Assembly: GCF_030433645.1 (NCBI RefSeq)
Contig: NZ_JAROCG010000001.1
Location: 2,108,001-2,172,000 of the forward strand
Reading direction: 5' to 3'
Length of the DNA stretch: 64,000 nucleotides
Source: Arthrobacter burdickii
GTDB taxonomy: Bacteria; Actinomycetota; Actinomycetes; Actinomycetales; Micrococcaceae
The notes beneath the pieces are model-generated. The model saw only the letters and a list, made by a program, of their open reading frames with translations. It was not told the origin of the DNA and made no database searches. Within the stretch, counting starts at the first letter, position 1; every line of letters begins with the position of its first letter. Made by a program: the position numbers and the translations under genes. Of the stretch, positions 1-64,000 are shown one piece after another.

Positions 1-1
1 C

Positions 2-889
2 GGCGAGCTCGAGATCACCTCCGCCGACAGTGATGCCGGCGAGCCCGCGGTTGAGTCCGCGGTCGTTCCCGGGGCGCCGACGACCACTACCCGCACCGAG
101 CGCGGGACGCCCATCAGCACCGATGCACCGGGCACGCGGAACTGCAGGCGCCTCAATGACGACAAGGCTGCGAAGCCCGTCGAGCGGTGCGAGCGGACCG
201 TCGTGACCACCACCACGACGCCGACGACCGTGATCACCACGGTCACGACCCCGCAGGAGCGCGTCACCACGACGACCCAGCCGCGGGAGACCGTCACCAC
301 GACGACCACGCCGGTGACCGAGGTCTTCACCTCGACCCAGCAGCAGGAATCCTGTGCCACCACCACGCAGCCCACCTCGTTCACCAGGACCACGACGCAG
401 GCGACGACGCGAACGCAGACCGTCTCCATCCCGCGGACGAGGACCGTGACGACCACGGTGACCACGTACCGGTACACGCTCAACACGACAGCCCCGCTGG
501 TGCCCGTGGTGTTCACAGGACCGAATGCGGCTGCGAACCCGCGGATAGCTGTCAACGAGACAGCCCTTGCCCCGTTGGTGACGACCCTCGAGCAGCCAGG
601 CCCGTTGCAGGTCACCGTCGAGACACTCGCTGGGCCGGACCTGGTGAACACGATCTGTGCATCCACCGCCCCTGAGGTAATCGTCACGGACGGTGCGACC
701 ACTGATGATGTGCAGAGGGTAACGGCCCCCGCCGATTCCGAGGTCACCGTGACTCGGGAGAACATCGACCCGCTCGTGACCGGAACCAGCGCGCCCGGAC
801 AGCCGATCGTGACGACGAGTACCCGCGGAACCGGTGCCACCTGTTACAACAACCCCGCCACCGCAGAGCAACGGGCCAGCCGCTGCTAG
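2..889 (+). CDS. Thr-rich secreted/surface protein, 5'-truncated by the window edge
   Basis: The frame is open from base 2 to TAG at 887-889, so about 295 residues are visible and the N-terminus lies outside. The middle of the visible part (about codons 65-160) is dominated by threonine runs mixed with Val, Arg, Gln and Pro, such as TTTTTPTTVITTVTTP. The last third is less repetitive and rich in Val, Asp and Pro. At least six cysteines are spread along it, including the final residue. Extended Thr/Pro tracts are typical of disordered, often O-glycosylated stalks of exported actinobacterial proteins. I do not recognise the family, and no sortase motif or membrane segment is present at the C-terminus. 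A strong terminator follows at once. The coding call is firm; the function is unknown. Confidence 0.75.
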   Translation, partial: GELEITSADSDAGEPAVESAVVPGAPTTTTRTERGTPISTDAPGTRNCRRLNDDKAAKPVERCERTVVTTTTTPTTVITTVTTPQERVTTTTQPRETVTTTTTPVTEVFTSTQQQESCATTTQPTSFTRTTTQATTRTQTVSIPRTRTVTTTVTTYRYTLNTTAPLVPVVFTGPNAAANPRIAVNETALAPLVTTLEQPGPLQVTVETLAGPDLVNTICASTAPEVIVTDGATTDDVQRVTAPADSEVTVTRENIDPLVTGTSAPGQPIVTTSTRGTGATCYNNPATAEQRASRC

Positions 890-900
890 CAGGGAAACAG

Positions 901-950
901 CGCAACAGGCCTCCCCCGGTGCGGGTAAGCACCGGGGGAGGCCTGTTGCG
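901..950 (+). terminator. Long perfect hairpin terminator
   Basis: Perfect 21-bp inverted repeat (901-921 paired with 930-950) around an 8-base loop, starting 12 bases after the stop of the Thr-rich gene. The stem contains CCTCCCCCGGTG and its complement. No strong T-run follows, as is common in high-GC actinobacteria. Confidence 0.85.
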
Positions 951-1006
951 TGAACGCGTGCTCCGCCCGGGGCTCGTCCCGATTCCTCGGACGGCCCCCG
1001 GTCAGG

Positions 1007-1012
1007 CAGACT
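1007..1012 (+). promoter_or_regulatory. -10-like element CAGACT of a probable leaderless gene
   Basis: CAGACT lies exactly 6 bases before the GTG at 1019. It matches the TAGACT-N6/7-start arrangement seen at many other genes in this window, so transcription probably begins at the start codon. Confidence 0.5.
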
Positions 1013-1018
1013 GGACCG

Positions 1019-1342
1019 GTGCCCCGATCCAACCGACCCAGCCGGCCCGGCAGCAGCGCGCGCGGCAAGTGGGCCCCGCCGCCGGACATCGACCTCGAAC
1101 GGGCACGTGCCGGCCTGCCGCTGCGCGAGTCCGCGCCCGACGGTGAATGGTCGGTCCGGCGGATCACCGAGCGGAACGCGGCCAAGACCTACACGTGCCC
1201 CGGCTGCAACTCGGCGATCGTGCCCGGGATCGCGCACCTCGTGGTGTGGCGTGAGGACTCGCTGTTCGGTCCCGAGACGGCGATCGCGGACCGGCGGCAC
1301 TGGCACGTGAGGTGCTGGCAGACGCGCAGCTTCCGCTACTGA
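1019..1342 (+). CDS. Small Cys/His-containing conserved hypothetical protein
   Basis: 107 residues. The N-terminus is basic (VPRSNRPSRPG) and the C-terminal half carries TCPGCN followed by RHWHVRCW, a C-x2-C plus H-x-H-x2-C arrangement that could bind one zinc ion. It resembles small actinobacterial proteins often labelled 'ATP/GTP-binding' without any nucleotide-binding motif; none is visible here either. I chose GTG 1019 rather than the upstream start at 950, because 950 lies inside the terminator hairpin and 1019 has a -10-like CAGACT six bases before it. The alpha/beta hydrolase gene follows after 43 bases with its own promoter. Function unknown. Confidence 0.7.
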   Translation: MPRSNRPSRPGSSARGKWAPPPDIDLERARAGLPLRESAPDGEWSVRRITERNAAKTYTCPGCNSAIVPGIAHLVVWREDSLFGPETAIADRRHWHVRCWQTRSFRY

Positions 1343-1373
1343 GGCCGGGTCCGGGCTTCGCGCGCGGCCGACC

Positions 1374-1379
1374 TAGACT
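1374..1379 (+). promoter_or_regulatory. -10 element TAGACT, leaderless start
   Basis: TAGACT ends 6 bases before ATG 1386. No purine-rich ribosome-binding site lies between, so the transcript probably begins at or next to the start codon. Confidence 0.6.
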
Positions 1380-1385
1380 GGTGGA

Positions 1386-2195
1386 ATGGCCAGCGATACC
1401 CCCGAGTACACCTTCACGACCAGCGACGAAGCGATAGAGATCCGGGCATCGACGGTGCTGCCCGCAGATCGCCGCGACATCGAACTGCTCACTGCGGACG
1501 GCCTGACCCTCGTGGGCGAATTCGCGGCACCCGAGGGGCGGACGCCGAAGGCCACCCTCGTGACGCTCCACCCGCTGCCCACGCACGGCGGGTTCATGGA
1601 CTCCCACGTGTACAGGAAGGCGTCCTTCCGCCTCCCCGCCCTCGCCGACATCGCGGTCCTGCGGTTCAACACGCGCGGCACCTGCTCCCCCCGGGGCTGC
1701 AGCGAGGGTACGTTCGACGGCGGTGACGGCGAACGCCTGGACCTCCAGGCGGCGGTCGACTGGGCCGTGGCACAGGGGCTTCACAACATCTGGCTCGTGG
1801 GCTGGTCCTTCGGCACCGAGCTGTGCCTCAAGTACGGCGCCCAGGACCCGGTGGCCGAGCTCATCGAAGGGGCCATCCTGCTCTCGCCGCCGCTGCACCG
1901 GGCGGGCGACGCCGACCTCGACGCCTGGGGTGCGAGCGGACTTCCCCTGAAGGTACTGGTTCCCGAGTTCGACGACTACCTGGTGCCGGACGACGCAGCG
2001 GAACGGTTCTCCCGTGTCCCGCAGGCCGACGTGACGGGGATCGACGGTGCGAAGCACCTCTGGGTGGGGGAGAAGTACGCCGCCCGGGCGCTCAACGAGA
2101 TCGTGGGCGTCGTGCGCCCCGACGTCGCGCTTCCGCTGCCGTCGCACTGGACGGGACCTGCCGCCGTCGCCCCGTCGCCGCTGAAAGCGGGCTGA
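1386..2195 (+). CDS. Alpha/beta hydrolase
   Basis: 269 residues with the alpha/beta-hydrolase layout. The nucleophile elbow is GWSFG with Ser141, acidic residues near 196-203 (EFDDYLVPDD) can supply the catalytic acid, and His224 (GAKHLW) the base. The segment LHPLPTHGGFMDSHVY resembles the COG2945-type cytoplasmic hydrolases, small soluble enzymes usually of unknown substrate. No signal peptide is seen. ATG 1386 sits six bases after a TAGACT element. The gene converges on the AI-2E transporter gene 54 bases downstream. The fold assignment is firm; the ester or thioester substrate cannot be read from sequence. Confidence 0.85.
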   Translation: MASDTPEYTFTTSDEAIEIRASTVLPADRRDIELLTADGLTLVGEFAAPEGRTPKATLVTLHPLPTHGGFMDSHVYRKASFRLPALADIAVLRFNTRGTCSPRGCSEGTFDGGDGERLDLQAAVDWAVAQGLHNIWLVGWSFGTELCLKYGAQDPVAELIEGAILLSPPLHRAGDADLDAWGASGLPLKVLVPEFDDYLVPDDAAERFSRVPQADVTGIDGAKHLWVGEKYAARALNEIVGVVRPDVALPLPSHWTGPAAVAPSPLKAG

Positions 2196-2249
2196 GCGGG
2201 CTTCGCTGCGGGCGGCCCGAACTCGACTGCGGGCGACGGATCGGTCGTG

Positions 2250-3569
2250 CTACTGGCCGTCCTGGCGGGCGATGAAGACTTCCTTGAGGAGCAGCATGAC
2301 GGCGGCCGCCGTCGGGATGGCGATGAGGGCTCCGAGGACGCCGAGCAGGCTTCCGCCGGCGATCACGGCGATGACCGCTACCGCCCCGGGTACGGCGACG
2401 GCGCGCTGCATGATGCGCGGGGAGATGAAGTACGCCTCGAACTGCAGGTAGGCGATGTAGGGGATGGCGAACAGGAGCGCCGTATGCCAGCCGACCGTGA
2501 GTGCGATCAGGCTGACGAGGACCGCCGCGATCGTTCCGCCGACCAGCGGTATGAATGCCAGCAGCGCGACGACGAACGCCAGCAGCACGGAGAACGGGAC
2601 GTTCGCGATGGTCATCACGATGAACGCGAAGGTTCCGTTGAGGAGGGCGACGCAGGCCTGGCCGATGACGTACATGCCCACGCTGCGGGTGATCTCCTCC
2701 GACAGGACCTCCACGCGGGGCCGGCGCGAGCGGGGGGCGAGCCGGTACGCCCATTTCTTCATCCCCGGCAGTGACGCGAGGAAGTACAGCGCGAGGACCA
2801 GGATCACCAAGGTGCCGAACAGGGCGTTCAGGATCACCGTTCCGACGCCGAGCACGCCGCCGAAGATCCCGCCCACCGCCGCGCTGTTGGTGAAGAACCT
2901 GTCGATCTCCGAGGTGACGCGGTCCCGCAGTTGGAACTGTGCGTCCAGCCCGGTGAAGAACTCCGAGTTCAGGAAGTCCTGTGCGTAGCCCGGTCCCCGG
3001 TCGACGATCTGCGAGGTCTGGCTGACGATCGTCGGGATGAGGAGGGCGAAGAATCCTGCCACGAAGCCGACGAGGATCGAGAGGGACGTGGCGATCCCCA
3101 CCGGACGCGGTACTCCCTTGGTCTCGAGCCACCGCACGATCGGATCCAGTCCGAGGGCGATGAAGAGCGCCGCTCCGATCCAGACGAGGAGCTGGCCCAC
3201 ATTCGTGATGATGAAGAAGGCGAGAAGGGCGAGGCCCACGCCGACGCTCATCATGAAGCCGAAGTGGATGGGGTGGGACCGCATGGTCCTCGGGTATGCG
3301 CCGCCGAACTTCAGGCGTTCGTCGGTGAGCGATACATCGGGATCCACGGCGACGGGAGCGGGCTCGAGTTCCGGGGGGAATTCGAAGCGCGGGCGCGGCT
3401 GGGCCGTGGGAAGGGACCTGCGCGCGAGGGAGAAGAGCGAGCGCAGGGCCGACGGCGGAGGTGTCACGATGGTCGGCTGTCCGCCGGTGGACTGCCCGTC
3501 GTCGCTGGTCCCGACGGGCTCGGGCCGCGGGAGCGGCTGATCGAGCGGAACGTCCTGGTGGTCTGTCAA
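2250..3569 (-). CDS. AI-2E family (PerM-like) transporter
   Basis: 439 residues. After a roughly 95-residue hydrophilic, Pro-rich N-terminus come hydrophobic segments grouped as in the AI-2E/PerM family (six to eight membrane helices), including FGFMMSVGVGLALLAFFIIT and a C-terminal pair near VAVIAVIAGGSLLGVLGALIAIPTAAAVMLLL. The Gly-rich AVLVSL/LVGGTIAAV region and the conserved APxxxxxLGALIAIP-like end are family hallmarks. Members export AI-2-like molecules or act as Na+/H+ antiporters or permeases, so the substrate here is open. The start is TTG at 3569. The 11-bp perfect inverted repeat at 3607-3640 lies 38 bases upstream and may be its operator. Confidence 0.85.
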   Translation of the reverse strand: MTDHQDVPLDQPLPRPEPVGTSDDGQSTGGQPTIVTPPPSALRSLFSLARRSLPTAQPRPRFEFPPELEPAPVAVDPDVSLTDERLKFGGAYPRTMRSHPIHFGFMMSVGVGLALLAFFIITNVGQLLVWIGAALFIALGLDPIVRWLETKGVPRPVGIATSLSILVGFVAGFFALLIPTIVSQTSQIVDRGPGYAQDFLNSEFFTGLDAQFQLRDRVTSEIDRFFTNSAAVGGIFGGVLGVGTVILNALFGTLVILVLALYFLASLPGMKKWAYRLAPRSRRPRVEVLSEEITRSVGMYVIGQACVALLNGTFAFIVMTIANVPFSVLLAFVVALLAFIPLVGGTIAAVLVSLIALTVGWHTALLFAIPYIAYLQFEAYFISPRIMQRAVAVPGAVAVIAVIAGGSLLGVLGALIAIPTAAAVMLLLKEVFIARQDGQ

Positions 3570-3891
3570 CGAAGAGCTCTGCTTTCACGTGAGCGGTGCT
3601 GCTACCGCTGTTAGGGTCCGACTAGCGAAACCCTAACAGCCGGTGGCAGGGCGGCGAGGTTCTTGACGCGCCGTGCTTCGCGTCGTCCGGACGCAGTCCC
3701 CGGAGGCGGCTCCGGGCGCGGCCCCGACGGCCATCGGAACGGAGGCCTCCTCGCGCGGCGGGGCACGCCGGACGAACTTCGTTACCATTGAGGAGCTATT
3801 CCTGAGTGTGCTGTGTCGCGGCATCCGCTGCGCCGGCCTCAGAGCGGAAGGGGCCACGTGGTCCGCCGTAACGGACGACGATAGGCAACCA
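3570..3891. other. Divergent regulatory region between the AI-2E transporter and membrane-protein genes
   Basis: About 320 bases with no convincing gene. It holds an 11-bp perfect inverted repeat at 3607-3640 and an 11-base palindrome ACGAA-C-TTCGT around 3774-3784. The second is followed by a possible -10 (TACCAT, 3783-3788) and AGGAG at 3791-3795. The frame of the downstream membrane protein is open through much of this stretch, so a start at GTG 3808 is also possible. Confidence 0.4.
3607..3640. repeat. Perfect 11-bp inverted repeat, candidate operator
   Basis: GCTGTTAGGGT at 3607-3617 is the exact reverse complement of ACCCTAACAGC at 3630-3640, separated by 12 bases. It sits just upstream of the AI-2E transporter start (3569) and about 250 bases before the divergent membrane-protein gene. 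No T-run follows either arm, which argues for a binding site rather than a terminator. Confidence 0.5.
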
Positions 3892-5646
3892 GTGCGCGGA
3901 AAGACAGCAATACCGATCATCGTGGCAGGGCTCCTGCTGATGCTCCTCGGCATCGGCCAGCGGACCCTCTGGGCTCCCGCCGAGACGGTGACCGCGAGCG
4001 TCGCCCAGGATGTCCGGGCTGCGCCGGTCACCGTGATCGAGCCCGGCGCACGCGACGGTGCGGGCGGATCGGTCGAGGTGACGGTGGACGCGGACGGTCC
4101 GTTCACCCTGGCCGTCGGGCGGTCCACGGACGTCGAGGCCTGGGTGGGCGACGCCGCGCACCTGAACGTCACAGGCGCCAGCGAGGACACACTCACCTCG
4201 GAGTATTCCGAGGGTGAGGACTCCGTGCCCGACCCCAGCGGCAGTGACCTGTGGATCAGTGAGGAACCCGGTGACGGGACGCTGACCTACCGCTGGAGCG
4301 AGCCCGCCGAGGGCGACTGGTCCATCCTTCTCGCCACCGACGGCGAGACGCCCGCTCCGACGCAGGTGTCCGTCACCCGCCCCAACGACCAGTCCACCCC
4401 GTTCGCGCTCCCGCTGATCCTCGGCGGTGCGCTCGTCGTCGTCCTGGGCATCGCGCTCCTCTTCCTCACCCCCCGCAACCGCGGCGGCCGGAACGCCGAC
4501 GCCGTGGAGGGCACCCGTGCCTACGCCCGCAGGAACGGGCAGGCCGACAGGCCGGGCGGGGCTGCATACGCCGCTCCCGGTTCCGTCCTGGTCGTCGCGG
4601 GCCTGGTCGGCGCCGGATCGCTGCTGGGGATCGCGCCCGGAATGGCGACGACGTCGCCTTCTGCCACGCCCACCGCAGCGCCCACCGCAGCGCCCACCGC
4701 ATCAGCCACTGCATCGGACACCGCTGCTGCGGGAGCCCCGTCGGCCGGCAGCGAGGCCAGCGGTCCGCCCGTCGTCCTCGACAGCCAGCTCGAGCGGATC
4801 CTGGGAGCAGTCGCCGCCGTGGTGGCCGACGGCGATGCCGACTCCGACGCGAAGCGCCTCGCCGAGCGTGTCGATGGCGAGGCGCTGGACCTCCGCGCCG
4901 GTGCCTACGCAGTGCGGGCGAAGGACAAGAAGGCCGCGGTCCCGCCGCCGGTGGCCGCCGACCCCGTCCTGCTCGACATGGTCCCCACCGACCCCGAGTG
5001 GCCGCGGACCATCGTCGCACTCACCCAGGGCGACGAGAACCCCGTGCCGCAGGCACTGCTGCTGGTCCAGGACACGCCACGCGAGAACTACCGGCTGGTC
5101 TCCGCCGTCCAGATGCTGCCCGGCAGCACGTTCCCCTCGCCTCCCGCTCCCGGCGCCACGGGCCCGGTTCCGCTCGACGAGTCCGGAACTCTCGCGGCCG
5201 CACCCCAGGACGCCGTCGCCTCCATCGCCGACTTCCTGACCAAGCCGTCCGGGAAGAATGCCAAGACCTTCGAGCAGAACTCCTTCGCCGAGGCGATCAC
5301 CGAGTTCCAGGCCGGGGTGGTGGCCGATCCCGGCAACAAGGCGGCCAACATCACGTTCAGCCACGCGGCCCAGGCCGACCGCACCCAGGCACTGCTGACG
5401 GGCGACGGCGGGGCGATGGTCTTCGGCTACCTCACCCACAAGTACTCCAGCGTGCCGAAGTCCGGGGGCACCATCGATCTCAAGGGGACCGTGTACAAGG
5501 CGCTGACCGGCAAGGAGAGCAGCCGAAAGGGCATCGACGTCAACTACGGTGAGGCCGTGATGATGTACGTACCTCCGGCCGGCAGCGACGATAAAATCCG
5601 GGTCATCGGCGCCGCCCAGCAGTTGCTGTCCGCCAAGCTCCGCTGA
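3892..5646 (+). CDS. Unrecognised multi-pass membrane protein with extracytoplasmic domains
   Basis: 584 residues from GTG 3892; GTG 3808 (after AGGAG) or GTG 3673 would extend it, but the membrane helix right after 3892 (TAIPIIVAGLLLMLLGIG) makes the short form most natural. The order is: helix 1 at about 5-22, an acidic domain of about 150 residues probably outside the cell, helix 2 at about 172-193, a basic cytoplasmic loop (PRNRGG), helix 3 at about 228-250, a Ser/Thr/Ala/Pro linker, and a roughly 290-residue C-terminal domain probably outside. No catalytic motif is apparent. It lies 52 bases upstream of the thioredoxin-like/TPR gene in the same direction. Function unknown; possibly an envelope-associated assembly or sensing protein. 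Confidence 0.75.
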   Translation: MRGKTAIPIIVAGLLLMLLGIGQRTLWAPAETVTASVAQDVRAAPVTVIEPGARDGAGGSVEVTVDADGPFTLAVGRSTDVEAWVGDAAHLNVTGASEDTLTSEYSEGEDSVPDPSGSDLWISEEPGDGTLTYRWSEPAEGDWSILLATDGETPAPTQVSVTRPNDQSTPFALPLILGGALVVVLGIALLFLTPRNRGGRNADAVEGTRAYARRNGQADRPGGAAYAAPGSVLVVAGLVGAGSLLGIAPGMATTSPSATPTAAPTAAPTASATASDTAAAGAPSAGSEASGPPVVLDSQLERILGAVAAVVADGDADSDAKRLAERVDGEALDLRAGAYAVRAKDKKAAVPPPVAADPVLLDMVPTDPEWPRTIVALTQGDENPVPQALLLVQDTPRENYRLVSAVQMLPGSTFPSPPAPGATGPVPLDESGTLAAAPQDAVASIADFLTKPSGKNAKTFEQNSFAEAITEFQAGVVADPGNKAANITFSHAAQADRTQALLTGDGGAMVFGYLTHKYSSVPKSGGTIDLKGTVYKALTGKESSRKGIDVNYGEAVMMYVPPAGSDDKIRVIGAAQQLLSAKLR

Positions 5647-5698
5647 GCCGGACGCATCCCGAGCTTCCCACCAGCAGCAGTCAGAGAAAGGCAGAGCA

Positions 5699-6655
5699 TT
5701 GTCCACACCAGCACAGCGCGGCGGAATGCCGCCGTCGAGCATGAACCTCAGGGGAGCGGTGGACCTGTCCGCCCTCAAGGCGCGTGCCGACGCGGCAGCG
5801 CGCCCGGCAGCGGCACGGCAGGCTCCCGCTGCCCCGAGCCCGTACATCGTCGAGGTCACGGAGCAGACGTTCCCGCAGCTGGTGCAGCTCTCGGCGCAGG
5901 TGCCCGTCGTCGTGAACCTCCGGGCGACCTGGAGCGAGCAGTCGAACGAGGTGACCGCGGTGCTCGAGGCCGCCGTCGTGGAGTTCGACGGCCGGATCCT
6001 GCTGGCCAACGTCGACCTGCAGGCGCAGCCGCAGATCGCCCAGGCGTTCCAGGCGCAGGGCGCGCCCACCGTGGTCGCCGTCGTCAAGGGCCAGCCGGTG
6101 CCTCTGTTCGAGGGTGCCCTTCCCGACCCGCAGATCCGCGCGTACCTCGACGAACTCATGAAGGTCGCCGAGGCCAACGGCGTGACCGGGACGCTGAACG
6201 ACGGCTCCCAGCCGGGCCCTGCCGCAGGGGAGGAGCCGCCGCTTCCGCCCCTGCACCAGGAGGCGTTCGACGCCATCGAGAAGGGCGACTACCCCGCTGC
6301 CGCGGCAGCGTACCGCCGCGCCCTCGCCGAGCAGCCCGCCGACGCCGATGCCAAGGCCGGGCTCGCCCAGGTGGAGCTCATGCAGCGTGTCCAGGACCTC
6401 GATGCCGCGGAGGTGCGCCAGCGCGGGGCCGACGAGCCCGATGCGGTCGATGCGCAGCTCGCGGTCGCCGACCTCGACCTCACGGGAGGCCATGTCGAGG
6501 ACGCGTTCAACCGCGTCATCGCGTTCATCGGGCGGACGTCCGGCGAGGACAAGGAGACGGCACGCAAGCGCCTGCTGGAGCTGTTCGACGTCGTCGGTGT
6601 CACGGACCCGCGTGTGACCAAGGCCCGCAGCGCGCTGGCCCGGGCCCTGTTCTAG
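5699..6655 (+). CDS. Thioredoxin-like/TPR protein (YbbN/CnoX-type co-chaperone)
   Basis: 318 residues. An Ala-rich N-terminus is followed by a thioredoxin-like domain (about 45-150: VVVNLRATWSEQSNEV ... GAPTVVAVVKGQPV ... FEGALPD) and then a C-terminal tetratricopeptide-type helical region (about 185-318: AAAAYRRALAEQPADADAKAGLAQVEL). At the position of the CxxC redox pair stands WSEQ, so the domain cannot form the usual disulfide. This matches YbbN/CnoX proteins, which act as holdases or co-chaperones with DnaK/GroEL rather than as disulfide reductases. The start is TTG at 5699, preceded by AAAGGCAGAG. Cytoplasmic, and possibly co-transcribed with the upstream membrane-protein gene. Confidence 0.88.
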   Translation: MSTPAQRGGMPPSSMNLRGAVDLSALKARADAAARPAAARQAPAAPSPYIVEVTEQTFPQLVQLSAQVPVVVNLRATWSEQSNEVTAVLEAAVVEFDGRILLANVDLQAQPQIAQAFQAQGAPTVVAVVKGQPVPLFEGALPDPQIRAYLDELMKVAEANGVTGTLNDGSQPGPAAGEEPPLPPLHQEAFDAIEKGDYPAAAAAYRRALAEQPADADAKAGLAQVELMQRVQDLDAAEVRQRGADEPDAVDAQLAVADLDLTGGHVEDAFNRVIAFIGRTSGEDKETARKRLLELFDVVGVTDPRVTKARSALARALF

Positions 6656-6768
6656 GACCCCTCCGGGTCCGGACCGGCCTGTCCGATTCCTGTTCCCACC
6701 CGATCCACCTGCCCACCAGACCTGCTCGATCCGCCTGACCTGACTGACCCGTCCCCCTGGAGGATGAC

Positions 6769-7881
6769 ATGACGCCCGCAGCTGCCTCGACCGGCTCACC
6801 CGGCCTCTTCGATCCGATCACGCTCCGTTCCCTCGACCTTGCACACCGCGGCTGGGTCGCGGCGATGTGCCAGTACTCGTGCGAGCCCGCTGTCGCTCCC
6901 GGGGTGCCGACCGACTGGCACCTCGTGCACCTCGGGCAGTTCGCGACCGGGGGAGCCGCGCTGATCATCACCGAGGCCGCCGCTGTCAGCCACGAGGGGA
7001 TGATCAGCCCGCGCGACGCCGGCATCTACACGCAGGAGCAGGCCGACGCGTGGCGCCGCATCAACGACTTCATCCACGAGCACAGCGCCGTCGGGACGAA
7101 GACGGCGGTGCAGCTCGCGCATGCCGGGCGTAAGGCGTCCACCTACTGGCCCTTCAGCGGCCGGCACGACTCGGTGCCCGCGTCGGAGGGCGGCTGGCAG
7201 ACGCTCGGTCCCACCGACGAGGCGTTCGGCAGGTACGCGGCGCCGCGTGCCATGACCGAGGAGGACATCGAGAAGGTGATCCGCGACTTCGGTGCGGCTG
7301 CCGCGCTCGCCGTCGGCGCCGGCTTCGACACGATGGAGATCCACGCCGCGCACGGATACCTGCTGCACCAGTTCCTGTCACCGCTGGTCAACACCCGGAC
7401 GGACGGCTGGGGTGGCTCGGAGGAAGCACGCTTCCGGCTGACCCTCGAGGTGATCCGCGAGGTGCGGCGGATCATCCCGGAGTCGATGCCGCTGCTATTG
7501 CGCATCTCGGCCTCCGACTGGACCGAGGGCGGGCTCGACGGCGCAGTGTCGGCGAGGCTCGCGAAGCGCGCAGCCGAGGAGGGGGTCGACCTCGTCGATG
7601 TCTCGTCCGGCGGAGCCGTGCCGTCGGCGTCCATTCCCGTGGGACCCGGCTACCAGGTGGCCCTCGCCGAGGAGGTGCGGTCCTCCGGCGTCCCGACCGG
7701 TGCTGTCGGACTCATCAGTGACGCGCGGCAGGCGGACGAGGTGATCCGCAACGAGCGGGCCGACGTCGTCCTGGTCGCGCGGGCCGCGCTGCGCGATCCG
7801 CACTGGTGGATGCGTGCCGCGCACGAGCTGGGTCACGACCTGTCGCCCGTCCCGCAGTACGAGCGCGCCGGCGGGTTCTGA
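6769..7881 (+). CDS. NADH:flavin oxidoreductase of the old yellow enzyme (YqjM-like) class
   Basis: 370 residues forming a TIM-barrel FMN enzyme. Cys34 in AAMCQYS is the redox-tuning cysteine characteristic of the YqjM (thermophilic-like) OYE subgroup. HAGRK, EIHAAHGYLLHQFLSP and the following NTRTDGWGG segment carry the FMN- and substrate-binding residues, and DLVDVSSGG plus VLVARAALRDPHWWM complete the phosphate-binding end. Such enzymes reduce activated C=C bonds using NAD(P)H. One oddity is HRGWVAAM where relatives usually have NRIVVAPM. ATG 6769 has a clear GGAGG eight bases upstream. The 113-base gap before it shows nothing else distinctive. The physiological substrate is unknown. Confidence 0.92.
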   Translation: MTPAAASTGSPGLFDPITLRSLDLAHRGWVAAMCQYSCEPAVAPGVPTDWHLVHLGQFATGGAALIITEAAAVSHEGMISPRDAGIYTQEQADAWRRINDFIHEHSAVGTKTAVQLAHAGRKASTYWPFSGRHDSVPASEGGWQTLGPTDEAFGRYAAPRAMTEEDIEKVIRDFGAAAALAVGAGFDTMEIHAAHGYLLHQFLSPLVNTRTDGWGGSEEARFRLTLEVIREVRRIIPESMPLLLRISASDWTEGGLDGAVSARLAKRAAEEGVDLVDVSSGGAVPSASIPVGPGYQVALAEEVRSSGVPTGAVGLISDARQADEVIRNERADVVLVARAALRDPHWWMRAAHELGHDLSPVPQYERAGGF

Positions 7882-7930
7882 CACGGGCCTCTCCTCCTAT
7901 GGGATGACGAGGGGTCCCAGCGCGCGTTGC

Positions 7931-7936
7931 TAGCTT
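7931..7936 (+). promoter_or_regulatory. -10-like element TAGCTT, probable leaderless start
   Basis: TAGCTT ends 6 bases before ATG 7943. The intervening bases are GGGGGC, so a G-rich leader cannot be fully excluded. Confidence 0.45.
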
Positions 7937-7942
7937 GGGGGC

Positions 7943-8752
7943 ATGAGTTCCCTCGTTCCACCGTCGTCCGATGCAAACGATGCCCAGGCCGGGCCGGGCA
8001 CGGCCGCGCTGAGCATCCGTGGGCTGGCCAAGCGCTTCGGCGAGAAGATCGCCGTCAACGGTGTGCATCTGGAGGTGCCGCCGGGCTCCTTCTACGGGCT
8101 CGTCGGACCGAACGGTGCCGGCAAGACCACCACGCTCTCGATGGCGACGGGGTTGCTGCGCCCGGACTTCGGACAGGCCCTCGTGCATGGCGTGGATGTG
8201 TGGGCGCGGCCGCTCGAGGCCAAGAAGCTGATGGGCATCCTGCCCGACGGCGTCCGCCTCTTCGACCGGCTGACCGGCGAGCAGCTCGTCACGTATGCCG
8301 GGCTGCTCCGGGGAATGGACCGTGAGACCGTGGTCGAGCGGACCCACGACCTCCTGCGTGCCCTGGATCTCACGAACGACGCCGGGACACTGGTGGTGGA
8401 CTACTCGGCGGGCATGACGAAGAAGATCGCCCTGGCGTCGGCCCTTATCCACGCTCCGAGGCTGCTGGTGCTCGACGAACCCTTCGAGTCCGTCGATCCG
8501 GTGTCAGCTGCCAACATCCGGGACATCCTCGGCGGCTACGTGCAGTCCGGAGGGTCCGTCATCGTCTCCAGCCATGTCATGGATCTCGTGCAGCGCATGT
8601 GCGACCACGTCGCCGTCATCGCGGCGGGCACCGTCCTCGCAGCGGGAACGGTCGACGAGGTCCGGGGCGATGCGACGCTCGAGGACCGCTTCGTCGAACT
8701 GGTCGGTGGACGCAACACGTCGGAAGGGCTGTCGTGGTTGCGCACCTCCTGA
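7943..8752 (+). CDS. ABC transporter ATP-binding protein
   Basis: 269 residues, a single ABC ATPase domain. Walker A is GPNGAGKT (55-62), the signature is YSAGM (154-158, a variant of LSGGQ), Walker B is LLVLDEP (174-180) and the switch His lies in SSHVMD. The variant signature with a charged segment after it (MTKKIALASALIHAP) is typical of ABC-2-type export ATPases. The permease gene starts 19 bases inside its 3' end, so the two subunits are translationally coupled. Exporter of unknown substrate. Confidence 0.93.
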   Translation: MSSLVPPSSDANDAQAGPGTAALSIRGLAKRFGEKIAVNGVHLEVPPGSFYGLVGPNGAGKTTTLSMATGLLRPDFGQALVHGVDVWARPLEAKKLMGILPDGVRLFDRLTGEQLVTYAGLLRGMDRETVVERTHDLLRALDLTNDAGTLVVDYSAGMTKKIALASALIHAPRLLVLDEPFESVDPVSAANIRDILGGYVQSGGSVIVSSHVMDLVQRMCDHVAVIAAGTVLAAGTVDEVRGDATLEDRFVELVGGRNTSEGLSWLRTS

Positions 8753-10299
8753 GGCTGAAGCTCCTCCTGCTGCGGAATTCCCTTCGTCGGAGCACGGCGC
8801 AACTTATCGGCGTGATCCTGGGCGGCCTCTACGGGCTGGGGGTCCTGTCGTTCCTCGTCGTCGGCCTCGTGCTCCTCGGCAGGGCCGACGTCGAACTCAT
8901 CCGGACTGTTCTCGTGGTCGGCGGTTCGGCTGCGGTGCTCGGGTGGATCATCATCCCCATCGCGGCCACCGGCATCGACATGACCCTCGACCCGGCGCGG
9001 TTCGTGACGTTCGCGATCCCGATGCGCCAACTGATCGCAGGACTCGTCCTCGGTGGCCTGCTGGGCATCCCCGGCGTGGTGACCCTGATCGCCGCCCTGG
9101 CACAGGTCACCACCTGGATCCGCTACCCGGCGGCGGCCCTGGCCGCGCTCGTCTGCGGCCTCGTCGCGGTCCTCCTGTGTGTCGTCGCGTCACGGCTCGT
9201 CACGACCGCCGTGTCCTCCATGACGGGGTCCCGTCGCTTCAAGGACGTGAACGGCATCGTCGCGTTCATCCCTCTGATCTTCCTCGGACCGATCATCGGG
9301 GGAGTGACTGCGGGTTTCCAGAACTCGCCCGGCTTCGCCGCGTCCCTCGCTGACGTCCTCGCCTGGACTCCGCTGGGCGCGCTGTGGGCGGCTCCGGCCG
9401 ACATCGCCGCAGGCGACCCGGCGCTCGCCGTCGTGCGTTTCCTGATCGGGGTGCTCACCCTGGCGCTGTTCCTGGTGCTGTGGAGCCGCACCCTCCGCAA
9501 CGCGCTCGTCACTCCTCCCTATAACGCCGTCGCCAAGCGGGCCGGTGGAAAGATCGGCTGGTTCGGCCGGTTCCCCGCGACACCTGCCGGTGCGGTGGCA
9601 GCGCGGGCGCTCACCTACTGGTTCAGGGATCCCCGGTACTTCGCCTCGCTCGTCGTGATCCCCTTCCTGGCGGTGATTCTCTATTTCTCGGGCGGAGGGT
9701 CCGAAGGTGCTTTCGCCTTCCTCGGTCCCACGACCGCCTTCCTCCTGGCCTGGTCGATCGCCGCCGATATCTCCTACGACAACACCGCGTTTAGCCTGCA
9801 CGTCTCGACCGGGGTCAAGGGCAGGGATGACCGTCTGGGCCGCGCCGCCGCCCTCCTGGTCTTCGCGCTGCCGGTCACGCTGGTGTTCACGGTGCTGCCG
9901 TTGCTCATCACGGGACGGGCCGAGGATCTGCCGGTGATGCTGGGCCTATCGATCGGCGTCCTGCTCACCGGGGCCGGGCTGTCCAGCGTCGTGTCGGCGA
10001 GGTACACATACAACGTCCCCCTGCCTGGCGAGAGCGCCTTCAAGACGCCGCCGGGGACGAGCTTCACGATGTTCGCGGTGCAGATGGTGGGGTGGCTCGT
10101 CCTGCTGTTGCTGGCATTGCCGGAGATCACCCTGACCATCGTGTATTTCGTCACGGGGCAGGCAGTGTTCGGCTGGCTGACCCTGCTGGCCGGAGTGGTA
10201 CTCGGCGTGATCCTGCTGGTCGTCGGGATTCGGACAGGCGGTCGCTGGTACGACCGGAGGGCTCCCGAGCTGCTGCTGTCCGTGGCGGCCAACCGCTGA
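8734..10299 (+). CDS. ABC transporter permease (ABC-2-like exporter subunit)
   Basis: 521 residues from GTG 8734 (preceded by GGAAGGG). An upstream in-frame start at 8599 would lie within the ATPase gene and add a basic, unlikely N-terminus. About twelve hydrophobic segments are present, beginning LIGVILGGLYGLGVLSFLVV and ending LTLLAGVVLGVILLVVGI, with a large loop around 270-300 (KRAGGKIGWFGRFPATPAGA). The size matches actinobacterial permeases that pair with the ATPase encoded immediately upstream. The overlap and shared direction mark a two-gene operon. Inner-membrane exporter; the substrate cannot be inferred. Confidence 0.88.
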   Translation: MVAHLLRLKLLLLRNSLRRSTAQLIGVILGGLYGLGVLSFLVVGLVLLGRADVELIRTVLVVGGSAAVLGWIIIPIAATGIDMTLDPARFVTFAIPMRQLIAGLVLGGLLGIPGVVTLIAALAQVTTWIRYPAAALAALVCGLVAVLLCVVASRLVTTAVSSMTGSRRFKDVNGIVAFIPLIFLGPIIGGVTAGFQNSPGFAASLADVLAWTPLGALWAAPADIAAGDPALAVVRFLIGVLTLALFLVLWSRTLRNALVTPPYNAVAKRAGGKIGWFGRFPATPAGAVAARALTYWFRDPRYFASLVVIPFLAVILYFSGGGSEGAFAFLGPTTAFLLAWSIAADISYDNTAFSLHVSTGVKGRDDRLGRAAALLVFALPVTLVFTVLPLLITGRAEDLPVMLGLSIGVLLTGAGLSSVVSARYTYNVPLPGESAFKTPPGTSFTMFAVQMVGWLVLLLLALPEITLTIVYFVTGQAVFGWLTLLAGVVLGVILLVVGIRTGGRWYDRRAPELLLSVAANR

Positions 10300-10372
10300 C
10301 GGCTGCGCTTTCCCTGCTTGTCGCCGCGCATTCCGCCTGCCCACGTCTCCGCCCTCCCCGAAGCTGTGCATA

Positions 10373-10393
10373 ACCCCTCGTGGTAGGAGGGGT
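10373..10393. terminator. Short hairpin after the ABC permease gene
   Basis: ACCCCTC (10373-10379) pairs with GAGGGGT (10387-10393) around a 7-base loop. It lies 73 bases after the permease stop and just before a candidate promoter, so it may be a weak terminator or an operator. Confidence 0.35.
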
Positions 10394-10400
10394 CGAGGGC

Positions 10401-10406
10401 TATGCT
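10401..10406 (+). promoter_or_regulatory. Candidate -10 element TATGCT for the lipoprotein gene
   Basis: TATGCT is 44 bases before GTG 10451, giving a leader of roughly 38 bases that contains GGGGGAG as ribosome-binding site five bases before the start. Confidence 0.4.
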
Positions 10407-10450
10407 GGGGGCCATTCCGGGTGGCTGGTCGATGGTGACGGGGGAGTTGC

Positions 10451-11122
10451 GTGTACTTCATGCGTACAAGTGGCCGTCCTTGTCGGGCAGCATTGCCGGC
10501 GGGGGCCGCGATTGTGCTGATGCTCCTGACAGGGTGCCAAGGCAACGGCGGCCCGTCCGCCAACGAGACGCAGAGTCAGCCTTCATCGACCTCAGCACCT
10601 CCAACCGCGGAGGTGTCCGCGTCAGCCACGTCCTCCTCGGGTCCCGAACCGTCGCCTGCTTCTTCGGCAGGTCCGGCTGCCAACATCCCGGTTCCCGTGA
10701 AGCCCGCACTGGCGGACGAGAACTCGAAGGAGGGTCTGGAGGCCTTCACGAAGTACTGGCTCGAGCTGTTCTCGTACGGCTACGAGACGAATGACTGGGC
10801 ACCATTTGAGGCCGTGACCGACCCCGGGTGCAGGACGTGCGGAAATCTCAGCCAGGCAGTTAAGGTTCATTATTCGAGCGGTGGATGGATCCAAGGCGGA
10901 ACTATCAGCCTGAATTCGAGTGAAACGGGTTTCGAAAAAAATACCACTGGTTCAATAAATTCATTCGTTGACATCACGCAAGATGAAATAGTTTACTTCA
11001 ATTCCAGCGGTGACGAAGTAAAGAAGACGGCGCAAACCCCATCAACCATCGGAGTTTCCATAGCTTTTTGGGAAGATGACCACTGGGTAATGCTCGATTT
11101 CGGATCCCCCGAGGGGACTTAG
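10451..11122 (+). CDS. DUF6318-like secreted lipoprotein
   Basis: 223 residues from GTG 10451 (GGGGGAG upstream). The signal sequence ends in a lipobox, LLTGC with Cys29 as the lipidated residue. A Ser/Thr/Pro/Ala-rich linker runs to about residue 85, followed by a compact domain with ALADENSKEGLEAFTKYWLELFSYGYETND and two cysteines in CRTCG. That region is characteristic of the DUF6318 lipoproteins of Micrococcaceae, which have no known function. From about 10850 the DNA becomes clearly AT-richer than the surroundings, and this continues into the next gene. The TTG start of the PKD gene follows after one base, so the two form one unit. Membrane-anchored, outside the cell. Confidence 0.85.
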   Translation: MYFMRTSGRPCRAALPAGAAIVLMLLTGCQGNGGPSANETQSQPSSTSAPPTAEVSASATSSSGPEPSPASSAGPAANIPVPVKPALADENSKEGLEAFTKYWLELFSYGYETNDWAPFEAVTDPGCRTCGNLSQAVKVHYSSGGWIQGGTISLNSSETGFEKNTTGSINSFVDITQDEIVYFNSSGDEVKKTAQTPSTIGVSIAFWEDDHWVMLDFGSPEGT

Positions 11123-11123
11123 G

Positions 11124-12101
11124 TTGGGCACTTATTTTTCGCGAGTAAAAATTCCACTATCATTTGCTCTCGCAATGATAGTGATTCCTGCTGCACCGGC
11201 TTCCGGAGGCGACAGCGAACCGTCCGCTGGCATCACTGAGTCTGGGTGGGTGAATGCCGGCAACACCATAAGAAGCACGATTAGGCCAGCGACGAAAGCG
11301 CTCGCGCGCCCACAGGTCCTTTTAGATGCTGCTCAGCCAGCTGCTCTCCCGCAAGATGACGGCATCAGCTATGTCTACGAGCGGGCGTGCACCGCTGGTG
11401 ATCAGAATGCGCTGGATCCGGTGACCTGCCCGCAGATGAATGCCCAGTGCGACGCCCAGGACGATGGGATTCTGGTCAACTGGATCGAGGTGAACAACAA
11501 CGTCCAACCGGCGACCCAGACACCGACGGGCCGGTCGTCGTGCATGTACCCGGGTGAGCCGCTCGAGCCGCCCGTCGAGGGAGCTGCAGCGCCGGAGGAG
11601 GCGCCCATTGTCATCACCCTCGCCGAGTTCCAGAAGCAGCCAGTCCTTGCCTCGGTGATCATTTCCCAGCCCTCGAACTTCGGGCTGAGGAACGCGCATT
11701 CGAACATCTACGCGGAGGCACGCGAGCAGGAGTTCACCTTCGAGTTCCAGGACGCCACCATAGTGCTGAAGGCCCGACCGGTCGCGTATCAGTGGAACTA
11801 CGGGGACGGCACAAGCGCGACAACCACCACGCCGGGCGGTCCGGTGCAGGGCGACGCCTTCGACACTGAGACGCCCACGAGTCATCAGTACGCCCAAACG
11901 GGAGACTTCAACCTCACGTTGACCACGTTCTTCGCCGGCGACTACTCCGTGGACGGCGGGCCATTCCAACCGGTTGCCGGCGAGGCCGCAGTCGTCTCGG
12001 TGCCGCATCTGATGAGCATCTGGCGCACCCAGGGGCACAACGTGAGCCAGAACTGCATCGAGAATCCGACCGGCATCGGCTGCGAAGCTCCCACCCGCTG
12101 A
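11124..12101 (+). CDS. Secreted PKD-domain protein
   Basis: 325 residues from TTG 11124, one base after the stop of the lipoprotein gene, with GAGGGG upstream serving as ribosome-binding site. An N-terminal signal peptide (VKIPLSFALAMIVIPAAPAS, cleavage probably after APA) leads to a long Asn/Gln-containing region with paired cysteines. A PKD-like fold is marked by YQWNYGDGTSATTT (about 215-230) and SHQYAQTGDFNLTLTT (about 253-270). Three cysteines in the first half and two near the end could make disulfides. PKD domains are beta-sandwich modules of cell-surface proteins. Its pairing with a DUF6318 lipoprotein suggests the two act together at the envelope. It converges on the HNH gene with a two-base gap. 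Confidence 0.85.
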   Translation: MGTYFSRVKIPLSFALAMIVIPAAPASGGDSEPSAGITESGWVNAGNTIRSTIRPATKALARPQVLLDAAQPAALPQDDGISYVYERACTAGDQNALDPVTCPQMNAQCDAQDDGILVNWIEVNNNVQPATQTPTGRSSCMYPGEPLEPPVEGAAAPEEAPIVITLAEFQKQPVLASVIISQPSNFGLRNAHSNIYAEAREQEFTFEFQDATIVLKARPVAYQWNYGDGTSATTTTPGGPVQGDAFDTETPTSHQYAQTGDFNLTLTTFFAGDYSVDGGPFQPVAGEAAVVSVPHLMSIWRTQGHNVSQNCIENPTGIGCEAPTR

Positions 12102-12103
12102 GG

Positions 12104-13432
12104 TCAGAAGGGTGGTGGGTCCGAGGCTGTGGTGTAGATCTTGCCGGCGGGTGAGGTAGCCATGATGGTGCCGGGAGCGGGCTGGGTGTAGTGCCAGATG
12201 CCTTCGGTTTTCAACATGTGGTGTTTGCGGCAGAGGTGGGAAAGGTTGTTGTGGGCTGTTGTGCCGTGGTGGGACCAAGGGGTGGTGTGGTCGAGTTCGC
12301 AGCGTGAGGCGGGGGTGTTGCAGCCGGGGTGTCGGCAGGTGCGGTCGCGGACGCGCAACCATTTCTTGAGGTCCGCGGGCACCGTGTAGGTGGTACGTCC
12401 GACGCTGAGGACGGCTCCGGTTTCGGGGTGGGTGAGGAGCCGGGTGAAGGAAGGGGCGTGGGCTGCGAGGTGGCGGGCCGTGTCGGCGGGGATGGGTCCG
12501 TAGCCTTCGAGGTCCGCGGGTCCATCGTCGAGGCCGAGCAGGGTCAGGACCGGGACTGTGATGTTGATGTTCGCCTGCACCCGATACGCGTCCGGGTGTT
12601 CGTGCCCGATCGCCCCGCACCGACAGCCGCCACCAGAGTTATCGGAGCCACCAGCACCGGCGTCTGGTTCCGTGTCTGATCGGGGGATATTCGTGGGGGT
12701 TCGGTGGCAAGGGCAGGTGTAATCAGGGGTGTATCTGGTGAGGAGCAGGTCGGTGAGGATGTCGGTGCGTAGTTGGGGCAGGGTGCGGTGTTCGGTGGGT
12801 GTCTGCAGGGCCCGGGCGGTGGTGGTGAGGCGGGTGTCGATGGCCGTGGCGTCGGTGGCGGGGAGGTGGATGTGCAGCCAGGCCATGGCGTCGTCGGCGG
12901 GTTCGAGGTCCACGCGGCGGTCCTGGGTGGCGGTGTGGGCGCGGTCCTGGAGGCTGGTGGGGTGGAGTTCAGTGCGTAGTTTCCGGGCGCGGTGGGCCAG
13001 GCGGGGGACGGTGGTATCGGCTGCGATGGGTAGCAGGGCTTCTTCCATGGCGGCGGCGGCGCCGGAGGGCAGGGCAGCGTATTCGTAGAGGAGGGTTGTG
13101 GCGTGAGCCCAGGAGATGGTGCCTGCATGCAGGGCGTCCAGGGTTTTGGGGTGGTAGTTGACCAGCAGCGCGGAGTGTTGGACGAGCCGGTGGGCGGTGC
13201 GTTCGGAGATGCGGAGCAGGCACGCTATTTCGCTTGCGGTGGTGGTGTCGGCGAGGTTGGTATGCCGGTGGGGTGCGTAGGAGCCCTGGAGGATGCGTTC
13301 TGTGAAGAGTTCGCGAAGTTCGGTGGCGGCGCGGGCGATGTCGGCGTCGATCCGTGCTTTCTCGGCGCTCAGTTCGGTTATCCGGGAGGATATCCTCTGC
13401 ATTTCCATCAATTGCTCGAACGGGGTCCGCAT
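12104..13432 (-). CDS. DUF222 and HNH-endonuclease domain protein (13E12 repeat family-like)
   Basis: 442 residues from ATG 13432; longer in-frame starts exist upstream but would read through a stretch with no coding character. The N-terminus is a charged helix (SRITELSAEKARIDADIARAATELREL), followed by the DUF222 helical region and a C-terminal HNH domain: RDRTCRHPGCN, then CELDHTTPW, HNNLSHLCRKHH. The Cys pairs probably bind structural zinc, and the His-Asn-His residues form the nuclease site. These proteins occur in many copies per actinobacterial genome and are suspected mobile or repeat elements of unknown role. Codon use is unusual: the coding strand is strikingly C- and A-rich, the other strand G/T-rich, unlike the neighbours. 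Confidence 0.9.
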   Translation of the reverse strand: MRTPFEQLMEMQRISSRITELSAEKARIDADIARAATELRELFTERILQGSYAPHRHTNLADTTTASEIACLLRISERTAHRLVQHSALLVNYHPKTLDALHAGTISWAHATTLLYEYAALPSGAAAAMEEALLPIAADTTVPRLAHRARKLRTELHPTSLQDRAHTATQDRRVDLEPADDAMAWLHIHLPATDATAIDTRLTTTARALQTPTEHRTLPQLRTDILTDLLLTRYTPDYTCPCHRTPTNIPRSDTEPDAGAGGSDNSGGGCRCGAIGHEHPDAYRVQANINITVPVLTLLGLDDGPADLEGYGPIPADTARHLAAHAPSFTRLLTHPETGAVLSVGRTTYTVPADLKKWLRVRDRTCRHPGCNTPASRCELDHTTPWSHHGTTAHNNLSHLCRKHHMLKTEGIWHYTQPAPGTIMATSPAGKIYTTASDPPPF

Positions 13433-13637
13433 GGTTCTATGATCTCGTCCACCACCGACATTATCGGGTGGGTCGAAAGTATGTGGAAAGCAGGTCGAAA
13501 GCGGATTGAAAGCGAGCCAGGAGTCGTCGGAGAACCGGCACCAGGGAATACCCGTCCGGCCCCCTGTCATTATCCCGCCACGCAATTCCTGCGACTGCCA
13601 ATCGCCCGGCACCCCTGTCCGCCAAGCTGCCGAGCGA

Positions 13638-13643
13638 TAGACT
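13638..13643 (+). promoter_or_regulatory. -10 element TAGACT, leaderless start of DUF3039 gene
   Basis: TAGACT ends 6 bases before ATG 13650, with no ribosome-binding site between. Confidence 0.6.
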
Positions 13644-13649
13644 GAAGCC

Positions 13650-13949
13650 ATGACTATGCCCGCAGATCCCTTCGCAAACGATCCCCTCGATACCGGCACA
13701 GGCGGCTCCACGGCGACCATCGAACGTGAGGAAGTACGCCAGGAAGTCGAGCCAGGCGACTCGGAGCGCTTCGCGCACTACGTGCGCAAGGAGAAGATCA
13801 TGGAGTCGGCCTTCACCGGCGAGCCCGTGATCGCGCTCTGCGGCAAGGTCTGGACGCCGGGACGCGATCCCGAGAAGTTCCCCGTCTGCCCCGAATGCAA
13901 GGAAATCTACAACGGCCTCCGCCCGGGCGACGACAAACCCAAGGGCTGA
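13650..13949 (+). CDS. DUF3039 family protein
   Basis: 99 residues. A poorly conserved acidic N-terminus precedes the family core: RFAHYVRKEKIMESAFTGEP, VIALCGKVWTPGRDPEKFP and VCPECKEIYNGL. Cysteines at ALCGK and CPEC form a likely zinc-binding set. The family is a small soluble actinobacterial protein of unknown function, usually near the helicase gene found downstream here. A second ATG two codons later is possible, but the spacing from TAGACT favours 13650. The helicase and exporter genes lie beyond a repeat array on the same strand. Confidence 0.88.
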   Translation: MTMPADPFANDPLDTGTGGSTATIEREEVRQEVEPGDSERFAHYVRKEKIMESAFTGEPVIALCGKVWTPGRDPEKFPVCPECKEIYNGLRPGDDKPKG

Positions 13950-13983
13950 TCACCCGCCATCCCTCGGGAAGGCGACAAGCCAG

Positions 13984-14143
13984 GCGAGCAACCGGCCCCG
14001 CGAGCAACCGAACCCGCGAGCGACGGACCCCGCGAGCAACCGGCCCCGCGAGCAACCGGCCCCGCGAGCAACCGGCCCCGCGAGCAACCGGCCCCGCGAG
14101 CAACCGGCCCCGCGAGCAACCGGCCCCGCGAGCAACCGCGCGG
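13984..14143. repeat. Array of about ten 16-bp tandem repeats
   Basis: Unit GCGAGCAACCGGCCCC. Units 1 and 4-9 are identical; units 2, 3 and 10 differ by a few bases (for example GCGAGCAACCGAACCC). The array fills most of the 338 bases between the DUF3039 gene and the MFS exporter. Sixteen is not a multiple of three, and the array shows no coding constraint. There are no spacers, so it is not a CRISPR. It probably varies in copy number by slippage. Confidence 0.9.
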
Positions 14144-14241
14144 ACGCGCATGCCGGGGCTTCCGGCCATCTTGCCCGCGCAGGATCCAGCGCGCAGGCGG
14201 ACCCCTCGTACGTCGTCGGGGTTCAGACGGCGGGCCCCTCG

Positions 14242-14279
14242 GCCACCGCCCCAGCAGAACGCCACCGCCCCAGCAGAAC
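14242..14279. repeat. Perfect 19-bp tandem duplication
   Basis: GCCACCGCCCCAGCAGAAC occurs twice head to tail (14242-14260 and 14261-14279). It ends eight bases before the MFS start codon, so it forms the immediate leader of that gene. Confidence 0.85.
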
Positions 14280-14287
14280 AAGGTGCC

Positions 14288-15733
14288 ATGAAGAAGACCG
14301 CGAGCAAGGCCGCCCGGGCGATGTCGCCCGAACTGCGCCCGCTCATCATCGGGATCCTCGCGATCATCACGTGCGCCGCCTTCGAGGCGATGGCCGTCGT
14401 CACCGCCATGCCCTCGGTGGCACGGGAACTGTCCGGCGAGTCGAGCTACGGGCTCGCGTTCTCCATGTACCTGACGGCCTCACTGTTGGGCACCGTCGTC
14501 GCCGGATCGTGGTGTGACCGGAAGGGGCCCCGGCCTGCCCTCGCCGTCGGGCTGTCGCTCATGATCCTCGGGCTGCTCGCAGCAGGAGCGGCGCCGGACT
14601 TCTGGCTCGTGACGGTCGGCCGCGCGGTGTCCGGTCTCGGCGGCGGCTTCATGATCGTGGCGGTCTACGTCGTGATCGGCAGGTCCTTCCCCCAACGTGT
14701 GCAACCCGTGGTGTTCGGGTGGCTGGCGGCCGCCTGGGTGGTGCCGGGGCTCATCGGACCGGTGATCGCGGGCTTCGTCACGGAGCAGTTCGGCTGGCGC
14801 TGGGTGTTCCTCGGCGTGTCACCCATCGTGCTTGCCGCCGTCGTCATCGTGTGGCCGAAGACCAGGGGGCTCGGGCCGATCGACTCGCCCGAGGCCGGTT
14901 CCGCTGCGGCACGTGTGGTGCGGGGCTTCGCCCTCGCCGGTGGAGTGTTCGCCGCGCAGTGGGCCGTCGTCCGGCTCGCCGACGCGGAGAGCCCGAGTGC
15001 CGCAGCCGTGTCCGCCCTGGTCCTCCTGGCGGTGGCAGGCATCGTCGTCGTCCTCATCGTCCTGCCGGCGCTCCTGCCGAAAGGCACCCTGGTCCTCGCG
15101 CGCGGACTGCCCAGCATCATCGCCACCCGCGGGATCGTGAATGTCGCGTTCTTCGGCGTCGAGGCCTTCATCCCGCTCATGCTGGTCAGTTCCCGCGGCA
15201 TAGATCCCGGAACCGCCGGCCTGACCCTGAGCGCTGCTGCGCTCGGCTGGAGTGCGGGGTCCTTCGTCCAGGCGCGTGTGACGTTCGGCCGCCAGTGGCT
15301 GCTCGTCGCCGGATCCTCCGTGCTGTCGCTGTCGCTCGGCGGATTCGTCCTCGCCACGGCCGTCGAAGCTCCCCTCTGGGTGTTGGTCGCGACGTGGGGA
15401 ATATCGGGGTCCGCCATGGGCATGGCGCTCTCGAGCGCGTCCGTCCTGGTGCTGAAGCTCTCGGCGGAGAGTGAGCAGGGACGCAATTCCGCGGCGCTCC
15501 AGATCTCCGACCAGCTCGGTGGAGTCGTGGGGACAGCCGGCGCGGGCGCCCTCTTCGCCCTCCTGCACGACCCGTCGAACCCGGGACACGTGCCGACCTT
15601 TGTTGCGATCTGGCTGGCTCTGTGGGTGTTCACGGCAGCAGGTATAGTTTCGGGTCTGAGAGGGGCCAGGTTCCCTGATGCCGGCCCCGGCCTCACCCCC
15701 AGCAAGTCAATGGAAGGTACTGTCCCGGCGTGA
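14288..15733 (+). CDS. MFS transporter (drug-efflux type)
   Basis: 481 residues from ATG 14288. The same frame is open back to 13895, but that extension would translate the 16-bp repeats, so the ATG preceded by AAGGTGCC is preferred. Membrane segments begin at PLIIGILAIITCAAFEAMAVV and alternate through the protein. WCDRKGPRPALAVG matches the MFS loop 2-3 motif, and AAWVVPGLIGPVIAG resembles motif C (antiporter motif) of drug:H+ antiporters. The size and the long second half suggest about 14 helices. The helicase gene starts inside its stop codon (GTGA), so the two are translationally coupled. The substrate is unknown. Confidence 0.88.
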   Translation: MKKTASKAARAMSPELRPLIIGILAIITCAAFEAMAVVTAMPSVARELSGESSYGLAFSMYLTASLLGTVVAGSWCDRKGPRPALAVGLSLMILGLLAAGAAPDFWLVTVGRAVSGLGGGFMIVAVYVVIGRSFPQRVQPVVFGWLAAAWVVPGLIGPVIAGFVTEQFGWRWVFLGVSPIVLAAVVIVWPKTRGLGPIDSPEAGSAAARVVRGFALAGGVFAAQWAVVRLADAESPSAAAVSALVLLAVAGIVVVLIVLPALLPKGTLVLARGLPSIIATRGIVNVAFFGVEAFIPLMLVSSRGIDPGTAGLTLSAAALGWSAGSFVQARVTFGRQWLLVAGSSVLSLSLGGFVLATAVEAPLWVLVATWGISGSAMGMALSSASVLVLKLSAESEQGRNSAALQISDQLGGVVGTAGAGALFALLHDPSNPGHVPTFVAIWLALWVFTAAGIVSGLRGARFPDAGPGLTPSKSMEGTVPA

Positions 15734-17508
15734 GTAGTGACACCCTGTTCGGTGCCGGCGCAGCCCTGCCCCCCGCATATCCGGAGCGCGCAGCATGGGG
15801 GACCGCCCCCAAGCTCCGCCAGTGGCAGAGCGAAGCGCTGGAGAAGTATTTCCGGGAATCACCGAGCGATTTCCTCGCCGTGGCGACTCCGGGCGCCGGT
15901 AAAACGACCTTCGCCCTGAGGGTGGCCACGGAACTCGTGGACCGCGGCATCGTCAACCGGATCACCGTCGTCGCCCCGACGGATCACCTCAAGCGCCAGT
16001 GGGCCGATGCCGCTGCGCGGGTGGGCCTCGCGATCGACCCCAACTTCAAGAATGCGGACGGCCGCCATGGCGGTGCCTTCATCGGCGTCGCCGTGACGTA
16101 CGCGCAGGTCGCCAGCAAGCCGATGCTGCACCGTGCCAAGACCGAGGCCGCCCGCACCCTCGTCATCCTCGACGAGATCCACCACGGCGGCGACGCGCTG
16201 TCCTGGGGCGACGGCATCAGGGAGGCCTTCGAGCCCGCCGCGAGGCGGCTCGCGCTCACCGGGACGCCCTTCCGCTCCGATACGGCCGCCATCCCCTTCG
16301 TGGAGTACGCCGAGGACCGCGACGGCATTCGCCGCTCGCGTGCCGACTACACCTACGGCTACGGCCAGGCACTCCGGGACCACGTGGTGCGCCCGGTCAT
16401 GTTCATGGCCTACTCGGGCCAGATGCGCTGGCGCACCAGTGGCGGCGAGGAAATGGCCGCGTCGCTCGGTGAGGCCGCGGTCACCAAGGACATCACGGCG
16501 CAGGCCTGGCGGACGGCACTCAACCCCGCCGGTGAGTGGATCCCCGCGGTCCTCGCCGCCGCCGACAAGCGGCTCACCGAGGTGCGGCGTACGGTGCACG
16601 ACGCCGGTGGCCTCGTGATCGCGACGGACCACGACGACGCCCGCGCCTACGCGGGCCAGCTCAAGCGGATCACGGGGGAGTCCCCGACGGTCATCCTCTC
16701 GGACGACGCGAAGGCGTCCTCGAAGATCGAGGAATTCTCCGACGGCGACAAGCGGTGGATGGTCGCGGTCCGCATGGTGTCCGAGGGCGTCGACGTCCCG
16801 CGCCTCGCCGTCGGCGTCTATGCGACGTCGACCGCGACGCCGCTGTTCTTCGCGCAGGCCGTCGGCCGTTACGTCCGTGCGCGACGACGCGGGGAGACGG
16901 CGTCGATCTTCCTGCCCTCCGTGCCGAACCTCATGGCGCTCGCCAATCAGCTCGAACTCGAACGCGACCATGCCCTCGACCGGCCCGAGAAGGACGACGA
17001 GGGGTTCGGCCTCGAGGACGGCCTGATGGAGGCGGCGAACCGCGAGGACAAGGCCTCGGACTCCCTGACCAAGCAGAAGTTCGAGGCCCTCGAATCGCAG
17101 GCCTCCTTCGACCGCGTCCTGTTCGATGGCGGCGAGTTCGGCACCGGCGGCGAGATGGGCAGCGAGGAGGAACTCGACTTCCTCGGGATCCCTGGGCTGC
17201 TCGACGCCGATCAGGTGGGCCAGCTCCTGCGCCAGCGCCAGCAGGAACAGCAGTCCCGGCGGAAAGCGAGGCCGATGGCGGCGCCTGCCGCCGAACCGGT
17301 CGTGGTGGACCACCGTCAGCTCACGGAACTGCGCGGGCAGCTCGCCAAGAACGTCTCGGCCTGGGCGGCCCGCACCGGCATGCCCCACGGCCAGGTCCAC
17401 ACGGAGCTGCGCCGCCAGTGCGGCGGACCGGCCGTGGCGCAGGCCAACGAGGACCAGCTCCAGCGGCGGCTGCAGAAGCTGCAGGACTGGTTCATCGGTA
17501 AGAAGTAG
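15730..17508 (+). CDS. DEAD/DEAH-box helicase
   Basis: 592 residues. Walker A is ATPGAGKTT (52-60). Motif II is the DEIHH box (ILDEIHHGGD, about 144-153), motif III is LTGTPFRSD, and motif VI is QAVGRYVRARRRGE (about 376-389). This is a two-domain SF2 helicase core of the type III restriction subunit/ComF-like kind. The C-terminal 150 residues are acidic and Gln/Arg-rich and may form a separate helical domain (QLRGQLAKNVSAWAARTGMPHGQ). No nuclease motif is seen. GTG 15730 overlaps the MFS stop codon. Widely conserved in Micrococcaceae in this position; probably a nucleic-acid translocase in DNA or RNA maintenance, without experimental function known to me. Confidence 0.9.
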   Translation: MSSDTLFGAGAALPPAYPERAAWGTAPKLRQWQSEALEKYFRESPSDFLAVATPGAGKTTFALRVATELVDRGIVNRITVVAPTDHLKRQWADAAARVGLAIDPNFKNADGRHGGAFIGVAVTYAQVASKPMLHRAKTEAARTLVILDEIHHGGDALSWGDGIREAFEPAARRLALTGTPFRSDTAAIPFVEYAEDRDGIRRSRADYTYGYGQALRDHVVRPVMFMAYSGQMRWRTSGGEEMAASLGEAAVTKDITAQAWRTALNPAGEWIPAVLAAADKRLTEVRRTVHDAGGLVIATDHDDARAYAGQLKRITGESPTVILSDDAKASSKIEEFSDGDKRWMVAVRMVSEGVDVPRLAVGVYATSTATPLFFAQAVGRYVRARRRGETASIFLPSVPNLMALANQLELERDHALDRPEKDDEGFGLEDGLMEAANREDKASDSLTKQKFEALESQASFDRVLFDGGEFGTGGEMGSEEELDFLGIPGLLDADQVGQLLRQRQQEQQSRRKARPMAAPAAEPVVVDHRQLTELRGQLAKNVSAWAARTGMPHGQVHTELRRQCGGPAVAQANEDQLQRRLQKLQDWFIGKK

Positions 17509-17548
17509 CAGGCAAGAAGCAGCAGGAAAGAAGCAGGACCGGACGAGA

Positions 17549-17578
17549 AAGGCCGGGCTGGGAGACCAGCCCGGCCTT
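17549..17578. terminator. Bidirectional terminator between helicase and pncA
   Basis: Perfect 13-bp stem, AAGGCCGGGCTGG (17549-17561) and CCAGCCCGGCCTT (17566-17578), with a GAGA loop. It lies in the gap between the converging helicase and pncA genes. Confidence 0.88.
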
Positions 17579-17592
17579 CGTCGTCCGGAGAG

Positions 17593-18216
17593 CTAGCGCA
17601 CGAGCTCGACGCCCGCGGACTCCAGTTCGTCCAGTGCGTCCTCGGACCTGTCCTCGTGCACACCCCGGGTCAGGTCCGCCATCACGGTGACCGAGTAGCC
17701 GGCCTGCAGCGCGTCCAGGGCGGTGGCACGGACGCAGTAGTCGGTGGCGAGGCCGGCGATGACGACGTCGTCGACCTCGTGGTCGCGCAGCCAGTCATCG
17801 AGGGTAAGGGGATCCTCGTCGACGTCCGCCGCTCCGCCGCCGAGCTTCTGCTCGCCCGTCGGCACTTCGTCGTCGGGCGCTTTCACGCCCTCGAAACCGG
17901 AGTAGGCGGCCTCGAACTGTCCCTTGCGGAACACGGCGTCGATGCTCTCGGTGTCGAGGTCCCGGTGGAAGTCCGAGCCCTTCGTGTCGGCGACGCAGTG
18001 GACGGGCCAGGAGTCGATGAAGTCGGGCGTCTCGGAGAAGTGGCTGCCCGGGTCGATGTGCCAGTCCTGGGTGGCGACGATGTAGTCGTAGGAGCCGGCC
18101 TGCTCGTCGATGTGGTCGCTGATGTCGGCCGCTACCTGGGCTCCGCCCTGGACGGCGAGCGAGCCGCCCTCGCAGAAGTCGTTCTGCACATCCACGATGA
18201 TCAGTGCGCGGGTCAT
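17593..18216 (-). CDS. pncA: Nicotinamidase (isochorismatase fold)
   Basis: 207 residues from ATG 18216, with GAGGAGG upstream. It hydrolyses nicotinamide to nicotinate in NAD salvage. The catalytic triad is visible as Asp9 (IIVDVQNDF), Lys98 (FRKGQF) and Cys161 (LATDYCVRA). Metal ligands are Asp51, His53, His59 and His73 (DWHIDPGSH and PVHC), spaced as in mycobacterial PncA. The start overlaps the stop of pncB by four bases (ATGA), so the two salvage enzymes are made together: PncA yields nicotinate, PncB ribosylates it. Bounded downstream by a bidirectional terminator. Length is normal for the family. Confidence 0.95.
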   Translation of the reverse strand: MTRALIIVDVQNDFCEGGSLAVQGGAQVAADISDHIDEQAGSYDYIVATQDWHIDPGSHFSETPDFIDSWPVHCVADTKGSDFHRDLDTESIDAVFRKGQFEAAYSGFEGVKAPDDEVPTGEQKLGGGAADVDEDPLTLDDWLRDHEVDDVVIAGLATDYCVRATALDALQAGYSVTVMADLTRGVHEDRSEDALDELESAGVELVR

Positions 18217-19577
18217 GGTGCCTCCTCGTACTCGGTGGGGATGACTGGTTCGCCGCGCTGCAGGCGCCGGACGGCTCCGGGCAGCTCCGCAATCGACTGG
18301 CGGTGGCGCTCGGCGGCGCGGACGACGGCTTCGGGCCCGGTCCACCCGGGCAGGACGACGCCGTCCCGGACGAACTCCTGCATCAGCGGCCGGTCGTTGC
18401 CGTCGTCGGCCGGGCTGATCCCGATGCCGACGACCTCTGCCTCCGCCGTGCCGTGCTCGTCGAGGCGGCGCAGCGCGTGCTTGAGTCCCCCGACGGACGC
18501 CTTGTTCATGGCGGCCTTGGCGACGGAGACGAAGGTGCCGTCGTCGTCCTGGCGGCTCACCAGCTTGTAGACCATGCCCGCGGTCGGCGCGCCCGAGCCC
18601 GTGACGAGGGAGGTCCCGACGCCGTAGGAGTCTACGGGAGCCGCGGCGAGGAGCCCGATGGCGAACTCGTCGAGGTCGGACGTCACCACGATCTTGGTGT
18701 TGTGGTTACCGAGGTCGTCGAGGAGCTCGCGCACCCAGCGCGCCTGGGCGACGAGGTCGCCGGAATCGAGCCGGACGGCGCCGAGCTCGGGGCCGGCCAC
18801 CTCGACGGCGGTCCGCACGCCCTGTTCGACGTCGTACGTGTCCACGAGCAGCGACGTCCCGCAGCCGAGGGAGGCGACCTGGGCCTCGAAGGCCGCACGC
18901 TCGGAGTCGTGCAGGAGCGTGAAGGAGTGTGCCGCGGTGCCGACGGTCGGGAGTCCGTAGCGTCGGCCCGCCTCCAGGTTGGACGTGCTGGCGAACCCTC
19001 CGATGATGGCGGCGCGTGCTGCGGCGACGGCGGACTCCTCGTGCGTGCGCCGCGAGCCCATCTCGATGCAGGGGCGGTCGGCGGCCGCGCCCGTCATGCG
19101 GGAGGCGGCGGAGGCGATGGCGCTGTCATGGTTGAGGATCGACAGGATGAGGGTCTCGAGGATGCACGCCTCGGCGAACGACGATTCCACGATGAGGATC
19201 GGGGAGTTCGGGAAGTACGCCTCGCCCTCCGCATAGCCCGAGATGGAGCCGGAGAAGCGGAAGTCGGCCAGCCAGGCGAGCGTGGCATCGTCGACGATCC
19301 GGTGGTCGCTGAGGAAGCCGAGCTGCACGTCGTCGAACCGGAAGGTGGCCAGCGACTCCAGCAGGCGCCCGGTGCCGGCGACGACCCCGTAGCGCCGTCC
19401 CGCGGGGAGGCGACGGGCGAAGGCCTCGAACACTGCCCGGCGGTGCGCGGCACCCGAATGCAGTGAGGCCTGCAGCATCGTGAGTTCGTACTGGTCCGTG
19501 AAGAGCGCGCTGTTCGGTGCGTTCACCAGGGACGGTCCGGCGGCGGATGGCGGATTCGTGGTCAGGGCGTTGGTCAC
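18213..19577 (-). CDS. pncB: Nicotinate phosphoribosyltransferase
   Basis: 454 residues from GTG 19577, chosen because a -10-like TATCGT lies seven bases before it and because SALFTDQYELTMLQASL, the conserved family N-terminus, follows shortly after. It converts nicotinate and PRPP (with ATP) to nicotinate mononucleotide. FARRLPAGRRYGV, FPNSPILIVES, EMGSRRTHEESAV, RYGLPTVGTAAHSF (the phosphorylatable His) and VRLDSGDL are all recognisable. It is the first gene of a pncB-pncA pair. Next to divergent clpS, this reproduces the mycobacterial pncB-clpS neighbourhood. Confidence 0.95.
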   Translation of the reverse strand: MTNALTTNPPSAAGPSLVNAPNSALFTDQYELTMLQASLHSGAAHRRAVFEAFARRLPAGRRYGVVAGTGRLLESLATFRFDDVQLGFLSDHRIVDDATLAWLADFRFSGSISGYAEGEAYFPNSPILIVESSFAEACILETLILSILNHDSAIASAASRMTGAAADRPCIEMGSRRTHEESAVAAARAAIIGGFASTSNLEAGRRYGLPTVGTAAHSFTLLHDSERAAFEAQVASLGCGTSLLVDTYDVEQGVRTAVEVAGPELGAVRLDSGDLVAQARWVRELLDDLGNHNTKIVVTSDLDEFAIGLLAAAPVDSYGVGTSLVTGSGAPTAGMVYKLVSRQDDDGTFVSVAKAAMNKASVGGLKHALRRLDEHGTAEAEVVGIGISPADDGNDRPLMQEFVRDGVVLPGWTGPEAVVRAAERHRQSIAELPGAVRRLQRGEPVIPTEYEEAP

Positions 19578-19584
19578 CCTCAAA

Positions 19585-19590
19585 ACGATA
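19585..19590 (-). promoter_or_regulatory. -10-like element TATCGT for pncB, probable leaderless start
   Basis: On the minus strand TATCGT ends seven bases before the GTG at 19577. No NrtR-like palindrome is evident nearby. Confidence 0.5.
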
Positions 19591-19641
19591 GCCGGGCGTC
19601 CGCTGTGTGAGTACCCGACCTCCGGGCCGGGGCCGTCCACT

Positions 19642-19647
19642 TAGAAT
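19642..19647 (+). promoter_or_regulatory. -10 element TAGAAT for clpS, leaderless start
   Basis: TAGAAT ends seven bases before ATG 19655, with no ribosome-binding site between. Confidence 0.6.
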
Positions 19648-19654
19648 GGACCCT

Positions 19655-19963
19655 ATGACAGTAGGCTTTGCGACCGGCACCGACATCCAAGAGGAGGTGC
19701 GGACGAGCGAGAAGACGGACCTCGACCAGCCCTGGGTGGTCGTCGTGTGGAACGACCCCGTGAACCTCATGAGCTACGTGAGCTTCGTCTTCCAGACCTA
19801 CTTCGGCTACAGCGAGGCCAAGGCCCGCACGCTGATGCTCGAGGTCCACGAGCAGGGCCGCTCCGCCGTCGTGTCCGGCAGCCGCGAGAAGGTCGAACAG
19901 GACACCGTGGCGCTCCACTCCTACGGGCTGTGGGCCACCTTCGAGAAAGCCGGGAGCAACTAG
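19655..19963 (+). CDS. clpS: ATP-dependent Clp protease adaptor ClpS
   Basis: 102 residues. The adaptor binds N-end-rule substrates and delivers them to ClpAP/ClpCP. The conserved core is visible: VVVWNDPVNLMSYVSFVFQTYF, with the NDP turn and Met that shape the N-degron pocket, then AKARTLMLEVHEQGRSAVVSG. The N-terminal 25 residues are the flexible tail. ATG 19655 is preferred over an upstream frame start because it lies seven bases after TAGAAT. The DUF2017 gene follows after five bases, as in many actinobacteria. Cytoplasmic. Confidence 0.95.
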   Translation: MTVGFATGTDIQEEVRTSEKTDLDQPWVVVVWNDPVNLMSYVSFVFQTYFGYSEAKARTLMLEVHEQGRSAVVSGSREKVEQDTVALHSYGLWATFEKAGSN

Positions 19964-19968
19964 GCCTC

Positions 19969-20544
19969 ATGGCGAAACACTTCAAATCGACGCGCCGCGG
20001 CATTACCGGGGCGCTGGAGCCGGGTGAGGCGCGCCTCCTGGGCGCCCTGCTCGACGACGTCATCTCGATGCTCGAACCCGAGACGGGCCCGAGCGAGGAC
20101 CCGCTGGCCGCCCTCGTCGGCATGTCCGGTGCCGACGCCGACGCCACAGCACCCGACGACTCCGCCGTCCGGCGCCTCCTGCCCGACGCCGTCCGCGGCG
20201 ACGACGACGAAGCCCTGGCCTTCCGCCGCCTGACGGAGCGCTCCCTGCGGGAGCAGAAGATCGGCGCGCTGCGCGGCAGCGCGCTGCTGATCGAGTCCAG
20301 CCCGATGACGCTCAACGACGAGCAGGCCCGGCTCCTCGCGCAGGCGCTGAACGATGTCCGGCTGGTCCTCGCCGACCGGCTCAGGATCGAGACGGAGGAG
20401 GACGCCGAGCGGCTCCACGACATCGCGGACTCGAAGGACGTCGACGACGTCGAGTCGTACCTCGCCCTCGTCTACAACTTCATCACCTGGCTCCAGGAAT
20501 CCCTCGTGCAGGCCATGCTGAAGGCCGCCCGGCTGGAACGCTGA
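19969..20544 (+). CDS. DUF2017 family protein
   Basis: 191 residues from ATG 19969, five bases after clpS. It is an acidic, mostly helical protein. Recognisable parts are the basic start MAKHFKSTRRGI, the LEPGEARLLGALLDDVISML segment, and the C-terminal DVDDVESYLALVYNFITWLQESL. DUF2017 almost always follows clpS in actinobacteria, suggesting a role with the Clp machinery, but no activity is known to me. The frame extends further upstream inside clpS, but that part is out of frame with real coding and was discarded. Confidence 0.92.
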   Translation: MAKHFKSTRRGITGALEPGEARLLGALLDDVISMLEPETGPSEDPLAALVGMSGADADATAPDDSAVRRLLPDAVRGDDDEALAFRRLTERSLREQKIGALRGSALLIESSPMTLNDEQARLLAQALNDVRLVLADRLRIETEEDAERLHDIADSKDVDDVESYLALVYNFITWLQESLVQAMLKAARLER

Positions 20545-20648
20545 CACCTGTCGGGGGAGCCGGGCGCAGCGTACTTCGCGCGCCTGTGACATAACCCACG
20601 GAACGGCGGATAGTTTTACCCGGCGACACGTCATATTCTCAGAGGATC

Positions 20649-21560
20649 ATGAGCCCAGAGCCAGCAAACAGGGACCGCAGCGAAGCGCCCATCGGCATTT
20701 TCGATTCCGGCGTCGGGGGACTCACGGTCGCGCGCGCCGTGATCGACCAGCTGCCCCACGAATCGATCATGTACGTCGGTGACACCGCGAACGGTCCGTA
20801 CGGTCCCCTCCCGATCGCGCAGGTGCGCGCCCACGCGCTCGGCGTCATGGACGAGCTGGTGGACTCGGGCGTGAAGCTCCTCGTCATCGCCTGCAACTCG
20901 GCCTCCGCCGCCGTGCTCCGCGACGCGCGGGAACGCTACACGGCCCGCTACGGCATCCCCGTGATCGAGGTCATCCAGCCCGCCGTCCGCCGCGCCGTCG
21001 CGTCCACGCGGTCGGGCAGGATCGGCGTCATCGGTACGACGGCGACCGTCGGATCGCGTGCCTACGACGACACGTTCGCAGCCGCTCCCCACCTCGACGT
21101 GACGTCCGTGGCGTGCCCGGCCTTCGTCGAGTTCGTGGAGGCCGGGATCACCGGCGGGCCCGCCCTGCTGCGGACGGCCGAGGAGTACCTCGAACCCCTG
21201 AAGGAAGCCGGCGTCGACACGGTCGTCCTCGGCTGCACCCACTATCCGCTGCTGACCGGCGTCATCTCCTACGTCATGGGCGACGCCGTCACCCTCGTGT
21301 CCAGCGCGGAGGAGACGGCGAAGGACGTCTACCGCGCGCTCGTCTCCCACGGACTCGAGCGGGACAGCGTGGACCCCGGCGTGCACCGCTTCATCGCGAC
21401 GGGCGACGCCGGGAGCTTCGAGGTGCTGGCGCGCCGCTTCCTCGGTCCGGAGGTCCTCAGCGTGCAGCACGTGGACCACGTCGCCGCGCAGTACCCGACC
21501 GGCAGCCTCGCACGGATCACACCCGAGATGATCGCCGCCGCAGGCTTCCCCCGCGCATGA
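20649..21560 (+). CDS. murI: Glutamate racemase
   Basis: 303 residues. It interconverts L- and D-glutamate for peptidoglycan synthesis. The two catalytic cysteines stand in their motifs: Cys82 in IACNSASA and Cys196 in LGCTHYPLL. The N-terminal [16 protein letters not shown] with Asp19/Ser20 and the [11 protein letters not shown] segment are also conserved. About 15 residues precede the core, slightly longer than usual. ATG 20649 has AGAGG upstream, and a possible -10 (TATTCT) lies at 20634-20639. The MBL gene overlaps its stop (ATGA). The murI-MBL-rph-rdgB order equals mycobacterial Rv1338-Rv1341. Confidence 0.96.
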
Positions 21561-22354
21561 AACTGACCATCGTGGGATGCAGCGGGTCCTTTCCCGGGCC
21601 GCAGTCGCCGGCCTCCTGCTACCTCCTCAGTGCGCAGCACGAGGGCCGCACCTGGCGCATCCTGCTCGACCTCGGCAACGGCTCGCTCGGTGCCCTGCAG
21701 CGGTACATGGACCTGCGCGAGATCGACGCCATCTTCCTGTCCCACCTCCACCCCGACCACTGCATGGACCTGTGCGGACTCCATGTCGCGGTGCACTGGG
21801 ATCCGTCGGGCTGGGGGCTGCCCCGCATCCCCGTCTGGGGACCCGCCGCGACCGCCGACAGGATGGCGAGCGCCTACGGGCTCGAACCCGACCCGGGCAT
21901 GCACGAGGACTTCGACTTCCAGTCCTGGCGGAACCGTGCTCCGGTGACCGTCGGCCCGTTCACGATCACCCCGTATCAGGTCCTCCACCCCATCGAGGAG
22001 GCGTACGCGCTGCGGGTGGAGGTGACCGAGGCGGATGCGCAGGGTGCGGTCCGCACGCATGTCCTCACCTACTCGGGCGATACCGATGCATGCGACGGAC
22101 TGGTGGATGCGGCCCGCGACGCGGACGTCTTCCTCTGCGAGGCCGCCTTCCATGAGGGCCGCGACGACGGCATCTCCGGGGTCCACCTCACGGGGAAACG
22201 GGCCGGGGACGTCGCGACGAGGGCGTCCGCCAAGCGACTCCTGCTGACCCACCTCCCGGTCTGGAACGACGCGAGCCTCGCCGTGAGCGAGGCACGCCAG
22301 AGCTATGACGGCCATCTCGCCGTCGCGGTCGCGGGAGTCTCGTACACGGTGTGA
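21557..22354 (+). CDS. MBL-fold hydrolase, Rv1339-like (candidate cAMP phosphodiesterase)
   Basis: 265 residues from ATG 21557, overlapping the murI stop. It is a metallo-beta-lactamase fold with the metal site [11 protein letters not shown] (His63, His65, Asp67, His68), a later YSGDTDACD Asp, and a C-terminal LLTHLPVW His. The first strand, [14 protein letters not shown], is typical of the RNase Z/class II phosphodiesterase-like branch. Mycobacterial Rv1339, in the same position between murI and rph, has been reported as an atypical class II cyclic-AMP phosphodiesterase. By synteny and motif this is its counterpart. Activity on cAMP is inferred; an RNA-processing role is the main alternative. 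Confidence 0.85.
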
Positions 22355-22415
22355 GTGCCGGGGCCGAGCCGGTCCGCACGCTGCGATTGCCAGCGACCTC
22401 CCATGTGCTCCCGTC

Positions 22416-22421
22416 TAGACT
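22416..22421 (+). promoter_or_regulatory. -10 element TAGACT for rph, leaderless start
   Basis: TAGACT ends seven bases before ATG 22429. It gives rph a promoter of its own despite the compact murI-MBL-rph-rdgB arrangement. Confidence 0.6.
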
Positions 22422-22428
22422 GGAAATC

Positions 22429-23217
22429 ATGACTCCCCCGAACACACCCCTGCCGTCCCCTGCCAGCAACGCCGCGCCCGTGCTGCGGGCGGATGGCAGG
22501 ACGCCCGACCAGCTGCGCAACATCAGCATCACCCGCGGCTGGTCGAAGCAGGCGGAAGGCTCCGCCCTCATCGAGTTCGGCAACACGCGCGTGCTCTGCA
22601 CGGCCTCCCTGACCAGCGGAGTACCCCGCTGGCTCAAGGGTGAGGGCAAGGGCTGGGTCACCGCCGAATACGCCATGCTTCCCCGCGCCACCAACACCCG
22701 CTCGGACCGCGAATCCGTCAAGGGCAAAATCGGCGGCAGGACGCACGAGATCTCGCGGCTGATCGGCCGGTCGCTGCGGTCGATCATCGACACGAAGGCG
22801 CTGGGGGAGAACACGATCGTGCTCGACTGCGACGTCCTGCAGGCCGACGGCGGCACGCGCACGGCAGCGATCACGGGAGCCTACGTCGCGCTCGCCGACG
22901 CCATCCGCTACGCCAAGGACAAGAAGCTCATCCCGGCCTCGGCCTCCCCGCTGACGGACACGGTGGCCGCCATCAGCGTGGGGATCATCGACGGCATCCC
23001 CATGCTGGACCTCCCGTACGTCGAGGACGTCCGCGCCGAGACGGACATGAACGTCGTCGTCACCGGGTCGGGGAAGTTCGTCGAGGTGCAGGGAACAGCG
23101 GAGGGTGCGCCCTTCGACCGGGCCGAGCTCGACGCGCTCCTGGACCTCGCCCTGCTCGGAACCGCACAGCTCGCGCAGATCCAGATCGACACCCTCCGGG
23201 ACTCTTCCGGTGCCTGA
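22429..23217 (+). CDS. rph: Ribonuclease PH
   Basis: 262 residues from ATG 22429. A phosphorolytic exoribonuclease that trims tRNA 3' ends. Family blocks are present: [51 protein letters not shown] (phosphate site), [46 protein letters not shown] with the catalytic acidic residues, and [28 protein letters not shown] start at 22351 would remove the gap to the MBL gene, but the TAGACT-N7-ATG arrangement supports 22429. rdgB starts eight bases inside its end. Confidence 0.96.
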
Positions 23218-23836
23218 GGCTCCCCGGCTGGTCCTCGCCACCCACAACGCCGGCAAGCTGCGGGAACTGCGCGAGCTGCTGCGCGGCCAGGTGCCCGGGC
23301 TCGACGTCGACACGCAGGTCATCGATGCCGCCGCAGCAGGCGCGCCGGATGTCGTCGAGAGCGGCGTTACCTTCGAGGAGAACGCCCTGCTCAAGGCGGA
23401 GCAGACCGCGCAGGCCACGGGCCTCATCGCTGTCGCGGACGACTCCGGTCTCGCCGTCGACATCCTCGGCGGAGCGCCGGGGATCTTCTCGGCCCGGTGG
23501 GCCGGGAGGCACGGCGACGACGCCGCCAACCTCGAACTCCTCCTGGCGCAGCTCTCCGATATCCCGGCCGGCCGGCGGGGAGCCGCGTTCGTCTGTGCCG
23601 CTGCCCTCGCGGTCCCGGGGAACCCGGCCGGACGTCGTACCGAGCGGGGCGAGCTCCGGGGCTCGCTGCTGACGGCGCCCCGCGGAACTGGAGGCTTCGG
23701 GTACGATCCCATCCTCGTGCCCGAAGGGCTCGACCGGAGCTGCGCCGAACTCGCGCCCGACGAGAAGAACGCCATCAGCCACCGCGGCATCGCGTTCCGC
23801 GCACTGCTGCCGCACCTCATCGACGCGCTCTCCTGA
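23210..23836 (+). CDS. rdgB: XTP/dITP diphosphatase (RdgB/HAM1)
   Basis: 208 residues from GTG 23210, overlapping rph by eight bases. It hydrolyses non-canonical purine nucleotides such as dITP and XTP to monophosphates, protecting DNA and [19 protein letters not shown] is the conserved start, then [56 protein letters not shown] and [14 protein letters not shown]. The longer frame back to 23105 runs inside rph and is not used. The rph-rdgB pairing is near-universal in actinobacteria. Confidence 0.96.
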
Positions 23837-23944
23837 CCGCACAGATCGACCGCACCGCGTGACCGCACCGCTGCGGATCCGGACGTAGCCGCCGGGCCCG
23901 CAGGCACGAACCACCGAAGACCACAGCACGTCCAGCAGGACACC

Positions 23945-24655
23945 ATGAGAGGGACGGGTACCACCGTGAGCATCATCCAGACAGTCCAGGCAGTCCAGGT
24001 CGCAGCGGCGACCACGACGTCGGACGGCTCCGCCCTCGGCAGCGTCACGGACTGGGCGGTGAACCTGATGGAGACCATCGGCGCTCCCGGTGCGGGCCTC
24101 GCCATCGCCCTCGAGAACCTCTTCCCGCCGCTCCCGAGCGAGGTCATCCTGCCCCTGGCCGGCTTCACGGCGAGCCGCGGCAACTTCTCGCTGTTCGAGG
24201 CCATCCTGTGGACCACCCTGGGCTCGGTCGTCGGCGCGTACGCGCTGTACGTCCTCGGCGCATGGCTCGGGCGCGACCGCATGCGGCGGCTCGTCTCCAA
24301 GGTGCCCCTCATCGACATCGAGGACGTGGACAAGGTCGAGGCGTGGTTCAACCGGCACGGCTACCGGGCCGTGTTCTTCGGGAGGATGATCCCGCTCTTC
24401 CGGAGCCTCATCTCGATCCCGGCCGGGATCGAGCGCATGCCGGTGGGCAAGTTCCTGCTGCTCACCACGGCGGGCAGCCTGATCTGGAACACCATCTTCG
24501 TGCTGGCGGGCTTCTACCTCGGTGAGAACTGGCACGTCGTCGAGCAGTACGCGAACACGTTCCAGAAGATCGTGATCGTCGCCGTCGTCCTGTTCGCCGC
24601 CTACTTCGTCTTCTCCAAGATCCGCAAGCACCGGGCGAAGAAAAGGGTGCAGTGA
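23945..24655 (+). CDS. DedA family membrane protein
   Basis: 236 residues. Hydrophobic segments begin after a 40-residue N-terminus. The DedA/VTT hallmarks are ENLFPPLPSEVILPLAGF, GRMIPLFRSLISIPAGIERMPVGKFLLLTTAGSLIWNTIFV and LGSVVGAYALYVLGAWLG. The family contributes to envelope integrity and lipid-carrier (undecaprenyl-phosphate or phospholipid) flipping. The start could be ATG 23945 or GTG 23966; the sequence does not decide. The GNAT gene overlaps the stop (GTGA). Integral membrane protein. Confidence 0.92.
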   Translation: MRGTGTTVSIIQTVQAVQVAAATTTSDGSALGSVTDWAVNLMETIGAPGAGLAIALENLFPPLPSEVILPLAGFTASRGNFSLFEAILWTTLGSVVGAYALYVLGAWLGRDRMRRLVSKVPLIDIEDVDKVEAWFNRHGYRAVFFGRMIPLFRSLISIPAGIERMPVGKFLLLTTAGSLIWNTIFVLAGFYLGENWHVVEQYANTFQKIVIVAVVLFAAYFVFSKIRKHRAKKRVQ

Positions 24656-25320
24656 CCGGAACGCCCGATCCACTGGTGCAGGTCTGGCCGCTGTTCGGTT
24701 TGGTCATCACCACACCCCGCCTCGTCCTGACGCCGGTGCGGGACGAGCACCTGCCGGGCCTGGTCGACGCGGTGCTCGCGGGTGTCCACGACCCTGCGGA
24801 GATGCCCTTCAGCATCCCGTGGACCGACGCCCCGCGGGACGTCCTGATCACCGAGACGGCGAAGCACCAGTGGCGTCTCCGGGCCGGAGTCACCGCCGCC
24901 GACTGGACACTCAACTTCGCCGTGCTCCACGAGGAGCGAGTCATCGGCGTCCAGGACCTCGCGGCCCGCTCGTTCCCGGTGCTGCGCCGCGTCCGCTCGG
25001 GCTCTTGGCTCACGCGGTCGCTCCAGGGGCAGGGCTTCGGCACGGAGATGCGCGCGGCGGTGCTGCAGTTCGCGTTCGACCACCTCGGCGCGACGTCGGC
25101 GGCCTCGGAGGCCGCGGACTGGAACCGGGCGTCGCTGGGCGTGTCACGCCGCCTCGGCTACGTCCCGAACGGTACCTCCCTGGTGGAAGCCCGCCGCGGC
25201 GAGGTGGAGATTCTGCAGAACGTCCTGCTCGCCCCTGAGGACTTCGTGCGGCCGGACTGGACCGCCGACGTGCAGGGTGCCGAGGCAGCGCTCGCCTTCC
25301 TTACTCCGGGCCCCGACTGA
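24652..25320 (+). CDS. GNAT family N-acetyltransferase (RimJ/RimL-like)
   Basis: 222 residues from GTG 24652, overlapping the DedA stop. The GNAT fold is shown by TPRLVLTPVRDEHLPGL at the N-terminus, the acetyl-CoA loop SLQGQGFGTEMRAAVLQFAFDHLGA (R/Q-x-x-G-x-G/A-like QGQGFG) and NRASLGVSRRLGYVPNG. This layout matches the RimJ/RimL branch, acetylating protein N-termini or small amines; the substrate is not predictable. The gene ends 20 bases inside the converging HAD gene. Confidence 0.88.
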   Translation: MTGTPDPLVQVWPLFGLVITTPRLVLTPVRDEHLPGLVDAVLAGVHDPAEMPFSIPWTDAPRDVLITETAKHQWRLRAGVTAADWTLNFAVLHEERVIGVQDLAARSFPVLRRVRSGSWLTRSLQGQGFGTEMRAAVLQFAFDHLGATSAASEAADWNRASLGVSRRLGYVPNGTSLVEARRGEVEILQNVLLAPEDFVRPDWTADVQGAEAALAFLTPGPD

Positions 25321-25975
25321 CCGCTGGTCCGGGTGCCTGCGCCGCGTCCTGCAGCCCCGTCCCGGGCGCCGCGGGGGCGAGCAGGCGGGAGAGGTCGGAC
25401 GTCGGGCCGAACAGCCGGGCGTCGATCCCGAGCGCGCGCGCGGCCGCGATGTTCGCCGGCGAGTCGTCGATGAAGGTGACGAGGCCCGGTTCCACCGCGA
25501 GTTCGGTCAGCACGTGGTCGAAGACGGCGGTCGACGGCTTGACGAGCCGCAGGGACGAGCTGAAGAAGCGGTGGCGAAACAGGTGAGCCCACGGCGCGGA
25601 GGCGAACTGGGACACCATGGGCGCCGGCATGTTCGAGAGCAGCGCCAGGCGCTCGCCCCGGGCGTCGAGGTCCTCGAGGACATCCAGGGTCTCGAGGTTC
25701 AGGTGCGACCACTGGTTGCCGTCGAGGACGTCCAGCCACGCCGACCTCACCGGTCCTGTGGGTCGTGCGCAGACGAGGGACCAGTACTCGCCGGACGTGA
25801 AGGCGCCGGCGTCGAAGGCATGGCGGTGCTGCCAGTAGCCCGACGTCGGTGCGGCCAGGTCCGGCACCCCGGTCGCCTCCGTGAGCGCCTCCCAGTCGGA
25901 GGGCGTGGGGGCGGTGGAGATCACGTTGCCGTAGTCGAAGAGGAACCACCGGCGGGAGCTGTCATCACGGGCCAT
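25301..25975 (-). CDS. HAD-superfamily hydrolase (YihX-like)
   Basis: 224 residues. Motif I is FLFDYGNV, i.e. Asp-x-Gly-Asn rather than DxDxT, as in YihX-like phosphatases (FDxGNV). Motif II is LLSNM, motif III Lys is in RLVKPSTAVFDHVL, and motif IV is VTFIDDSPANIAAARALGI. The helical cap lies between motifs I and II. Substrates are likely sugar phosphates or other small phosphoesters. The 3' end overlaps the converging GNAT gene by 20 bases. A TACGCT element lies five bases before ATG 25975. The last 20 residues are Pro/Gly/Ala-rich. Confidence 0.87.
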   Translation of the reverse strand: MARDDSSRRWFLFDYGNVISTAPTPSDWEALTEATGVPDLAAPTSGYWQHRHAFDAGAFTSGEYWSLVCARPTGPVRSAWLDVLDGNQWSHLNLETLDVLEDLDARGERLALLSNMPAPMVSQFASAPWAHLFRHRFFSSSLRLVKPSTAVFDHVLTELAVEPGLVTFIDDSPANIAAARALGIDARLFGPTSDLSRLLAPAAPGTGLQDAAQAPGPAVSRGPE

Positions 25976-26055
25976 GGTTCAGCGTAGGACTCCCTGCCTC
26001 CGCGCCGCGCGGGGTCCCCGGTTAACGTTGCGTGAACGCATGCAACGAGCGGCGG

Positions 26056-26061
26056 TAAACT
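26056..26061 (+). promoter_or_regulatory. -10 element TAAACT, leaderless start of exonuclease gene
   Basis: TAAACT ends seven bases before GTG 26069. Confidence 0.6.
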
Positions 26062-26068
26062 GGGAGAC

Positions 26069-27061
26069 GTGGGAATAGCGTTCACGGCCATCGACTTCGA
26101 GACTGCGAATGGCTTTCGCGGCTCCCCGTGCGCCGTCGGGCTGACCAAGGTCAGGGACGGCCGGATCGTGGAAGAGGCGTCCTGGTTGATGCGCCCACCC
26201 GTCGGGCACGACCACTTCGACTCCCGCAACATCGCCATCCACGGCATCACCTCCAGCATGGTCGAGGACGCTCCCCGCTTCGGGGAGCTGTTTCCCGAGA
26301 TCGGCGGTTTCATCGGATCGGACGTCCTGGTCGCGCACAATGCGGCCTTCGACCTCGGGGTGATCCGGTCCGCGCTCGAGGTGTCCGCGCTCGCGGGCCC
26401 GGCGTGGGACTACGCCTGCACCGTCGTGCTCGCGCGGAAGAGCTACTCGCTGCCCTCCTACTCGCTCCCGTTCGTCGCGGAGGCCGCCGGAGTGCCGCTG
26501 CTGAACCATCACGACGCCGTCGAGGACGCGCGGGCTTGCGCGGGCATCATGATCGATATCGCCCGCCGGTACGACGCGCCGACCGTGGAGGACGTGCTCG
26601 GTTGCCACAACCTCCCGCTGTCGCGGGCGGAGCCGTACGCCCCGGGCGTGGACGAACTGTCGAAGGCGACGCGCACGGCGCTCGGGCGGGGCTCGTCGCC
26701 GTCGGGCTGGTCCGGCTGGCCGGAGGAGGGCGAGAATCCGCACGCCAATGCGCAGGCGGATCCGCGGCATCCGCTCTACGGGCAGACCGTCGTCTTCACC
26801 GGGAACCTCGGCATCTCCCGTCCGCAGGCGAAGGAACGCGCCGCGAGCCTCGGAGCGCAGCCGGCGAGTGCCGTCACCCGCCGGACCACCGTGCTGGTGG
26901 TGGGCGACGGCTTCGTCGCGTCGGACCTGCGCAACGGGCGCGTGACCGGTAAGGCGCGCCGCGTCCTGGAGCTCCACGAGCGGGGCCAGGCGATCGAGGT
27001 GCTCTCCGAGGCCGAGTTCCTGCAGATGACCGGCGGCCGGTGGCCTGCCGACAGCCAGTAG
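26069..27061 (+). CDS. DnaQ-like 3'-5' exonuclease with C-terminal BRCT domain
   Basis: 330 residues from GTG 26069. The N-terminal 165 residues are a DEDDh exonuclease: Exo I TAIDFETAN (Asp9, Glu11), Exo II LVAHNAAFDLGV, Exo III HHDAVEDARACA. After a linker rich in Gly/Ser/Pro, the C-terminal 95 residues form a BRCT domain (YGQTVVFTGNLGISRPQAKERAASLGA, then VGDGFVASDL). The domain pair resembles stand-alone DNA-polymerase-III-epsilon-like proteins of actinobacteria, which may act in repair with BRCT-mediated recruitment. No polymerase or GIY-YIG domain is present. Converges on the SDR gene with a five-base gap. Confidence 0.9.
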   Translation: MGIAFTAIDFETANGFRGSPCAVGLTKVRDGRIVEEASWLMRPPVGHDHFDSRNIAIHGITSSMVEDAPRFGELFPEIGGFIGSDVLVAHNAAFDLGVIRSALEVSALAGPAWDYACTVVLARKSYSLPSYSLPFVAEAAGVPLLNHHDAVEDARACAGIMIDIARRYDAPTVEDVLGCHNLPLSRAEPYAPGVDELSKATRTALGRGSSPSGWSGWPEEGENPHANAQADPRHPLYGQTVVFTGNLGISRPQAKERAASLGAQPASAVTRRTTVLVVGDGFVASDLRNGRVTGKARRVLELHERGQAIEVLSEAEFLQMTGGRWPADSQ

Positions 27062-27066
27062 CGGCT

Positions 27067-27984
27067 CTACGGGAAACGGAGCCGTAGACCGGTGAGATCG
27101 GCCGACAGGTCGATGAGCCGCGACGCCGCGTTGCTCTCGCGCGCATGCGGCTTCGCGGGCACGAGCGCGGGGCGGCCCCTGAGCTGGAACCAGCCGTCGG
27201 GCCCGCAGTAGGCGCCGTTCGGGATGTCGGGGTCGACCGTCGCCCGCACGAGCGGCCAGGCGCCGTCGTCCTTGCCCTGTGCAACCGGCTCCATCACGCG
27301 CTGCCTCCAGCGGGGCGCCTCCCTGTGCGTGGGGACGCCCGGCCGATCCGGCGTGAACATGCCGAGGGCGAGGCCGGGATGGGCGACCACGCTCGTCGCC
27401 GCGCTGCCGGTCAGCTCAAGGCGCCGCGCGAGTTCGAAACCGAACGCCATCACCGCGAGCTTCGACGTCGCGTATGCGCTCGCGTTGCGGTACGACGACG
27501 GCTGGAGGGACGACGGCGTCAGGCGCGCCCAGCGGTGGCTGATGCTGCCGAGATGGACGATCCTCGTCCCGGCGGTGCTCAGCGCCGGCAGGAGGATTGC
27601 GATCAGGGCGTAGTGGCCCAGATGGTTGGTGCCGAACTGCAGTTCGAAGCCGTCCGCGGTCGAACGCCGCTCCGGCGATCCGACCACTCCGGCGTTGGCG
27701 AGCAGTCCGGACAGGGGTGGGCCCGCTGCAATCCTCGTTGCGGCGGCACGGACCGACGCCAGGTCGGCCAGGTCGAGGGGCTGGAAGGTGACGTCGGCAT
27801 CGGGATACCGGCTGCGGATGGCCCGAATGGCGCGCCGTGCCCTGTCCTCGCTGCGCGCTGCCAGAAGAACGGCCGCACCCGCGCCGGCGAGCTGTTCGCA
27901 GGCGAAGTAGCCGAGCCCGGCAGTGCCGCCCGTCACGAGGATGCGCCGGCCGGACAGCAGGGGGAGGTCGGCGGGATTCCACAT
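27067..27984 (-). CDS. Short-chain dehydrogenase/reductase
   Basis: 305 residues. The NAD(P)-binding motif is GGTAGLGYFA (TGxxxGxG), the LLANAGVV strand follows, and the active site is Ser in LGSISH with Tyr-x3-Lys in YATSK. The segment ADGFELQFGTNHLGHYAL is the same as in the SDR at 44719-45639, so the two belong to one subfamily (retinol-dehydrogenase/WW-domain-oxidoreductase-like). Arg residues after the second strand (AARSEDRARR) favour NADP. Substrate unknown. ATG 27984 stands seven bases after TACGCT. The 178-base gap upstream is GC-rich without a clear feature. Confidence 0.88.
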   Translation of the reverse strand: MWNPADLPLLSGRRILVTGGTAGLGYFACEQLAGAGAAVLLAARSEDRARRAIRAIRSRYPDADVTFQPLDLADLASVRAAATRIAAGPPLSGLLANAGVVGSPERRSTADGFELQFGTNHLGHYALIAILLPALSTAGTRIVHLGSISHRWARLTPSSLQPSSYRNASAYATSKLAVMAFGFELARRLELTGSAATSVVAHPGLALGMFTPDRPGVPTHREAPRWRQRVMEPVAQGKDDGAWPLVRATVDPDIPNGAYCGPDGWFQLRGRPALVPAKPHARESNAASRLIDLSADLTGLRLRFP

Positions 27985-27991
27985 GGGCTCC

Positions 27992-27997
27992 AGCGTA
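27992..27997 (-). promoter_or_regulatory. -10-like element TACGCT, probable leaderless start
   Basis: On the minus strand TACGCT ends seven bases before ATG 27984. Confidence 0.45.
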
Positions 27998-28162
27998 GGC
28001 CGTCCCCGAAGCCCGGCCGATCCCTCGGTTCCCGCCGTTGCGGCTGGCCGGTGTGCCTGTGTCCCGGCTGGGCGGAGCGCCGGCTGTTCCAGCTGTGCCG
28101 CCGTTCCGGCTGTTCCCGCTGGGGCGGTGTGGCGGTGTTCGGGTTGTTCCGGTGCCCCGGCG

Positions 28163-29326
28163 TCAGGAGCCCGTGGTCGCGGCGAGCAGAGTGCGCGCCA
28201 TGGTGCGCACGACCTCGGCCACCCCGGGTGCGGTCAGGTAGGCGGGCGGAAGGGCCGTGGTGCCATGGAGCGCACCGACGATGCCTCCCGCGAGCGAGGC
28301 GGCGATGACGGGAGACGCATCGGGCCGGCCGGCGGCGGCGGCATGGGCCAGCGCTCCCGCCAGGTGCTCCCCGGGGGACGATCCCGCGGTCTCGCGGACG
28401 GCCTGCAGGGCCGCCTCGAAGGTTCCCGCCGCCGTCGTCCCCCCGGCCGCCGTTCCACCGGCTGGCGTTCCCCCAGCCGTCGTTCCACCGGCTGGCGTTC
28501 CCCCAGCCGTCGTTCCACCGGCAAGCGTTCCGCCGGCAGCCTGCGGAGGCACCGCGCCTCCGGCCGCGACGCCGGCAGCGGCATCGTGCCCCGCCTCCCT
28601 GGCCAGGTGGTTCTCCTCCCCGCGCACGGCGCGAACGGCCTCGTCGAGGTCGCGGCCCTCGATGGCGAGGGAGCGGATGATGCCGCTGAACAGTGCTGCC
28701 GTGCCCTTTGCGGCGGGGGAACCGTGCGTCAGAGCAGCGGCATCGACGGTCAGGCGCTCGACCATGCCCGCCGGGATGCGGGGGACCAGACCGAACGGGG
28801 CCGATCGCATCAGCGCCCCGGGTCCCTGGGCCTCGGGATTCAGCGGCCGGGCCTGCGTTCCCATCGCGCCGGTGAGAAGGGCGCGCACGGTGTCGGCGTC
28901 GGCGTCGTGCACGGCCAGGAGGTCGTCCTGCCGATCCAGCCACCTCGCCGGCGGCGCGGGTGCGGCGGGCGGAAGGTGCTCGCCCTGCCGCACGAGCCAG
29001 CGGAGGTAAGCGAGCCACAGGCACGCCGTCTCGTCGGCGGCGACCCCGTCGTTCGCCCACTCGAGTGCCTCGACGAGGCCGTCGACGGTGTACAGGGTGA
29101 GCTGGGTCGCGGCGGACACGGCCATCGCTCCGGGGTCGTCCAGGGCCGCGGCCGGATCGTCTCCCGCGGCATGGAGCACGCCGTACGCGTCACCCGCCAT
29201 CGTGCCGAGGAGGCAGCCGAGGACCCGGTCCTCGTACACGTCCGCCGGAGTGTCCCCGGTGCCGGAGCCGGTGCTGGGGTCGGTGGGGGAGTCGTCGGTG
29301 GAGTCTGTGCTGCTGTCAGTCGTCAC
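28163..29326 (-). CDS. ADP-ribosylglycohydrolase-family protein with degenerate metal sites
   Basis: 387 residues from GTG 29326. After a Ser/Thr/Asp-rich leader, the family start VLGCLLGTMAGDAYGVL (GDxxG) is clear. The metal-binding TDDT-type motif, however, reads SAATQLTLY, and the second DxDT-type motif near the C-terminus reads GRPDASPVIAASLAGGIVGAL. Several acidic ligands of the two Mg ions therefore seem lost, so activity is doubtful. A Gly/Thr/Ala repeat insert of about 40 residues (GGTTAGGTPAGGT...) sits near position 270, encoded by 30-bp DNA repeats. Possible roles are ADP-ribose binding or a decayed enzyme. Divergent from the aquaporin gene. Confidence 0.82.
   Translation of the reverse strand: MTTDSSTDSTDDSPTDPSTGSGTGDTPADVYEDRVLGCLLGTMAGDAYGVLHAAGDDPAAALDDPGAMAVSAATQLTLYTVDGLVEALEWANDGVAADETACLWLAYLRWLVRQGEHLPPAAPAPPARWLDRQDDLLAVHDADADTVRALLTGAMGTQARPLNPEAQGPGALMRSAPFGLVPRIPAGMVERLTVDAAALTHGSPAAKGTAALFSGIIRSLAIEGRDLDEAVRAVRGEENHLAREAGHDAAAGVAAGGAVPPQAAGGTLAGGTTAGGTPAGGTTAGGTPAGGTAAGGTTAAGTFEAALQAVRETAGSSPGEHLAGALAHAAAAGRPDASPVIAASLAGGIVGALHGTTALPPAYLTAPGVAEVVRTMARTLLAATTGS
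28456..28530. repeat. 30-bp repeats inside the ADP-ribosylglycohydrolase gene
   Basis: About two and a half copies of a 30-bp unit beginning CACCGGCTGGCGTTCCCCCA, in phase with the reading frame (ten codons each), encoding a Gly-Gly-Thr-Pro/Thr-Ala pattern. This is a likely slippage-generated expansion in a surface loop. Confidence 0.8.
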
Positions 29327-29332
29327 CTCTCC

Positions 29333-29338
29333 AGTCTA
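29333..29338 (-). promoter_or_regulatory. -10 element TAGACT, leaderless start
   Basis: On the minus strand TAGACT ends six bases before GTG 29326 of the ADP-ribosylglycohydrolase gene. Confidence 0.6.
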
Positions 29339-29420
29339 GGGAGGGGTTGCCTGCCCGCCGGCACTGCTCCTGCCGGCATTGCTCTCCGTGCACACTGCTC
29401 CTCCCAGCCGGCATGCAGGC

Positions 29421-29426
29421 TAGGAT
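29421..29426 (+). promoter_or_regulatory. Candidate -10 element TAGGAT for aquaporin gene
   Basis: TAGGAT lies 70 bases before ATG 29497. An in-frame TTG lies seven bases after it (29434), so either a leaderless longer protein or a leader of about 63 bases is possible. Confidence 0.45.
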
Positions 29427-29496
29427 GGAAGGCTTGTCGGCGGCCCGGTGCACCAGCCGGACAGTCTCCCAGGCACGACCGAAGGATTGCGTATTT

Positions 29497-30558
29497 ATGA
29501 CCCCCACCACGACGGCCGGAGCGACGGCAGACACCGCTTCCACGACCACGTACGACGACGCGGTGCGTGCCCCCGGGCTCGCGGCACGCTCGATCGCCGA
29601 GGGGGCCGGCTCGTTCCTCGTCATCCTCGCCGGGCTCGGCGCAACGATGCTGGCCACGGAGACGGCACTGCAGCCCACGCTCGTCTTCGGCTTCGCCGTC
29701 ATCGCCGCGATGATCGCCTTCGGCTACGTCTCCGGAGGCCATTTCAACCCGGCCATCACCGTCGGCTCCGCCGTCGCCGGACGCACCGACTGGAAATTGG
29801 TGGCCCCGTACGTGGTGGCGCAGGTACTCGGAGCCGTCGCCGCCTCGGGACTGATCTGGCTGGTACTCAGCGCCAATGCCCAGCTCACCAACATCCAGGG
29901 GTTCTTCAGTTCGGCCTCCAACGGTTTCGGTGAGCACTCCGCCGCGCAGTTCCCCCTGACCAGTGCCTTCCTGCTCGAGGTCGTCGCGTCGGCACTGCTC
30001 GTCGCGGTGTTCCTCGGGGCGGGCTCGCCCCGTGCGAGGCGCGACCTCGCACCGTTCGCCGTCGGCCTGACCTACGCCGGCCTGCTCTCCTTCCTCCTGC
30101 CCGTCACCAACGGCGGCATCAATCCCGTCCGGGCCGCGGCCTCGGCGATCTTCGCGGAGACCTGGGCCCTCGAGCAGCTGTGGCTGTTCTGGGCCGCGCC
30201 GATCGTCGGAGCGCTGATCGCGGGACTGATCTTCCGCAGCGTCGATACCCGGCGCCCCGTGCGCGCCTCGGCGCAGGTCCTCGAGGCGGAGACTCCCGCC
30301 TCCGCCGGCGCAACCGCGCAGGACACCGCGCAGGACAACGGGCAGCAGACCGCCCAGGAGACCGGGCAGCAGACCGGGCAGGGCACCGCGCGGGAGACCG
30401 CGCATCAGACCGCGGTGCCCCAGGACGCGCCGCAGGACGGGCCGGCGACCGCGGCCGAGCAGCCTTCGGGCGATGCCGCGGCGTTCTTCGACAAGCCGGC
30501 ATCGCAGGGGCGCGAAGCATCGTCCGATGCTCCCGGAACGTCCGGACCGGTGCGCTAG
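29497..30558 (+). CDS. Aquaporin/MIP-family channel with long polar C-terminal tail
   Basis: 353 residues from ATG 29497 (GAAGGA upstream); an in-frame TTG at 29434 would add 21 residues. Six membrane helices span about 30-250. The first pore motif is intact (SGGHFNPAITVGS); the second reads GGINPVRAA, i.e. NPV instead of NPA. A roughly 100-residue cytoplasmic tail follows, rich in Gln, Thr, Ala, Glu and Asp in a loose repeat such as TAQDTAQDNGQQTAQETGQQ. MIP channels pass water or small solutes such as glycerol. The altered NPA and the tail make selectivity and gating uncertain. Divergent from the ADP-ribosylglycohydrolase gene; sbcD follows with its own promoter. Confidence 0.88.
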   Translation: MTPTTTAGATADTASTTTYDDAVRAPGLAARSIAEGAGSFLVILAGLGATMLATETALQPTLVFGFAVIAAMIAFGYVSGGHFNPAITVGSAVAGRTDWKLVAPYVVAQVLGAVAASGLIWLVLSANAQLTNIQGFFSSASNGFGEHSAAQFPLTSAFLLEVVASALLVAVFLGAGSPRARRDLAPFAVGLTYAGLLSFLLPVTNGGINPVRAAASAIFAETWALEQLWLFWAAPIVGALIAGLIFRSVDTRRPVRASAQVLEAETPASAGATAQDTAQDNGQQTAQETGQQTGQGTARETAHQTAVPQDAPQDGPATAAEQPSGDAAAFFDKPASQGREASSDAPGTSGPVR

Positions 30559-30610
30559 CCCATTTCGGGGCCCGCCGCGCGCTGATCCAGAGAATGTCGG
30601 CGTGCGGCGG

Positions 30611-30616
30611 TAGCGT
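30611..30616 (+). promoter_or_regulatory. -10-like element TAGCGT for sbcD, leaderless start
   Basis: TAGCGT ends seven bases before ATG 30624. Confidence 0.5.
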
Positions 30617-30623
30617 GAAAATC

Positions 30624-31787
30624 ATGAGGATCCTCCACACCTCCGACTGGCATCTGGGACGTTCCTTCCACGGGACGGGCACCCTCGATGCCCAGCGGAT
30701 CTTTCTCGACAACCTCGAGAAGACCGTGCGTGAGGAAGCCGTCGACGTCGTGCTGGTCGCCGGGGACGTCTACGACCGCGCGCTGCCCGCCGTCGACGTC
30801 GTCGCACTCTTCGACGAGGCGCTGGACCGGCTGACGGTCGCGGGTGCCCACGTGGTCATCAGCAGCGGGAACCACGACTCGGCGACCCGGCTCGGTTTCG
30901 GCGGACGCATCCTCTCCCGCGGCGGAGTCCACCTCAGGACGCGCATCGAGGACATCGGCACCCCGGTGACTTTGTCCCTCGGCGAGGATGCCGAGCTCGC
31001 GATCTACGGCGTGCCCTACCTCGAGCCACGCGTCGTCGCGGAGGTCCTGAAGGCGGACAGCAGCACGCACACGGCCGTGACGCGCGCCGCCCTCGACCGG
31101 ATCCGCGAGGACCTCGACGACCGGCGGGCGGATCGGCGGGTCGTGTCGATCGTCCTGGCGCACACCTTCGCCGCCGGCGGGACCGGCTCGGACAGTGAGC
31201 GTGACCTCGCGATCGGCGGGCTGGGGTCCGTCCCGCTCTCCCTCTTCGAGGGGTTCGACTACAGCGCCCTCGGCCACCTGCACGGCAGGCAGAAGCTCTC
31301 GGAGACAGTGCGCTACTCCGGGTCGCCCCTCGCGTACTCGTTCTCCGAGGTGAACCAGAACAAGGGTGCCTGGCTCCTCGAGGTGACCGCGGACGGGGTG
31401 CGGGAGATCCGCGCCGTGGAGTGGCCGGCACCGCGCGAACTCGCCGTCCTCGCGGGGACGCTCGAGGACCTGCTGAGCCGCGATGACCTCGACTGGGCTA
31501 CGGCGGCCTACTGCCACATCACCCTCACCGACAGCGAGCGCCCGGCACGCGCCATGGAGCGCCTGAGGACCCGGTTCCCCGACACCCTCGTGCTCGTCTT
31601 CGCACCGGAGGGCGGGAACCGGGAGGACACCCGGACGTACAGCCAGCGCATCGCCGAGGCCCGGGACGATGCCGACATCTGCTGCGGCTTCCTGGAACAC
31701 GTCCGCGGGCGGAAGGCGTCACCCGAGGAGCATGCCCTCGTCCGGTCGACGGTCGATGCCGCCCTGAGCCTCGCCCACGAACGCTAG
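30624..31787 (+). CDS. sbcD: Exonuclease SbcCD, nuclease subunit SbcD
   Basis: 387 residues from ATG 30624. This Mre11-type Mn-dependent nuclease has its phosphoesterase motifs in order: MRILHTSDWHLGRSF (Asp8, His10), VAGDVYDRA, SSGNHDSATRL, VLAHTF and GHLHG. The C-terminal third is the capping domain that meets SbcC. The complex opens hairpins and trims blocked DNA ends. The longer frame back to 30180 overlaps the aquaporin gene and was rejected. sbcC begins nine bases after the stop, so they form an operon. Confidence 0.95.
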   Translation: MRILHTSDWHLGRSFHGTGTLDAQRIFLDNLEKTVREEAVDVVLVAGDVYDRALPAVDVVALFDEALDRLTVAGAHVVISSGNHDSATRLGFGGRILSRGGVHLRTRIEDIGTPVTLSLGEDAELAIYGVPYLEPRVVAEVLKADSSTHTAVTRAALDRIREDLDDRRADRRVVSIVLAHTFAAGGTGSDSERDLAIGGLGSVPLSLFEGFDYSALGHLHGRQKLSETVRYSGSPLAYSFSEVNQNKGAWLLEVTADGVREIRAVEWPAPRELAVLAGTLEDLLSRDDLDWATAAYCHITLTDSERPARAMERLRTRFPDTLVLVFAPEGGNREDTRTYSQRIAEARDDADICCGFLEHVRGRKASPEEHALVRSTVDAALSLAHER

Positions 31788-31796
31788 GACCGGCCC

Positions 31797-34700
31797 ATGA
31801 GACTCCACCAGCTCGAGATCCAGGCCTTCGGGCCGTTCGCCGACCGGCAGAGCGTCGACTTCGATGCGTTGTCGACCCAGGGCCTGTTCCTCCTGAACGG
31901 CCCCACCGGAGCCGGGAAGTCGAGCGTGCTCGACGCCGTGTGCTTCGCGCTCTACGGCTCGGTCCCGGGCGCACGCCAGGCAGCCAAGAGGCTCCGCAGC
32001 GACCACGCGGCCGAATCCGTGGCACCGGAGGTCGTCCTCGAGTTCTCCGTGGCGGAGCGCCGCTTCCGCGTCGTGCGGTCGCCCGCCTGGGACAGGCCCG
32101 CGCGGCGGGGGAGTGGCACCACCACCGAACAGGCACGCACCCTCCTGAGCGAACGGGTCGGGACCGAGTGGGTGCAGAAGTCCGCACGCAATGACGAGGC
32201 AGGCCTCGAACTGCAGTCCCTGCTCGGCATGGACAAGGAACAGTTCACCAAGGTGGTCATGCTGCCCCAGGGCGAGTTCGCCGCCTTCCTGCGGGCGGAC
32301 GCGAAGCCGCGACGGGAACTCCTGCAGCGGCTGTTCTCCACGACGCGCTTCGAGGACCTCGAGAAACTGTTCGCCGAGGAGAGCCAGCGGGCGGCACGGG
32401 GCCTCGCGGAGCAGGAGGCGAAGCAGCGGCACCTCTTCCTGCGGGCGGTCGACGAGGCCGGACGCCACGACCTGGGGACGGCGGATACCGGCGTCGACCC
32501 GGAGTCCTCCGAGGACTGGGCGACGTCCCTGCAGGCACTGGCCGCGGCCCTCACGGACCGCAGGGACGCAGCAGCGCGCGAGAGCACCGAACTCGAGGAG
32601 CGGAGCGCGCTCGCGGACGAGGCGCTGGTGGCGCTCCGGCTGCGGCGGAGCCGCGCCGAAGCCCTCGTGGAGGTGCGGAAGCAGCAGCAGGACCACGACG
32701 GCCGCGCGGACGAGATCGCGCGGATGGTCGAGCTGGCGCGCCGCCACGACCAGGCGCAGGGGCTCGCTGCCCTGCTCCGCCTGGACGACGAGGGAGCCGC
32801 GACGGTCGACGGCGCCCGCGTCCGGTACGAGAAGGCCCTTCGCCGCCTGCAGGACAACACCGCATCCGCCGAGTACCTCGACGCCGGCCTCGACTCCCAG
32901 GACGAGGTGCCACGTGACGCGCTGAGCAGTGGCTGTGCGGCGTCCTCCTCCGCGCTGGGAGTCCTCCGTGCGGCGCTGCCCGATGAGCAGCGACTGCTCG
33001 ACGTCCGGGCCGAGCTCGGTGCGCGTGCCATGGACGTCGCAGCCCTCGACGAACGGATCGAGCGCGCGGGCGAGACCATCAGCGTCCTGCAACGCCAGCG
33101 CATCGCCGATGCGGAGGGCCTGGTGTCCCTGCGTGAGGCAGCGGACGGCGTCGTGCACCTGCGCGCAGACCTCGCGGCAGCAGTCGCCGCGGAGGAGACG
33201 GTCAAGCAGTACCGTGCGTCCGAGAAGCGCCGTGCCGCAGCCGATGCCGCGCATGCTGCGGCGTCAGAGCGTTTCCTGGCGCTGAAGGAGGAGTGGCTCG
33301 CCAAGTTGCAGCTACGGCTGGAGCAGGCTGCCGAGGAGCTCGCCGAACAGCTGGTGGACGGCCAGCCGTGCCCGGTGTGCGGGAGCGCCGAGCATCCGGC
33401 CCCGATGACGTCTCCGGGTGGCGACCGGATCACCCTGGAGGAGGAACAGGCTGCGCGGCGGCTGCAGGCGGACGCCGAACGGGCGCTGGACGAGGCACGG
33501 GAGGTGCGGGACCGGGCGCGCCTCGAGGTTGCGGAACTCGCTGCCCGCGGTGGTGAGCTGGCTCCGGAGGAGGCAGCCGCGTCGACGCGGGCAGCTCGCG
33601 GCAGGCTGGAGGATGCCGAGGCAGCGCACGCGGAGTGCGTAGCCGTCGAGGAGCGCCTGCGCCGTGCCACCGAGGAGGAGGAGCGGACCCGCGCGGCGCG
33701 TGACTCCCTTCGCGAGGAACGTACCGCAGCCGAGTCGCGCCGGCTCTCGCTGCTGGACCAGGACCGCGTGCTCGCGCTGCGGCTCTCCGGACTGCAGGCG
33801 GCCGCGCCGTCGCTGGCAGCGCGCATCGAGGAGGTGCAGCGGGCCTACGACGACTTCGAGGCGGTCCGCGATGCCCTCGATGCCCTCGCCCAGGCAACGG
33901 CGCGCCAGGAGGACAACCGGCGGCGCGTCGAGGACGCGCTGCTCGACACCCCCTTCGCATCGGCGGACGAGGCACGCTCCGCCCTCCTCCCGGACGACCG
34001 CCATGCACGCATCGTGCAGGAGGTGAAGGACCATGAGGTCCGTGGACACCGCCTCGACGCCGCGTGGGACGACGACCGCATCCGGGAAGGCCTGCGTGAG
34101 GAGCAGGACGGCATCGAGCCGCCCTCCGACGAGGACGAACGCATCGCCGGCGCTGCCGCCGACGAGCTCCGGGGGCGCGCACAGCGGGCCTGTATCAGCG
34201 CCGAGGTGCTCGGACACTCGGTCGCACAGCTCGAGGGGTACGCGCTCCAACTCGCGCAGCTCGAGCAGGAGATCGCACCGGTGCGTGACCGGGCGCGGCT
34301 TGCCGCGGCCGTGGCGGACACAGCCCGCGGGGGAGGGGAGAACCTGTACAAGATGTCCCTGGCCACGTACGTCCTCGCCTCGCGCCTCGAGCAGGTGGCC
34401 GCTGCCGCCACCGAGCGGCTGCTGCAGATGTCCGACGGCCGGTATGCGCTGGTGCACAGCGACGCCACCGCGGGCAACAAGCGTTCGGGCCTCGGCCTGA
34501 ACGTGATCGACGGGTGGACGGGAAACCGGAGGGACACCTCGACGCTGTCGGGCGGGGAGTCCTTCATGGCGTCCCTGGCGCTGGCCCTCGGACTCGCCGA
34601 TGTGGTGCAGCAGGAAGCAGGCGGCCTCGACATCGAGACCCTCTTCGTCGACGAAGGGTTCGGGTCGCTGGACGACCAGGCGCTCGAGCAGGTCATGGAC

Positions 34701-34850
34701 GCGCTCGAGAGCCTGCGCAGCGGCGGGCGCGTGGTGGGACTGGTCAGCCACGTACCCGAACTGAAGCAGCGCGTGAGTGCACAGCTCCAGGTCGTGAAGG
34801 GCCGCCAGGGTTCCAGCCTCCGCTATGTGGAGCAGCCCGCAAGCGTGTAA
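31797..34850 (+). CDS. sbcC: Exonuclease SbcCD, ATPase subunit SbcC
   Basis: 1017 residues. It is an SMC/Rad50-type ATPase partner of SbcD. Walker A is GPTGAGKSS (35-43), followed by long charged coiled-coil arms. The zinc hook is CPVC (Cys525 and Cys528), the ABC signature is TLSGGESFMASLALALGL (about 915-932), and Walker B is LFVDEGFGSLD (about 945-955). The protein tethers DNA ends and drives ATP-dependent unwinding for SbcD cleavage. Length fits the family. A TAAAAT hexamer overlaps its stop codon and may start transcription of the following MFS gene. Confidence 0.95.
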   Translation: MRLHQLEIQAFGPFADRQSVDFDALSTQGLFLLNGPTGAGKSSVLDAVCFALYGSVPGARQAAKRLRSDHAAESVAPEVVLEFSVAERRFRVVRSPAWDRPARRGSGTTTEQARTLLSERVGTEWVQKSARNDEAGLELQSLLGMDKEQFTKVVMLPQGEFAAFLRADAKPRRELLQRLFSTTRFEDLEKLFAEESQRAARGLAEQEAKQRHLFLRAVDEAGRHDLGTADTGVDPESSEDWATSLQALAAALTDRRDAAARESTELEERSALADEALVALRLRRSRAEALVEVRKQQQDHDGRADEIARMVELARRHDQAQGLAALLRLDDEGAATVDGARVRYEKALRRLQDNTASAEYLDAGLDSQDEVPRDALSSGCAASSSALGVLRAALPDEQRLLDVRAELGARAMDVAALDERIERAGETISVLQRQRIADAEGLVSLREAADGVVHLRADLAAAVAAEETVKQYRASEKRRAAADAAHAAASERFLALKEEWLAKLQLRLEQAAEELAEQLVDGQPCPVCGSAEHPAPMTSPGGDRITLEEEQAARRLQADAERALDEAREVRDRARLEVAELAARGGELAPEEAAASTRAARGRLEDAEAAHAECVAVEERLRRATEEEERTRAARDSLREERTAAESRRLSLLDQDRVLALRLSGLQAAAPSLAARIEEVQRAYDDFEAVRDALDALAQATARQEDNRRRVEDALLDTPFASADEARSALLPDDRHARIVQEVKDHEVRGHRLDAAWDDDRIREGLREEQDGIEPPSDEDERIAGAAADELRGRAQRACISAEVLGHSVAQLEGYALQLAQLEQEIAPVRDRARLAAAVADTARGGGENLYKMSLATYVLASRLEQVAAAATERLLQMSDGRYALVHSDATAGNKRSGLGLNVIDGWTGNRRDTSTLSGGESFMASLALALGLADVVQQEAGGLDIETLFVDEGFGSLDDQALEQVMDALESLRSGGRVVGLVSHVPELKQRVSAQLQVVKGRQGSSLRYVEQPASV

Positions 34851-34920
34851 AATCGTCGGGTTACCGGGTCGGGCGCATCGGGAGGGGGGACGATGCGCGT
34901 TCGATGCACCCGGAAAGCGC

Positions 34921-36234
34921 ATGTACACGAATCCCGTCCCGGCCCCGCCGGAATCCTCCCCGTCCCCGAATCCTCATCCCGCCCGCCCCGAGCGGTCCCG
35001 GCTCGGCAGGTTCGGGGTCCTCCCGCAGCTCGCGGGCACCTCCTTCCTGGTCATCGGCCTCTTCGCGCGGCTTCCGCTCGCGATGCTCACCGTCGGAGCC
35101 CTGACGCTCGTCACCACAGCGAGCGGTTCCTACGCCGTCGGCGGTTTCGCGGCCGGAGCGGTCGGCCTCGGCTCTGCGCTCGGTGCGCCGCTGCTCGGCT
35201 TCCTCGCCGACAAGCGCGGGCAGCGGATCGTGCTGCTCGTATCGGCGATCCTCAACACCCTCGCCATCGCCGCTCTCCTGCTGGTGACGCTGACGAGCGG
35301 ACACTTCACCGGCGGTGCCCTCGCCCTCGTCCTCGCGGCTTGCTTCGGCACGGGGTTCACCTGCCCGCAGATCGGTCCACTGGCTCGGGTGCGCTGGATG
35401 GCGATGACCCGCCGCAGCCCGCGGTCCGCCCTGGACACGGCCCTCTCGTACGAGGGCACGGCCGACGAGCTGACCTTCGTCCTCGGCCCCGCACTCGTCG
35501 GCCTGCTGGCCGGCCTGATCGCCCCCTGGCTGCCGCTGGTCCTGGCCGCGGCGCTGACCCTCACCCTCGTCAGCGCATTCGCCGTCCACAGGACCGTCGC
35601 CTTCAGCGATGCGGGATCGACAGCGCCCGAGGCCGGGACCGAGCAGGAGCGCGACCCGGCGTCGCGGGCCCCCCGTCCGGTCCTGGTCCTGCTGCCCGTG
35701 GCGGGGATGATCGCCATCGGAACGTTCTTCGGCTCCACCCAGACCTTCCTCACGGCCTTCGCGGGACAGTTCGGCATCGCCGAATCCGCGGGCCTGCTCT
35801 ACGCGGTCATGGGGCTGAGCTCGGCAGGTGCAGCCCTGTCGGTCGCCTACTGGTCCCGGCGCTTCCGGGACATGGGCCGGTGGATGGCCTCCGCCGCGGG
35901 AATGGCAGCGGCCGCCGCGGCGCTGGTCCTGCCCGGTTCGATCCCCGGCATGCTGGCCGTGCTGTTCGTCCTCGGGGTCTTCGTCGGCCCCACGATGGTC
36001 ACCATCTTCTCGATCGGGTCCGCAGTCGCTCCCGGGCACCGGCTGGGCACGGTCATGACGCTCCTCGCGAGCGGGATCGTCGCCGGGACGGCCATCGGTT
36101 CGGCTCTTGCCGGCACGCTCGCCGAGGCCTCCGGTGCACCGGGGGCCGCGGTGGTTCCCGCTGCGGCGGCCGTCGTCCTGCTCGTCCTCGGAGCGGTGTC
36201 CGCCGTCGCCCTCAAGCGCAGCGACAGGGCCTGA
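34921..36234 (+). CDS. MFS transporter
   Basis: 437 residues from ATG 34921 (GGAAAG upstream); the frame is open back to 34825 but that part lacks coding character. A 35-residue Pro-rich N-terminus precedes about twelve membrane helices. GFLADKRGQRIVLLV matches the MFS loop 2-3 motif. The central loop (about 225-265) is acidic and Ala/Gly-rich. The FGSTQTFLTAFAGQFG helix and the pattern of YWSRRFRDMGRW in the second half suggest a solute exporter; no substrate can be named. A possible -10 (TAAAAT) overlaps the sbcC stop codon. Confidence 0.85.
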   Translation: MYTNPVPAPPESSPSPNPHPARPERSRLGRFGVLPQLAGTSFLVIGLFARLPLAMLTVGALTLVTTASGSYAVGGFAAGAVGLGSALGAPLLGFLADKRGQRIVLLVSAILNTLAIAALLLVTLTSGHFTGGALALVLAACFGTGFTCPQIGPLARVRWMAMTRRSPRSALDTALSYEGTADELTFVLGPALVGLLAGLIAPWLPLVLAAALTLTLVSAFAVHRTVAFSDAGSTAPEAGTEQERDPASRAPRPVLVLLPVAGMIAIGTFFGSTQTFLTAFAGQFGIAESAGLLYAVMGLSSAGAALSVAYWSRRFRDMGRWMASAAGMAAAAAALVLPGSIPGMLAVLFVLGVFVGPTMVTIFSIGSAVAPGHRLGTVMTLLASGIVAGTAIGSALAGTLAEASGAPGAAVVPAAAAVVLLVLGAVSAVALKRSDRA

Positions 36235-36263
36235 CGGTCACCGGCCGGGAATCATCAGTCGGC

Positions 36264-36292
36264 TGTCAATTCCCCCGGACCGAGCATAGGAT
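36264..36292 (+). promoter_or_regulatory. Promoter of the small acidic protein gene
   Basis: TGTCAA (36264-36269), a 17-base spacer and TAGGAT (36287-36292) form a plausible housekeeping promoter. ATG 36322 follows about 30 bases later with GGAGGAGGG as ribosome-binding site. Confidence 0.5.
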
Positions 36293-36321
36293 CGAAGGAC
36301 ATCCGAGACGGAGGAGGGCGC

Positions 36322-36486
36322 ATGAGCACCGAAGGCACCAGGCACGAGGACACTGATGACGCGCCGCAGGGATTGGGCCCCGAAGGCACGATCCCGGTGA
36401 GCGACGACGGAGTGGCCGCGGGTGCGATGGACGAGGCCAGCAACTTCGAGCCGGAGGAAGACAGCGACGACGACGGCGGATCGTAG
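36322..36486 (+). CDS. 54-residue acidic small protein
   Basis: ATG 36322 to TAG 36484-36486. A strong ribosome-binding site (GGAGGAGGG, seven bases upstream) and a plausible promoter support it. The peptide is very acidic with no hydrophobic segment. It begins MSTEGTRHEDTDDAPQG, carries GLGPEGTIPVSDDG in the middle, and ends in EPEEDSDDDGGS. I do not recognise a family; it looks like a short disordered cytoplasmic protein, possibly stress-related or a regulator. Two hairpins separate it from the converging kinase gene. Confidence 0.7.
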   Translation: MSTEGTRHEDTDDAPQGLGPEGTIPVSDDGVAAGAMDEASNFEPEEDSDDDGGS

Positions 36487-36516
36487 GCAGCCCGGATCGT
36501 CGGCAGTTGCGATCCT

Positions 36517-36566
36517 GTCCCGTCGGGCACGCCCGGCGGGACGCTGCTGTTCGGGCCTCAGGCCCG
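36517..36566. terminator. Two hairpins between the small acidic gene and the kinase gene
   Basis: GTCCCGTCGGGC (36517-36528) pairs with GCCCGGCGGGAC (36531-36542), including one G-U pair. A second stem, CGGGCCT/AGGCCCG, spans 36552-36566. Convergent genes flank them, so they probably terminate in both directions. Confidence 0.6.
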
Positions 36567-36573
36567 GCGAACA

Positions 36574-37545
36574 TCAGCTGATGCTGGGAGCGCGATCCGG
36601 CGGTTCGGGGATGCGCACGTTGCCCGTGAACACGCCACCGGTCACGATCTCGGTCTCGTCGGTCCCGGTGGCCGGTCCGGCCACCCTCGTCGGGTCCTGC
36701 GCCACCGGGTGGGCATCGAACTGCTCGTCCGCATAGCTCCGGAGCTGTAGCGCGACGTCGTGCGCATGGGGCCTGCGAGCCGGGTCCCTGGCTGTCATCC
36801 GCCTCAGGAGGTCGCTCCAGTCCGGTCCGAGCGAGTCGGGTACGTCCGGATCGCGCAGCAGTCGCGCCAGCGCCGCCTCGACGATCGGTCCGGGGAAGGC
36901 CTTCTCCCCGGTCAGGCACTCGAGGAGCACGAGGCCGAGTGAGTAGATGTCACTGCGCTCATTCAGCGGATCGCCCTTGGCCTGCTCCGGGCTGAGGTAG
37001 TTCGCCGTACCGATCGTCGCTCCGACCGCCGTCGCCATGGTGGCATCCACCATGCGGGCGATGCCGAAGTCCGTCAGTTTCGGATAGAGGCGCGTGCCGT
37101 TGTCCCCGCTGTGGAACATGAGGATGTTGGCCGGCTTGACGTCGCGATGGACGACGCCTTCGGCGTGGATGTAGGCCAGGGCGTCGGCCAGGTCCGCCCC
37201 CAGCTGGGCGACGTCCTCCGCGGGAAGTGCGCCGCGCTTCAGCAGGTGCCGGAGATCCTCCCCGTCCACGAGTTCCATCACCAGGAAGCCGGTGGTCCGG
37301 CCTTCCCCGTCCTCGTGGATTCCCGCATCGTGCAGTGTCACCAGGCCGGGGTGGTTCAGGGTGGACAGCAGCATCGTCTCGGTGTGCTGGCGCCGGTAGT
37401 CGTCGTCGTCCGACGTCGTGGGGTTGAAGATCTTGACGGCGACATCGCGCCCGAGATTCCTGTCCACCGCACGGTACACCGATGCGGCACCGCCGACCCC
37501 GATGAGCTCGGCGGTCTGGTACCGGTCAGCAAGGAGCACATCCAT
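36574..37545 (-). CDS. Soluble Ser/Thr protein kinase
   Basis: 323 residues. A complete Hanks-type kinase domain fills residues 8-265: Gly-rich loop IGVGGAASVYRA, Lys in DVAVKIF, catalytic loop HRDVKPANIL, DFGIAR, the activation-segment end YLSPEQAKG (in place of APE), and DPARRPHAHDV. About 50 polar residues follow. There is no membrane helix and no PASTA domain, unlike PknB, so it should be a cytoplasmic kinase. The ATG at 37545 has GGGAGG upstream, and the leader of about 65 bases contains overlapping short inverted repeats. The substrates are unknown; no phosphatase or FHA gene is adjacent. Confidence 0.92.
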   Translation of the reverse strand: MDVLLADRYQTAELIGVGGAASVYRAVDRNLGRDVAVKIFNPTTSDDDDYRRQHTETMLLSTLNHPGLVTLHDAGIHEDGEGRTTGFLVMELVDGEDLRHLLKRGALPAEDVAQLGADLADALAYIHAEGVVHRDVKPANILMFHSGDNGTRLYPKLTDFGIARMVDATMATAVGATIGTANYLSPEQAKGDPLNERSDIYSLGLVLLECLTGEKAFPGPIVEAALARLLRDPDVPDSLGPDWSDLLRRMTARDPARRPHAHDVALQLRSYADEQFDAHPVAQDPTRVAGPATGTDETEIVTGGVFTGNVRIPEPPDRAPSIS

Positions 37546-37615
37546 GCGTGTCCTCCCGCTACAGGTTGTGAGTGTCGATCATCACCGAGCCTGATAAGGC
37601 TGCTGATCAGTTTCC

Positions 37616-37621
37616 AGTATA
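37616..37621 (-). promoter_or_regulatory. -10 element TATACT for the kinase gene
   Basis: On the minus strand TATACT lies about 70 bases before ATG 37545; CTGGAC sits 16 bases further upstream as a weak -35. The resulting leader contains the inverted repeat AGCC-N6-GGCT (37588-37601). Confidence 0.55.
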
Positions 37622-37679
37622 ACGTGACGGGCGCAGCGTCCAGCGCCCGCCGCGCGGGGTCGCGCCCTTCCGGAAGCCG

Positions 37680-38477
37680 TCAGGCGAGGAACGCGAGCGC
37701 CGCCTCCTTGAAGATCCGGGACGTCACCGCGTTCGCGTGGGTCCTGCCCGGCAGGGTCGCGATCTCGGCGCCGGGAGCCCAGGCCGCGAGGTCCCGGATG
37801 CCCTGCGTGTACTCGTCCTGGTCTCCGGCGACGAGCAGCAGCGGCATCCTGGGTACGGCGCCCTGCGGGTCGAAAGGCTCCGTCTTGATGGCCGAGACCA
37901 TCGCGAGGAGCGCCGGAAGGTTCGTCTCCGGGCCGGCCTGCGCCATGCGCAGCAGGTCCATGGTGGTCGGGTCACCCGAGGCAGGGCCGCCGGCGAGGAA
38001 GCGCTCGGCGCCCTCCAGGTCGAAGCCGGCAAGGGGATCGGCCGTGCCCGGCCCCCCGAGCACCATCCGGCGCACGATCTCGGGCTGGGTGGCAGCGAAC
38101 TCCCAGGCCAGGCGCGACCCGAGGGAGTAGCCGATGATGTCGACGCCGGAGGTCGGGTCGCCATCGCGGAGAGGAAAGACCCGCTCGTCGAACAGTGCCT
38201 GGAGGATGTCCGCCCGCATGCGGCTCGGTACGTAGGCGCCCGCGTCCTCGGGTGCCGCGCTGTCTCCGTGGGCCGGGAGGTCCACCATGATCACGCTCCG
38301 GCCCGCGTCGTTGAGGAATCGGACCCAGCCCGAGTCCATCCAGTTCCGGCGTGACGAGGAGCCGAAGCCGTGCAGCAGCAGGATCGGTGGCAGGGGACGG
38401 GGCGAGTCCGGGTCGCTGCGCGTGATGGCAAGGCGGGGATCGACGCCCTCGACCGGATGTACGGCGTGGTGGTCCAT
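37680..38477 (-). CDS. Alpha/beta hydrolase
   Basis: 265 residues. The oxyanion motif LLLHGFGSSS, the nucleophile elbow IGYSLGSR (Ser at about 137), Asp in VAGDQDEYT, and His in GRTHAN give the full catalytic set. The family covers esterases, haloperoxidase-like and meta-cleavage hydrolases; the substrate cannot be told. No signal peptide. TACGAT stands six bases before ATG 38477, suggesting a leaderless transcript. The 228 bases upstream separate it from divergent nrtR and contain the NrtR-like palindrome. Confidence 0.88.
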   Translation of the reverse strand: MDHHAVHPVEGVDPRLAITRSDPDSPRPLPPILLLHGFGSSSRRNWMDSGWVRFLNDAGRSVIMVDLPAHGDSAAPEDAGAYVPSRMRADILQALFDERVFPLRDGDPTSGVDIIGYSLGSRLAWEFAATQPEIVRRMVLGGPGTADPLAGFDLEGAERFLAGGPASGDPTTMDLLRMAQAGPETNLPALLAMVSAIKTEPFDPQGAVPRMPLLLVAGDQDEYTQGIRDLAAWAPGAEIATLPGRTHANAVTSRIFKEAALAFLA

Positions 38478-38483
38478 GCCCCC

Positions 38484-38489
38484 ATCGTA
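38484..38489 (-). promoter_or_regulatory. -10-like element TACGAT, probable leaderless start
   Basis: On the minus strand TACGAT ends six bases before ATG 38477. Confidence 0.5.
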
Positions 38490-38648
38490 AGGGCGGCAGA
38501 GACATGTGCACCGTTGAACACATCTCCGCCGCGCGGCCTGGACGGCCGACGACTGTGACTTTAGACACTTTTGCCGCGGGCAGCAACCCGATGTACTTCC
38601 CTGGGTTTCCGCCCGGGGGCGTGGAGCTAGGTGATGGGGATCCGATGA

Positions 38649-38671
38649 GTTATAGTCATTTCGACCCTAAC
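38649..38671. promoter_or_regulatory. Candidate NrtR operator
   Basis: Imperfect 23-bp palindrome GTTATAGTC-N5-GACCCTAAC; seven of nine positions in the arms are complementary. It is 34 bases before the nrtR start, ahead of the whole NAD operon. NrtR regulators in actinobacteria bind palindromes with a GTC...GAC core. The site probably lets NrtR repress its own operon and release it when ADP-ribose-type ligands signal NAD status. Confidence 0.6.
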
Positions 38672-38705
38672 AACGGGCGCCTCATCATTCGGACGGAAGG
38701 CCGCC

Positions 38706-39452
38706 ATGTACAGCTCGGCCAACGTCTCGGAGCGCCAGGCGCAGGCACCGTCGCTCGCCATCTCCACGGTCATCTTCGCGCTCCGCACCGACCCCGGGAC
38801 CGGGCGTTCCGAGATCTGGCTCCCACTGGTGCGGCGCATCCGGCAACCGCACCTCGGCAAGTGGGCACTGCCCGGAGGCCCGCTCGGCGGCCGGGAATCC
38901 CTCCAGGACGCAGCCGCCCGGAACCTGCGGGAGACCACGAAGCTCGAGCCGACCTACCTCGAGCAGCTCTACGCCTTCGGGGGGCTCGACCGATCAGCGA
39001 CGCAGCGCCTCGTGTCGATCGTCTACTGGGCGCTCGTGCGGCCGGAACAGGCCGATCTCGCCCGCGAGTCCGAGAACGTGCGATGGTTCCGAGCCTCCGA
39101 CGCCGCCGGCCTCGCCTTCGACCATGACGAGATCGTCGCCTACGCCCTCGAGCGGCTCCGCGGCAAGATCGAGTACGGCTCCGTGGCCTACCACTTCCTG
39201 GGTGCGCGGTTCACGCTCGCGCAGTTGCGGGGCGTCTACGAGGCGGTGCTCGGCAGGCACCTCGACCCGGCGAACTTCCGGCGCCAGCTCCGCTCAGCCA
39301 GGGACATCGCAGCGACCGACGAGGTGCTCCAGGGCGGACGCAACCGCCCGCCGCGCCTCTACACCTACACGGGTCCGGACCAGGAAGCGCCTTCCCCCGG
39401 CCCCGCACCCCGGCTCCCCGCCGAAGGGCAGTCCGCCGGTCCGCCGTCCTAG
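38706..39452 (+). CDS. nrtR: NrtR-type Nudix transcriptional regulator of NAD synthesis
   Basis: 248 residues from ATG 38706 (GGAAGG upstream). The N-terminal 150 residues are a Nudix domain; the Nudix box region GGPLGGRESLQDAAARNLRE keeps the frame but departs from the catalytic GX5EX7REUXEE (the end reads RETTKLE), as in regulators that bind rather than cleave ADP-ribose. The C-terminal part, FTLAQLRGVYEAVLGRHLDPANFRRQL, is the winged-helix segment typical of NrtR, followed by RLYTY. About 25 disordered residues end it. First gene of nrtR-nadA-nadB-nadC-cysteine desulfurase, with a palindromic operator upstream. Confidence 0.9.
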   Translation: MYSSANVSERQAQAPSLAISTVIFALRTDPGTGRSEIWLPLVRRIRQPHLGKWALPGGPLGGRESLQDAAARNLRETTKLEPTYLEQLYAFGGLDRSATQRLVSIVYWALVRPEQADLARESENVRWFRASDAAGLAFDHDEIVAYALERLRGKIEYGSVAYHFLGARFTLAQLRGVYEAVLGRHLDPANFRRQLRSARDIAATDEVLQGGRNRPPRLYTYTGPDQEAPSPGPAPRLPAEGQSAGPPS

Positions 39453-39529
39453 CCGTCCCCCCCGTCCTCGCCATCGACCCGACCCGACTCCGGCACGAAA
39501 CCGCGCCGGACCCATCCCAGGGAGAAGCC

Positions 39530-40810
39530 TTGTCCGTCACCACAGCCATCCAGCTCATCTCACGCGGCGAGGCAGGGGCCCCCGCGGCGGGGACCTGCTC
39601 GCCGAACCTCGCGCGTGATCCCTGGGCCTTCGACGCCCTTCCCCTGCCCGACTACGGGCCCGGCGCCTCGATGCACGACGCCGCCCCTCCCGCCACCCCA
39701 CGCCAGGGCGAACTGCCCGAGGTGTACCGGACGGCTCCTGCGGAGGAACTCGACCGACGGATCCTCGCAGCCAGGAAAACACTCGGGGACTCCGTGGTCG
39801 TCCTCGGCCACTTCTACCAGCGCGACGAGGTCGTGAAGTACGCGGACTTCGTGGGCGACAGCTACCAGCTGGCCCGCGCTGCCACCGAGCGCAGCGCCGC
39901 GGAGGCCATCATCTTCTGCGGCGTCCACTTCATGGCGGAGACGGCGGACATGCTCTCCACGCCGCAGCAGGCCGTCATCCTCCCCAATCTCGCCGCCGGC
40001 TGCTCCATGGCCGACATGGCCGACATCGACTCGGTGTCGGAGTGCTGGGACCAGCTGACGGAGCTCTTCGGTTCGGAGCCCGACGCCAGCGGCCGGCAGC
40101 CCGTCATCCCCGTGACCTACATGAACTCCTCCGCGGCGCTGAAGGGATTCTGCGGTGAGCACGGCGGGATCGTCTGCACGTCGTCGAACGCCGCCGCGGT
40201 GCTGGAATGGGCGTTCGAGCGCGGCCAGCGCGTCCTGTTCTTCCCGGATCAGCACCTGGGTCGCAATACGGCGAAAGCCATGGGCGTGCCGCTCGAGCAG
40301 ATGCCGATGTGGAACCCGCGCAAGGCCTGGGGAGGGACGGACGAGCAGACCCTGCGCGACTCCCGGGTGATCCTGTGGCACGGCTTCTGCTCGGTCCACA
40401 AGCGCTTCACCGTCGCGCAGATCGAGAAGGCCCGGGCCGACTTCCCGGGTGTACGGGTGATCGTGCACCCCGAGTGCCCGATGCCCGTGGTCGACGCCGC
40501 GGACGAATCCGGGTCCACCGACTACATCCGGAAGGCGATCGACGCCGCCGCCCCGGGCAGCACCTTCGCGATCGGCACGGAGATCAACATGGTGAACCGG
40601 CTCGCCGCCCAGTATCCGGAGCACACCATCTTCTGCCTCGACCCCGTCATCTGCCCGTGTTCGACGATGTACCGCATCCACCCGGGCTACCTCGCCTGGG
40701 TGCTGGAGGGGCTCGTCGAAGGCCGGGTACTCAACCGGATCAGCGTGCCGGACAGCGTGGCGGAGCCCGCCCGCGTGGCCCTGAACCGGATGCTCGCGGT
40801 CCAGCCGTGA
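39530..40810 (+). CDS. nadA: Quinolinate synthase
   Basis: 426 residues from TTG 39530 (GGGAGA upstream). It condenses iminoaspartate with dihydroxyacetone phosphate to quinolinate, using an oxygen-sensitive [4Fe-4S] cluster. Conserved blocks: LGHFYQRDEVVKYADFVGDS, IIFCGVHFMAETADML, NLAAGCSMADMA, PVTYMNSSAALKGFCGEHGG, FPDQHLGRNTA, VHPECPMPVVDAAD, TEINMVNRLA and DPVICPCSTMYRI. Several cysteines in these blocks (Cys130, Cys158, the ICPCS pair) are candidate cluster ligands. It has an N-terminal extension of about 50 residues. nadB starts in its stop codon (GTGA). Confidence 0.96.
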   Translation: MSVTTAIQLISRGEAGAPAAGTCSPNLARDPWAFDALPLPDYGPGASMHDAAPPATPRQGELPEVYRTAPAEELDRRILAARKTLGDSVVVLGHFYQRDEVVKYADFVGDSYQLARAATERSAAEAIIFCGVHFMAETADMLSTPQQAVILPNLAAGCSMADMADIDSVSECWDQLTELFGSEPDASGRQPVIPVTYMNSSAALKGFCGEHGGIVCTSSNAAAVLEWAFERGQRVLFFPDQHLGRNTAKAMGVPLEQMPMWNPRKAWGGTDEQTLRDSRVILWHGFCSVHKRFTVAQIEKARADFPGVRVIVHPECPMPVVDAADESGSTDYIRKAIDAAAPGSTFAIGTEINMVNRLAAQYPEHTIFCLDPVICPCSTMYRIHPGYLAWVLEGLVEGRVLNRISVPDSVAEPARVALNRMLAVQP

Positions 40811-42453
40811 CGACGGCCCCTCCCGTTCCGCAGGACGTGCGAGCCGATTGCCCCTCCCGGCGGGTCGTGGTCGTCGGAGCCGGTATCGCCGGCCTGCAGA
40901 CCGCGCTGGTGCTACGCCGGCGCGATCCGCGCTGCGACGTGGTCCTGGTGTCCAAGGCCGCGCTCGCCGAGAGCAACACGCGGTACGCGCAGGGCGGCAT
41001 CGCTGCGGTCCTCCCGGACGCAGCGGATGCAGCCGCTCCGGTGGACGCAGCGGGCCCTGGCCCCGGTGCCCCGCAGGACTCCGTCGAGGCGCACATCGCC
41101 GATACCCTCGCTGCGGGTGCAGGCTTGGCCGACCCGGATGCGGTCGAGGTCCTCTGCCGGGGCGCGGCCGACGGCATCGACGCCCTGCAGCGGGCCGGGG
41201 TCGTCTTCGACCGCGCGCCCGGCCGGGACTCGTTGCCGGCACGCGGGCGCGAGGCCGCCCACTCCGCGGCGCGGATCCTCCACCTCGGGGGCGACGCGAC
41301 CGGCGCGGGCCTCGTCGACGCACTCGTCGGCGCGGTCCACGCCGACACCGGGATCCGTGTCGTGGAGCACGGCTTCGTGGGGCGCATACTGCTCGACGAC
41401 GCGGGACGCGCCACCGGCGTCGAGGTGCTGACGGACGGTGCTCCGCACCGGATCGGAGCCGACGCCGTCGTGCTGGCGACCGGAGGAGCGGGGCAGCTCT
41501 TCGAGCACACCACCAATCCGGCGATCGCCACCGGCGACGGCGTGGCCCTGGCCTGGCGGGCCGGCGCGGCAGTCGCCGACCTCGAGTTCTTCCAGTTCCA
41601 CCCGACGTCCCTCGACGTCCCCGGGAACCCGCTCATCTCCGAAGCCGTGCGGGGCGAAGGCGCGCGCCTCGTCGACGCCGATGGACGCCGTTTTATGCCG
41701 GACTACCACCCGGACGGCGACCTCGCGCCACGCGACGTCGTCTCGCGCAGCATCGCACGCCATCTGGCGCGCCGGCCCTCCGGCACCGCCGACGTCCGGA
41801 ACCGTGTCTACCTCGACGCGACCGCGCTCGGCGCCACGTTCCTCGCCCGGCGCTTCCCCTCCCTCACGGACCTCACCGCGCACCACGGCTACGACTGGTC
41901 GGCGGTCGTCGTGCCGGTGGTGCCGGCTGCCCACTACTGGATGGGTGGCGTGCGGACCGACACGGACGGACGCACCTCGGTCCCGGGCCTCTTCGCCGTC
42001 GGGGAGGTGGCCCGCACCGGCGTGCACGGTGCCAACCGGCTCGCCTCGAACAGCCTCCTTGAAGGCGTCGTGTTCGGCGCCCGGTGTGCGGCCGCGATCG
42101 TCCACGGAGGACGGGTGCCGGAGTTCGACGCCGAGCCCCTCGATCTCGACGTGGAGGAGACGGGCACGCAGTCCTTCACCCGCAGGGACCTGCAGGCGCT
42201 GATGTCCGACCACGCGGGAATCCTGCGCACGGGCAGCGGCCTCGCCGTCGCCCGCAAGCACCTTGCCTCCTACCGCAGCGACACCGATCCCGGGACGGCG
42301 AACCTGCTGCTGTGCGCGCGCCTGCTCGTGCACTCGGCCGCGCACCGGACCGGGTCCTGCGGAGCGCACTACCGCTCCGACCAGCCCGAAACCGCTCCCG
42401 GCCGGCCCGCCCCGAGCCGGTCCTACGTACGAGCCCCCGAAGGAACGCCATGA
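40807..42453 (+). CDS. nadB: L-aspartate oxidase
   Basis: 548 residues from GTG 40807, overlapping the nadA stop. This FAD enzyme oxidises L-aspartate to iminoaspartate for NadA. The dinucleotide-binding start is VVVVGAGIAGLQTAL, followed by SNTRYAQGGIAAVL, DGIDALQRAGV, the REAAHSAARILHLGGDATG block, DLEFFQFHPTSL, EAVRGEGARLVD, PRDVVSRSIA, the active-site PAAHYWMGGVRTD, and GANRLASNSLLEGVVFG. A short Ala/Pro/Gly-rich insert (about 75-95) is unusual. The long frame back to 40207 lies inside nadA and is not coding. ATGA overlap with nadC. Confidence 0.95.
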   Translation: MTTAPPVPQDVRADCPSRRVVVVGAGIAGLQTALVLRRRDPRCDVVLVSKAALAESNTRYAQGGIAAVLPDAADAAAPVDAAGPGPGAPQDSVEAHIADTLAAGAGLADPDAVEVLCRGAADGIDALQRAGVVFDRAPGRDSLPARGREAAHSAARILHLGGDATGAGLVDALVGAVHADTGIRVVEHGFVGRILLDDAGRATGVEVLTDGAPHRIGADAVVLATGGAGQLFEHTTNPAIATGDGVALAWRAGAAVADLEFFQFHPTSLDVPGNPLISEAVRGEGARLVDADGRRFMPDYHPDGDLAPRDVVSRSIARHLARRPSGTADVRNRVYLDATALGATFLARRFPSLTDLTAHHGYDWSAVVVPVVPAAHYWMGGVRTDTDGRTSVPGLFAVGEVARTGVHGANRLASNSLLEGVVFGARCAAAIVHGGRVPEFDAEPLDLDVEETGTQSFTRRDLQALMSDHAGILRTGSGLAVARKHLASYRSDTDPGTANLLLCARLLVHSAAHRTGSCGAHYRSDQPETAPGRPAPSRSYVRAPEGTP

Positions 42454-43373
42454 CCCAGACCACCAGCAGGCCCCAGCGCATCGGAGCGGGTCCGGCACGA
42501 CCACCGCAGAACCTCGTCGATGCCATCGTCGCCGCCGCACTGGCCGAGGACGCGCCGTGGGGCGACATCACCTGTCAGGCGCTCATCGACCCCGATCTGC
42601 GGACGACGGCGGCCGTGACGGCGCGCGAGCCCGGCGTGCTCTGCGGGACGCCGGCCATCGAGGCCGCCCTGCGGCTCACGGATCCGCGCATCGAGGTCAC
42701 CTTCCCCCGGGCCGACGGAGACCGGTTCGACGCCGGCGACGTTCTCGCGGAGATCAGCGGACCGGCGGCGGGCATCCTCACGGCGGAACGGACGGCACTC
42801 AACATCACGCAGCGCCTGAGCGGGATCGCCACCATGACGCGTGACTTCGTGGACGCGGCCGGCACCACGCGTGCCCGCATCGTCGACACCCGCAAGACCA
42901 CCCCGGGCCTCCGGGTCCTCGAGCGCTGGGCTGTCCGCTGCGGCGGGGGCTCGAACCACCGGTCCAGCCTGTCCGATGCCGTGATGGTGAAGGACAACCA
43001 CCTGGCGCTGCTCGCCGTCGACGGGCCTGCGGCGCTCACCGACGCGCTGCTGGCGGTCCGGTCCCGGCTGCCGCACACGGTGCACGTGGAAGTCGAGGTG
43101 GACCGGCTCGACCAGATCGAGCCGGTGCTGGCCGCCGGGGTGGACACCATCATGCTGGACAACTTCTCGCTCGACGACCTCGCGGAGGGTGTGCGCCGGG
43201 TCGGCGGACGTGCACTCGTCGAAGCGAGCGGTAACGTCCGCCTCGATACGGTAGCCGCCATCGCGGCAACCGGCGTGGACATCATCTCGGCGGGGGCCCT
43301 GACGCACAGTGTGCGGTCCCTCGACCTCGGCCTGGACTTCGTTCCCCCGAGCGCGCCCGCGGGGCGGGCATGA
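42450..43373 (+). CDS. nadC: Nicotinate-nucleotide pyrophosphorylase (carboxylating)
   Basis: 307 residues from ATG 42450 (AAGGAACGCC upstream), overlapping nadB. It converts quinolinate and PRPP to nicotinate mononucleotide with CO2 release. Conserved pieces: EDAPWGDITCQAL, ERTALNITQRLSGIATMT, DTRKTTPGLRVLERWAVRCGGG, NHRSSLSDAVMVKDNHLAL, VEVEVDRLDQIEPVLAAGVDTIMLDN, EASGNVRLDTVAAIAATGVDIIS and GALTHSV. Arg/Lys and His residues in these segments make the phosphate-binding site. The next gene, a cysteine desulfurase, overlaps the stop by four bases. Confidence 0.96.
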   Translation: MTQTTSRPQRIGAGPARPPQNLVDAIVAAALAEDAPWGDITCQALIDPDLRTTAAVTAREPGVLCGTPAIEAALRLTDPRIEVTFPRADGDRFDAGDVLAEISGPAAGILTAERTALNITQRLSGIATMTRDFVDAAGTTRARIVDTRKTTPGLRVLERWAVRCGGGSNHRSSLSDAVMVKDNHLALLAVDGPAALTDALLAVRSRLPHTVHVEVEVDRLDQIEPVLAAGVDTIMLDNFSLDDLAEGVRRVGGRALVEASGNVRLDTVAAIAATGVDIISAGALTHSVRSLDLGLDFVPPSAPAGRA

Positions 43374-44539
43374 TCTATCTCGATGCCGCCGCCACGGCGC
43401 CGGCCCGGCGGGAGGTCCTGGAGGAGATGTGGCCGCTGCTGACCTCCACCTTCGGGAACCCCTCCAGCCACCACGCCTACGGTGAGGCTGCTGCGGCCGA
43501 GTTCTCCCGCGCCCGCTCGCGGATCGCTGCGCTGCTCGGCTGCAGGGCCTCGGAGATCATCTTCACCTCGGGCGGTACCGAGGCCGACAACCTCGCCCTC
43601 AAGGGCATTGCGCTGGCGTCGCCGCGGGGACGGCACATCGTCGCCAGTCCGATCGAGCACCCGGCGGTGCTGGAGGCCCTGGCCTACCTCCGGGACTTCC
43701 ACGGGTTCCGCATCACGAGCCTGCCCGTGTCCGCGACCGGCAGGATCTCACCGGCCGAGCTGGAGGCCGCGCTCGAGGACGGGACGACCCTCTGCACCGT
43801 GATGTACGCCAACAACGAGGTGGGGACCGTCCAGGACATCGCCGCGCTGGCGGCAGTCTGCCGGAAGGCCGGCGTGCCCTTCCACTCCGACGCCGTGCAG
43901 GCGGCGGGGTGGCTGCCCCTCGACGTCGGGGACCTGGGCGTCACGGCGCTCAGCATCTCGGGGCACAAGCTCGGGACGCCGAAGGGCATCGGCCTGCTCT
44001 ACCTCCGGGCGGGCACACGCTGCGAACCGGTACTGCACGGTGGCGGCCAGGAGCGGGGGCGCCGGTCCGGCACGGAGAACGTGGCCGGCGCCGTCGGCCT
44101 GGCGCGCGCGCTGGAACTCGCACAGGGCGCCCTGCCGGCCGCGGCCGACAGGGCCCGCGCGCTACGCGATGCGTTCACCGACTCCGTCCTGGACGCCGTG
44201 CCCGGGGCGGTCCTGACCGGTGACGCCGAGCACCGCCTCCCGAACCTCGCCTCGTTCTGCTTCCCCGGAGTCAGCGGTGAGTCCGTGCTCCTGGAACTCG
44301 AGCGCCGCGGCGTCGTGTGCTCGAGCGGGTCCGCCTGCGCGGCGGGTTCCTCCGAGCCGTCCGCCGTGCTCCGTGCCCTCGGCCTCGACGACGAAACCGC
44401 CTACAGCGCCGTGCGGCTTTCCTGGACCCAGGACACGACGCACGCGGACCTCGAGGAGGCGGCCCGCGCGGTCGTCGCGTCGGTCAGTGCCGTCCGCTCC
44501 CTGGGGACACCTGCCGGTCCGTCCGCGCTGCCCGCGTAG
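43370..44539 (+). CDS. Cysteine desulfurase (NifS/IscS-like) of the NAD operon
   Basis: 389 residues from ATG 43370, coupled to nadC. This PLP enzyme takes sulfur from cysteine for Fe-S cluster assembly. IYLDAAATAPARREVLEEM, FTSGGTEADNLALKG, MYANNEVGTVQDI, HSDAVQAAGWLPLDV, the PLP-lysine SISGHKLGTPKG (Lys200) and the catalytic Cys323 in CSSGSACAAGSSEPS are all visible. The short active-site loop puts it with IscS/NifS class I enzymes. Its place after nadABC suggests it repairs or builds the NadA cluster, an arrangement known from other bacteria. A hairpin starts at its stop codon. Confidence 0.93.
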   Translation: MIYLDAAATAPARREVLEEMWPLLTSTFGNPSSHHAYGEAAAAEFSRARSRIAALLGCRASEIIFTSGGTEADNLALKGIALASPRGRHIVASPIEHPAVLEALAYLRDFHGFRITSLPVSATGRISPAELEAALEDGTTLCTVMYANNEVGTVQDIAALAAVCRKAGVPFHSDAVQAAGWLPLDVGDLGVTALSISGHKLGTPKGIGLLYLRAGTRCEPVLHGGGQERGRRSGTENVAGAVGLARALELAQGALPAAADRARALRDAFTDSVLDAVPGAVLTGDAEHRLPNLASFCFPGVSGESVLLELERRGVVCSSGSACAAGSSEPSAVLRALGLDDETAYSAVRLSWTQDTTHADLEEAARAVVASVSAVRSLGTPAGPSALPA

Positions 44540-44556
44540 GAGCCGTCATCGGCTCC
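44539..44556 (+). terminator. Hairpin at the end of the NAD operon
   Basis: GGAGCCG (44539-44545) pairs with CGGCTCC (44550-44556) around TCAT, overlapping the last base of the desulfurase stop. No T-run follows, so termination efficiency is uncertain. Confidence 0.5.
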
Positions 44557-44718
44557 AGGCGTTGCGCCGGAGCGAGCCCCTCGAGGTCGGCCTACCGCTG
44601 GCCGCTGTCCTGCGGCACCCTGGGGAAGCCCAGGCCTCCTTCGACACCCCGGAGTTCGCCACGATCAGCGAGATGATCCGGTCCGTCCGGGTCGGTGCCG
44701 CCGCTGCCGGGTAGGAGG

Positions 44719-45639
44719 TCAGCCCACGGGGTGCAGGGCTCCGTAGTCGACGCCCGTGAGCTCGACGCTGCGGTTCCAGAGCCGCACCGCGATGTCTCGA
44801 TCGAGGACACGCGGAACGGGAGCGACGAGCCGCGGAGCGCCGCGGGTCTCCCCGGGGCCCGACGGACCGTAGTAGTCCCCGCCCCGAACCTCCGGCGAGG
44901 TTGCCGCATACAGGGTGGGGAGTGCCCCAGCGGCGTCGGACTGGCTCATCAGCTTCACGAACCCGCCGAGGACGTCGAGCATCGCCGGCACCTGCATGCT
45001 CGCGGTCAGGTTCGTGTTCGCCAGGCCCGGGTGGGCTGCCACCGACGTCAGGTCCCAGCCCGCGGCACGTGCACGCCGGTCGAGCTCCACCATGAAGTAC
45101 AGGTTTGCGATCTTGCTCTGCCCGTACGCGCCCCACCGGCGGTAGCCGCGCTCCGACTGGAGATCGTCGAAATCGATGCGGCCTCGCTTGTGCGCGAGGC
45201 TGGAGAGCGTGACCACGCGGGCGGACCCGGCGTCGTGCAGGTTCTCCAGCAGCAGGCCGGTCAGCGCGAAATGTCCCAGGTGGTTGGTGCCGAACTGCAG
45301 TTCGAAGCCATCGGCCGTCGTCGACCTGGGCGTCGCCATGACCCCTGCATTGTTCACGAGGATGTGCACCGGATCGGTGATGCCGGCCGCGAACGTCCGG
45401 ACCGACTCGAGGCTCGCCAGGTCGAGGATTCGCATGACGACCCGGCCGCTGCCTGTCAGGGAACGTACCTTCTGCTCGGCATCGCGGCCGCGCTGCTCGT
45501 TGCGGCAGGCGAGCACCACCTCGGCGCCCTTCCTGGCCAGTCCCACGGCCGTCTGCAGTCCGATGCCGCTGTTCGCGCCGGTGATGACCACGCGTTTGCC
45601 TGTCAGATCGCCGATGGCGTCCGCTGAAAAATCGCTCAT
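44719..45639 (-). CDS. Short-chain dehydrogenase/reductase
   Basis: 306 residues. TGANSGIGLQTAVGLARKGA is the cofactor motif, NNAGVM the following strand, TLSSLAH carries the active Ser, and YGQSK the Tyr-Lys pair. The phrase TADGFELQFGTNHLGH is shared with the SDR at 27067-27984, showing paralogy. Arg45-like residues (ACRNEQRGRD) suggest NADP use. This subfamily is broad, so the substrate is open. A perfect inverted repeat lies about 30 bases upstream of the start, and the divergent transglutaminase gene is 122 bases away. Confidence 0.9.
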   Translation of the reverse strand: MSDFSADAIGDLTGKRVVITGANSGIGLQTAVGLARKGAEVVLACRNEQRGRDAEQKVRSLTGSGRVVMRILDLASLESVRTFAAGITDPVHILVNNAGVMATPRSTTADGFELQFGTNHLGHFALTGLLLENLHDAGSARVVTLSSLAHKRGRIDFDDLQSERGYRRWGAYGQSKIANLYFMVELDRRARAAGWDLTSVAAHPGLANTNLTASMQVPAMLDVLGGFVKLMSQSDAAGALPTLYAATSPEVRGGDYYGPSGPGETRGAPRLVAPVPRVLDRDIAVRLWNRSVELTGVDYGALHPVG

Positions 45640-45668
45640 GGTATTCCTTCCCTGGCAGCGTGTCCTGC

Positions 45669-45691
45669 CCGGTCGGGGAGTACCCGACCGG
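45669..45691. repeat. Perfect 9-bp inverted repeat upstream of the SDR gene
   Basis: CCGGTCGGG (45669-45677) pairs with CCCGACCGG (45683-45691) around GAGTA. It lies between divergent SDR and transglutaminase genes and could be a regulator site or a small hairpin. Confidence 0.5.
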
Positions 45692-45725
45692 CGTCGATAA
45701 TCGCCGCCTCCAACAGCTTAGAGTT

Positions 45726-45746
45726 GTAGGCGATCCCACCGCCTAC
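45726..45746. promoter_or_regulatory. Palindrome overlapping the transglutaminase start region
   Basis: GTAGGCG-N7-CGCCTAC, a 21-base symmetrical element. A -10-like TAGAGT (45719-45724) is directly upstream, so a protein bound here would block transcription of the transglutaminase-like gene. Confidence 0.45.
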
Positions 45747-45761
45747 CGGAAGCAACGAACC

Positions 45762-46565
45762 ATGCAACGCACCGTCTCCGCCGATCTCAGTGCTACGACG
45801 ATCGCGGGTACCCAGGTGGTCCTGTCGATCGCCGTCGCAAGCCCTGAGGCGTACCAGGCGGTCGACGAGCACCTGACCGTGCTGGTCGACGGTGAACCCG
45901 CGCAGATCCGTGAACGGCAGGACAGGGACGGGAGCCGGCTGCACCTGCTCAGCACGCCGCGGGCGTCGGCGCTGGAGGTGCGCTATCGGGCGACGGTGAC
46001 CGGAAGCGTCACACCGGCACCAGGGGACGACGTCGACCTGGTGCGGTACGTGCGGCCCAGCCGCTACTGCGAATCGGACAGGATCCTGCCGACGGCGTAT
46101 ACGGTGCTGCCCAGCCTGCAGGGTGCTGGGCTCGTCCAGGGCGTCCGGGACTGGGTGGCGGACGAGCTGTCCTACGTCTCGGGTTCGTCCCGCTTCACCG
46201 ACGGCGCCGTGGACACCCTCCTGGCCCGCAGGGGAGTCTGCCGCGACTACGCACACCTCGTGATTGCCCTGCTGAGGGCCCGGGATGTCCCCGCACGGCT
46301 CGCGTCCGTCTATGCGCCGGGGCTGAGCCCCATGGACTTCCACGCCGTGGTCGAGGCCTGGGTCGATGGGTCGTGGCACCTGGTGGATGCCACGGGCCTC
46401 GCGCCGCGCGCCTCGATGCTGCGCATCGCGACGGGCCGCGACGCAGCCGACACGGCCTTCCTCTCGACGGTCGGCGGGTCGCTGCAGCTGTCCGGGCTGT
46501 CCGTCACCGCGACGGTCGACGAGCTCCCGCTGGAGCAGACGGGCGCGCTCCTCTCCCTGCGCTGA
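45762..46565 (+). CDS. Transglutaminase-like cysteine protease/transglutaminase protein
   Basis: 267 residues from ATG 45762. The N-terminal half is a beta-rich domain. The C-terminal half holds the transglutaminase core with Cys in LARRGVCRDYAHLVIALLRA, His in MDFHAVVEAWVDG and Asp in WHLVDATGLA, the full papain-like triad in order. SRYCESDRIL precedes the core, as in many bacterial transglutaminase-domain proteins. No signal peptide or membrane segment, so it is cytoplasmic; a peptidase or amidase role is as likely as crosslinking. Short tandem repeats lie between its stop and the converging marR gene. Confidence 0.9.
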   Translation: MQRTVSADLSATTIAGTQVVLSIAVASPEAYQAVDEHLTVLVDGEPAQIRERQDRDGSRLHLLSTPRASALEVRYRATVTGSVTPAPGDDVDLVRYVRPSRYCESDRILPTAYTVLPSLQGAGLVQGVRDWVADELSYVSGSSRFTDGAVDTLLARRGVCRDYAHLVIALLRARDVPARLASVYAPGLSPMDFHAVVEAWVDGSWHLVDATGLAPRASMLRIATGRDAADTAFLSTVGGSLQLSGLSVTATVDELPLEQTGALLSLR

Positions 46566-46584
46566 CGTCGTCCGGCCAGGCTTG

Positions 46585-46643
46585 GTCGACGCCGGCGGGT
46601 CGACGCCGGGCGGGTCGACGCCGGGCGGGTCAGGGCGGGCAGG
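46585..46643. repeat. Short GC-rich tandem repeats between transglutaminase and marR
   Basis: Three near-identical units (GTCGACGCCGGCGG, then GTCGACGCCGGGCGG twice) and a degenerate fourth. They fill the gap up to the marR stop codon. Confidence 0.75.
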
Positions 46644-47153
46644 TTACGGCAGGCCGGCGTTGAGCTTGTCCGTCAGTGCCTTCAGCTGCTCCAGCTCCGC
46701 CGGATCCAGTGCGGGTGCGAGGACCTCGTGGATGCGGTGCACGTGGGCGGAACCGATGCGCCGCTGGAGCGCCCTGCCCTCGTCCGTCAGCGCCAGTTCG
46801 ACACCCCGCTGATCGGACTCGGCGGGGCGCTTCCGGATGAGGTTCTTCGCCTCGAGCCTGTCGACCATGCGGCTCAGGCTGGGCTGGCTGATGAGCAGGG
46901 AGTTGTTGAGCTCGTTGAGGCGGGTCCAGCCCGTGGGGCAGCGGCTCAGGTTGAAGAGGACGTCGTATTCTCCGATGGGCAGTTCACGGAACACGGGATC
47001 CTGCCGGATGCGCCGCATCACCCCCACCTGCGCCCGGAAGAGGGACTCCCATGCCTCCGACACCTCGCGGACGGAGGGAACCGCCGCAGCGTCGCCCTCA
47101 CCCGATGACGATTGTCCTGTCCGCCCGACGGCGGTCTTCCCGTGGTCAGCCAT
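46644..47153 (-). CDS. MarR-family transcriptional regulator
   Basis: 169 residues from ATG 47153; an upstream in-frame start at 47189 exists. After a 35-residue polar N-terminus comes the MarR winged-helix fold: LPIGEYDVLFNLSRCPTGWTRLNELNNSLLISQPSLSRMVDRLEAKNLIRKRPAESDQRGVELALTDEGRAL in part, with the recognition helix LISQPSLSRMVDRL and the wing DQRGVELALT. It lies directly downstream of the RND exporter gene on the same strand, with its own strong -10. Such regulators often respond to toxic compounds and repress efflux genes, so the exporter is its likeliest target. Confidence 0.9.
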   Translation of the reverse strand: MADHGKTAVGRTGQSSSGEGDAAAVPSVREVSEAWESLFRAQVGVMRRIRQDPVFRELPIGEYDVLFNLSRCPTGWTRLNELNNSLLISQPSLSRMVDRLEAKNLIRKRPAESDQRGVELALTDEGRALQRRIGSAHVHRIHEVLAPALDPAELEQLKALTDKLNAGLP

Positions 47154-47210
47154 GGCTGTTTCCCGGCCTCCTGCCGGCGCAGCCGGCAACTTCGATGCTT
47201 TTGCATGTAT

Positions 47211-47216
47211 TATACG
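47211..47216 (-). promoter_or_regulatory. Consensus -10 TATAAT of marR inside a palindrome
   Basis: On the minus strand TATAAT lies 58 bases upstream of marR. It is the centre of the perfect 9-base palindrome GTATAATAC (47209-47217), and ATGCTTTTGCAT flanks it (47197-47208). Overlap of a palindrome with -10 suggests autorepression. Confidence 0.55.
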
Positions 47217-47256
47217 CCTGGTCCTGGTCGGTCGATCCCGATCGATCCCGGTCGCG

Positions 47257-50200
47257 TCAGGACGGGAAGTCAGCCGCCGCCGCCCTGCGCAGGGCGCGCT
47301 CTTCGCGACGGCCCTCGATCAGCCGGTACAGGACCGGGACGAGGACGAGCGTGAGCGCTGTGGACGAGACAAGTCCGCCGATCACCACGACGGCCAGCGG
47401 CTGCGAGATGAAACCGCCTTCGCCGGTCAGGCCGAGGGCCATCGGGGTCAGCGCGAAGATGGTCGCCAGCGCGGTCATGAGGATCGGGCGGAGCCGCTGG
47501 CGTGCACCCTCGCGGATGGCGTCCGCGACGCGCAGGCCCGGGGAGCCGTTGCGCGGCTGCCGGTACTGGTTGATCAGGTCGATCAGCACGATCGCGTTGG
47601 TGACGACGATGCCCACGAGCATCAGCATCCCGATGAGGGAGGGCAGCCCGAGCGGGATCCGCGTGATCAGCAGCAGCGCGATCGCGCCCGTGGCGGCGAA
47701 GGGGATCGACACGAGCAGGATCAGGGGCTGCACGAGGCTCTTGAACGTCGCGACCATGATGACGTACACGATCGCGACGGCGGCCCAGAGCGCCAGGAAC
47801 AGCTGGTCGAAGGACTCGGCCTGCTGGCTGGAGGCGCCACCGACCGTCGTGGTCGCCCCGGCGGGCAGGTCGATGCCGGCGAGGCGCTCGTTGACCGCTC
47901 CGGTGAGGGTGCCGAGGTCGTCCCCCGACGGCGTGATGGACACCCTGGCCGTCCGCTCTCCGTTGGAGCTCGTCACCGAGAGCGGCACCTGGACCTCCTC
48001 GACCGACGCGACGTCCGTCAGCGGAATGGGCCCCCGCGCTGTCGGGATCTGCAGGTCGCGGAGCTGGCCGAGGCTCGTGATCGGGGTGCCTTCGCCGATC
48101 AGCACCGGGAGGTCCTCCGCCTCGAAGCGCACCGTCCCTCCTGGCACGGGGCTGATGCTGCCGCCGAGGAGTCCCGCGATCTGGCCCTCGCTCAGCCCCG
48201 CAGCTACCGCGGCGGCGCGGTCGACGTCGATCTGGACCTGCGGCTGCGCCGCCGACAGGTTGCTCGTCACCTCACCGGCGCCCTCGAGCCCCTGCATCCC
48301 GTCGAGCACGGCGCTGTTGGCCGTGTCGAGGTCGGCACTGGCGGGAGCCGTGATGTCGATGTCGATGGTGCTCGAGGTCCCGAAGCCGCCCTGCTGGCTC
48401 GACAGGGAGAAGGTGCCGGCGTCGTCGAGTCCGTCGAGGTCCTGGCGGACCGACTCCTGCAGTGCTTCCTGGTCGGCGTCCTCGCGCGTGATGACGGTGA
48501 AGGTCGCGACGGAGGCGCCCCCGGAGAAGCGTGCAGCGAAGGCATTCGCCGGGTTGCCGACCGTCAGCTGGACGTCCCGCACGTCGGGATTGTCCGCCAG
48601 GATCTCCTCCGTGCGGGCGGCGGCCTCCGCGGTCGTCCCGAGGCTCGAGCCCTGCGGCAGGGTCTGGGTGATGGAGAAACTGTTCTGCCCGGACCCGCCG
48701 AGCAGGTTCGTGGGAAGGAACGGGATCATCGCCGCCGTGCCGCCGAGGACGAGCAGGGCGCTGAGGAGCGTGATGACGGGGTGCCGCTGCGTCCCGGCGA
48801 GGATCGGGAGGTAGCCACGCTGGAGGAGCGATGGGCGCTCGGGCGAGGGGGCTGCCGGGGAACTCCCGCCGGTTGCGTCGGGTGTCGCGGCGGCCGCATG
48901 GCGCGCCTCGTGCCGTCGCGACGACGCCCGCGGCAGGAACCAGTAGGCGAGCACCGGGATGATGGTCAGGGACACGGCGAGCGATGCCAGCAGTGCGATG
49001 CCCGTCGTGACGGCGAAGGGCCGGAAGAGCTCCCCGGCAAGCCCGCCGACGAACGCGATCGGCGCGAAGACGGCCACCGTGGTGAGGGTCGAGGCGGTGA
49101 CGGCACCGGCCACCTCACGGACCGCCGTCAGGATCGCCTCGCGCTTCTCCTCCCCGTACCCGAGGTGCCGCTTGATGTTCTCGATGACGACGATCGAGTC
49201 GTCCACCACGCGTCCGATGGCGATGGTCAGCGCGCCGAGCGTCAGCAGGTTGAGGGAGTAGCCGGCCACGTAGAGCCCGATGAAGGTGACGAGCAGCGAC
49301 AGGGGGATCGAGATCGCGGTGACCAGCGTCGAACGGACGGACAGCAGGAAGACGAGGATGATGAGCACGGCGAAGCCGAGTCCGAGGAGGCCCTCGGTGG
49401 TGAGGTCGTCGATACTGCGCTCGATGAACGGCGCCTGGTCGAACACCACCGTGATGTCGGCCGCGTTGCCGAGTTCGGCCTCGAGGTCGGGGACGAGGTC
49501 CACGATCTGCTGGGAGATCTCCACGGTGTCGCCGTCGGGCACCTTGGTCACCGCCAGCGCGAGCGTCTCGATCCCGTTGGTCCGTGCGATCGACGTGGCC
49601 TCGTCATCGGCGAGGCTGACGTCGGCGACCTGGCCGATGGTGACGACGGTGCGGGGGGCAGGGGTCGCCGGGGTGCCGGGAGACGGTGCGTCGGGGCTCG
49701 CCGGGATGGCTGGGGCCGCAGGTGTACCAGGGGCCGCCGGGGCGCCAGGGCCCGCGGGGGCGTCGGGGGCCGCTGTGTCGGGAGCCGCGTCCTCCGAGGA
49801 GGGGAGGACGGGGAGTGCCTCGATGTCCTCCAGCGAGCTGATCTGGCTGCCCGCCTGGATGGTCAGGGACCGGGGGTCCTCCTCGAGGCTTCCGACGGGG
49901 AACAGGGCGCCGTTGTCCTCGAGTGTCCCGGCAAGGTCGCCGACCGTCAGGCCCGCATCCTCCAGGGCGCCGTCCCGGGGCAGGATCGCGACATGCTGGG
50001 CCGTTCCGCCGGAGACGTCCGCGGTCCTCACCCCGTCGATCTTCTGCAGGCGTGGAACGGTCAGCCGGGCGAGGTCGCCGTTCAGTTCACTGAGGGACTG
50101 GTCCGAGGACACCGCCATGAAGACGATGGGCAGGTCGCTGATGCTGCCGGCGAGGGCCTGGGGTTCGACGTCGTCCGGGAGGCCGGGGCGCACGGTCGAG

Positions 50201-50538
50201 ATCGCCCGGTCCACCTGCGCGCGTGCCCGATCCAGGTTCGTGCCGTACACGAAGACCAGGCTGACGGTCGAGACCCCGGTCCGCGAGGTGGACGACGACG
50301 ACTCGAGGCCCTCGACGCCGCTCAGCGCAGCCTCCAGCGGCTCGCTCACCTGCTGGTCGAGGTACTCCGGAGAGGCTCCCGGCACCGTGGACAGCACCGT
50401 GATCTGCGGGAACTCGAGCGACGGGATGAGTTCCTGCTTCAGGGATCCGAGCGTGATGACCCCGAAGACCGAAGCGAAGATCGTGATGAGCGCGATGAGC
50501 GCCCTGTTGCCCAGGGAGAGCTGCGCCAGACGGAACAA
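47257..50538 (-). CDS. RND-superfamily efflux permease (HAE1/SwrC-like)
   Basis: 1093 residues from TTG 50538. Two halves repeat the RND plan: a first helix (ALIALITIFASVFGVITLG), a large porter domain, then six helices. Proton-relay acidic residues sit in IGRVVDDSIVVIENIKRHLG (two Asp of TM4). A Pro/Ala/Gly-rich insert (DTAAPDAPAGPGAPAAPGT and following, about 245-290) interrupts the first porter domain. The second half starts near PVITLLSALLVLGGTAAMIPF. This HAE1-like form, without an outer-membrane partner in Gram-positives, resembles SwrC. No adaptor gene is adjacent. MarR is encoded directly downstream. Confidence 0.92.
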   Translation of the reverse strand: MFRLAQLSLGNRALIALITIFASVFGVITLGSLKQELIPSLEFPQITVLSTVPGASPEYLDQQVSEPLEAALSGVEGLESSSSTSRTGVSTVSLVFVYGTNLDRARAQVDRAISTVRPGLPDDVEPQALAGSISDLPIVFMAVSSDQSLSELNGDLARLTVPRLQKIDGVRTADVSGGTAQHVAILPRDGALEDAGLTVGDLAGTLEDNGALFPVGSLEEDPRSLTIQAGSQISSLEDIEALPVLPSSEDAAPDTAAPDAPAGPGAPAAPGTPAAPAIPASPDAPSPGTPATPAPRTVVTIGQVADVSLADDEATSIARTNGIETLALAVTKVPDGDTVEISQQIVDLVPDLEAELGNAADITVVFDQAPFIERSIDDLTTEGLLGLGFAVLIILVFLLSVRSTLVTAISIPLSLLVTFIGLYVAGYSLNLLTLGALTIAIGRVVDDSIVVIENIKRHLGYGEEKREAILTAVREVAGAVTASTLTTVAVFAPIAFVGGLAGELFRPFAVTTGIALLASLAVSLTIIPVLAYWFLPRASSRRHEARHAAAATPDATGGSSPAAPSPERPSLLQRGYLPILAGTQRHPVITLLSALLVLGGTAAMIPFLPTNLLGGSGQNSFSITQTLPQGSSLGTTAEAAARTEEILADNPDVRDVQLTVGNPANAFAARFSGGASVATFTVITREDADQEALQESVRQDLDGLDDAGTFSLSSQQGGFGTSSTIDIDITAPASADLDTANSAVLDGMQGLEGAGEVTSNLSAAQPQVQIDVDRAAAVAAGLSEGQIAGLLGGSISPVPGGTVRFEAEDLPVLIGEGTPITSLGQLRDLQIPTARGPIPLTDVASVEEVQVPLSVTSSNGERTARVSITPSGDDLGTLTGAVNERLAGIDLPAGATTTVGGASSQQAESFDQLFLALWAAVAIVYVIMVATFKSLVQPLILLVSIPFAATGAIALLLITRIPLGLPSLIGMLMLVGIVVTNAIVLIDLINQYRQPRNGSPGLRVADAIREGARQRLRPILMTALATIFALTPMALGLTGEGGFISQPLAVVVIGGLVSSTALTLVLVPVLYRLIEGRREERALRRAAAADFPS

Positions 50539-50589
50539 GGAACCTGCCTTCGGTGCTGGCGGTCGCCCGGTTGGCCGGCTCCGCCGTCG

Positions 50590-52083
50590 TTACTTGAGTT
50601 TGAGGACCCGATCGGTCAGGGACAGCACCTCGGCGGCCAGGGACGGGTTCTCGTTGAGCCGAACGCCGTATCCCGGGAGCATCTCCTTCAGCTTCGGCTC
50701 CCAGTCGGACATCTTGGCGGGGAAGCACCTCTTCAGGAGCTCCACCATGATCGGGGCCGCGGTGGATGCGCCGGGAGAGGCGCCGAGCAGCGCACCGACC
50801 GAGCCGTCCGACGACGTGATGACCTCGGTGCCGAACTGCAGCACGCCACCCTTCTTCGGAGCCTTCTTGATGACCTGTACACGCTGCCCGGCCGAGATCA
50901 GTTCCCACTTGCCGCCGTCTGCCGACGGGAGGAACTCGTTGAGCGACTCGTTCTTGGCGTCGCGGTTCTTCAGGACCTCGGTGATGAGGTACTTGGTCAG
51001 CGGCATGTTGTCCTTGGCCACGGCGAGCATCGGCACGAGGTTCGACGGCCGGATGGAACCGGGGAGGTCCAGGTAGGAGCCGCGCTTCAGGAACTTGGTG
51101 GAGAATCCCGCATAGGGACCGAAGAGGAGCGAACGCTCACCCTTGACGAAGCGCGTGTCCAGGTGGGGTACGGACATCGGGGGAGCGCCCACCGACGCCT
51201 GGCCGTACACCTTCGCGTTGTGCTGGCTGACCAGCTCGGCGTCGGTGCAGCGCAGGAACTGGCCCGACACGGGGAACCCCGCGAAGCCGCGGCCCTCGGG
51301 GATACCGCTGCGCTGCAGGAGGTGCAGGGCCCCGCCGCCGGCGCCGATGAAGATGAACTTCGTGGTCACGGTGGTGGTCTGGCCCGTCGCCCTGTTCCTG
51401 ACCTTGACGTCCCAGCGGCCGTCGGAGGCGCGCGCGACGTCGAGCACGTCGAAGCCGTAGTGGAGGTCGACGCCGGTTCCCTCGAGGTAGCCGGTGAGCT
51501 GGCGCGTCAGGGCGCCGAAATCGACGTCCGTCCCGCCCTCGACACGCGACGCGGCGACGGGCTGGGAGGGGTTGCGGCCCTTCATCACCAGCGGTGCCCA
51601 GCCGGCGATGGTGCCGTGGTCCTCGCTGTGCTCCATCGTATTGAACAGCGGCTGCGGGCTGAGCGCCTCGTAGCGCTTCCGCAGGTAGTCGGCGTTGGCC
51701 TGGCCCCAGACGAAGCTCATGTGCGGCACGGGATTGATGAAGGTGCGCGGATCGCCGATGTGCCCCTCGGACACCATGTGCGACCAGAACTGGCGCGAGA
51801 CCTGGAACTGCTCGTTGATGGCGACGGCCTTGGCCGGGTCGACGGAACCGTCCTTGCCGGCGGGAGCGTAGTTCAGCTCGCACAGCGCCGCGTGGCCCGT
51901 TCCAGCATTGTTCCAGGGGTCGGAACTCTCGAGACCGGCGACGTCGAGCCGTTCGAAGAGTGAGATGTCCCACTCGGGCTGGAGCTGCCGGAGGAAGGCG
52001 CCGAGCGTGGCGCTCATGATCCCGCCGCCGATCAGGACGACGTCGGTGGACGTGGCGGGTGTGCCCTGGCTGTTTGTGGTCAA
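50590..52083 (-). CDS. mqo: Malate:quinone oxidoreductase
   Basis: 497 residues from TTG 52083 (GGAG upstream). A membrane-associated FAD enzyme passing electrons from malate to quinone. The FAD motif is [17 protein letters not shown], then [76 protein letters not shown] and [11 protein letters not shown]. The C-terminal [17 protein letters not shown] is a family block. Length and motifs are standard. The RND gene starts 51 bases after the stop. Candidate -10 elements (TAGGCT, TAGAAC) lie between 52100 and 52130. Confidence 0.96.
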
Positions 52084-52226
52084 CGTGGTCTCCAGTCGCG
52101 AGGTTCTAGCAGGGAAAGCCTAGCGTCTGGTAGTGACCTTACTTAAATCAGCGCGGCGTCCCTGGACCTGTCCCTGCCGCGCCACCGGGGTTGCTCCGGG
52201 CCCACCACCGGGCGTACCACCGGGAG

Positions 52227-53939
52227 TCACTCCGACGGGGTGGGCCGGGGCTCCACATCCGCGAGGTCGATCCGGTTGAAGACCTCGTTCATGACGGGGC
52301 TGACGGGGTAGGCGGTCACGCGGGCGCTCATCGCGAGTGCGGAGATCGGGAAGGCGAGCGGTACGGCCGGGATCCGGTCGGAGATCTGCGCACTGATGTC
52401 GCCATAGGCCGCTGTGCGGTCCTCCCCGTTCGGCAGGCCGCGTGCCCGGTTGATCTTGCTGAACAGTTGGGGGTCCTCGTAGGCGAACTCGTCGTTGTGG
52501 CTGCCGAAGAGGGCACCGACGAAGTTGTCGGGGTCCTGGTATCCGCCACTCCAGCCGAGGAGGTGGAAGGCCCTCGCGCCTGGCTCCTGGACCGTCGCCA
52601 CATAGCCGTCGCTCCACTCCATCGGCACGGGCTTGATGTTGAAGCCTGCCGCCGTCAACTGGCGGCTCAGCTCGGCGTAGGCCTTCTCCGGCGACGGCAG
52701 GTACGCGCGGGACACGTTGCGCGGGTAGTAGAAGGGGAGTTCCCGCCCGTCGTAGCCGGATTCCGCCAGCAGTTCCTGCGCGAGGTCGAGGTCGTAGCCG
52801 TAGTCCTCGACGGTGTCGTTGCTGACCCCGAGCTTCTCCGGGACGAACTGGCGCGCCGGCTTGGTCCCGTTCAGGAAGCGGCCGTCGATGAGCGCGTCCT
52901 TGTCGATGGCGTGCGCGACGGCCTGGCGGAAGAGGATGTCGTCCACGCCGGGGAAGTCCTGGTTCATCCCCAGGTACAGCACCGAGTACGGGTCGCGCTG
53001 GAGGAACTGGAGTCCGTTGCGGGCGAGGTCGACGGCGCTGTCGACGGAGACGAAGTCGTAGCCGTCGATCCGTCCGGACGTGAGCGCCCGCGCCCTGGAA
53101 TCGGGGTTGGAGATGGTCGTGAACACCACCTTGTCGACCTCGCCCCGCTCACCCCAGTACCCCTCGACGAATTCGAGTTCGACGTTGCCGTGGGCCCAGG
53201 AGACGAGCCGGAACGGGCCCGTGCCCACGGGTGCCTGCCCGTAGCGGGAGACAGCCGCCCCGCCGCGGGACTCACTGAGGTCGTCCGCCGCCCCCGCCTC
53301 GAGTGCCGCGGGGGATGAGATGGCGAAGGCCGGAGCGGCCAGCGCCGGGATGAGGCCGGTGATCCGCCCGTTCAGCCGGAGGAGGACGGTGTACTCCGCC
53401 GTCGCCGTGCACCCCTTGTACAGGCTGACGTCGGGCTGGTCGGAGAACGCCTTGAACACGCTCTCGAAGGGAAGGCGGGAGGTGCCGGAGCGGGCGCTCT
53501 CGGGCAGCGAGTACCAGCGATCGAAGTTGGCGCACACGGCCTCTGCGTCGAACGGTTTGCCGTCGGAGAAGGCGACGTCGTCCCTCAGCGTGAACTCGTA
53601 GGCCCGGCCACTGTCCTGTTCCTCCCAGGACTCGGCCAGCAGCGCTGTCGGTTCCGACGTCAGCGGGTCGACGCCGACGAGGCCCTGCAGGATCTGCTGG
53701 GTCACCCGGTAGGACTCGGTGTCGTTGGCGAGCGCTGGGTCCAGCGTGCGGGGCTCGGCGGCAGTCCCGAAGGTGAAGGTCGAGGCGCCCGGCACGGTCG
53801 TGGCGGTCGCCGACGGCGGCGGCGGCGTGATCTCGGCCGGTGTGCAGGAGACGAGCGGCACGAGGGTCGCCAGCACCGCTGCCAGCATCACGCGGGAGCT
53901 GGCCCGTCCGCGGGTGCGGCGCGCGGCAGGGGTCTTCAC
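52227..53939 (-). CDS. Oligopeptide-type ABC transporter substrate-binding lipoprotein
   Basis: 570 residues from GTG 53939 (GGAG upstream). A signal peptide ends in the lipobox LVSC with Cys32 lipidated. After a Pro/Thr linker comes the SBP_bac_5 fold: FGTAAEPRTLDPALANDTESYRVTQQILQGLVG, LAESWEEQDSGRAYEFTLRDDVAFSDGKPFDAEAV in part, VGTGPFRLVSWAHG and LGWSGGYQDPDNF. The family delivers peptides or related solutes to Dpp/Opp permeases. No permease or ATPase genes are adjacent, so this is an orphan receptor. Likely promoter TAGACT at 54006-54011. Confidence 0.93.
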   Translation of the reverse strand: MKTPAARRTRGRASSRVMLAAVLATLVPLVSCTPAEITPPPPSATATTVPGASTFTFGTAAEPRTLDPALANDTESYRVTQQILQGLVGVDPLTSEPTALLAESWEEQDSGRAYEFTLRDDVAFSDGKPFDAEAVCANFDRWYSLPESARSGTSRLPFESVFKAFSDQPDVSLYKGCTATAEYTVLLRLNGRITGLIPALAAPAFAISSPAALEAGAADDLSESRGGAAVSRYGQAPVGTGPFRLVSWAHGNVELEFVEGYWGERGEVDKVVFTTISNPDSRARALTSGRIDGYDFVSVDSAVDLARNGLQFLQRDPYSVLYLGMNQDFPGVDDILFRQAVAHAIDKDALIDGRFLNGTKPARQFVPEKLGVSNDTVEDYGYDLDLAQELLAESGYDGRELPFYYPRNVSRAYLPSPEKAYAELSRQLTAAGFNIKPVPMEWSDGYVATVQEPGARAFHLLGWSGGYQDPDNFVGALFGSHNDEFAYEDPQLFSKINRARGLPNGEDRTAAYGDISAQISDRIPAVPLAFPISALAMSARVTAYPVSPVMNEVFNRIDLADVEPRPTPSE

Positions 53940-54005
53940 AGGCTTCGATCTCCGAAAGGCAGGGGAATTCCCGGTCCTTCGGGAGCCGGGTGTCTGGAAA
54001 GCCCA

Positions 54006-54011
54006 AGTCTA
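54006..54011 (-). promoter_or_regulatory. -10 element TAGACT for the peptide-binding protein gene
   Basis: On the minus strand TAGACT lies 66 bases before GTG 53939, here with an ordinary leader rather than a leaderless start. Confidence 0.5.
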
Positions 54012-54233
54012 GGCGATGGTCCTGTCCGCGCCACCCAGGAAGGCGGTGTATGAGCACGAGGGAACGGACCCCCTCGCCCGAGGGCGGGAGGGTCCGTCGG
54101 TGACCCCCGGCCCGGGTTAGAGGAACGGACCAGGGACATCGGTGGCTCCCCATCGTGTCGATGTCGGAGGTACTTCGGACACTGTGGAGCGTTGGATGGG
54201 TCGCGCCGGAAAGAGCCCTGCCGCGCATGGAAA

Positions 54234-54264
54234 AGCCCTGCCGGGCGCGCTGCCCGGCAGGGCT
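54234..54264 (-). terminator. Rho-independent terminator of the tRNA-Leu gene
   Basis: 13-bp stem AGCCCTGCCGGGC / GCCCGGCAGGGCT with a five-base loop, followed on the minus strand by TTTT. It lies 46 bases after the tRNA 3' end. Confidence 0.85.
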
Positions 54265-54309
54265 GGAGGACCGGTCCCGGGGATTGCGGCCCGGGTACTC
54301 CTGGTTTCG

Positions 54310-54394
<85 letters not shown>

Positions 54395-54432
54395 TCGGAT
54401 GCCGCTCGACAGGAGGGCATCCTTCGGGTTTC

Positions 54433-54438
54433 ACTCTA
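54433..54438 (-). promoter_or_regulatory. -10-like TAGAGT for tRNA-Leu
   Basis: On the minus strand TAGAGT lies 38 bases before the mature tRNA 5' end. No good -35 is visible. Confidence 0.4.
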
Positions 54439-54480
54439 GCGCCAAAGTGGCACAGCCTCCGATGTTCGGGTCGGTGCCGA

Positions 54481-54536
54481 CTGGTCGGTCCCTCCTGGTC
54501 GATCCCTCCTGGTCGGTCCCTACTGGTCGATCCCGA
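54481..54536. repeat. Four 14-bp tandem repeats across the bcp stop codon
   Basis: CTGGTCGGTCCCTC, CTGGTCGATCCCTC, CTGGTCGGTCCCTA and CTGGTCGATCCCGA. The unit at 54523-54536 encodes the last residues of Bcp (GIDQ); the other three lie beyond its stop. The gene end seems to have been duplicated outward. Confidence 0.85.
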
Positions 54537-54993
54537 GGTCGCGACGCAGCTTCGCCACGTGCCCGGTGGCCCGCACGTTGTACTGCGCGAGGGCGACCTT
54601 CCCTTCCCCGTCCACGACGACCGTGGAGCGGATGAGCCCCTCGTAGGTCTTGCCGTAGTTCTGTTTCTCGCCCCAGGCTCCATAGGTTTCCGCGACCGTG
54701 TGGTCCTCGTCGGACAGGAGCGGGAAGTTCAGCGACTCGTTGCCGGCGAAGGCTGCCAGCTTGTCCACCGGGTCGGGTGAGATCCCGAGGACGCGGTAGC
54801 CCGCGGCGCCGAGCGAGGCCAGGTTGTCCCTGAAGTCGCAGGCCTGTGTGGTGCATCCGGGCGTTGCCGCCGCAGGGTAGAAGTACACGACGACCTTGCT
54901 GCCCCGGAAGGAGGACAGCGTCACCTCGTTGCCCTGGGCGTCGTTAAGCGTAAAGTCGGGGGCACTGTCACCCGTGGCTAGTCGTTGCGACAT
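54520..54993 (-). CDS. bcp: Thioredoxin-dependent peroxiredoxin (Bcp)
   Basis: 157 residues from ATG 54993 (AGGAG five bases upstream). It reduces H2O2 and organic peroxides. The peroxidatic Cys is in YFYPAAATPGCTTQACDFRD, with the second Cys five residues later as in 2-Cys Bcp proteins. APDFTLNDAQGNEVTLSSFRG, VLGISPDPVDKLAAFAG and LLSDEDHTVAETYGAW are family blocks. Cytoplasmic. The last 14 coding bases are repeated three times downstream. Divergent from the marR-like gene at 55157. Confidence 0.96.
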   Translation of the reverse strand: MSQRLATGDSAPDFTLNDAQGNEVTLSSFRGSKVVVYFYPAAATPGCTTQACDFRDNLASLGAAGYRVLGISPDPVDKLAAFAGNESLNFPLLSDEDHTVAETYGAWGEKQNYGKTYEGLIRSTVVVDGEGKVALAQYNVRATGHVAKLRRDLGIDQ

Positions 54994-55156
54994 GCATACT
55001 CCTGAGGATTAGGACGGGCGGGAGGAGCCCGCCTTCCGGCAGGGTCCTTCTCGCGCTGACTGGAGGGACTGACGAGCCAGCCTAGATATCATAGGTGGAA
55101 GATCCGACGCCGACGGCGGCCGCCGGTCTCGCAAGCGAGAGGAAGTGCACTGTTCT

Positions 55157-55666
55157 ATGCCCAATCTGGAGCAATGGCCCACCGGCCGACTGCTGACGAC
55201 GGCCGCGCGCCTGGTGGAGCACGCCTGGAACGAGCGGCTGGTCGACATCGGTGTGACCCATGCGGGAGTGATCGCGCTGGGAGTCCTCGCCGACCAGGGT
55301 GCCATGACGCAGGCAGGCCTTGCCCAGATCGTGCGCGTCCAGGCGCAGACGATGGGCAAGACCCTCGCGCGCCTCGAGTCCCGGGGGCATGTGACACGGG
55401 TGCGCAACGACCTCGACCGACGCTCGCACCTGGTGTCCATCTCGCCGGCCGGGCGGGAGGTCCTCGATTCCGCGGACGACATCGAACGCACCCTGGTGGC
55501 GGGCGGCGGACTCGTCTCCGAGGAACTGCGGAGCCATCTCCAGACGGTCATCCGCGAACTCGGGGCTCCACGCTGGAACCTGGCGCCGACGACCGGCACG
55601 GCCGACGCTGACCTGGCCCTCGGAGAGCCGGGAGCGGCAGGACCCGCTGCGACCGTCGTCGGCTAG
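55157..55666 (+). CDS. MarR-family transcriptional regulator
   Basis: 169 residues from ATG 55157; GTG 55145 would add four residues but sits too close to GAGAGGAA. The winged helix is seen in ITHAGVIALGVLADQG-type helix 2, AGLAQIVRVQAQTMGKTLARLESRGHVTRVRNDLDRRSHLVSISPAGREVL in part, with the recognition helix VQAQTMGKTLARL and the wing DRRSHLVSIS. The position opposite bcp hints at control of a peroxide response, but no redox Cys is present in the protein. The gap holds CCTAGATATCATAGG (55081-55095), an imperfect palindrome near a likely -10. A clear terminator follows the gene. Confidence 0.9.
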   Translation: MPNLEQWPTGRLLTTAARLVEHAWNERLVDIGVTHAGVIALGVLADQGAMTQAGLAQIVRVQAQTMGKTLARLESRGHVTRVRNDLDRRSHLVSISPAGREVLDSADDIERTLVAGGGLVSEELRSHLQTVIRELGAPRWNLAPTTGTADADLALGEPGAAGPAATVVG

Positions 55667-55700
55667 TTTCCCGGTGCGCTGCTGGTGAGCGTCCGGTCGA

Positions 55701-55725
55701 AGCCCCTTGCCTCCGGCAAGGGGCT
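55701..55725 (+). terminator. Rho-independent terminator after marR-like gene
   Basis: AGCCCCTTGCC (55701-55711) pairs with GGCAAGGGGCT (55715-55725), loop TCC, followed by TTT. Confidence 0.88.
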
Positions 55726-55892
55726 TTTGCATGTCCTGACCTCCCTCGACCGAGGGGCCGCTGTGTACAGGAGCGGCAGGCAAAGGGGAAGGCCCCGATG
55801 CAAAATGATCCGGAGCGAGAAAGGGGTTGCGTACTAAGCAGGCTGATGTTTTGTTGGGAGACGTGAGTGCCCGACGCTTGATGGAGAACAGC

Positions 55893-56837
55893 ATGCAGAG
55901 TACGGCCGCCCCCGTGGTGCCCGGCGGATCCCTTCCGGGGCACGCCGCCTACCAGAACGACGTCGAACCGAACGACGCCGGACAGGACCACCGGAACGAC
56001 CGCGACGACGTCGGGCAGGACGACAGGGACGACGTCGAACCGAACGACCGCGACGACGCCGATGACGCCGATGACACCGGCGACGAGGGAGTCGGCTGCA
56101 CGTACCCCGAGCGTCCCCTCAAGGCGGCGCTGCAGGACGACATCGCCCTGCGGCACATGGATATCGCCGAATCGGTGGCACGGTCCTTCGCGGCGTCGGG
56201 GCCGGAGGCTTCCGATATCCGACAGGTCGCGTACCTCGGACTCATCAAGGCCGTGCAGCGTTTCAATCCGGCACGGGGCGTTCCCTTCGCCTCCTTCGCC
56301 GTGCCGACGATCAACGGCGAGATCAAGCGGTACCTGCGGGATTCGTGCTGGGTCGTCCGGCCGCCGCGGGATGTCCAGGACCTGCGCACGGAGATCGCCC
56401 GGGCCGCACCCGCCATGGCCCAGAGGCTCGGCCGTGAGGCGACGGCCCGCGAACTCGGGCTGGAGCTCGGCTGGCCGGAGGAGAAGATCCTCGAGGCGCA
56501 GGCGTCCCATTCGAGCCTGCGGCCCGACTCCCTCGATGCGCCCTTCGAGGGACGCAGCTGGGCGGACACGCTGGCCACCGACTACAACGGCATGGAGCGC
56601 AGCGACGACCTGATCTCCCTGCGCAGTGCCGTCAACGAACTCGACAGCAGCGAGAAGGAACTCCTCTACCGCCGCTACTTCATGGAGCAGACCCAGCAGT
56701 GTATCGGCGATGAGCTCGGCATGTCCCAGATGCAGGTCTCGAGGACCCTCGCACGGATCCTCGTGAAGCTGCAGAAGAGGCTCCTCGGCGCTCCAGCCTC
56801 CCAGGACCAGAAGGCTGCCGGACGCAGTATCGCCTGA
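55893..56837 (+). CDS. SigB/SigF/SigG-type RNA polymerase sigma factor
   Basis: 314 residues from ATG 55893, preceded by GGAG at six bases; starts at TTG 55827 or GTG 55863 are in frame but have poor spacing. The first 70 residues are an acidic, disordered stretch of near-repeats (DDVGQDDRDDVEPNDRDDAD). Region 2 follows (ASDIRQVAYLGLIKAVQRFNPARGVPFASFA), then VPTINGEIKRYLRDSCWVVRPPR, region 3, and region 4 (LYRRYFMEQTQQCIGDELGMSQMQVSRTLARILV). This is the group-3 SigB/SigF class controlling stress genes. No anti-sigma gene is adjacent. The heptose cluster begins 176 bases downstream. Confidence 0.93.
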   Translation: MQSTAAPVVPGGSLPGHAAYQNDVEPNDAGQDHRNDRDDVGQDDRDDVEPNDRDDADDADDTGDEGVGCTYPERPLKAALQDDIALRHMDIAESVARSFAASGPEASDIRQVAYLGLIKAVQRFNPARGVPFASFAVPTINGEIKRYLRDSCWVVRPPRDVQDLRTEIARAAPAMAQRLGREATARELGLELGWPEEKILEAQASHSSLRPDSLDAPFEGRSWADTLATDYNGMERSDDLISLRSAVNELDSSEKELLYRRYFMEQTQQCIGDELGMSQMQVSRTLARILVKLQKRLLGAPASQDQKAAGRSIA

Positions 56838-56850
56838 ACAGGCCCGAACA

Positions 56851-56930
56851 GGCCTGAGCAGGCTGGAACAGGCCTGATTCGCAGCGGACGGGCCTGAGCA
56901 GGCTGGAACAGGCCTGATTCGCAGCGGACG
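56851..56930. repeat. Perfect 40-bp tandem duplication
   Basis: The 40 bases 56851-56890 recur exactly at 56891-56930. Each copy begins GGCCTGAGCAGGCTGGAACA and contains the palindrome CAGGCCTG. A partial, diverged copy follows. It lies between the sigma-factor and GT9 genes, which converge here. Confidence 0.9.
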
Positions 56931-57013
56931 GGCCCGACCGACAGCGGGCGGCGGACCGGCCTCCCCGGAGGACTGGACCTGCACCCGTCGGCTAGGCACG
57001 GGCGCTCCCGGGC

Positions 57014-58054
57014 CTAGGAGATGCCGTGGTCCGCTGCGGCGGCCAGCACCTGCTCGACCGTCACGGCCAGCAGGGCGGGGTCCGGCGTGGGGGAGAAGGT
57101 CTCGCCGAGGCGGAGGGACTCATCGGTCAGGACCGTGTGGGGTCCGGGCGGCGGCCCCCATGACGACACCGGTGCCGGCCCGAACAGGATGACCGACGGC
57201 CGCGCGTAGGCCGATGCGAGGTGAGCGGCGCCCGTGTCCGCGGAGATCACGAGGGATGCCCCCGCGATCAGTCGGGCGAAGCGGTCCAGCGGGAGCGTGC
57301 CCGCGGCGACCGTGTCCTCGGGCAGGCCGGCTGCGTCCGCGACGGCGAGGGCGCGCGGCCGTTCCTTCTCGCTTCCCGTGAAGACCACCTGATGACCTGA
57401 GGCGGCCAGGGTGCGGGCCACGTCGGCGAACCGCTCGACCGGCCAGAGGCGGCTGCCGTACGCCGCCCCGACATGCACGACGACGGCGTCGGGGGCAGGG
57501 CTCTCGCCGTCGGGCACCCGGAGGCGGCAGTCCAGTGGATCTGCGGGAACGCCGTGCCAGCCGACGAGCGAGGCCCAGCGTTTCCGCTCGAGCGCGTCGT
57601 TGTCCCACTCGGGTCCGTCCCAGCCCGGGGCGCTGTGTCCCATGAGGCGTTTCGCGCCGATCTCCTCGAGGCGCCCCCTGCTCTCCGGTCCGTTGCCGTG
57701 CAGGTTGACGGCCAGGTCGATCCGCCCGTGCTCGATGGGCAGGGGGTCGTCGAGCCCGTGGGTGGGCAGCAGGTCGTCGACGGCGTCCGTGAGGGCGACG
57801 ATGGGCCGGAGCCATTGCTGCGCTGCGTAGAAGATCCGGTGGTCGGGGAACGCCCGGCGCAGCCCCCGGAGGGCCGGCACGGCGACGAGGAGGTCACCGA
57901 GCTTCAGGGCGCGGAGGGCCAGGATCTCGGGACGCCCGTCGGGTGGGGGAGTCGTGCTGGGGATGGCGCGGGGAGCCGGACCGGCGGAGAGGTGCCGGTG
58001 CGGTTCCTGGGATGCCTGCTGGTCGCTCGCGGCGCTGGTGCCCTCGGAAGTCAT
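57014..58054 (-). CDS. GT9 glycosyltransferase (heptosyltransferase-like)
   Basis: 346 residues from ATG 58054; the in-frame start at 58096 is possible. The first 45 residues are polar, then the GT-B fold starts with ILALRALKLGDLLVAVPALRGLRRAFP, the GT9 (RfaF/WaaC) signature. HVGAAYGSRLWPVERFADVARTL and SADTGAAHLASAYARPSVILFGP form the C-terminal nucleotide-sugar site. GT9 enzymes transfer L,D- or D,D-heptose from ADP-heptose to LPS core in Gram-negatives; this genome has no sign of LPS. A -10-like GATAAT is four bases before the ATG. Divergent from gmhB and the heptose operon, so functionally linked. Confidence 0.87.
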   Translation of the reverse strand: MTSEGTSAASDQQASQEPHRHLSAGPAPRAIPSTTPPPDGRPEILALRALKLGDLLVAVPALRGLRRAFPDHRIFYAAQQWLRPIVALTDAVDDLLPTHGLDDPLPIEHGRIDLAVNLHGNGPESRGRLEEIGAKRLMGHSAPGWDGPEWDNDALERKRWASLVGWHGVPADPLDCRLRVPDGESPAPDAVVVHVGAAYGSRLWPVERFADVARTLAASGHQVVFTGSEKERPRALAVADAAGLPEDTVAAGTLPLDRFARLIAGASLVISADTGAAHLASAYARPSVILFGPAPVSSWGPPPGPHTVLTDESLRLGETFSPTPDPALLAVTVEQVLAAAADHGIS

Positions 58055-58286
58055 GCGAATTATCCTGCCAGAGGATCGGCGGCCGTCCGTCGTCATGTGC
58101 CGGCGCCGGCCCGTCGCGGGGTCGTCGCGGGGTCGCCGCGGGGTCGCCGCGGGGCAGGCACGGGGCCAGGAGGGGGTCGGAATCGCGGTCCGGAAGGAGC
58201 CGCGGGAGGAGAAGCAGAAGAAGGAGCAGGAGAAGAAGTTCGTCGGAAAGTGTTTAGTACTGCTTCTTCCCGGGAACTAAGCCTGT
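58055..58286. other. Divergent promoter region of the heptose cluster
   Basis: 232 bases between GT9 (minus) and gmhB (plus). It contains short direct repeats of CGCGGGGTCGC (58120-58155) and a purine-rich GAGGAGAAGCAGAAGAAGGA-type tract (58206-58238), and then GTTT (58253-58256) before GGGAAC (58272-58277). A -10-like TAAGCC (58278-58283) precedes gmhB closely. GATAAT (58059-58064, minus) serves the GT9 gene. Which sigma factor acts here is undetermined. Confidence 0.4.
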
Positions 58287-58832
58287 ATGAACACTTCGGC
58301 CGGACGATCCCAGACAGCCCCTCGGGCGGTCCTGTTCGACCGCGACGGGACCATCGTCGTCGACGTCCCGTACAACGGGGATCCGGAGCTCGTACGGCCC
58401 ATGCCGGGTGCGCGCGCGGTCCTCGACGGCCTGCGGTCGCGTGGCATCCCCGTGGGGGTCGTCACCAACCAGTCGGGCATCGCGCGGGGCTTCGTCACGC
58501 GGGAGCAGGTGGATGCCGTCAACGCCCGGGTGGAGGAACTGCTGGGCCCCTTCGACGTCTGGGAGGTCTGCCCGCACGGGGTGGCTGACGGGTGCGCGTG
58601 CCGCAAGCCCGGTCCCGGCATGGTCCTCTCCGCCAGTGCGCGCCTCGGCGTCGACCCGTCCGACGTCGCCGTCGTGGGGGACATCGGAGCGGACATGGGT
58701 GCCGCCGCGGCGGCCGGGGCCCGCGGAGTGCTGGTCCCGACCGACATCACGCTCGAGGAGGAGATCCTCTCGGCTCCCGTCGTCGCCCGCGACCTCGCCC
58801 ATGCCGTCGAGTCCCTGTGGGGGACGCAATGA
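58287..58832 (+). CDS. gmhB: D-glycero-manno-heptose 1,7-bisphosphate phosphatase (GmhB-like HAD-IIIA)
   Basis: 181 residues. HAD motif I is LFDRDGTIV, motif II VVTNQSG, the Lys/Pro of motif III CRKPGPGM and motif IV VVGDIGADM. The zinc loop CPHGVADGCACRKP (C-x-H...C-x-C) is the feature that separates GmhB from other histidinol-phosphatase-like HADs. PYNGDPELVRPMPGA also fits GmhB. It removes the C7 phosphate from heptose 1,7-bisphosphate. First gene of an operon in which every following start overlaps the preceding stop. Alternative: a different sugar bisphosphatase, but the neighbours argue for heptose. Confidence 0.9.
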   Translation: MNTSAGRSQTAPRAVLFDRDGTIVVDVPYNGDPELVRPMPGARAVLDGLRSRGIPVGVVTNQSGIARGFVTREQVDAVNARVEELLGPFDVWEVCPHGVADGCACRKPGPGMVLSASARLGVDPSDVAVVGDIGADMGAAAAAGARGVLVPTDITLEEEILSAPVVARDLAHAVESLWGTQ

Positions 58833-59932
58833 GGCGGCGCGTGCTCGTGGCCCGGCTCGACAGCGCCGGCGACGTTCTCCTCGCGGGGCCGGCCGTCCGT
58901 GCGATCGCCGCAGGGGACCACGGGGACTCCCCGAACGACGTCGTCATGCTGTGCGGGCCGCAGGGGGCCGCCGCCGCGCGGCTCCTGCCCGGCGTCGTCG
59001 ACGTTCTCACCTGGTCCGCGCCCTGGATCGTCGATCCCCCGCCCGAGCCCACAGCGGACCTCATGGGCGAACTGCACGACGCGGTGCTGGCGCTGGACGT
59101 GGACGAGGCCGTGATCCTCACGTCGTTCCACCAGTCACCCCTGCCGCTCGCGCTGCTGCTCCGGCTGGCCGGCGTCCGGCGGATCGCCGGCGCATCCGTC
59201 GACTACCCGGGGTCGCTCCTCGACGTGCGGCTCAAGCCCGGTGAGGATTTCCCGGAGGACCAGCCGGAGGCCGAGCGCGCGCTGGGCATCGCGGAAGCCG
59301 CGGGTTACGCCCTGCCGCCCGGCGACGACGGCCGGCTCCAGGTCACCAACCTCACCGACGTGTCGGGCCTCGTGGGACGGGGGCCCTACGTCGTCGTGCA
59401 TCCCGGGGCGTCCGTGCCCGCACGCGCCTGGCCGCCGCTGCACCACGCGGCCGCCGTCGAGCTCCTGACCGCGGCCGGGTTCCGCGTCGTCGTCACCGGC
59501 GGACCGAACGAGACCGATCTGACCTCCACCGTCGCCGGGCCCGAGGCCCTGGACCTCGGCGGACGGACCGACCTCGCCGCGCTGGGCTCCGTCCTCGCCG
59601 GAGCGACCGTCGTCGTCACCGGGAACACCGGTCCCGCCCATCTGGCGGCCGCCGTCGGCACACCCGTCGTCTGCCTCTTCTCGCCCGTCGTGCCGGCGAT
59701 CCGCTGGGCACCCTACCGCGTGCCCGTCGAGCTACTGGGGGACCAGCAGGCCGCGTGTGCGCTCAGCCGGGCCCGCATCTGCCCCGTCCAGGGCCACCCG
59801 TGCCTGTCCAACGTCTCCCCGGAGGACGTCGTCGACGCCGTCCTCCGACTCAGCTCCGGAATATCGTCACTCGGCTCACGCCGCAGTATCGGCCGCACAG
59901 AAGGCCGCAGAACAACGAGGGGAAACCGATGA
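58829..59932 (+). CDS. GT9 glycosyltransferase (heptosyltransferase-like)
   Basis: 367 residues from ATG 58829, overlapping gmhB. The N-terminus RVLVARLDSAGDVLLAGPAVRAIAAG is the GT9 start. PYVVVHPGASVPARAWPP (sugar-nucleotide phosphate contacts) and VVVTGNTGPAHLAAAVGTPVVCLFSPVVPAIRW are the C-domain motifs, matching the heptosyltransferase GxT/SGxxH pattern. RARICPVQGHPCLSNV has two Cys near the end. Probably adds a heptose to an unknown envelope acceptor. Cytoplasmic or membrane-peripheral. The frame upstream to 58592 lies within gmhB and is not used. The next start overlaps by four bases. Confidence 0.88.
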   Translation: MRRRVLVARLDSAGDVLLAGPAVRAIAAGDHGDSPNDVVMLCGPQGAAAARLLPGVVDVLTWSAPWIVDPPPEPTADLMGELHDAVLALDVDEAVILTSFHQSPLPLALLLRLAGVRRIAGASVDYPGSLLDVRLKPGEDFPEDQPEAERALGIAEAAGYALPPGDDGRLQVTNLTDVSGLVGRGPYVVVHPGASVPARAWPPLHHAAAVELLTAAGFRVVVTGGPNETDLTSTVAGPEALDLGGRTDLAALGSVLAGATVVVTGNTGPAHLAAAVGTPVVCLFSPVVPAIRWAPYRVPVELLGDQQAACALSRARICPVQGHPCLSNVSPEDVVDAVLRLSSGISSLGSRRSIGRTEGRRTTRGNR

Positions 59933-60930
59933 GGATCCTGTTATGGCACGTCCACGGAGGGTGGACCGACGCCTTCGTGAGGGGTGCACACACCTATGTG
60001 CTGCCGACCACCCCCGACGGCGGCGCGTGGGGCCTCGGCCGTGCCGGCCGCGACTGGCCGGCGTCCGTCGTCGAGGTGGCGCCCTCCGACCTCCGGGATG
60101 CCGACATCGACGTCGTCGTCCTGCAGCGGGTCGAGGAGATCGCCGAGTGCGAGCGGCTCCTCGGGCGCACGCCGGGGCGGGACCTCCCGGCCGTCTTCCT
60201 CGAGCACAACACCCCGCGTCGCGACATCGTCGGCACCGTGCACCCGCTCGCCGGGCAGACCGACATCCCCGTCATCCACGTCACCCACTTCAACGGGCTC
60301 TTCTGGGACAACGGCTCCGCGAGGACCCGGGTCATCGAGCACGGCATCGTCGACCCGGGGTACCTCTACACCGGTGAGCTCGAGCAGCTCGCCGTCGTCA
60401 TCAACGAGCCCGTACGGCGCGGACGCATCACCGGGACGGACCTCCTTCCGCGCTTCGCGGGCGTCGCCCCGCTGGAGGTCTTCGGCATGGGCACGGACAA
60501 GCTCGCCGACACCCTCGACCTCGGCCCCGGGGAGCTGCGCATCGGCGGGGACCTCTCCATGGCCGCACTGCACGCCCGGCTCGGACGCTCGCGGGCCTAT
60601 GTCCACCCACTGCGCTGGACCTCCCTCGGACTCTCCCTCCTGGAAGCCATGCACGTCGGGCTTCCCGTGCTGGCGCTCGCGACGACGGAGGCGGCACGCG
60701 CGGTGCCCCCCGAGGCCGGAGCCGTCTCGACCAGCATCGACGACCTCGTGCGGATGGCAGCACGCCTGATCGACGACCCGGACGAAGCCCGGACACGGGG
60801 ACTGGCTGCCCGGGAGGCGGCACTCGCACGGTACGGGCTCGCCCGGTTCCTCGCCGACTGGGACGACGTCCTGGCGCAGGAGCCGACGCGGCACCCGGTC
60901 CTGGCGGTAACAGAAAGGAAAGCGCAGTGA
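59929..60930 (+). CDS. Glycosyltransferase, GT-B fold
   Basis: 333 residues from ATG 59929 (GAGGGGAAACC upstream), overlapping the GT9 gene. MRILLWHVHGGWTDAFVRGAHTYVLP begins the fold, followed by VFLEHNTPR and HVTHFNGLFW. The C-terminal half has RAYVHPLRWTSLGLSLLEAMHVGLPVLALATTEA, the GT4-type E-x7-E-like nucleotide-sugar region. It is shorter than the usual GT4 enzyme. Its donor and acceptor are not predictable; the operon suggests a heptose-containing glycan. Ends in an overlap with the next glycosyltransferase. Confidence 0.85.
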   Translation: MRILLWHVHGGWTDAFVRGAHTYVLPTTPDGGAWGLGRAGRDWPASVVEVAPSDLRDADIDVVVLQRVEEIAECERLLGRTPGRDLPAVFLEHNTPRRDIVGTVHPLAGQTDIPVIHVTHFNGLFWDNGSARTRVIEHGIVDPGYLYTGELEQLAVVINEPVRRGRITGTDLLPRFAGVAPLEVFGMGTDKLADTLDLGPGELRIGGDLSMAALHARLGRSRAYVHPLRWTSLGLSLLEAMHVGLPVLALATTEAARAVPPEAGAVSTSIDDLVRMAARLIDDPDEARTRGLAAREAALARYGLARFLADWDDVLAQEPTRHPVLAVTERKAQ

Positions 60931-62219
60931 GGATATCGATGGTGTCTGAGCATGCAAGTCCACTTGCGGCGTTGGGGGGCGTGGACGCCGGCGGGCAGAA
61001 CGTCCATGTGGCCGAACTGTCCCTCGCACTGGCCCGCCGGGGACACGAGGTCACGGTGTACACGCGCCGGGACGACCCCGCCCTCCCTGACCGCGTCCGG
61101 ACCGACCCGAGGCTGGAGGTCGTGCACATCACCGCGGGACCCGTGCGCAGCGTCCCAAAGGACATGCTGCTGCCCTACATGGGCGAGCTCGCCGCCGGCA
61201 TCGTGGAGGACTGGGGCACCGAGCCGCCGGACATCGTGCACGGGCACTTCTGGATGTCGGGACTCGCAGCGCTCGATGCCGCCGGACAGTCACGGGCCGC
61301 CGGGCGGCCGGTGCAGGTCATCCAGACCTTCCACGCTCTCGGAACGGTCAAGCGCCGTCACCAGGGCGGCGAGGACACCAGCCCGTCCGAGCGCCTCATG
61401 CTCGAGACCATGGTGGGCCGGAGTGCCGACCGCATCGTCGCGACCTGCTCGGACGAGGTCTTCGAACTCAAGGCCATGGGCGTCCCGGGCAGCCGGGTGT
61501 CGATCGCCCCCTGCGGCGTGGACCTCGAACTGTTCACCCCGCGCGGCCCGGTGGAGGAGCGCGGACGCGCCCACCGGATCGTGACCGTGGGCCGCCTCGT
61601 GCCCCGCAAGGGCATGGACCTCGCCATCCGTGCCCTGCGCGAGCTCGCCGACAGAGGGTGCGACGACGTCGAACTCGTCATCGTGGGCGGCGCGGGCAAC
61701 TCCACCGGGCTGGAGGACGATCCCGAGGCGCAACGGCTCCGCGCACTGGCGGTCGACCTCGGCGTCGGTGACAGGGTCATCCTCCGCGGCCAGGTGTCGC
61801 GTGCCGAGATGCCGGCGGTCCTTCGGAGCGCCGACGCCGTCGTGTGCGCACCCTGGTACGAGCCGTTCGGCATCGTCCCCCTCGAGGCGATGGCCTGCGG
61901 GGTCCCCGTGATCGCCGCGGCCGTCGGCGGGCTCGTGGACACGGTGGTGGACGGCAAGACCGGACTCCACGTCCCCCCACAGGACCCGGCGGCCATCGCG
62001 GCGGCCATCGCCGATATCGTCGCCGATCCCGAGTGGGGGCGCGAACTCGGCGACAACGGCTACCGCCGCGTCAAGGCCCGCTACTCCTGGAGCCGCATCG
62101 CGGCCGACACCGAGAAGGCCTACCAGACGGCACTGGGCGCGGTAGCGCCCGCACAACCGGCAACAGCGCGGCGCAGTGCCGCGCGTCGACTCGAAAGCAC
62201 GGGAGGCAGGGCACTGTGA
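60927..62219 (+). CDS. GT4 glycosyltransferase
   Basis: 430 residues from GTG 60927 (AAAGGAA upstream). The N-terminal [34 protein letters not shown] is the GT4 acceptor-domain signature shared with MshA, sucrose-phosphate synthase and related enzymes. [49 protein letters not shown] (EPFGxxPLE, E-x7-E) and [14 protein letters not shown] are the retaining-GT4 donor motifs. Probably adds a sugar to the same product as the GT9 proteins. Part of the coupled operon; overlaps gmhA (GTGA). Confidence 0.92.
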
Positions 62220-62929
62220 CCACGCATTTCTCCGACGTATTCCCGGATACGCGCACCGCGGCACCGACCGCCCCGACAATCGCACCGACAGCTACGGCCC
62301 TCGATCCGGGCAGCCCGGACGTCAGGGCCGACCAGGTGCGGGCCGACTCGCACCGGATCGTCCTGGAACACCTGCACGCTGTCGCACCGGCGGTGGAGTC
62401 CCTCCTCGGCAGCACCGCCACCCTGGCGGCCTGGGGCGTGGAGATGGCGGACCGCCTCCTGGCCGGCCAGCGCCTCCTCGCAGCGGGCAACGGTGGCTCG
62501 GCCGCCGAGGCGCAGCACCTGACCGCCGAGCTCGTGGGCAGGTTCGACGGAGAACGCGAGCCGTTCTCCGCGATCTCGCTCCACGCGGAGAGCTCCGCGG
62601 TGACGGCGATCGCCAACGACTACGGCTTCGACCGGATGTTCGCCCGCCAGGTGAGCGCCCACGGCCGTCCGGGGGACATCCTGATGCTCCTGAGCACGAG
62701 CGGCAAGAGCCCCAACCTGCTCCATGCGGTGGAGGCCGCGCGTGCGGCCGGTATCACCACCTGGGCGCTCACCGGTGTGGGCCCCAATCCGCTGACCGAG
62801 TGCGTGGACGACTACGTGGCGGTCGACGCGACGTCCGCCAATGCCCAGGAGGGCCATCTGATAGCCCTCCATGCCATCTGCCGTGCCTTCGACGCAGAGG
62901 TGCGCCGCCGGCGGGAGGAGCAGCGATGA
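62216..62929 (+). CDS. gmhA: Phosphoheptose isomerase (GmhA-like, SIS domain)
   Basis: 237 residues from GTG 62216 (GGGAGGC upstream), overlapping the GT4 gene. A 40-residue Thr/Pro/Ala-rich N-terminus precedes the SIS domain. [25 protein letters not shown] is the GmhA phosphosugar motif, then [45 protein letters not shown], and [18 protein letters not shown] with the catalytic Glu/His. It converts sedoheptulose 7-phosphate to D-glycero-D-manno-heptose 7-phosphate, the first step of ADP-heptose synthesis. hldE overlaps the stop by four bases. Confidence 0.93.
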
Positions 62930-64000
62930 GGATCGTGGTGGTCGGAGACGTACTGCTCGACACGGACCTGTCCGGTGATGCCGGGCGGCTCTCGCCCGAC
63001 GCCCCCGTGCCCGTGGTCGACGTCGATGCGATCCAGCGGCGGGCGGGGGGAGCAGGCCTCGTGGCCCGCATGCTGCAGGCCGACGGGCACGACGCCGTCC
63101 TGGTCACCGTCCTCGGTGAGGACGACGCCGCCGGGCTGCTGCGCACCGAACTCGACGGGATCACCGTCGTCGCCGGCCCCTCGGGAGCACCCACGCCCGT
63201 GAAGACCCGCGTGCGCGCCTCGGGGCAGCCCGTGGTGCGCTTCGACGAGGGGTGCGCGACGCCGCCCGTCCCGGGCTGCACCGGGACCATGCTCGCGGCC
63301 CTCGAGGGAGCCGACGCGATCATCGCGGCCGACTACGGCCGTGGTCTGCTTGCGAATGACGACCTGCGCGCCCGCCTCGAGGCGCTCTCCGCCTCGATCC
63401 CTGTGGTCTGGGACCCCCATCCCGCCGGAGCGCAGCCCGTCCCGGGTGTCGCTGCCGTGACCCCGAACATCGGCGAGGCCCTCCGTTTCGCCGACGTCCA
63501 GGGGTCGGGGACGCAGGCGGCCGCCGCGGCTGCGGAGGTGCTGATCGCCGCCTGGCGGAGCAAGGCCGTCCTCGTCACGATGGGGGAGCACGGAGCGCTC
63601 GTCGCCGCAGCCGGCCTCCTGCCCCAGGTGGTGCCGGCGCCCCGCGTGAGCGCCTCGGACCCCTGCGGGGCCGGTGACCGCTTCGCCTCCGCGCTCGCCG
63701 TCGGGCTGGCGCAGGGAGCCCCGATCGACGCCGCCGCGCAGCAGGCGACGGAAGCCGCCGCGCACTTCCTGGCGTCCGGAGGCGTGGGCGCCATGGGCAG
63801 AAGCCGCGAGGAGACGCCCGAGCAGTTGCCCGTCGACGGCCTCGACGCCCTCAACGTCGTCCGCCGGACACGGGAATCAGGCGGGACGGTGGTGGCGACC
63901 GGCGGGTGCTTCGACCTCCTGCACGCGGGCCACGCCCGCACGCTCGCTGCCGCCCGGCGCCTCGGCGACTGCCTCATCGTGTGCCTCAACTCCGACGAGT
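62926..64000 (+). CDS. hldE: Bifunctional heptose 7-phosphate kinase/heptose 1-phosphate adenylyltransferase, cut by the window end
   Basis: 358 codons visible from ATG 62926 (GGAGGAGCAGC upstream); no stop before the edge. The N-terminal part is a PfkB/ribokinase-type kinase: [35 protein letters not shown], and the catalytic [17 protein letters not shown]. From about residue 320 a nucleotidyltransferase domain starts: [26 protein letters not shown], with the HxGH motif. This order is that of HldE/RfaE, which phosphorylates heptose 7-phosphate and, after GmhB, adenylylates heptose 1-phosphate. The kinase type (not GHMP) indicates the ADP-heptose rather than GDP-heptose route. The epimerase HldD, if present, would be downstream. 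Confidence 0.93.

Follow-up and report, generated by a model that had tools for sequence, protein, structure and literature searches.

A predicted D,D-heptose nucleotide pathway in Arthrobacter burdickii: resemblance to the Streptomyces cwg operon and a SigB/SigF-like promoter motif

What would an apparently Gram-positive bacterium make with genes for a heptose nucleotide and several heptosyltransferase-like enzymes? This question was raised by the window analysed here, a stretch of 64,000 nucleotides from Arthrobacter burdickii (contig NZ_JAROCG010000001.1, positions 2,108,001 to 2,172,000). At its right end, the first-pass annotation had claimed a string of the genes gmhB, GT9, GT-B, GT4, gmhA and hldE and a diverging GT9 gene, and the reading frames confirmed this arrangement. 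The features are listed below; the cwg counterparts refer to the putative cell wall glycan operon of Streptomyces.

55827..56837, plus strand: gene of a SigB/SigF/SigG-type sigma factor (TIGR02980, 199.6 bits, below the cut-off of 234)
57014..58096, minus strand: GT9b, heptosyltransferase-family GT-B enzyme, cwgJ counterpart (PF01075, 76 bits; 46% to the tenth gene of a Streptomyces 12-gene operon)
58252..58277, plus strand: SigB/SigF-like promoter motif GTTTAG-N14-GGGAAC, 9 bases ahead of the gmhB ATG
58287..58832, plus strand: gmhB, putative HAD-IIIA heptose bisphosphate phosphatase, cwgD counterpart (HMM; 4pnh; 57% to the Streptomyces gene)
58829..59932, plus strand: GT9a, heptosyltransferase family, cwgE counterpart (PF01075, 79 bits; profile matches 1psw and 2h1f; 62% to the Streptomyces gene)
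59929..60930, plus strand: GT-B/GT4-like glycosyltransferase, cwgF counterpart (PF00534, 35 bits; alignment; 56% to the Streptomyces gene)
60927..62219, plus strand: GT4 of the MshA/sucrose-phosphate-synthase group, cwgG counterpart (NCBIfam MshA; PDB 6kih, 3c48)
62216..62929, plus strand: gmhA, putative sedoheptulose-7-phosphate isomerase (SIS), cwgH counterpart (GTG start; TIGR00441; PDB matches to phosphoheptose isomerases)
62926..64000, continuing to 64293, plus strand: hldE1, putative kinase and nucleotidyltransferase, cwgI counterpart (TIGR02199 over cut-off)

At all five plus-strand junctions from gmhB through hldE, four bases are shared (ATGA or GTGA). The gene hldE1 runs past the end of the window and stops at position 64293 of the genome (7926–9293 in L004, the locus of this genome). 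Beyond 64000, where the annotation had pointed to hldD, ligases or flippases as genes to look for, the rest of hldE is followed instead by genes for an SDR, a third GT9, an ALDH, a second HldE and a GT2, and a cation efflux gene lies downstream of the latter. Only one gmhA match was found genome-wide.

The protein families, together with the search for LpxC, supported the prediction of a pathway to an NDP-D,D-heptose with dedicated GT9 enzymes in a genome without LPS synthesis. The nearest solved chain of GmhA was the phosphoheptose isomerase 5i01, those of HldE were the putative cytidylyltransferase 5x9q and the heptose-7-phosphate kinase 4e84, and that of GmhB was the heptose bisphosphate phosphatase 4pnh, with which the CxHx5CxC loop aligned. 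The adenylyltransferase domain of HldE passed TIGR02199 (182.9 vs. a cut-off of 181.5 bits), the sole pathway-specific NCBIfam model that was passed. GmhA (TIGR00441, 146–147 vs. 209 bits), GmhB (72 vs. 150 bits in the pathway-specific model; general HAD-IIIA models were passed), the HldE kinase domain (TIGR02198, 153.9 vs. 345 bits) and the GT9 enzymes scored below the NCBIfam cut-offs, and the gene names therefore rest on homology and on gene company. The low scores of GmhA, GmhB and the kinase domain, an Asn in GT9a at the position of WaaC D261 and the frequent deviation of HldE2 from HldE1 at position 5 of the STTR motif might also indicate that the substrate of the SIS, HAD and PfkB/nucleotidyltransferase proteins is a different sugar from heptose, whose nucleotide would then be used by the GT9s. 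We regard this as quite improbable, since the nearest solved relatives are those named above, the zinc loop and active-site motifs are preserved, and GT9 is accompanied by three folds that are unrelated but belong to one pathway.

No HldD exceeded the cut-off in the whole genome (best match 89.5 vs. 274.6 bits), and none of the ten matches lay in the locus; the predicted donor is therefore the D,D-heptose. Two candidates for HldD were rejected: the SDR of the locus matched classical SDR models best and HldD was absent among the 25 models listed for it, and the epimerase of the cwg-type operons reached 55.7–62.6 vs. 274.6 bits. The search for LpxC, the only lpx gene product sought, gave no match in this genome but was positive in E. 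coli and three other controls. Enzymes for heptose nucleotides have already been reported across bacteria and in other kingdoms (PMC11573728, PMC11461863).

The first-pass annotation had named ADP-heptose as the product. The route to an NDP-D,D-heptose stands as a prediction, but the nucleotide may not be ADP alone. In promiscuous heptose nucleotidyltransferases of the STTR5 type, the Arg at position 5 of the motif (F/L)xxGRSTT has been linked in the literature to the formation of ADP-, CDP- and UDP-heptose. In HldE1 of the window the motif reads YIPARSTT, in which the Arg is retained and the first residue and the Gly differ. Across the loci, position 5 of HldE1 was Arg in 63 of 75 cases (Tyr in two, His in one, motif not found in nine), and in HldE2 (n = 68) it was His in 31, Arg in 25, Gln in six and Leu in three, with none found in three. 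HldE1 would form ADP-heptose and possibly CDP- and UDP-heptose as well. For two putative HldE types, of which HldE1 mostly carries the Arg, no earlier account was found in the literature searched.

The GT9 enzymes were compared with the Waa proteins in a residue table and a tree built from 15 of 21 own-family loci (GT9c of L018, with a stop within the call, was left out). WaaC D13 and H266 are kept in all 40 aligned GT9s of the three families, which likewise have Arg at the position of WaaC K192. GT9b retained D13, D261 and H266 in 14 of 14 aligned sequences, and in GT9a D261 was replaced by Asn in 15 of 15. The phylogeny proposed in the first-pass annotation gave one clade for each of the three families, apart from four E. 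coli Waa proteins, but the branches of the latter are long and their placement is unsure. Against the LPS models TIGR02193, TIGR02195 and TIGR02201 the GT9s scored 48–83 bits, all below the cut-offs (134.6–185.3). Autotransporter heptosyltransferases use D,D-heptose as donor, and heptosylation of a cytoplasmic protein with ADP-D,D-heptose in their manner would suit the lack of an HldD over cut-off as well as a faint match of GT9a, alone of the GT9s, to TIGR04414. That match reached 22.5 bits vs. a cut-off of 200, however, no candidate protein substrate was seen in the locus, and several different glycosyltransferases point to an oligosaccharide, so that protein heptosylation appears highly improbable.

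The first-pass annotation had called for a survey of the cluster; it proved to be widespread in Actinomycetota, but it is not undescribed as a kind, as it matches the cwg-type operon of Streptomyces. Within the genus, 31 of 38 genomes (own genome included) had GT9a, and the six core genes were arranged alike at 68 of the 80 named loci from actinobacteria. These counts speak against a chance arrangement. Among 396 genomes, 47 had HldE over cut-off, and 36 of the 40 genomes with GT9a were among them. In Micrococcaceae the second GT9 gene is divergently oriented, and in some Pseudarthrobacter-type loci none was detected. An all-against-all BLAST covered 37 of 101 loci; single-linkage clustering did not separate GT9a/b/c or HldE1/2 and gave too few gmhA and gmhB genes, and tblastn maps were used instead.

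The cwg operon of S. coelicolor (SCO6179–SCO6190), for which a wall product has been predicted as well, is induced by vancomycin, partly dependent on sigma-E and grouped with envelope stress genes; the expression of cwgA increases with salt. Seven genes of the window showed 46–63% identity to a named Streptomyces 12-gene operon, a reference that is not S. coelicolor's own DNA and that agrees with the published cwg labels at the nine positions compared (A–E, G–J). In the literature searched, no report was found on the product of the S. coelicolor operon or on heptose in the wall of Arthrobacter or Streptomyces, nor was there an earlier account of the putative cwg link outside Streptomyces.

The sigma factor gene upstream of the cluster is the genome's best match of the SigB/SigF/SigG family (200.8 bits, next 130), and at 53 of the 78 loci scored such a gene lies upstream of gmhB. 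A SigB/SigF-like motif preceded gmhB at 49 of the 79 loci, against an expected 0.55. In the window alone one was found vs. 0.26 expected, a weak single match, and genome-wide the motif occurred once, as did the backwards control pattern on each strand. The motif accompanied the sigma gene: it was present in 46 of 53 loci with the gene and in three of 25 without it, the exceptions being seven loci with the gene and no strict motif and three with the motif alone. These loci are related, and the counts are therefore not independent. For a SigB/SigF-like promoter of gmhB paired with an adjoining sigma gene, no earlier account was found in the literature searched.

Between GT9b and gmhB of L004, one loose pattern detected no sigma-E-like motif; such matches were seen at scattered positions in 13 other loci. 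The published cwg promoter was matched in two of nine heads of cwg-type operons (L107 27/29, L109 22/29; background 8 of 1,218,208 positions at 20/29 or better), and in the remaining seven heads, among them that of the named Streptomyces copy, the best match was 14–17/29. An inverted-repeat operator around the -35 region, present in some Pseudonocardiaceae, was inconsistent and was rejected.

Enzymes of the MshA/sucrose-phosphate-synthase group act on phosphorylated, soluble acceptors. The GT4 of the locus belongs to this group (NCBIfam MshA 246.8 bits, below the cut-off of 462.5; 6kih 231 bits, 3c48 183 bits), and in some relatives it shares a single open frame with gmhA. Furthermore, the families common to at least three of 37 loci included no flippase, polymerase, ligase or transporter; short or fast-changing genes would escape this comparison, and one common family, F18, had no Pfam match. 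In 18 scanned ORFs, three of them in shared families, no flippase, polymerase or ligase was found either, and the only export-type gene was the one for cation efflux. Since no such genes are among the shared families, placement at the surface rests on analogy. A soluble heptose oligosaccharide or glycoside, serving as stress solute or specialised metabolite, might explain these features as well as the stress-type promoter: the GT4 would glycosylate a free sugar or polyol phosphate and the GT9s would add heptose. The heptosyltransferase kin of these GT9s use a lipid acceptor in LPS, however, cwg is classed with envelope stress genes as mentioned above, and conservation this broad would be unusual for a specialised metabolite. 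Even with septacidin as a Streptomyces case of heptose use (PMC11461863), we therefore consider a soluble product unlikely.

It is somewhat more probable than not that the locus makes an envelope glycan containing D-glycero-D-manno-heptose under stress control and represents the form that the Streptomyces cwg operon takes in Micrococcaceae. GmhA would convert sedoheptulose-7-phosphate to heptose-7-phosphate, which the kinase domain of HldE would phosphorylate to the 1,7-bisphosphate; GmhB would then take off the 7-phosphate, and the nucleotidyltransferase domain would yield the NDP-D,D-heptose. The D,D epimer would be used directly, because no HldD was found. A chain would be begun by GT4 and GT-B on an acceptor that is phosphorylated or lies in the membrane; heptose would be attached at the cytoplasmic face by two or three GT9 enzymes, and GT2, SDR and ALDH would lengthen or modify the chain. 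Transcription would start from the SigB/F-like promoter, read by the adjoining sigma factor. What the sequences show is which genes are present, their order and conservation, the promoter motif, and the lack of a match to LpxC, to the carbamoyltransferase or, over cut-off, to HldD; the enzyme activities, the sugar, its acceptor, the location in the envelope and the control by the sigma factor are inferred.

A bolder version, which we hold to be doubtful, is that a dedicated SigB/F-type sigma factor turns on an old non-LPS heptosylation system spanning more than one phylum. The MshA/sucrose-phosphate-synthase-like GT4 would set up the phosphorylated acceptor of a D,D-heptose oligosaccharide, two nucleotidyltransferases would differ in NTP preference, and LPS-free bacteria would hold ADP-, CDP- and UDP-heptose, which are ALPK1 ligands.

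The envelope glycan reading links a vancomycin-induced Streptomyces operon to one precise sugar that can be tested for, D,D-heptose. The core that this operon shares with the window recurs in several actinobacterial families, and a Burkholderiales plasmid bears a related cluster. If the heptose is made, an ALPK1 ligand would be present in bacteria that have no LPS, and their wall or membrane might contain a sugar that standard analyses could have overlooked. The predicted SigB/F control would make the product easy to induce and to detect.

Among known systems, the Gram-negative ADP-heptose and WaaC/WaaF/WaaQ enzymes share the families GmhA, HldE, GmhB and GT9 as well as the residues WaaC D13 and H266 with the locus, whereas in the genome of the window LpxC is unmatched, no HldD reaches the cut-off and the GT9s remain below all LPS cut-offs. 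The GDP-alpha-heptose route of mycobacteria and S-layer bacteria (GmhA/HddA/GmhB/HddC), as described in PMC7705670, has the GmhA and GmhB steps in common with the locus, which has HldE (beta, NDP-heptose) in place of HddA/HddC. Plasmid p2 of Caballeronia zhejiangensis (Burkholderiales) gave best matches to cwgA, B, C, D, E, F, G, J and L, but there is no gmhA or hldE within the 25 kb examined, a PIG-L deacetylase is present, and the host is Gram-negative.

From cwg itself the locus differs in several respects. The carbamoyltransferase (cwgB) is unmatched in the genome of the window, and no counterpart of cwgA (NAD-dependent epimerase) was found among the locus genes, with many PF01370 matches elsewhere in the genome. 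The SDR, third GT9, ALDH, second HldE and GT2 are merely weakly like cwgC/K/L, GT9b is divergent, and the promoter looks SigB/F-type rather than sigma-E type. Nevertheless, the order gmhB-GT9-GT-GT-SIS-HldE-GT9 equals cwgD to cwgJ, positions 4 to 10 of 12, and a further likeness is the stress-linked transcription, which for the locus of the window is predicted from the promoter motif.

The gene set, the positions and the four-base overlaps reported by the first-pass annotation, which had proposed an ADP-heptose pathway with dedicated glycosyltransferases in an LPS-free actinobacterium, are real, and the locus runs past position 64000. The source genome (3.95 Mb, 100% complete) contributes bases 2108001-2172000 of contig 1 as the window. 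The following reading frames were found; positions past the window come from L004, a stretch of the same genome (window position = L004 position + 55000).

57014-58096, minus strand, GT9b
58287-58832, plus strand, gmhB
58829-59932, plus strand, GT9a
59929-60930, plus strand, GT-B
60927-62219, plus strand, GT4
62216-62929, plus strand, gmhA
62926-64293, plus strand, hldE1 (end past window, L004)
64355-65104, SDR (past window, L004)
65070-66353, minus strand, GT9c (past window, L004)
about 66487 to 67896, ALDH (past window, L004)
67896-69446, hldE2 (past window, L004)
69443-70306, GT2 (past window, L004)

All five junctions from gmhB through hldE1 (5/5) have a four-base overlap. The three GT9 genes are the only PF01075 matches of the genome (n=3), gmhA has one match in the genome, and two full-length HldE genes lie in the locus. 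An IS481-type transposase is encoded about 5.7 kb beyond the end of GT2 (L005, another stretch of this genome, 1046-2044, minus strand).

Gene names were taken from Pfam and NCBIfam profile matches. Both HldE copies have an adenylyltransferase domain that scored above its curated cut-off of 181.5 bits (182.9 and 182.8). GmhA (146 vs 209 bits), GmhB (72 vs 150 bits) and the HldE kinase domains (154 and 236 vs 345 bits) remained below theirs, so that these names rest on the nearest solved relatives and on gene company; for HldE, the PDB comparison covers hldE1. In alignments, GmhB retains the CxHx5CxC loop of 4pnh, and GmhA shares with 5i01 a His/Glu pair and a QE-x-H stretch near the C-terminus. 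None of the three GT9s reached the NCBIfam cut-offs for LPS heptosyltransferases. A search for LpxC gave zero matches in the genome and was positive in E. coli, in line with a lack of LPS synthesis. An hldD gene, looked for beyond 64000, was not found: TIGR02197 (HldD) had no match above cut-off anywhere in the genome (best 89.5 vs 274.6 bits), and none of its ten sub-cut-off matches lay within the locus.

For the GT9s, 15 GT9a, 14 GT9b and 11 GT9c sequences from 15 of 21 loci were aligned with E. coli WaaC, WaaF, WaaQ and WaaU. WaaC D13 and H266 were retained in 40/40, the K192 position was Arg in 40/40, and the E222 position was Glu or Asp in 40/40. D261 was retained in GT9b and GT9c and was Asn in all 15 GT9a; the roles of these five WaaC residues are assumed here. 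GT9a, GT9b and GT9c each formed a single clade (100% bootstrap) in a tree with the E. coli Waa proteins, whose own placement is unsure because of long branches.

PMC11573728 and PMC11461863 report that heptose nucleotidyltransferases with Arg at position 5 of (F/L)xxGxSTT also make CDP- and UDP-heptose; according to PMC11461863, Arg is not strictly required. The window's motifs are YIPARSTT (HldE1) and YVPEHSTA (HldE2). Position 5 is Arg in the HldE1 of 63 of 75 loci, and HldE2 (n=68) shows His 31, Arg 25, Gln 6, Leu 3 and none 3; the contrast between the two copies is thus true of the window and not of every relative.

Upstream of gmhB, GTTTAG-N14-GGGAAC occurs at 58252-58277, a predicted promoter that resembles those of SigB/SigF. 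The motif ends 9 bases before the ATG, and the transcript would therefore be nearly leaderless. A single match is weak alone (1 in the window vs 0.26 expected; at least one in 22/100 shuffles), and the exact motif has one match genome-wide, the backwards control pattern one per strand. The weight of the motif is in its position and conservation: GTTT-N13-17-GGG(A/T/G)A(T/C) was found upstream of gmhB in 49/79 loci vs 0.55 expected from shuffles, and upstream of six other cluster genes in 0-3 of 49-80. The gene directly upstream (55827-56837) is the genome's top SigB/F/G-type match (200.8 bits; next 130), both below the cut-off of 234. Among 78 loci scored (3/81 dropped), the motif was present in 46/53 with the sigma gene vs 3/25 without it, an association given no p value because the loci are related. 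In Microbacteriaceae, 11 Curtobacterium loci lack both, and the others have both in 5/8 and the sigma gene alone in 3/8. In three Pseudonocardiaceae loci (L082, L090, L092), inverted repeats like AGTAGTAGT...ACTACTTCTC, perhaps a regulator site, flank GTTTAC upstream of gmhB.

The closest named GT9a among the matches listed was that of Arthrobacter agilis UMCV2 (94%). In the 21 kb stretch available from this strain (L026, 1-21101), the locus stops after GT-B, a reversed sigma gene is present, and the locus seems broken or rearranged. A 71% GT9a match lies on a 1.0 Mb Arthrobacter plasmid (StoSoilB13). GT9a was present in 31/38 genomes of the genus, own genome counted, and in 56/197 family genomes (14/32 genera; E 1e-30). 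Seven genus genomes had no match (G014, G017, G020, G023, G026, G028, G036); G020 is 68% complete and the other six at least 94%, so the locus seems absent from part of the genus. A scan of named genomes matched at least 592 stretches, of which 577 were confirmed and 80 loci kept. All six core genes (gmhB, GT9a, GT-B, GT4, gmhA and hldE1) were present in 72/80, in the window's order in 68/80 (Micrococcaceae 45/48, Microbacteriaceae 18/19, Pseudonocardiaceae 4/10, Brevibacteriaceae 1/1, Streptosporangiaceae 0/1, a 3.5 kb contig labelled Streptomyces 0/1), and all twelve locus genes in 15/80. Several Pseudonocardiaceae loci had a shuffled gene order; some Pseudarthrobacter-type loci gave no match for GT9b and GT9c, and the Paenarthrobacter loci none for ALDH. 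Among 396 sampled Actinomycetota genomes, HldE exceeded the cut-off in 47 and GT9a occurred in 40; 36 were common to both lists, the two draws apparently being the same. Some of the 40 were weaker matches (E 1e-57 to 1e-78), which may be other GT9s.

The top NCBIfam model of GT4 was MshA (246.8 bits vs a cut-off of 462.5). Its PDB matches were 6kih (best, 231 bits), which we take to be the sucrose-phosphate synthase Tll1590, and 3c48 (second, 183 bits), presumably MshA. GT4 aligns with one Lys and one Arg of MshA that presumably bind the acceptor phosphate. GT4 and gmhA share a single open frame in 4/20 own-family loci with gmhA called (L020, L023, L024, L025) and in 1/72 of another locus set (L097), apparently a natural fusion of the glycosyltransferase with the heptose isomerase. 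The alignment and the fusions are hints of a phosphorylated acceptor. A soluble glycoside is the main alternative to the product favoured here, a heptose-containing envelope glycan. Among the gene families shared by the loci, none was recognised as a flippase or ligase, which the first-pass annotation had suggested looking for past 64000, nor as a polymerase or transporter. The envelope is therefore proposed as the site of the product by analogy to the cwg operon of Streptomyces coelicolor.

According to PMC5839063, cwg (SCO6179-6190) includes the transferases cwgB, C, E, G and J, the dehydratase cwgD, the phosphoheptose isomerase cwgH and the bifunctional synthase/transferase cwgI; CwgE is described in PMC5882110 as a putative heptosyl transferase, and CwgA in PMC10148868 as a nucleotide-sugar dehydratase. 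A 12-gene cwg-type operon was found on plasmid p65_CHABEC of Streptomyces sp. CA-256286 (L117, 7797-20227) in the order epimerase, carbamoyltransferase, GT, HAD, GT9, GT, GT, SIS, rfaE2, GT9, GT, GT. It agrees with the available cwg labels at nine positions compared (A-E, G-J), where the HAD gene would take the "dehydratase" position, judged by HisB likeness. Positions 4 to 10 match the window's gmhB (57%), GT9a (62%), GT-B (56%), GT4 (52%), gmhA (63%), hldE1 (46%, full length) and GT9b (46-47%). Nothing in this operon matches SDR, ALDH or the sigma gene; GT9c is distantly matched by a GT9 gene (32%), and the match to GT2 is weak. The plasmid is linear and typed as mobilizable, so the operon may travel. 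In two large genomes (L107, L109), the operon was seen from the epimerase to the second GT9. The published cwg promoter matched at 27/29 in L107, 22/29 in L109, 14-17/29 in the other six of eight operon heads and 17/29 in the plasmid copy; over the scanned portion of the loci, 8 of 1,218,208 positions reached at least 20/29. In the Gram-negative Caballeronia zhejiangensis, plasmid p2 (L118, 8275-18893) carries the best matches for nine cwg-type genes, and no gmhA or hldE in the stretch examined; genes for a GT4-like glycosyltransferase and for a UDP-glucuronate decarboxylase lie close to that of a PIG-L deacetylase there.

Among the papers listed from the open-access literature, subscription papers being outside its scope, none was seen to describe heptose in Arthrobacter, to name what cwg makes or to place cwg-like loci in organisms other than Streptomyces. 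Two reports describe that salt raises an annotated ADP-heptose:LPS heptosyltransferase in a salt-tolerant Frankia (PMC5563000) and cwgA in S. coelicolor (PMC13011467), and both responses are in line with a stress glycan.
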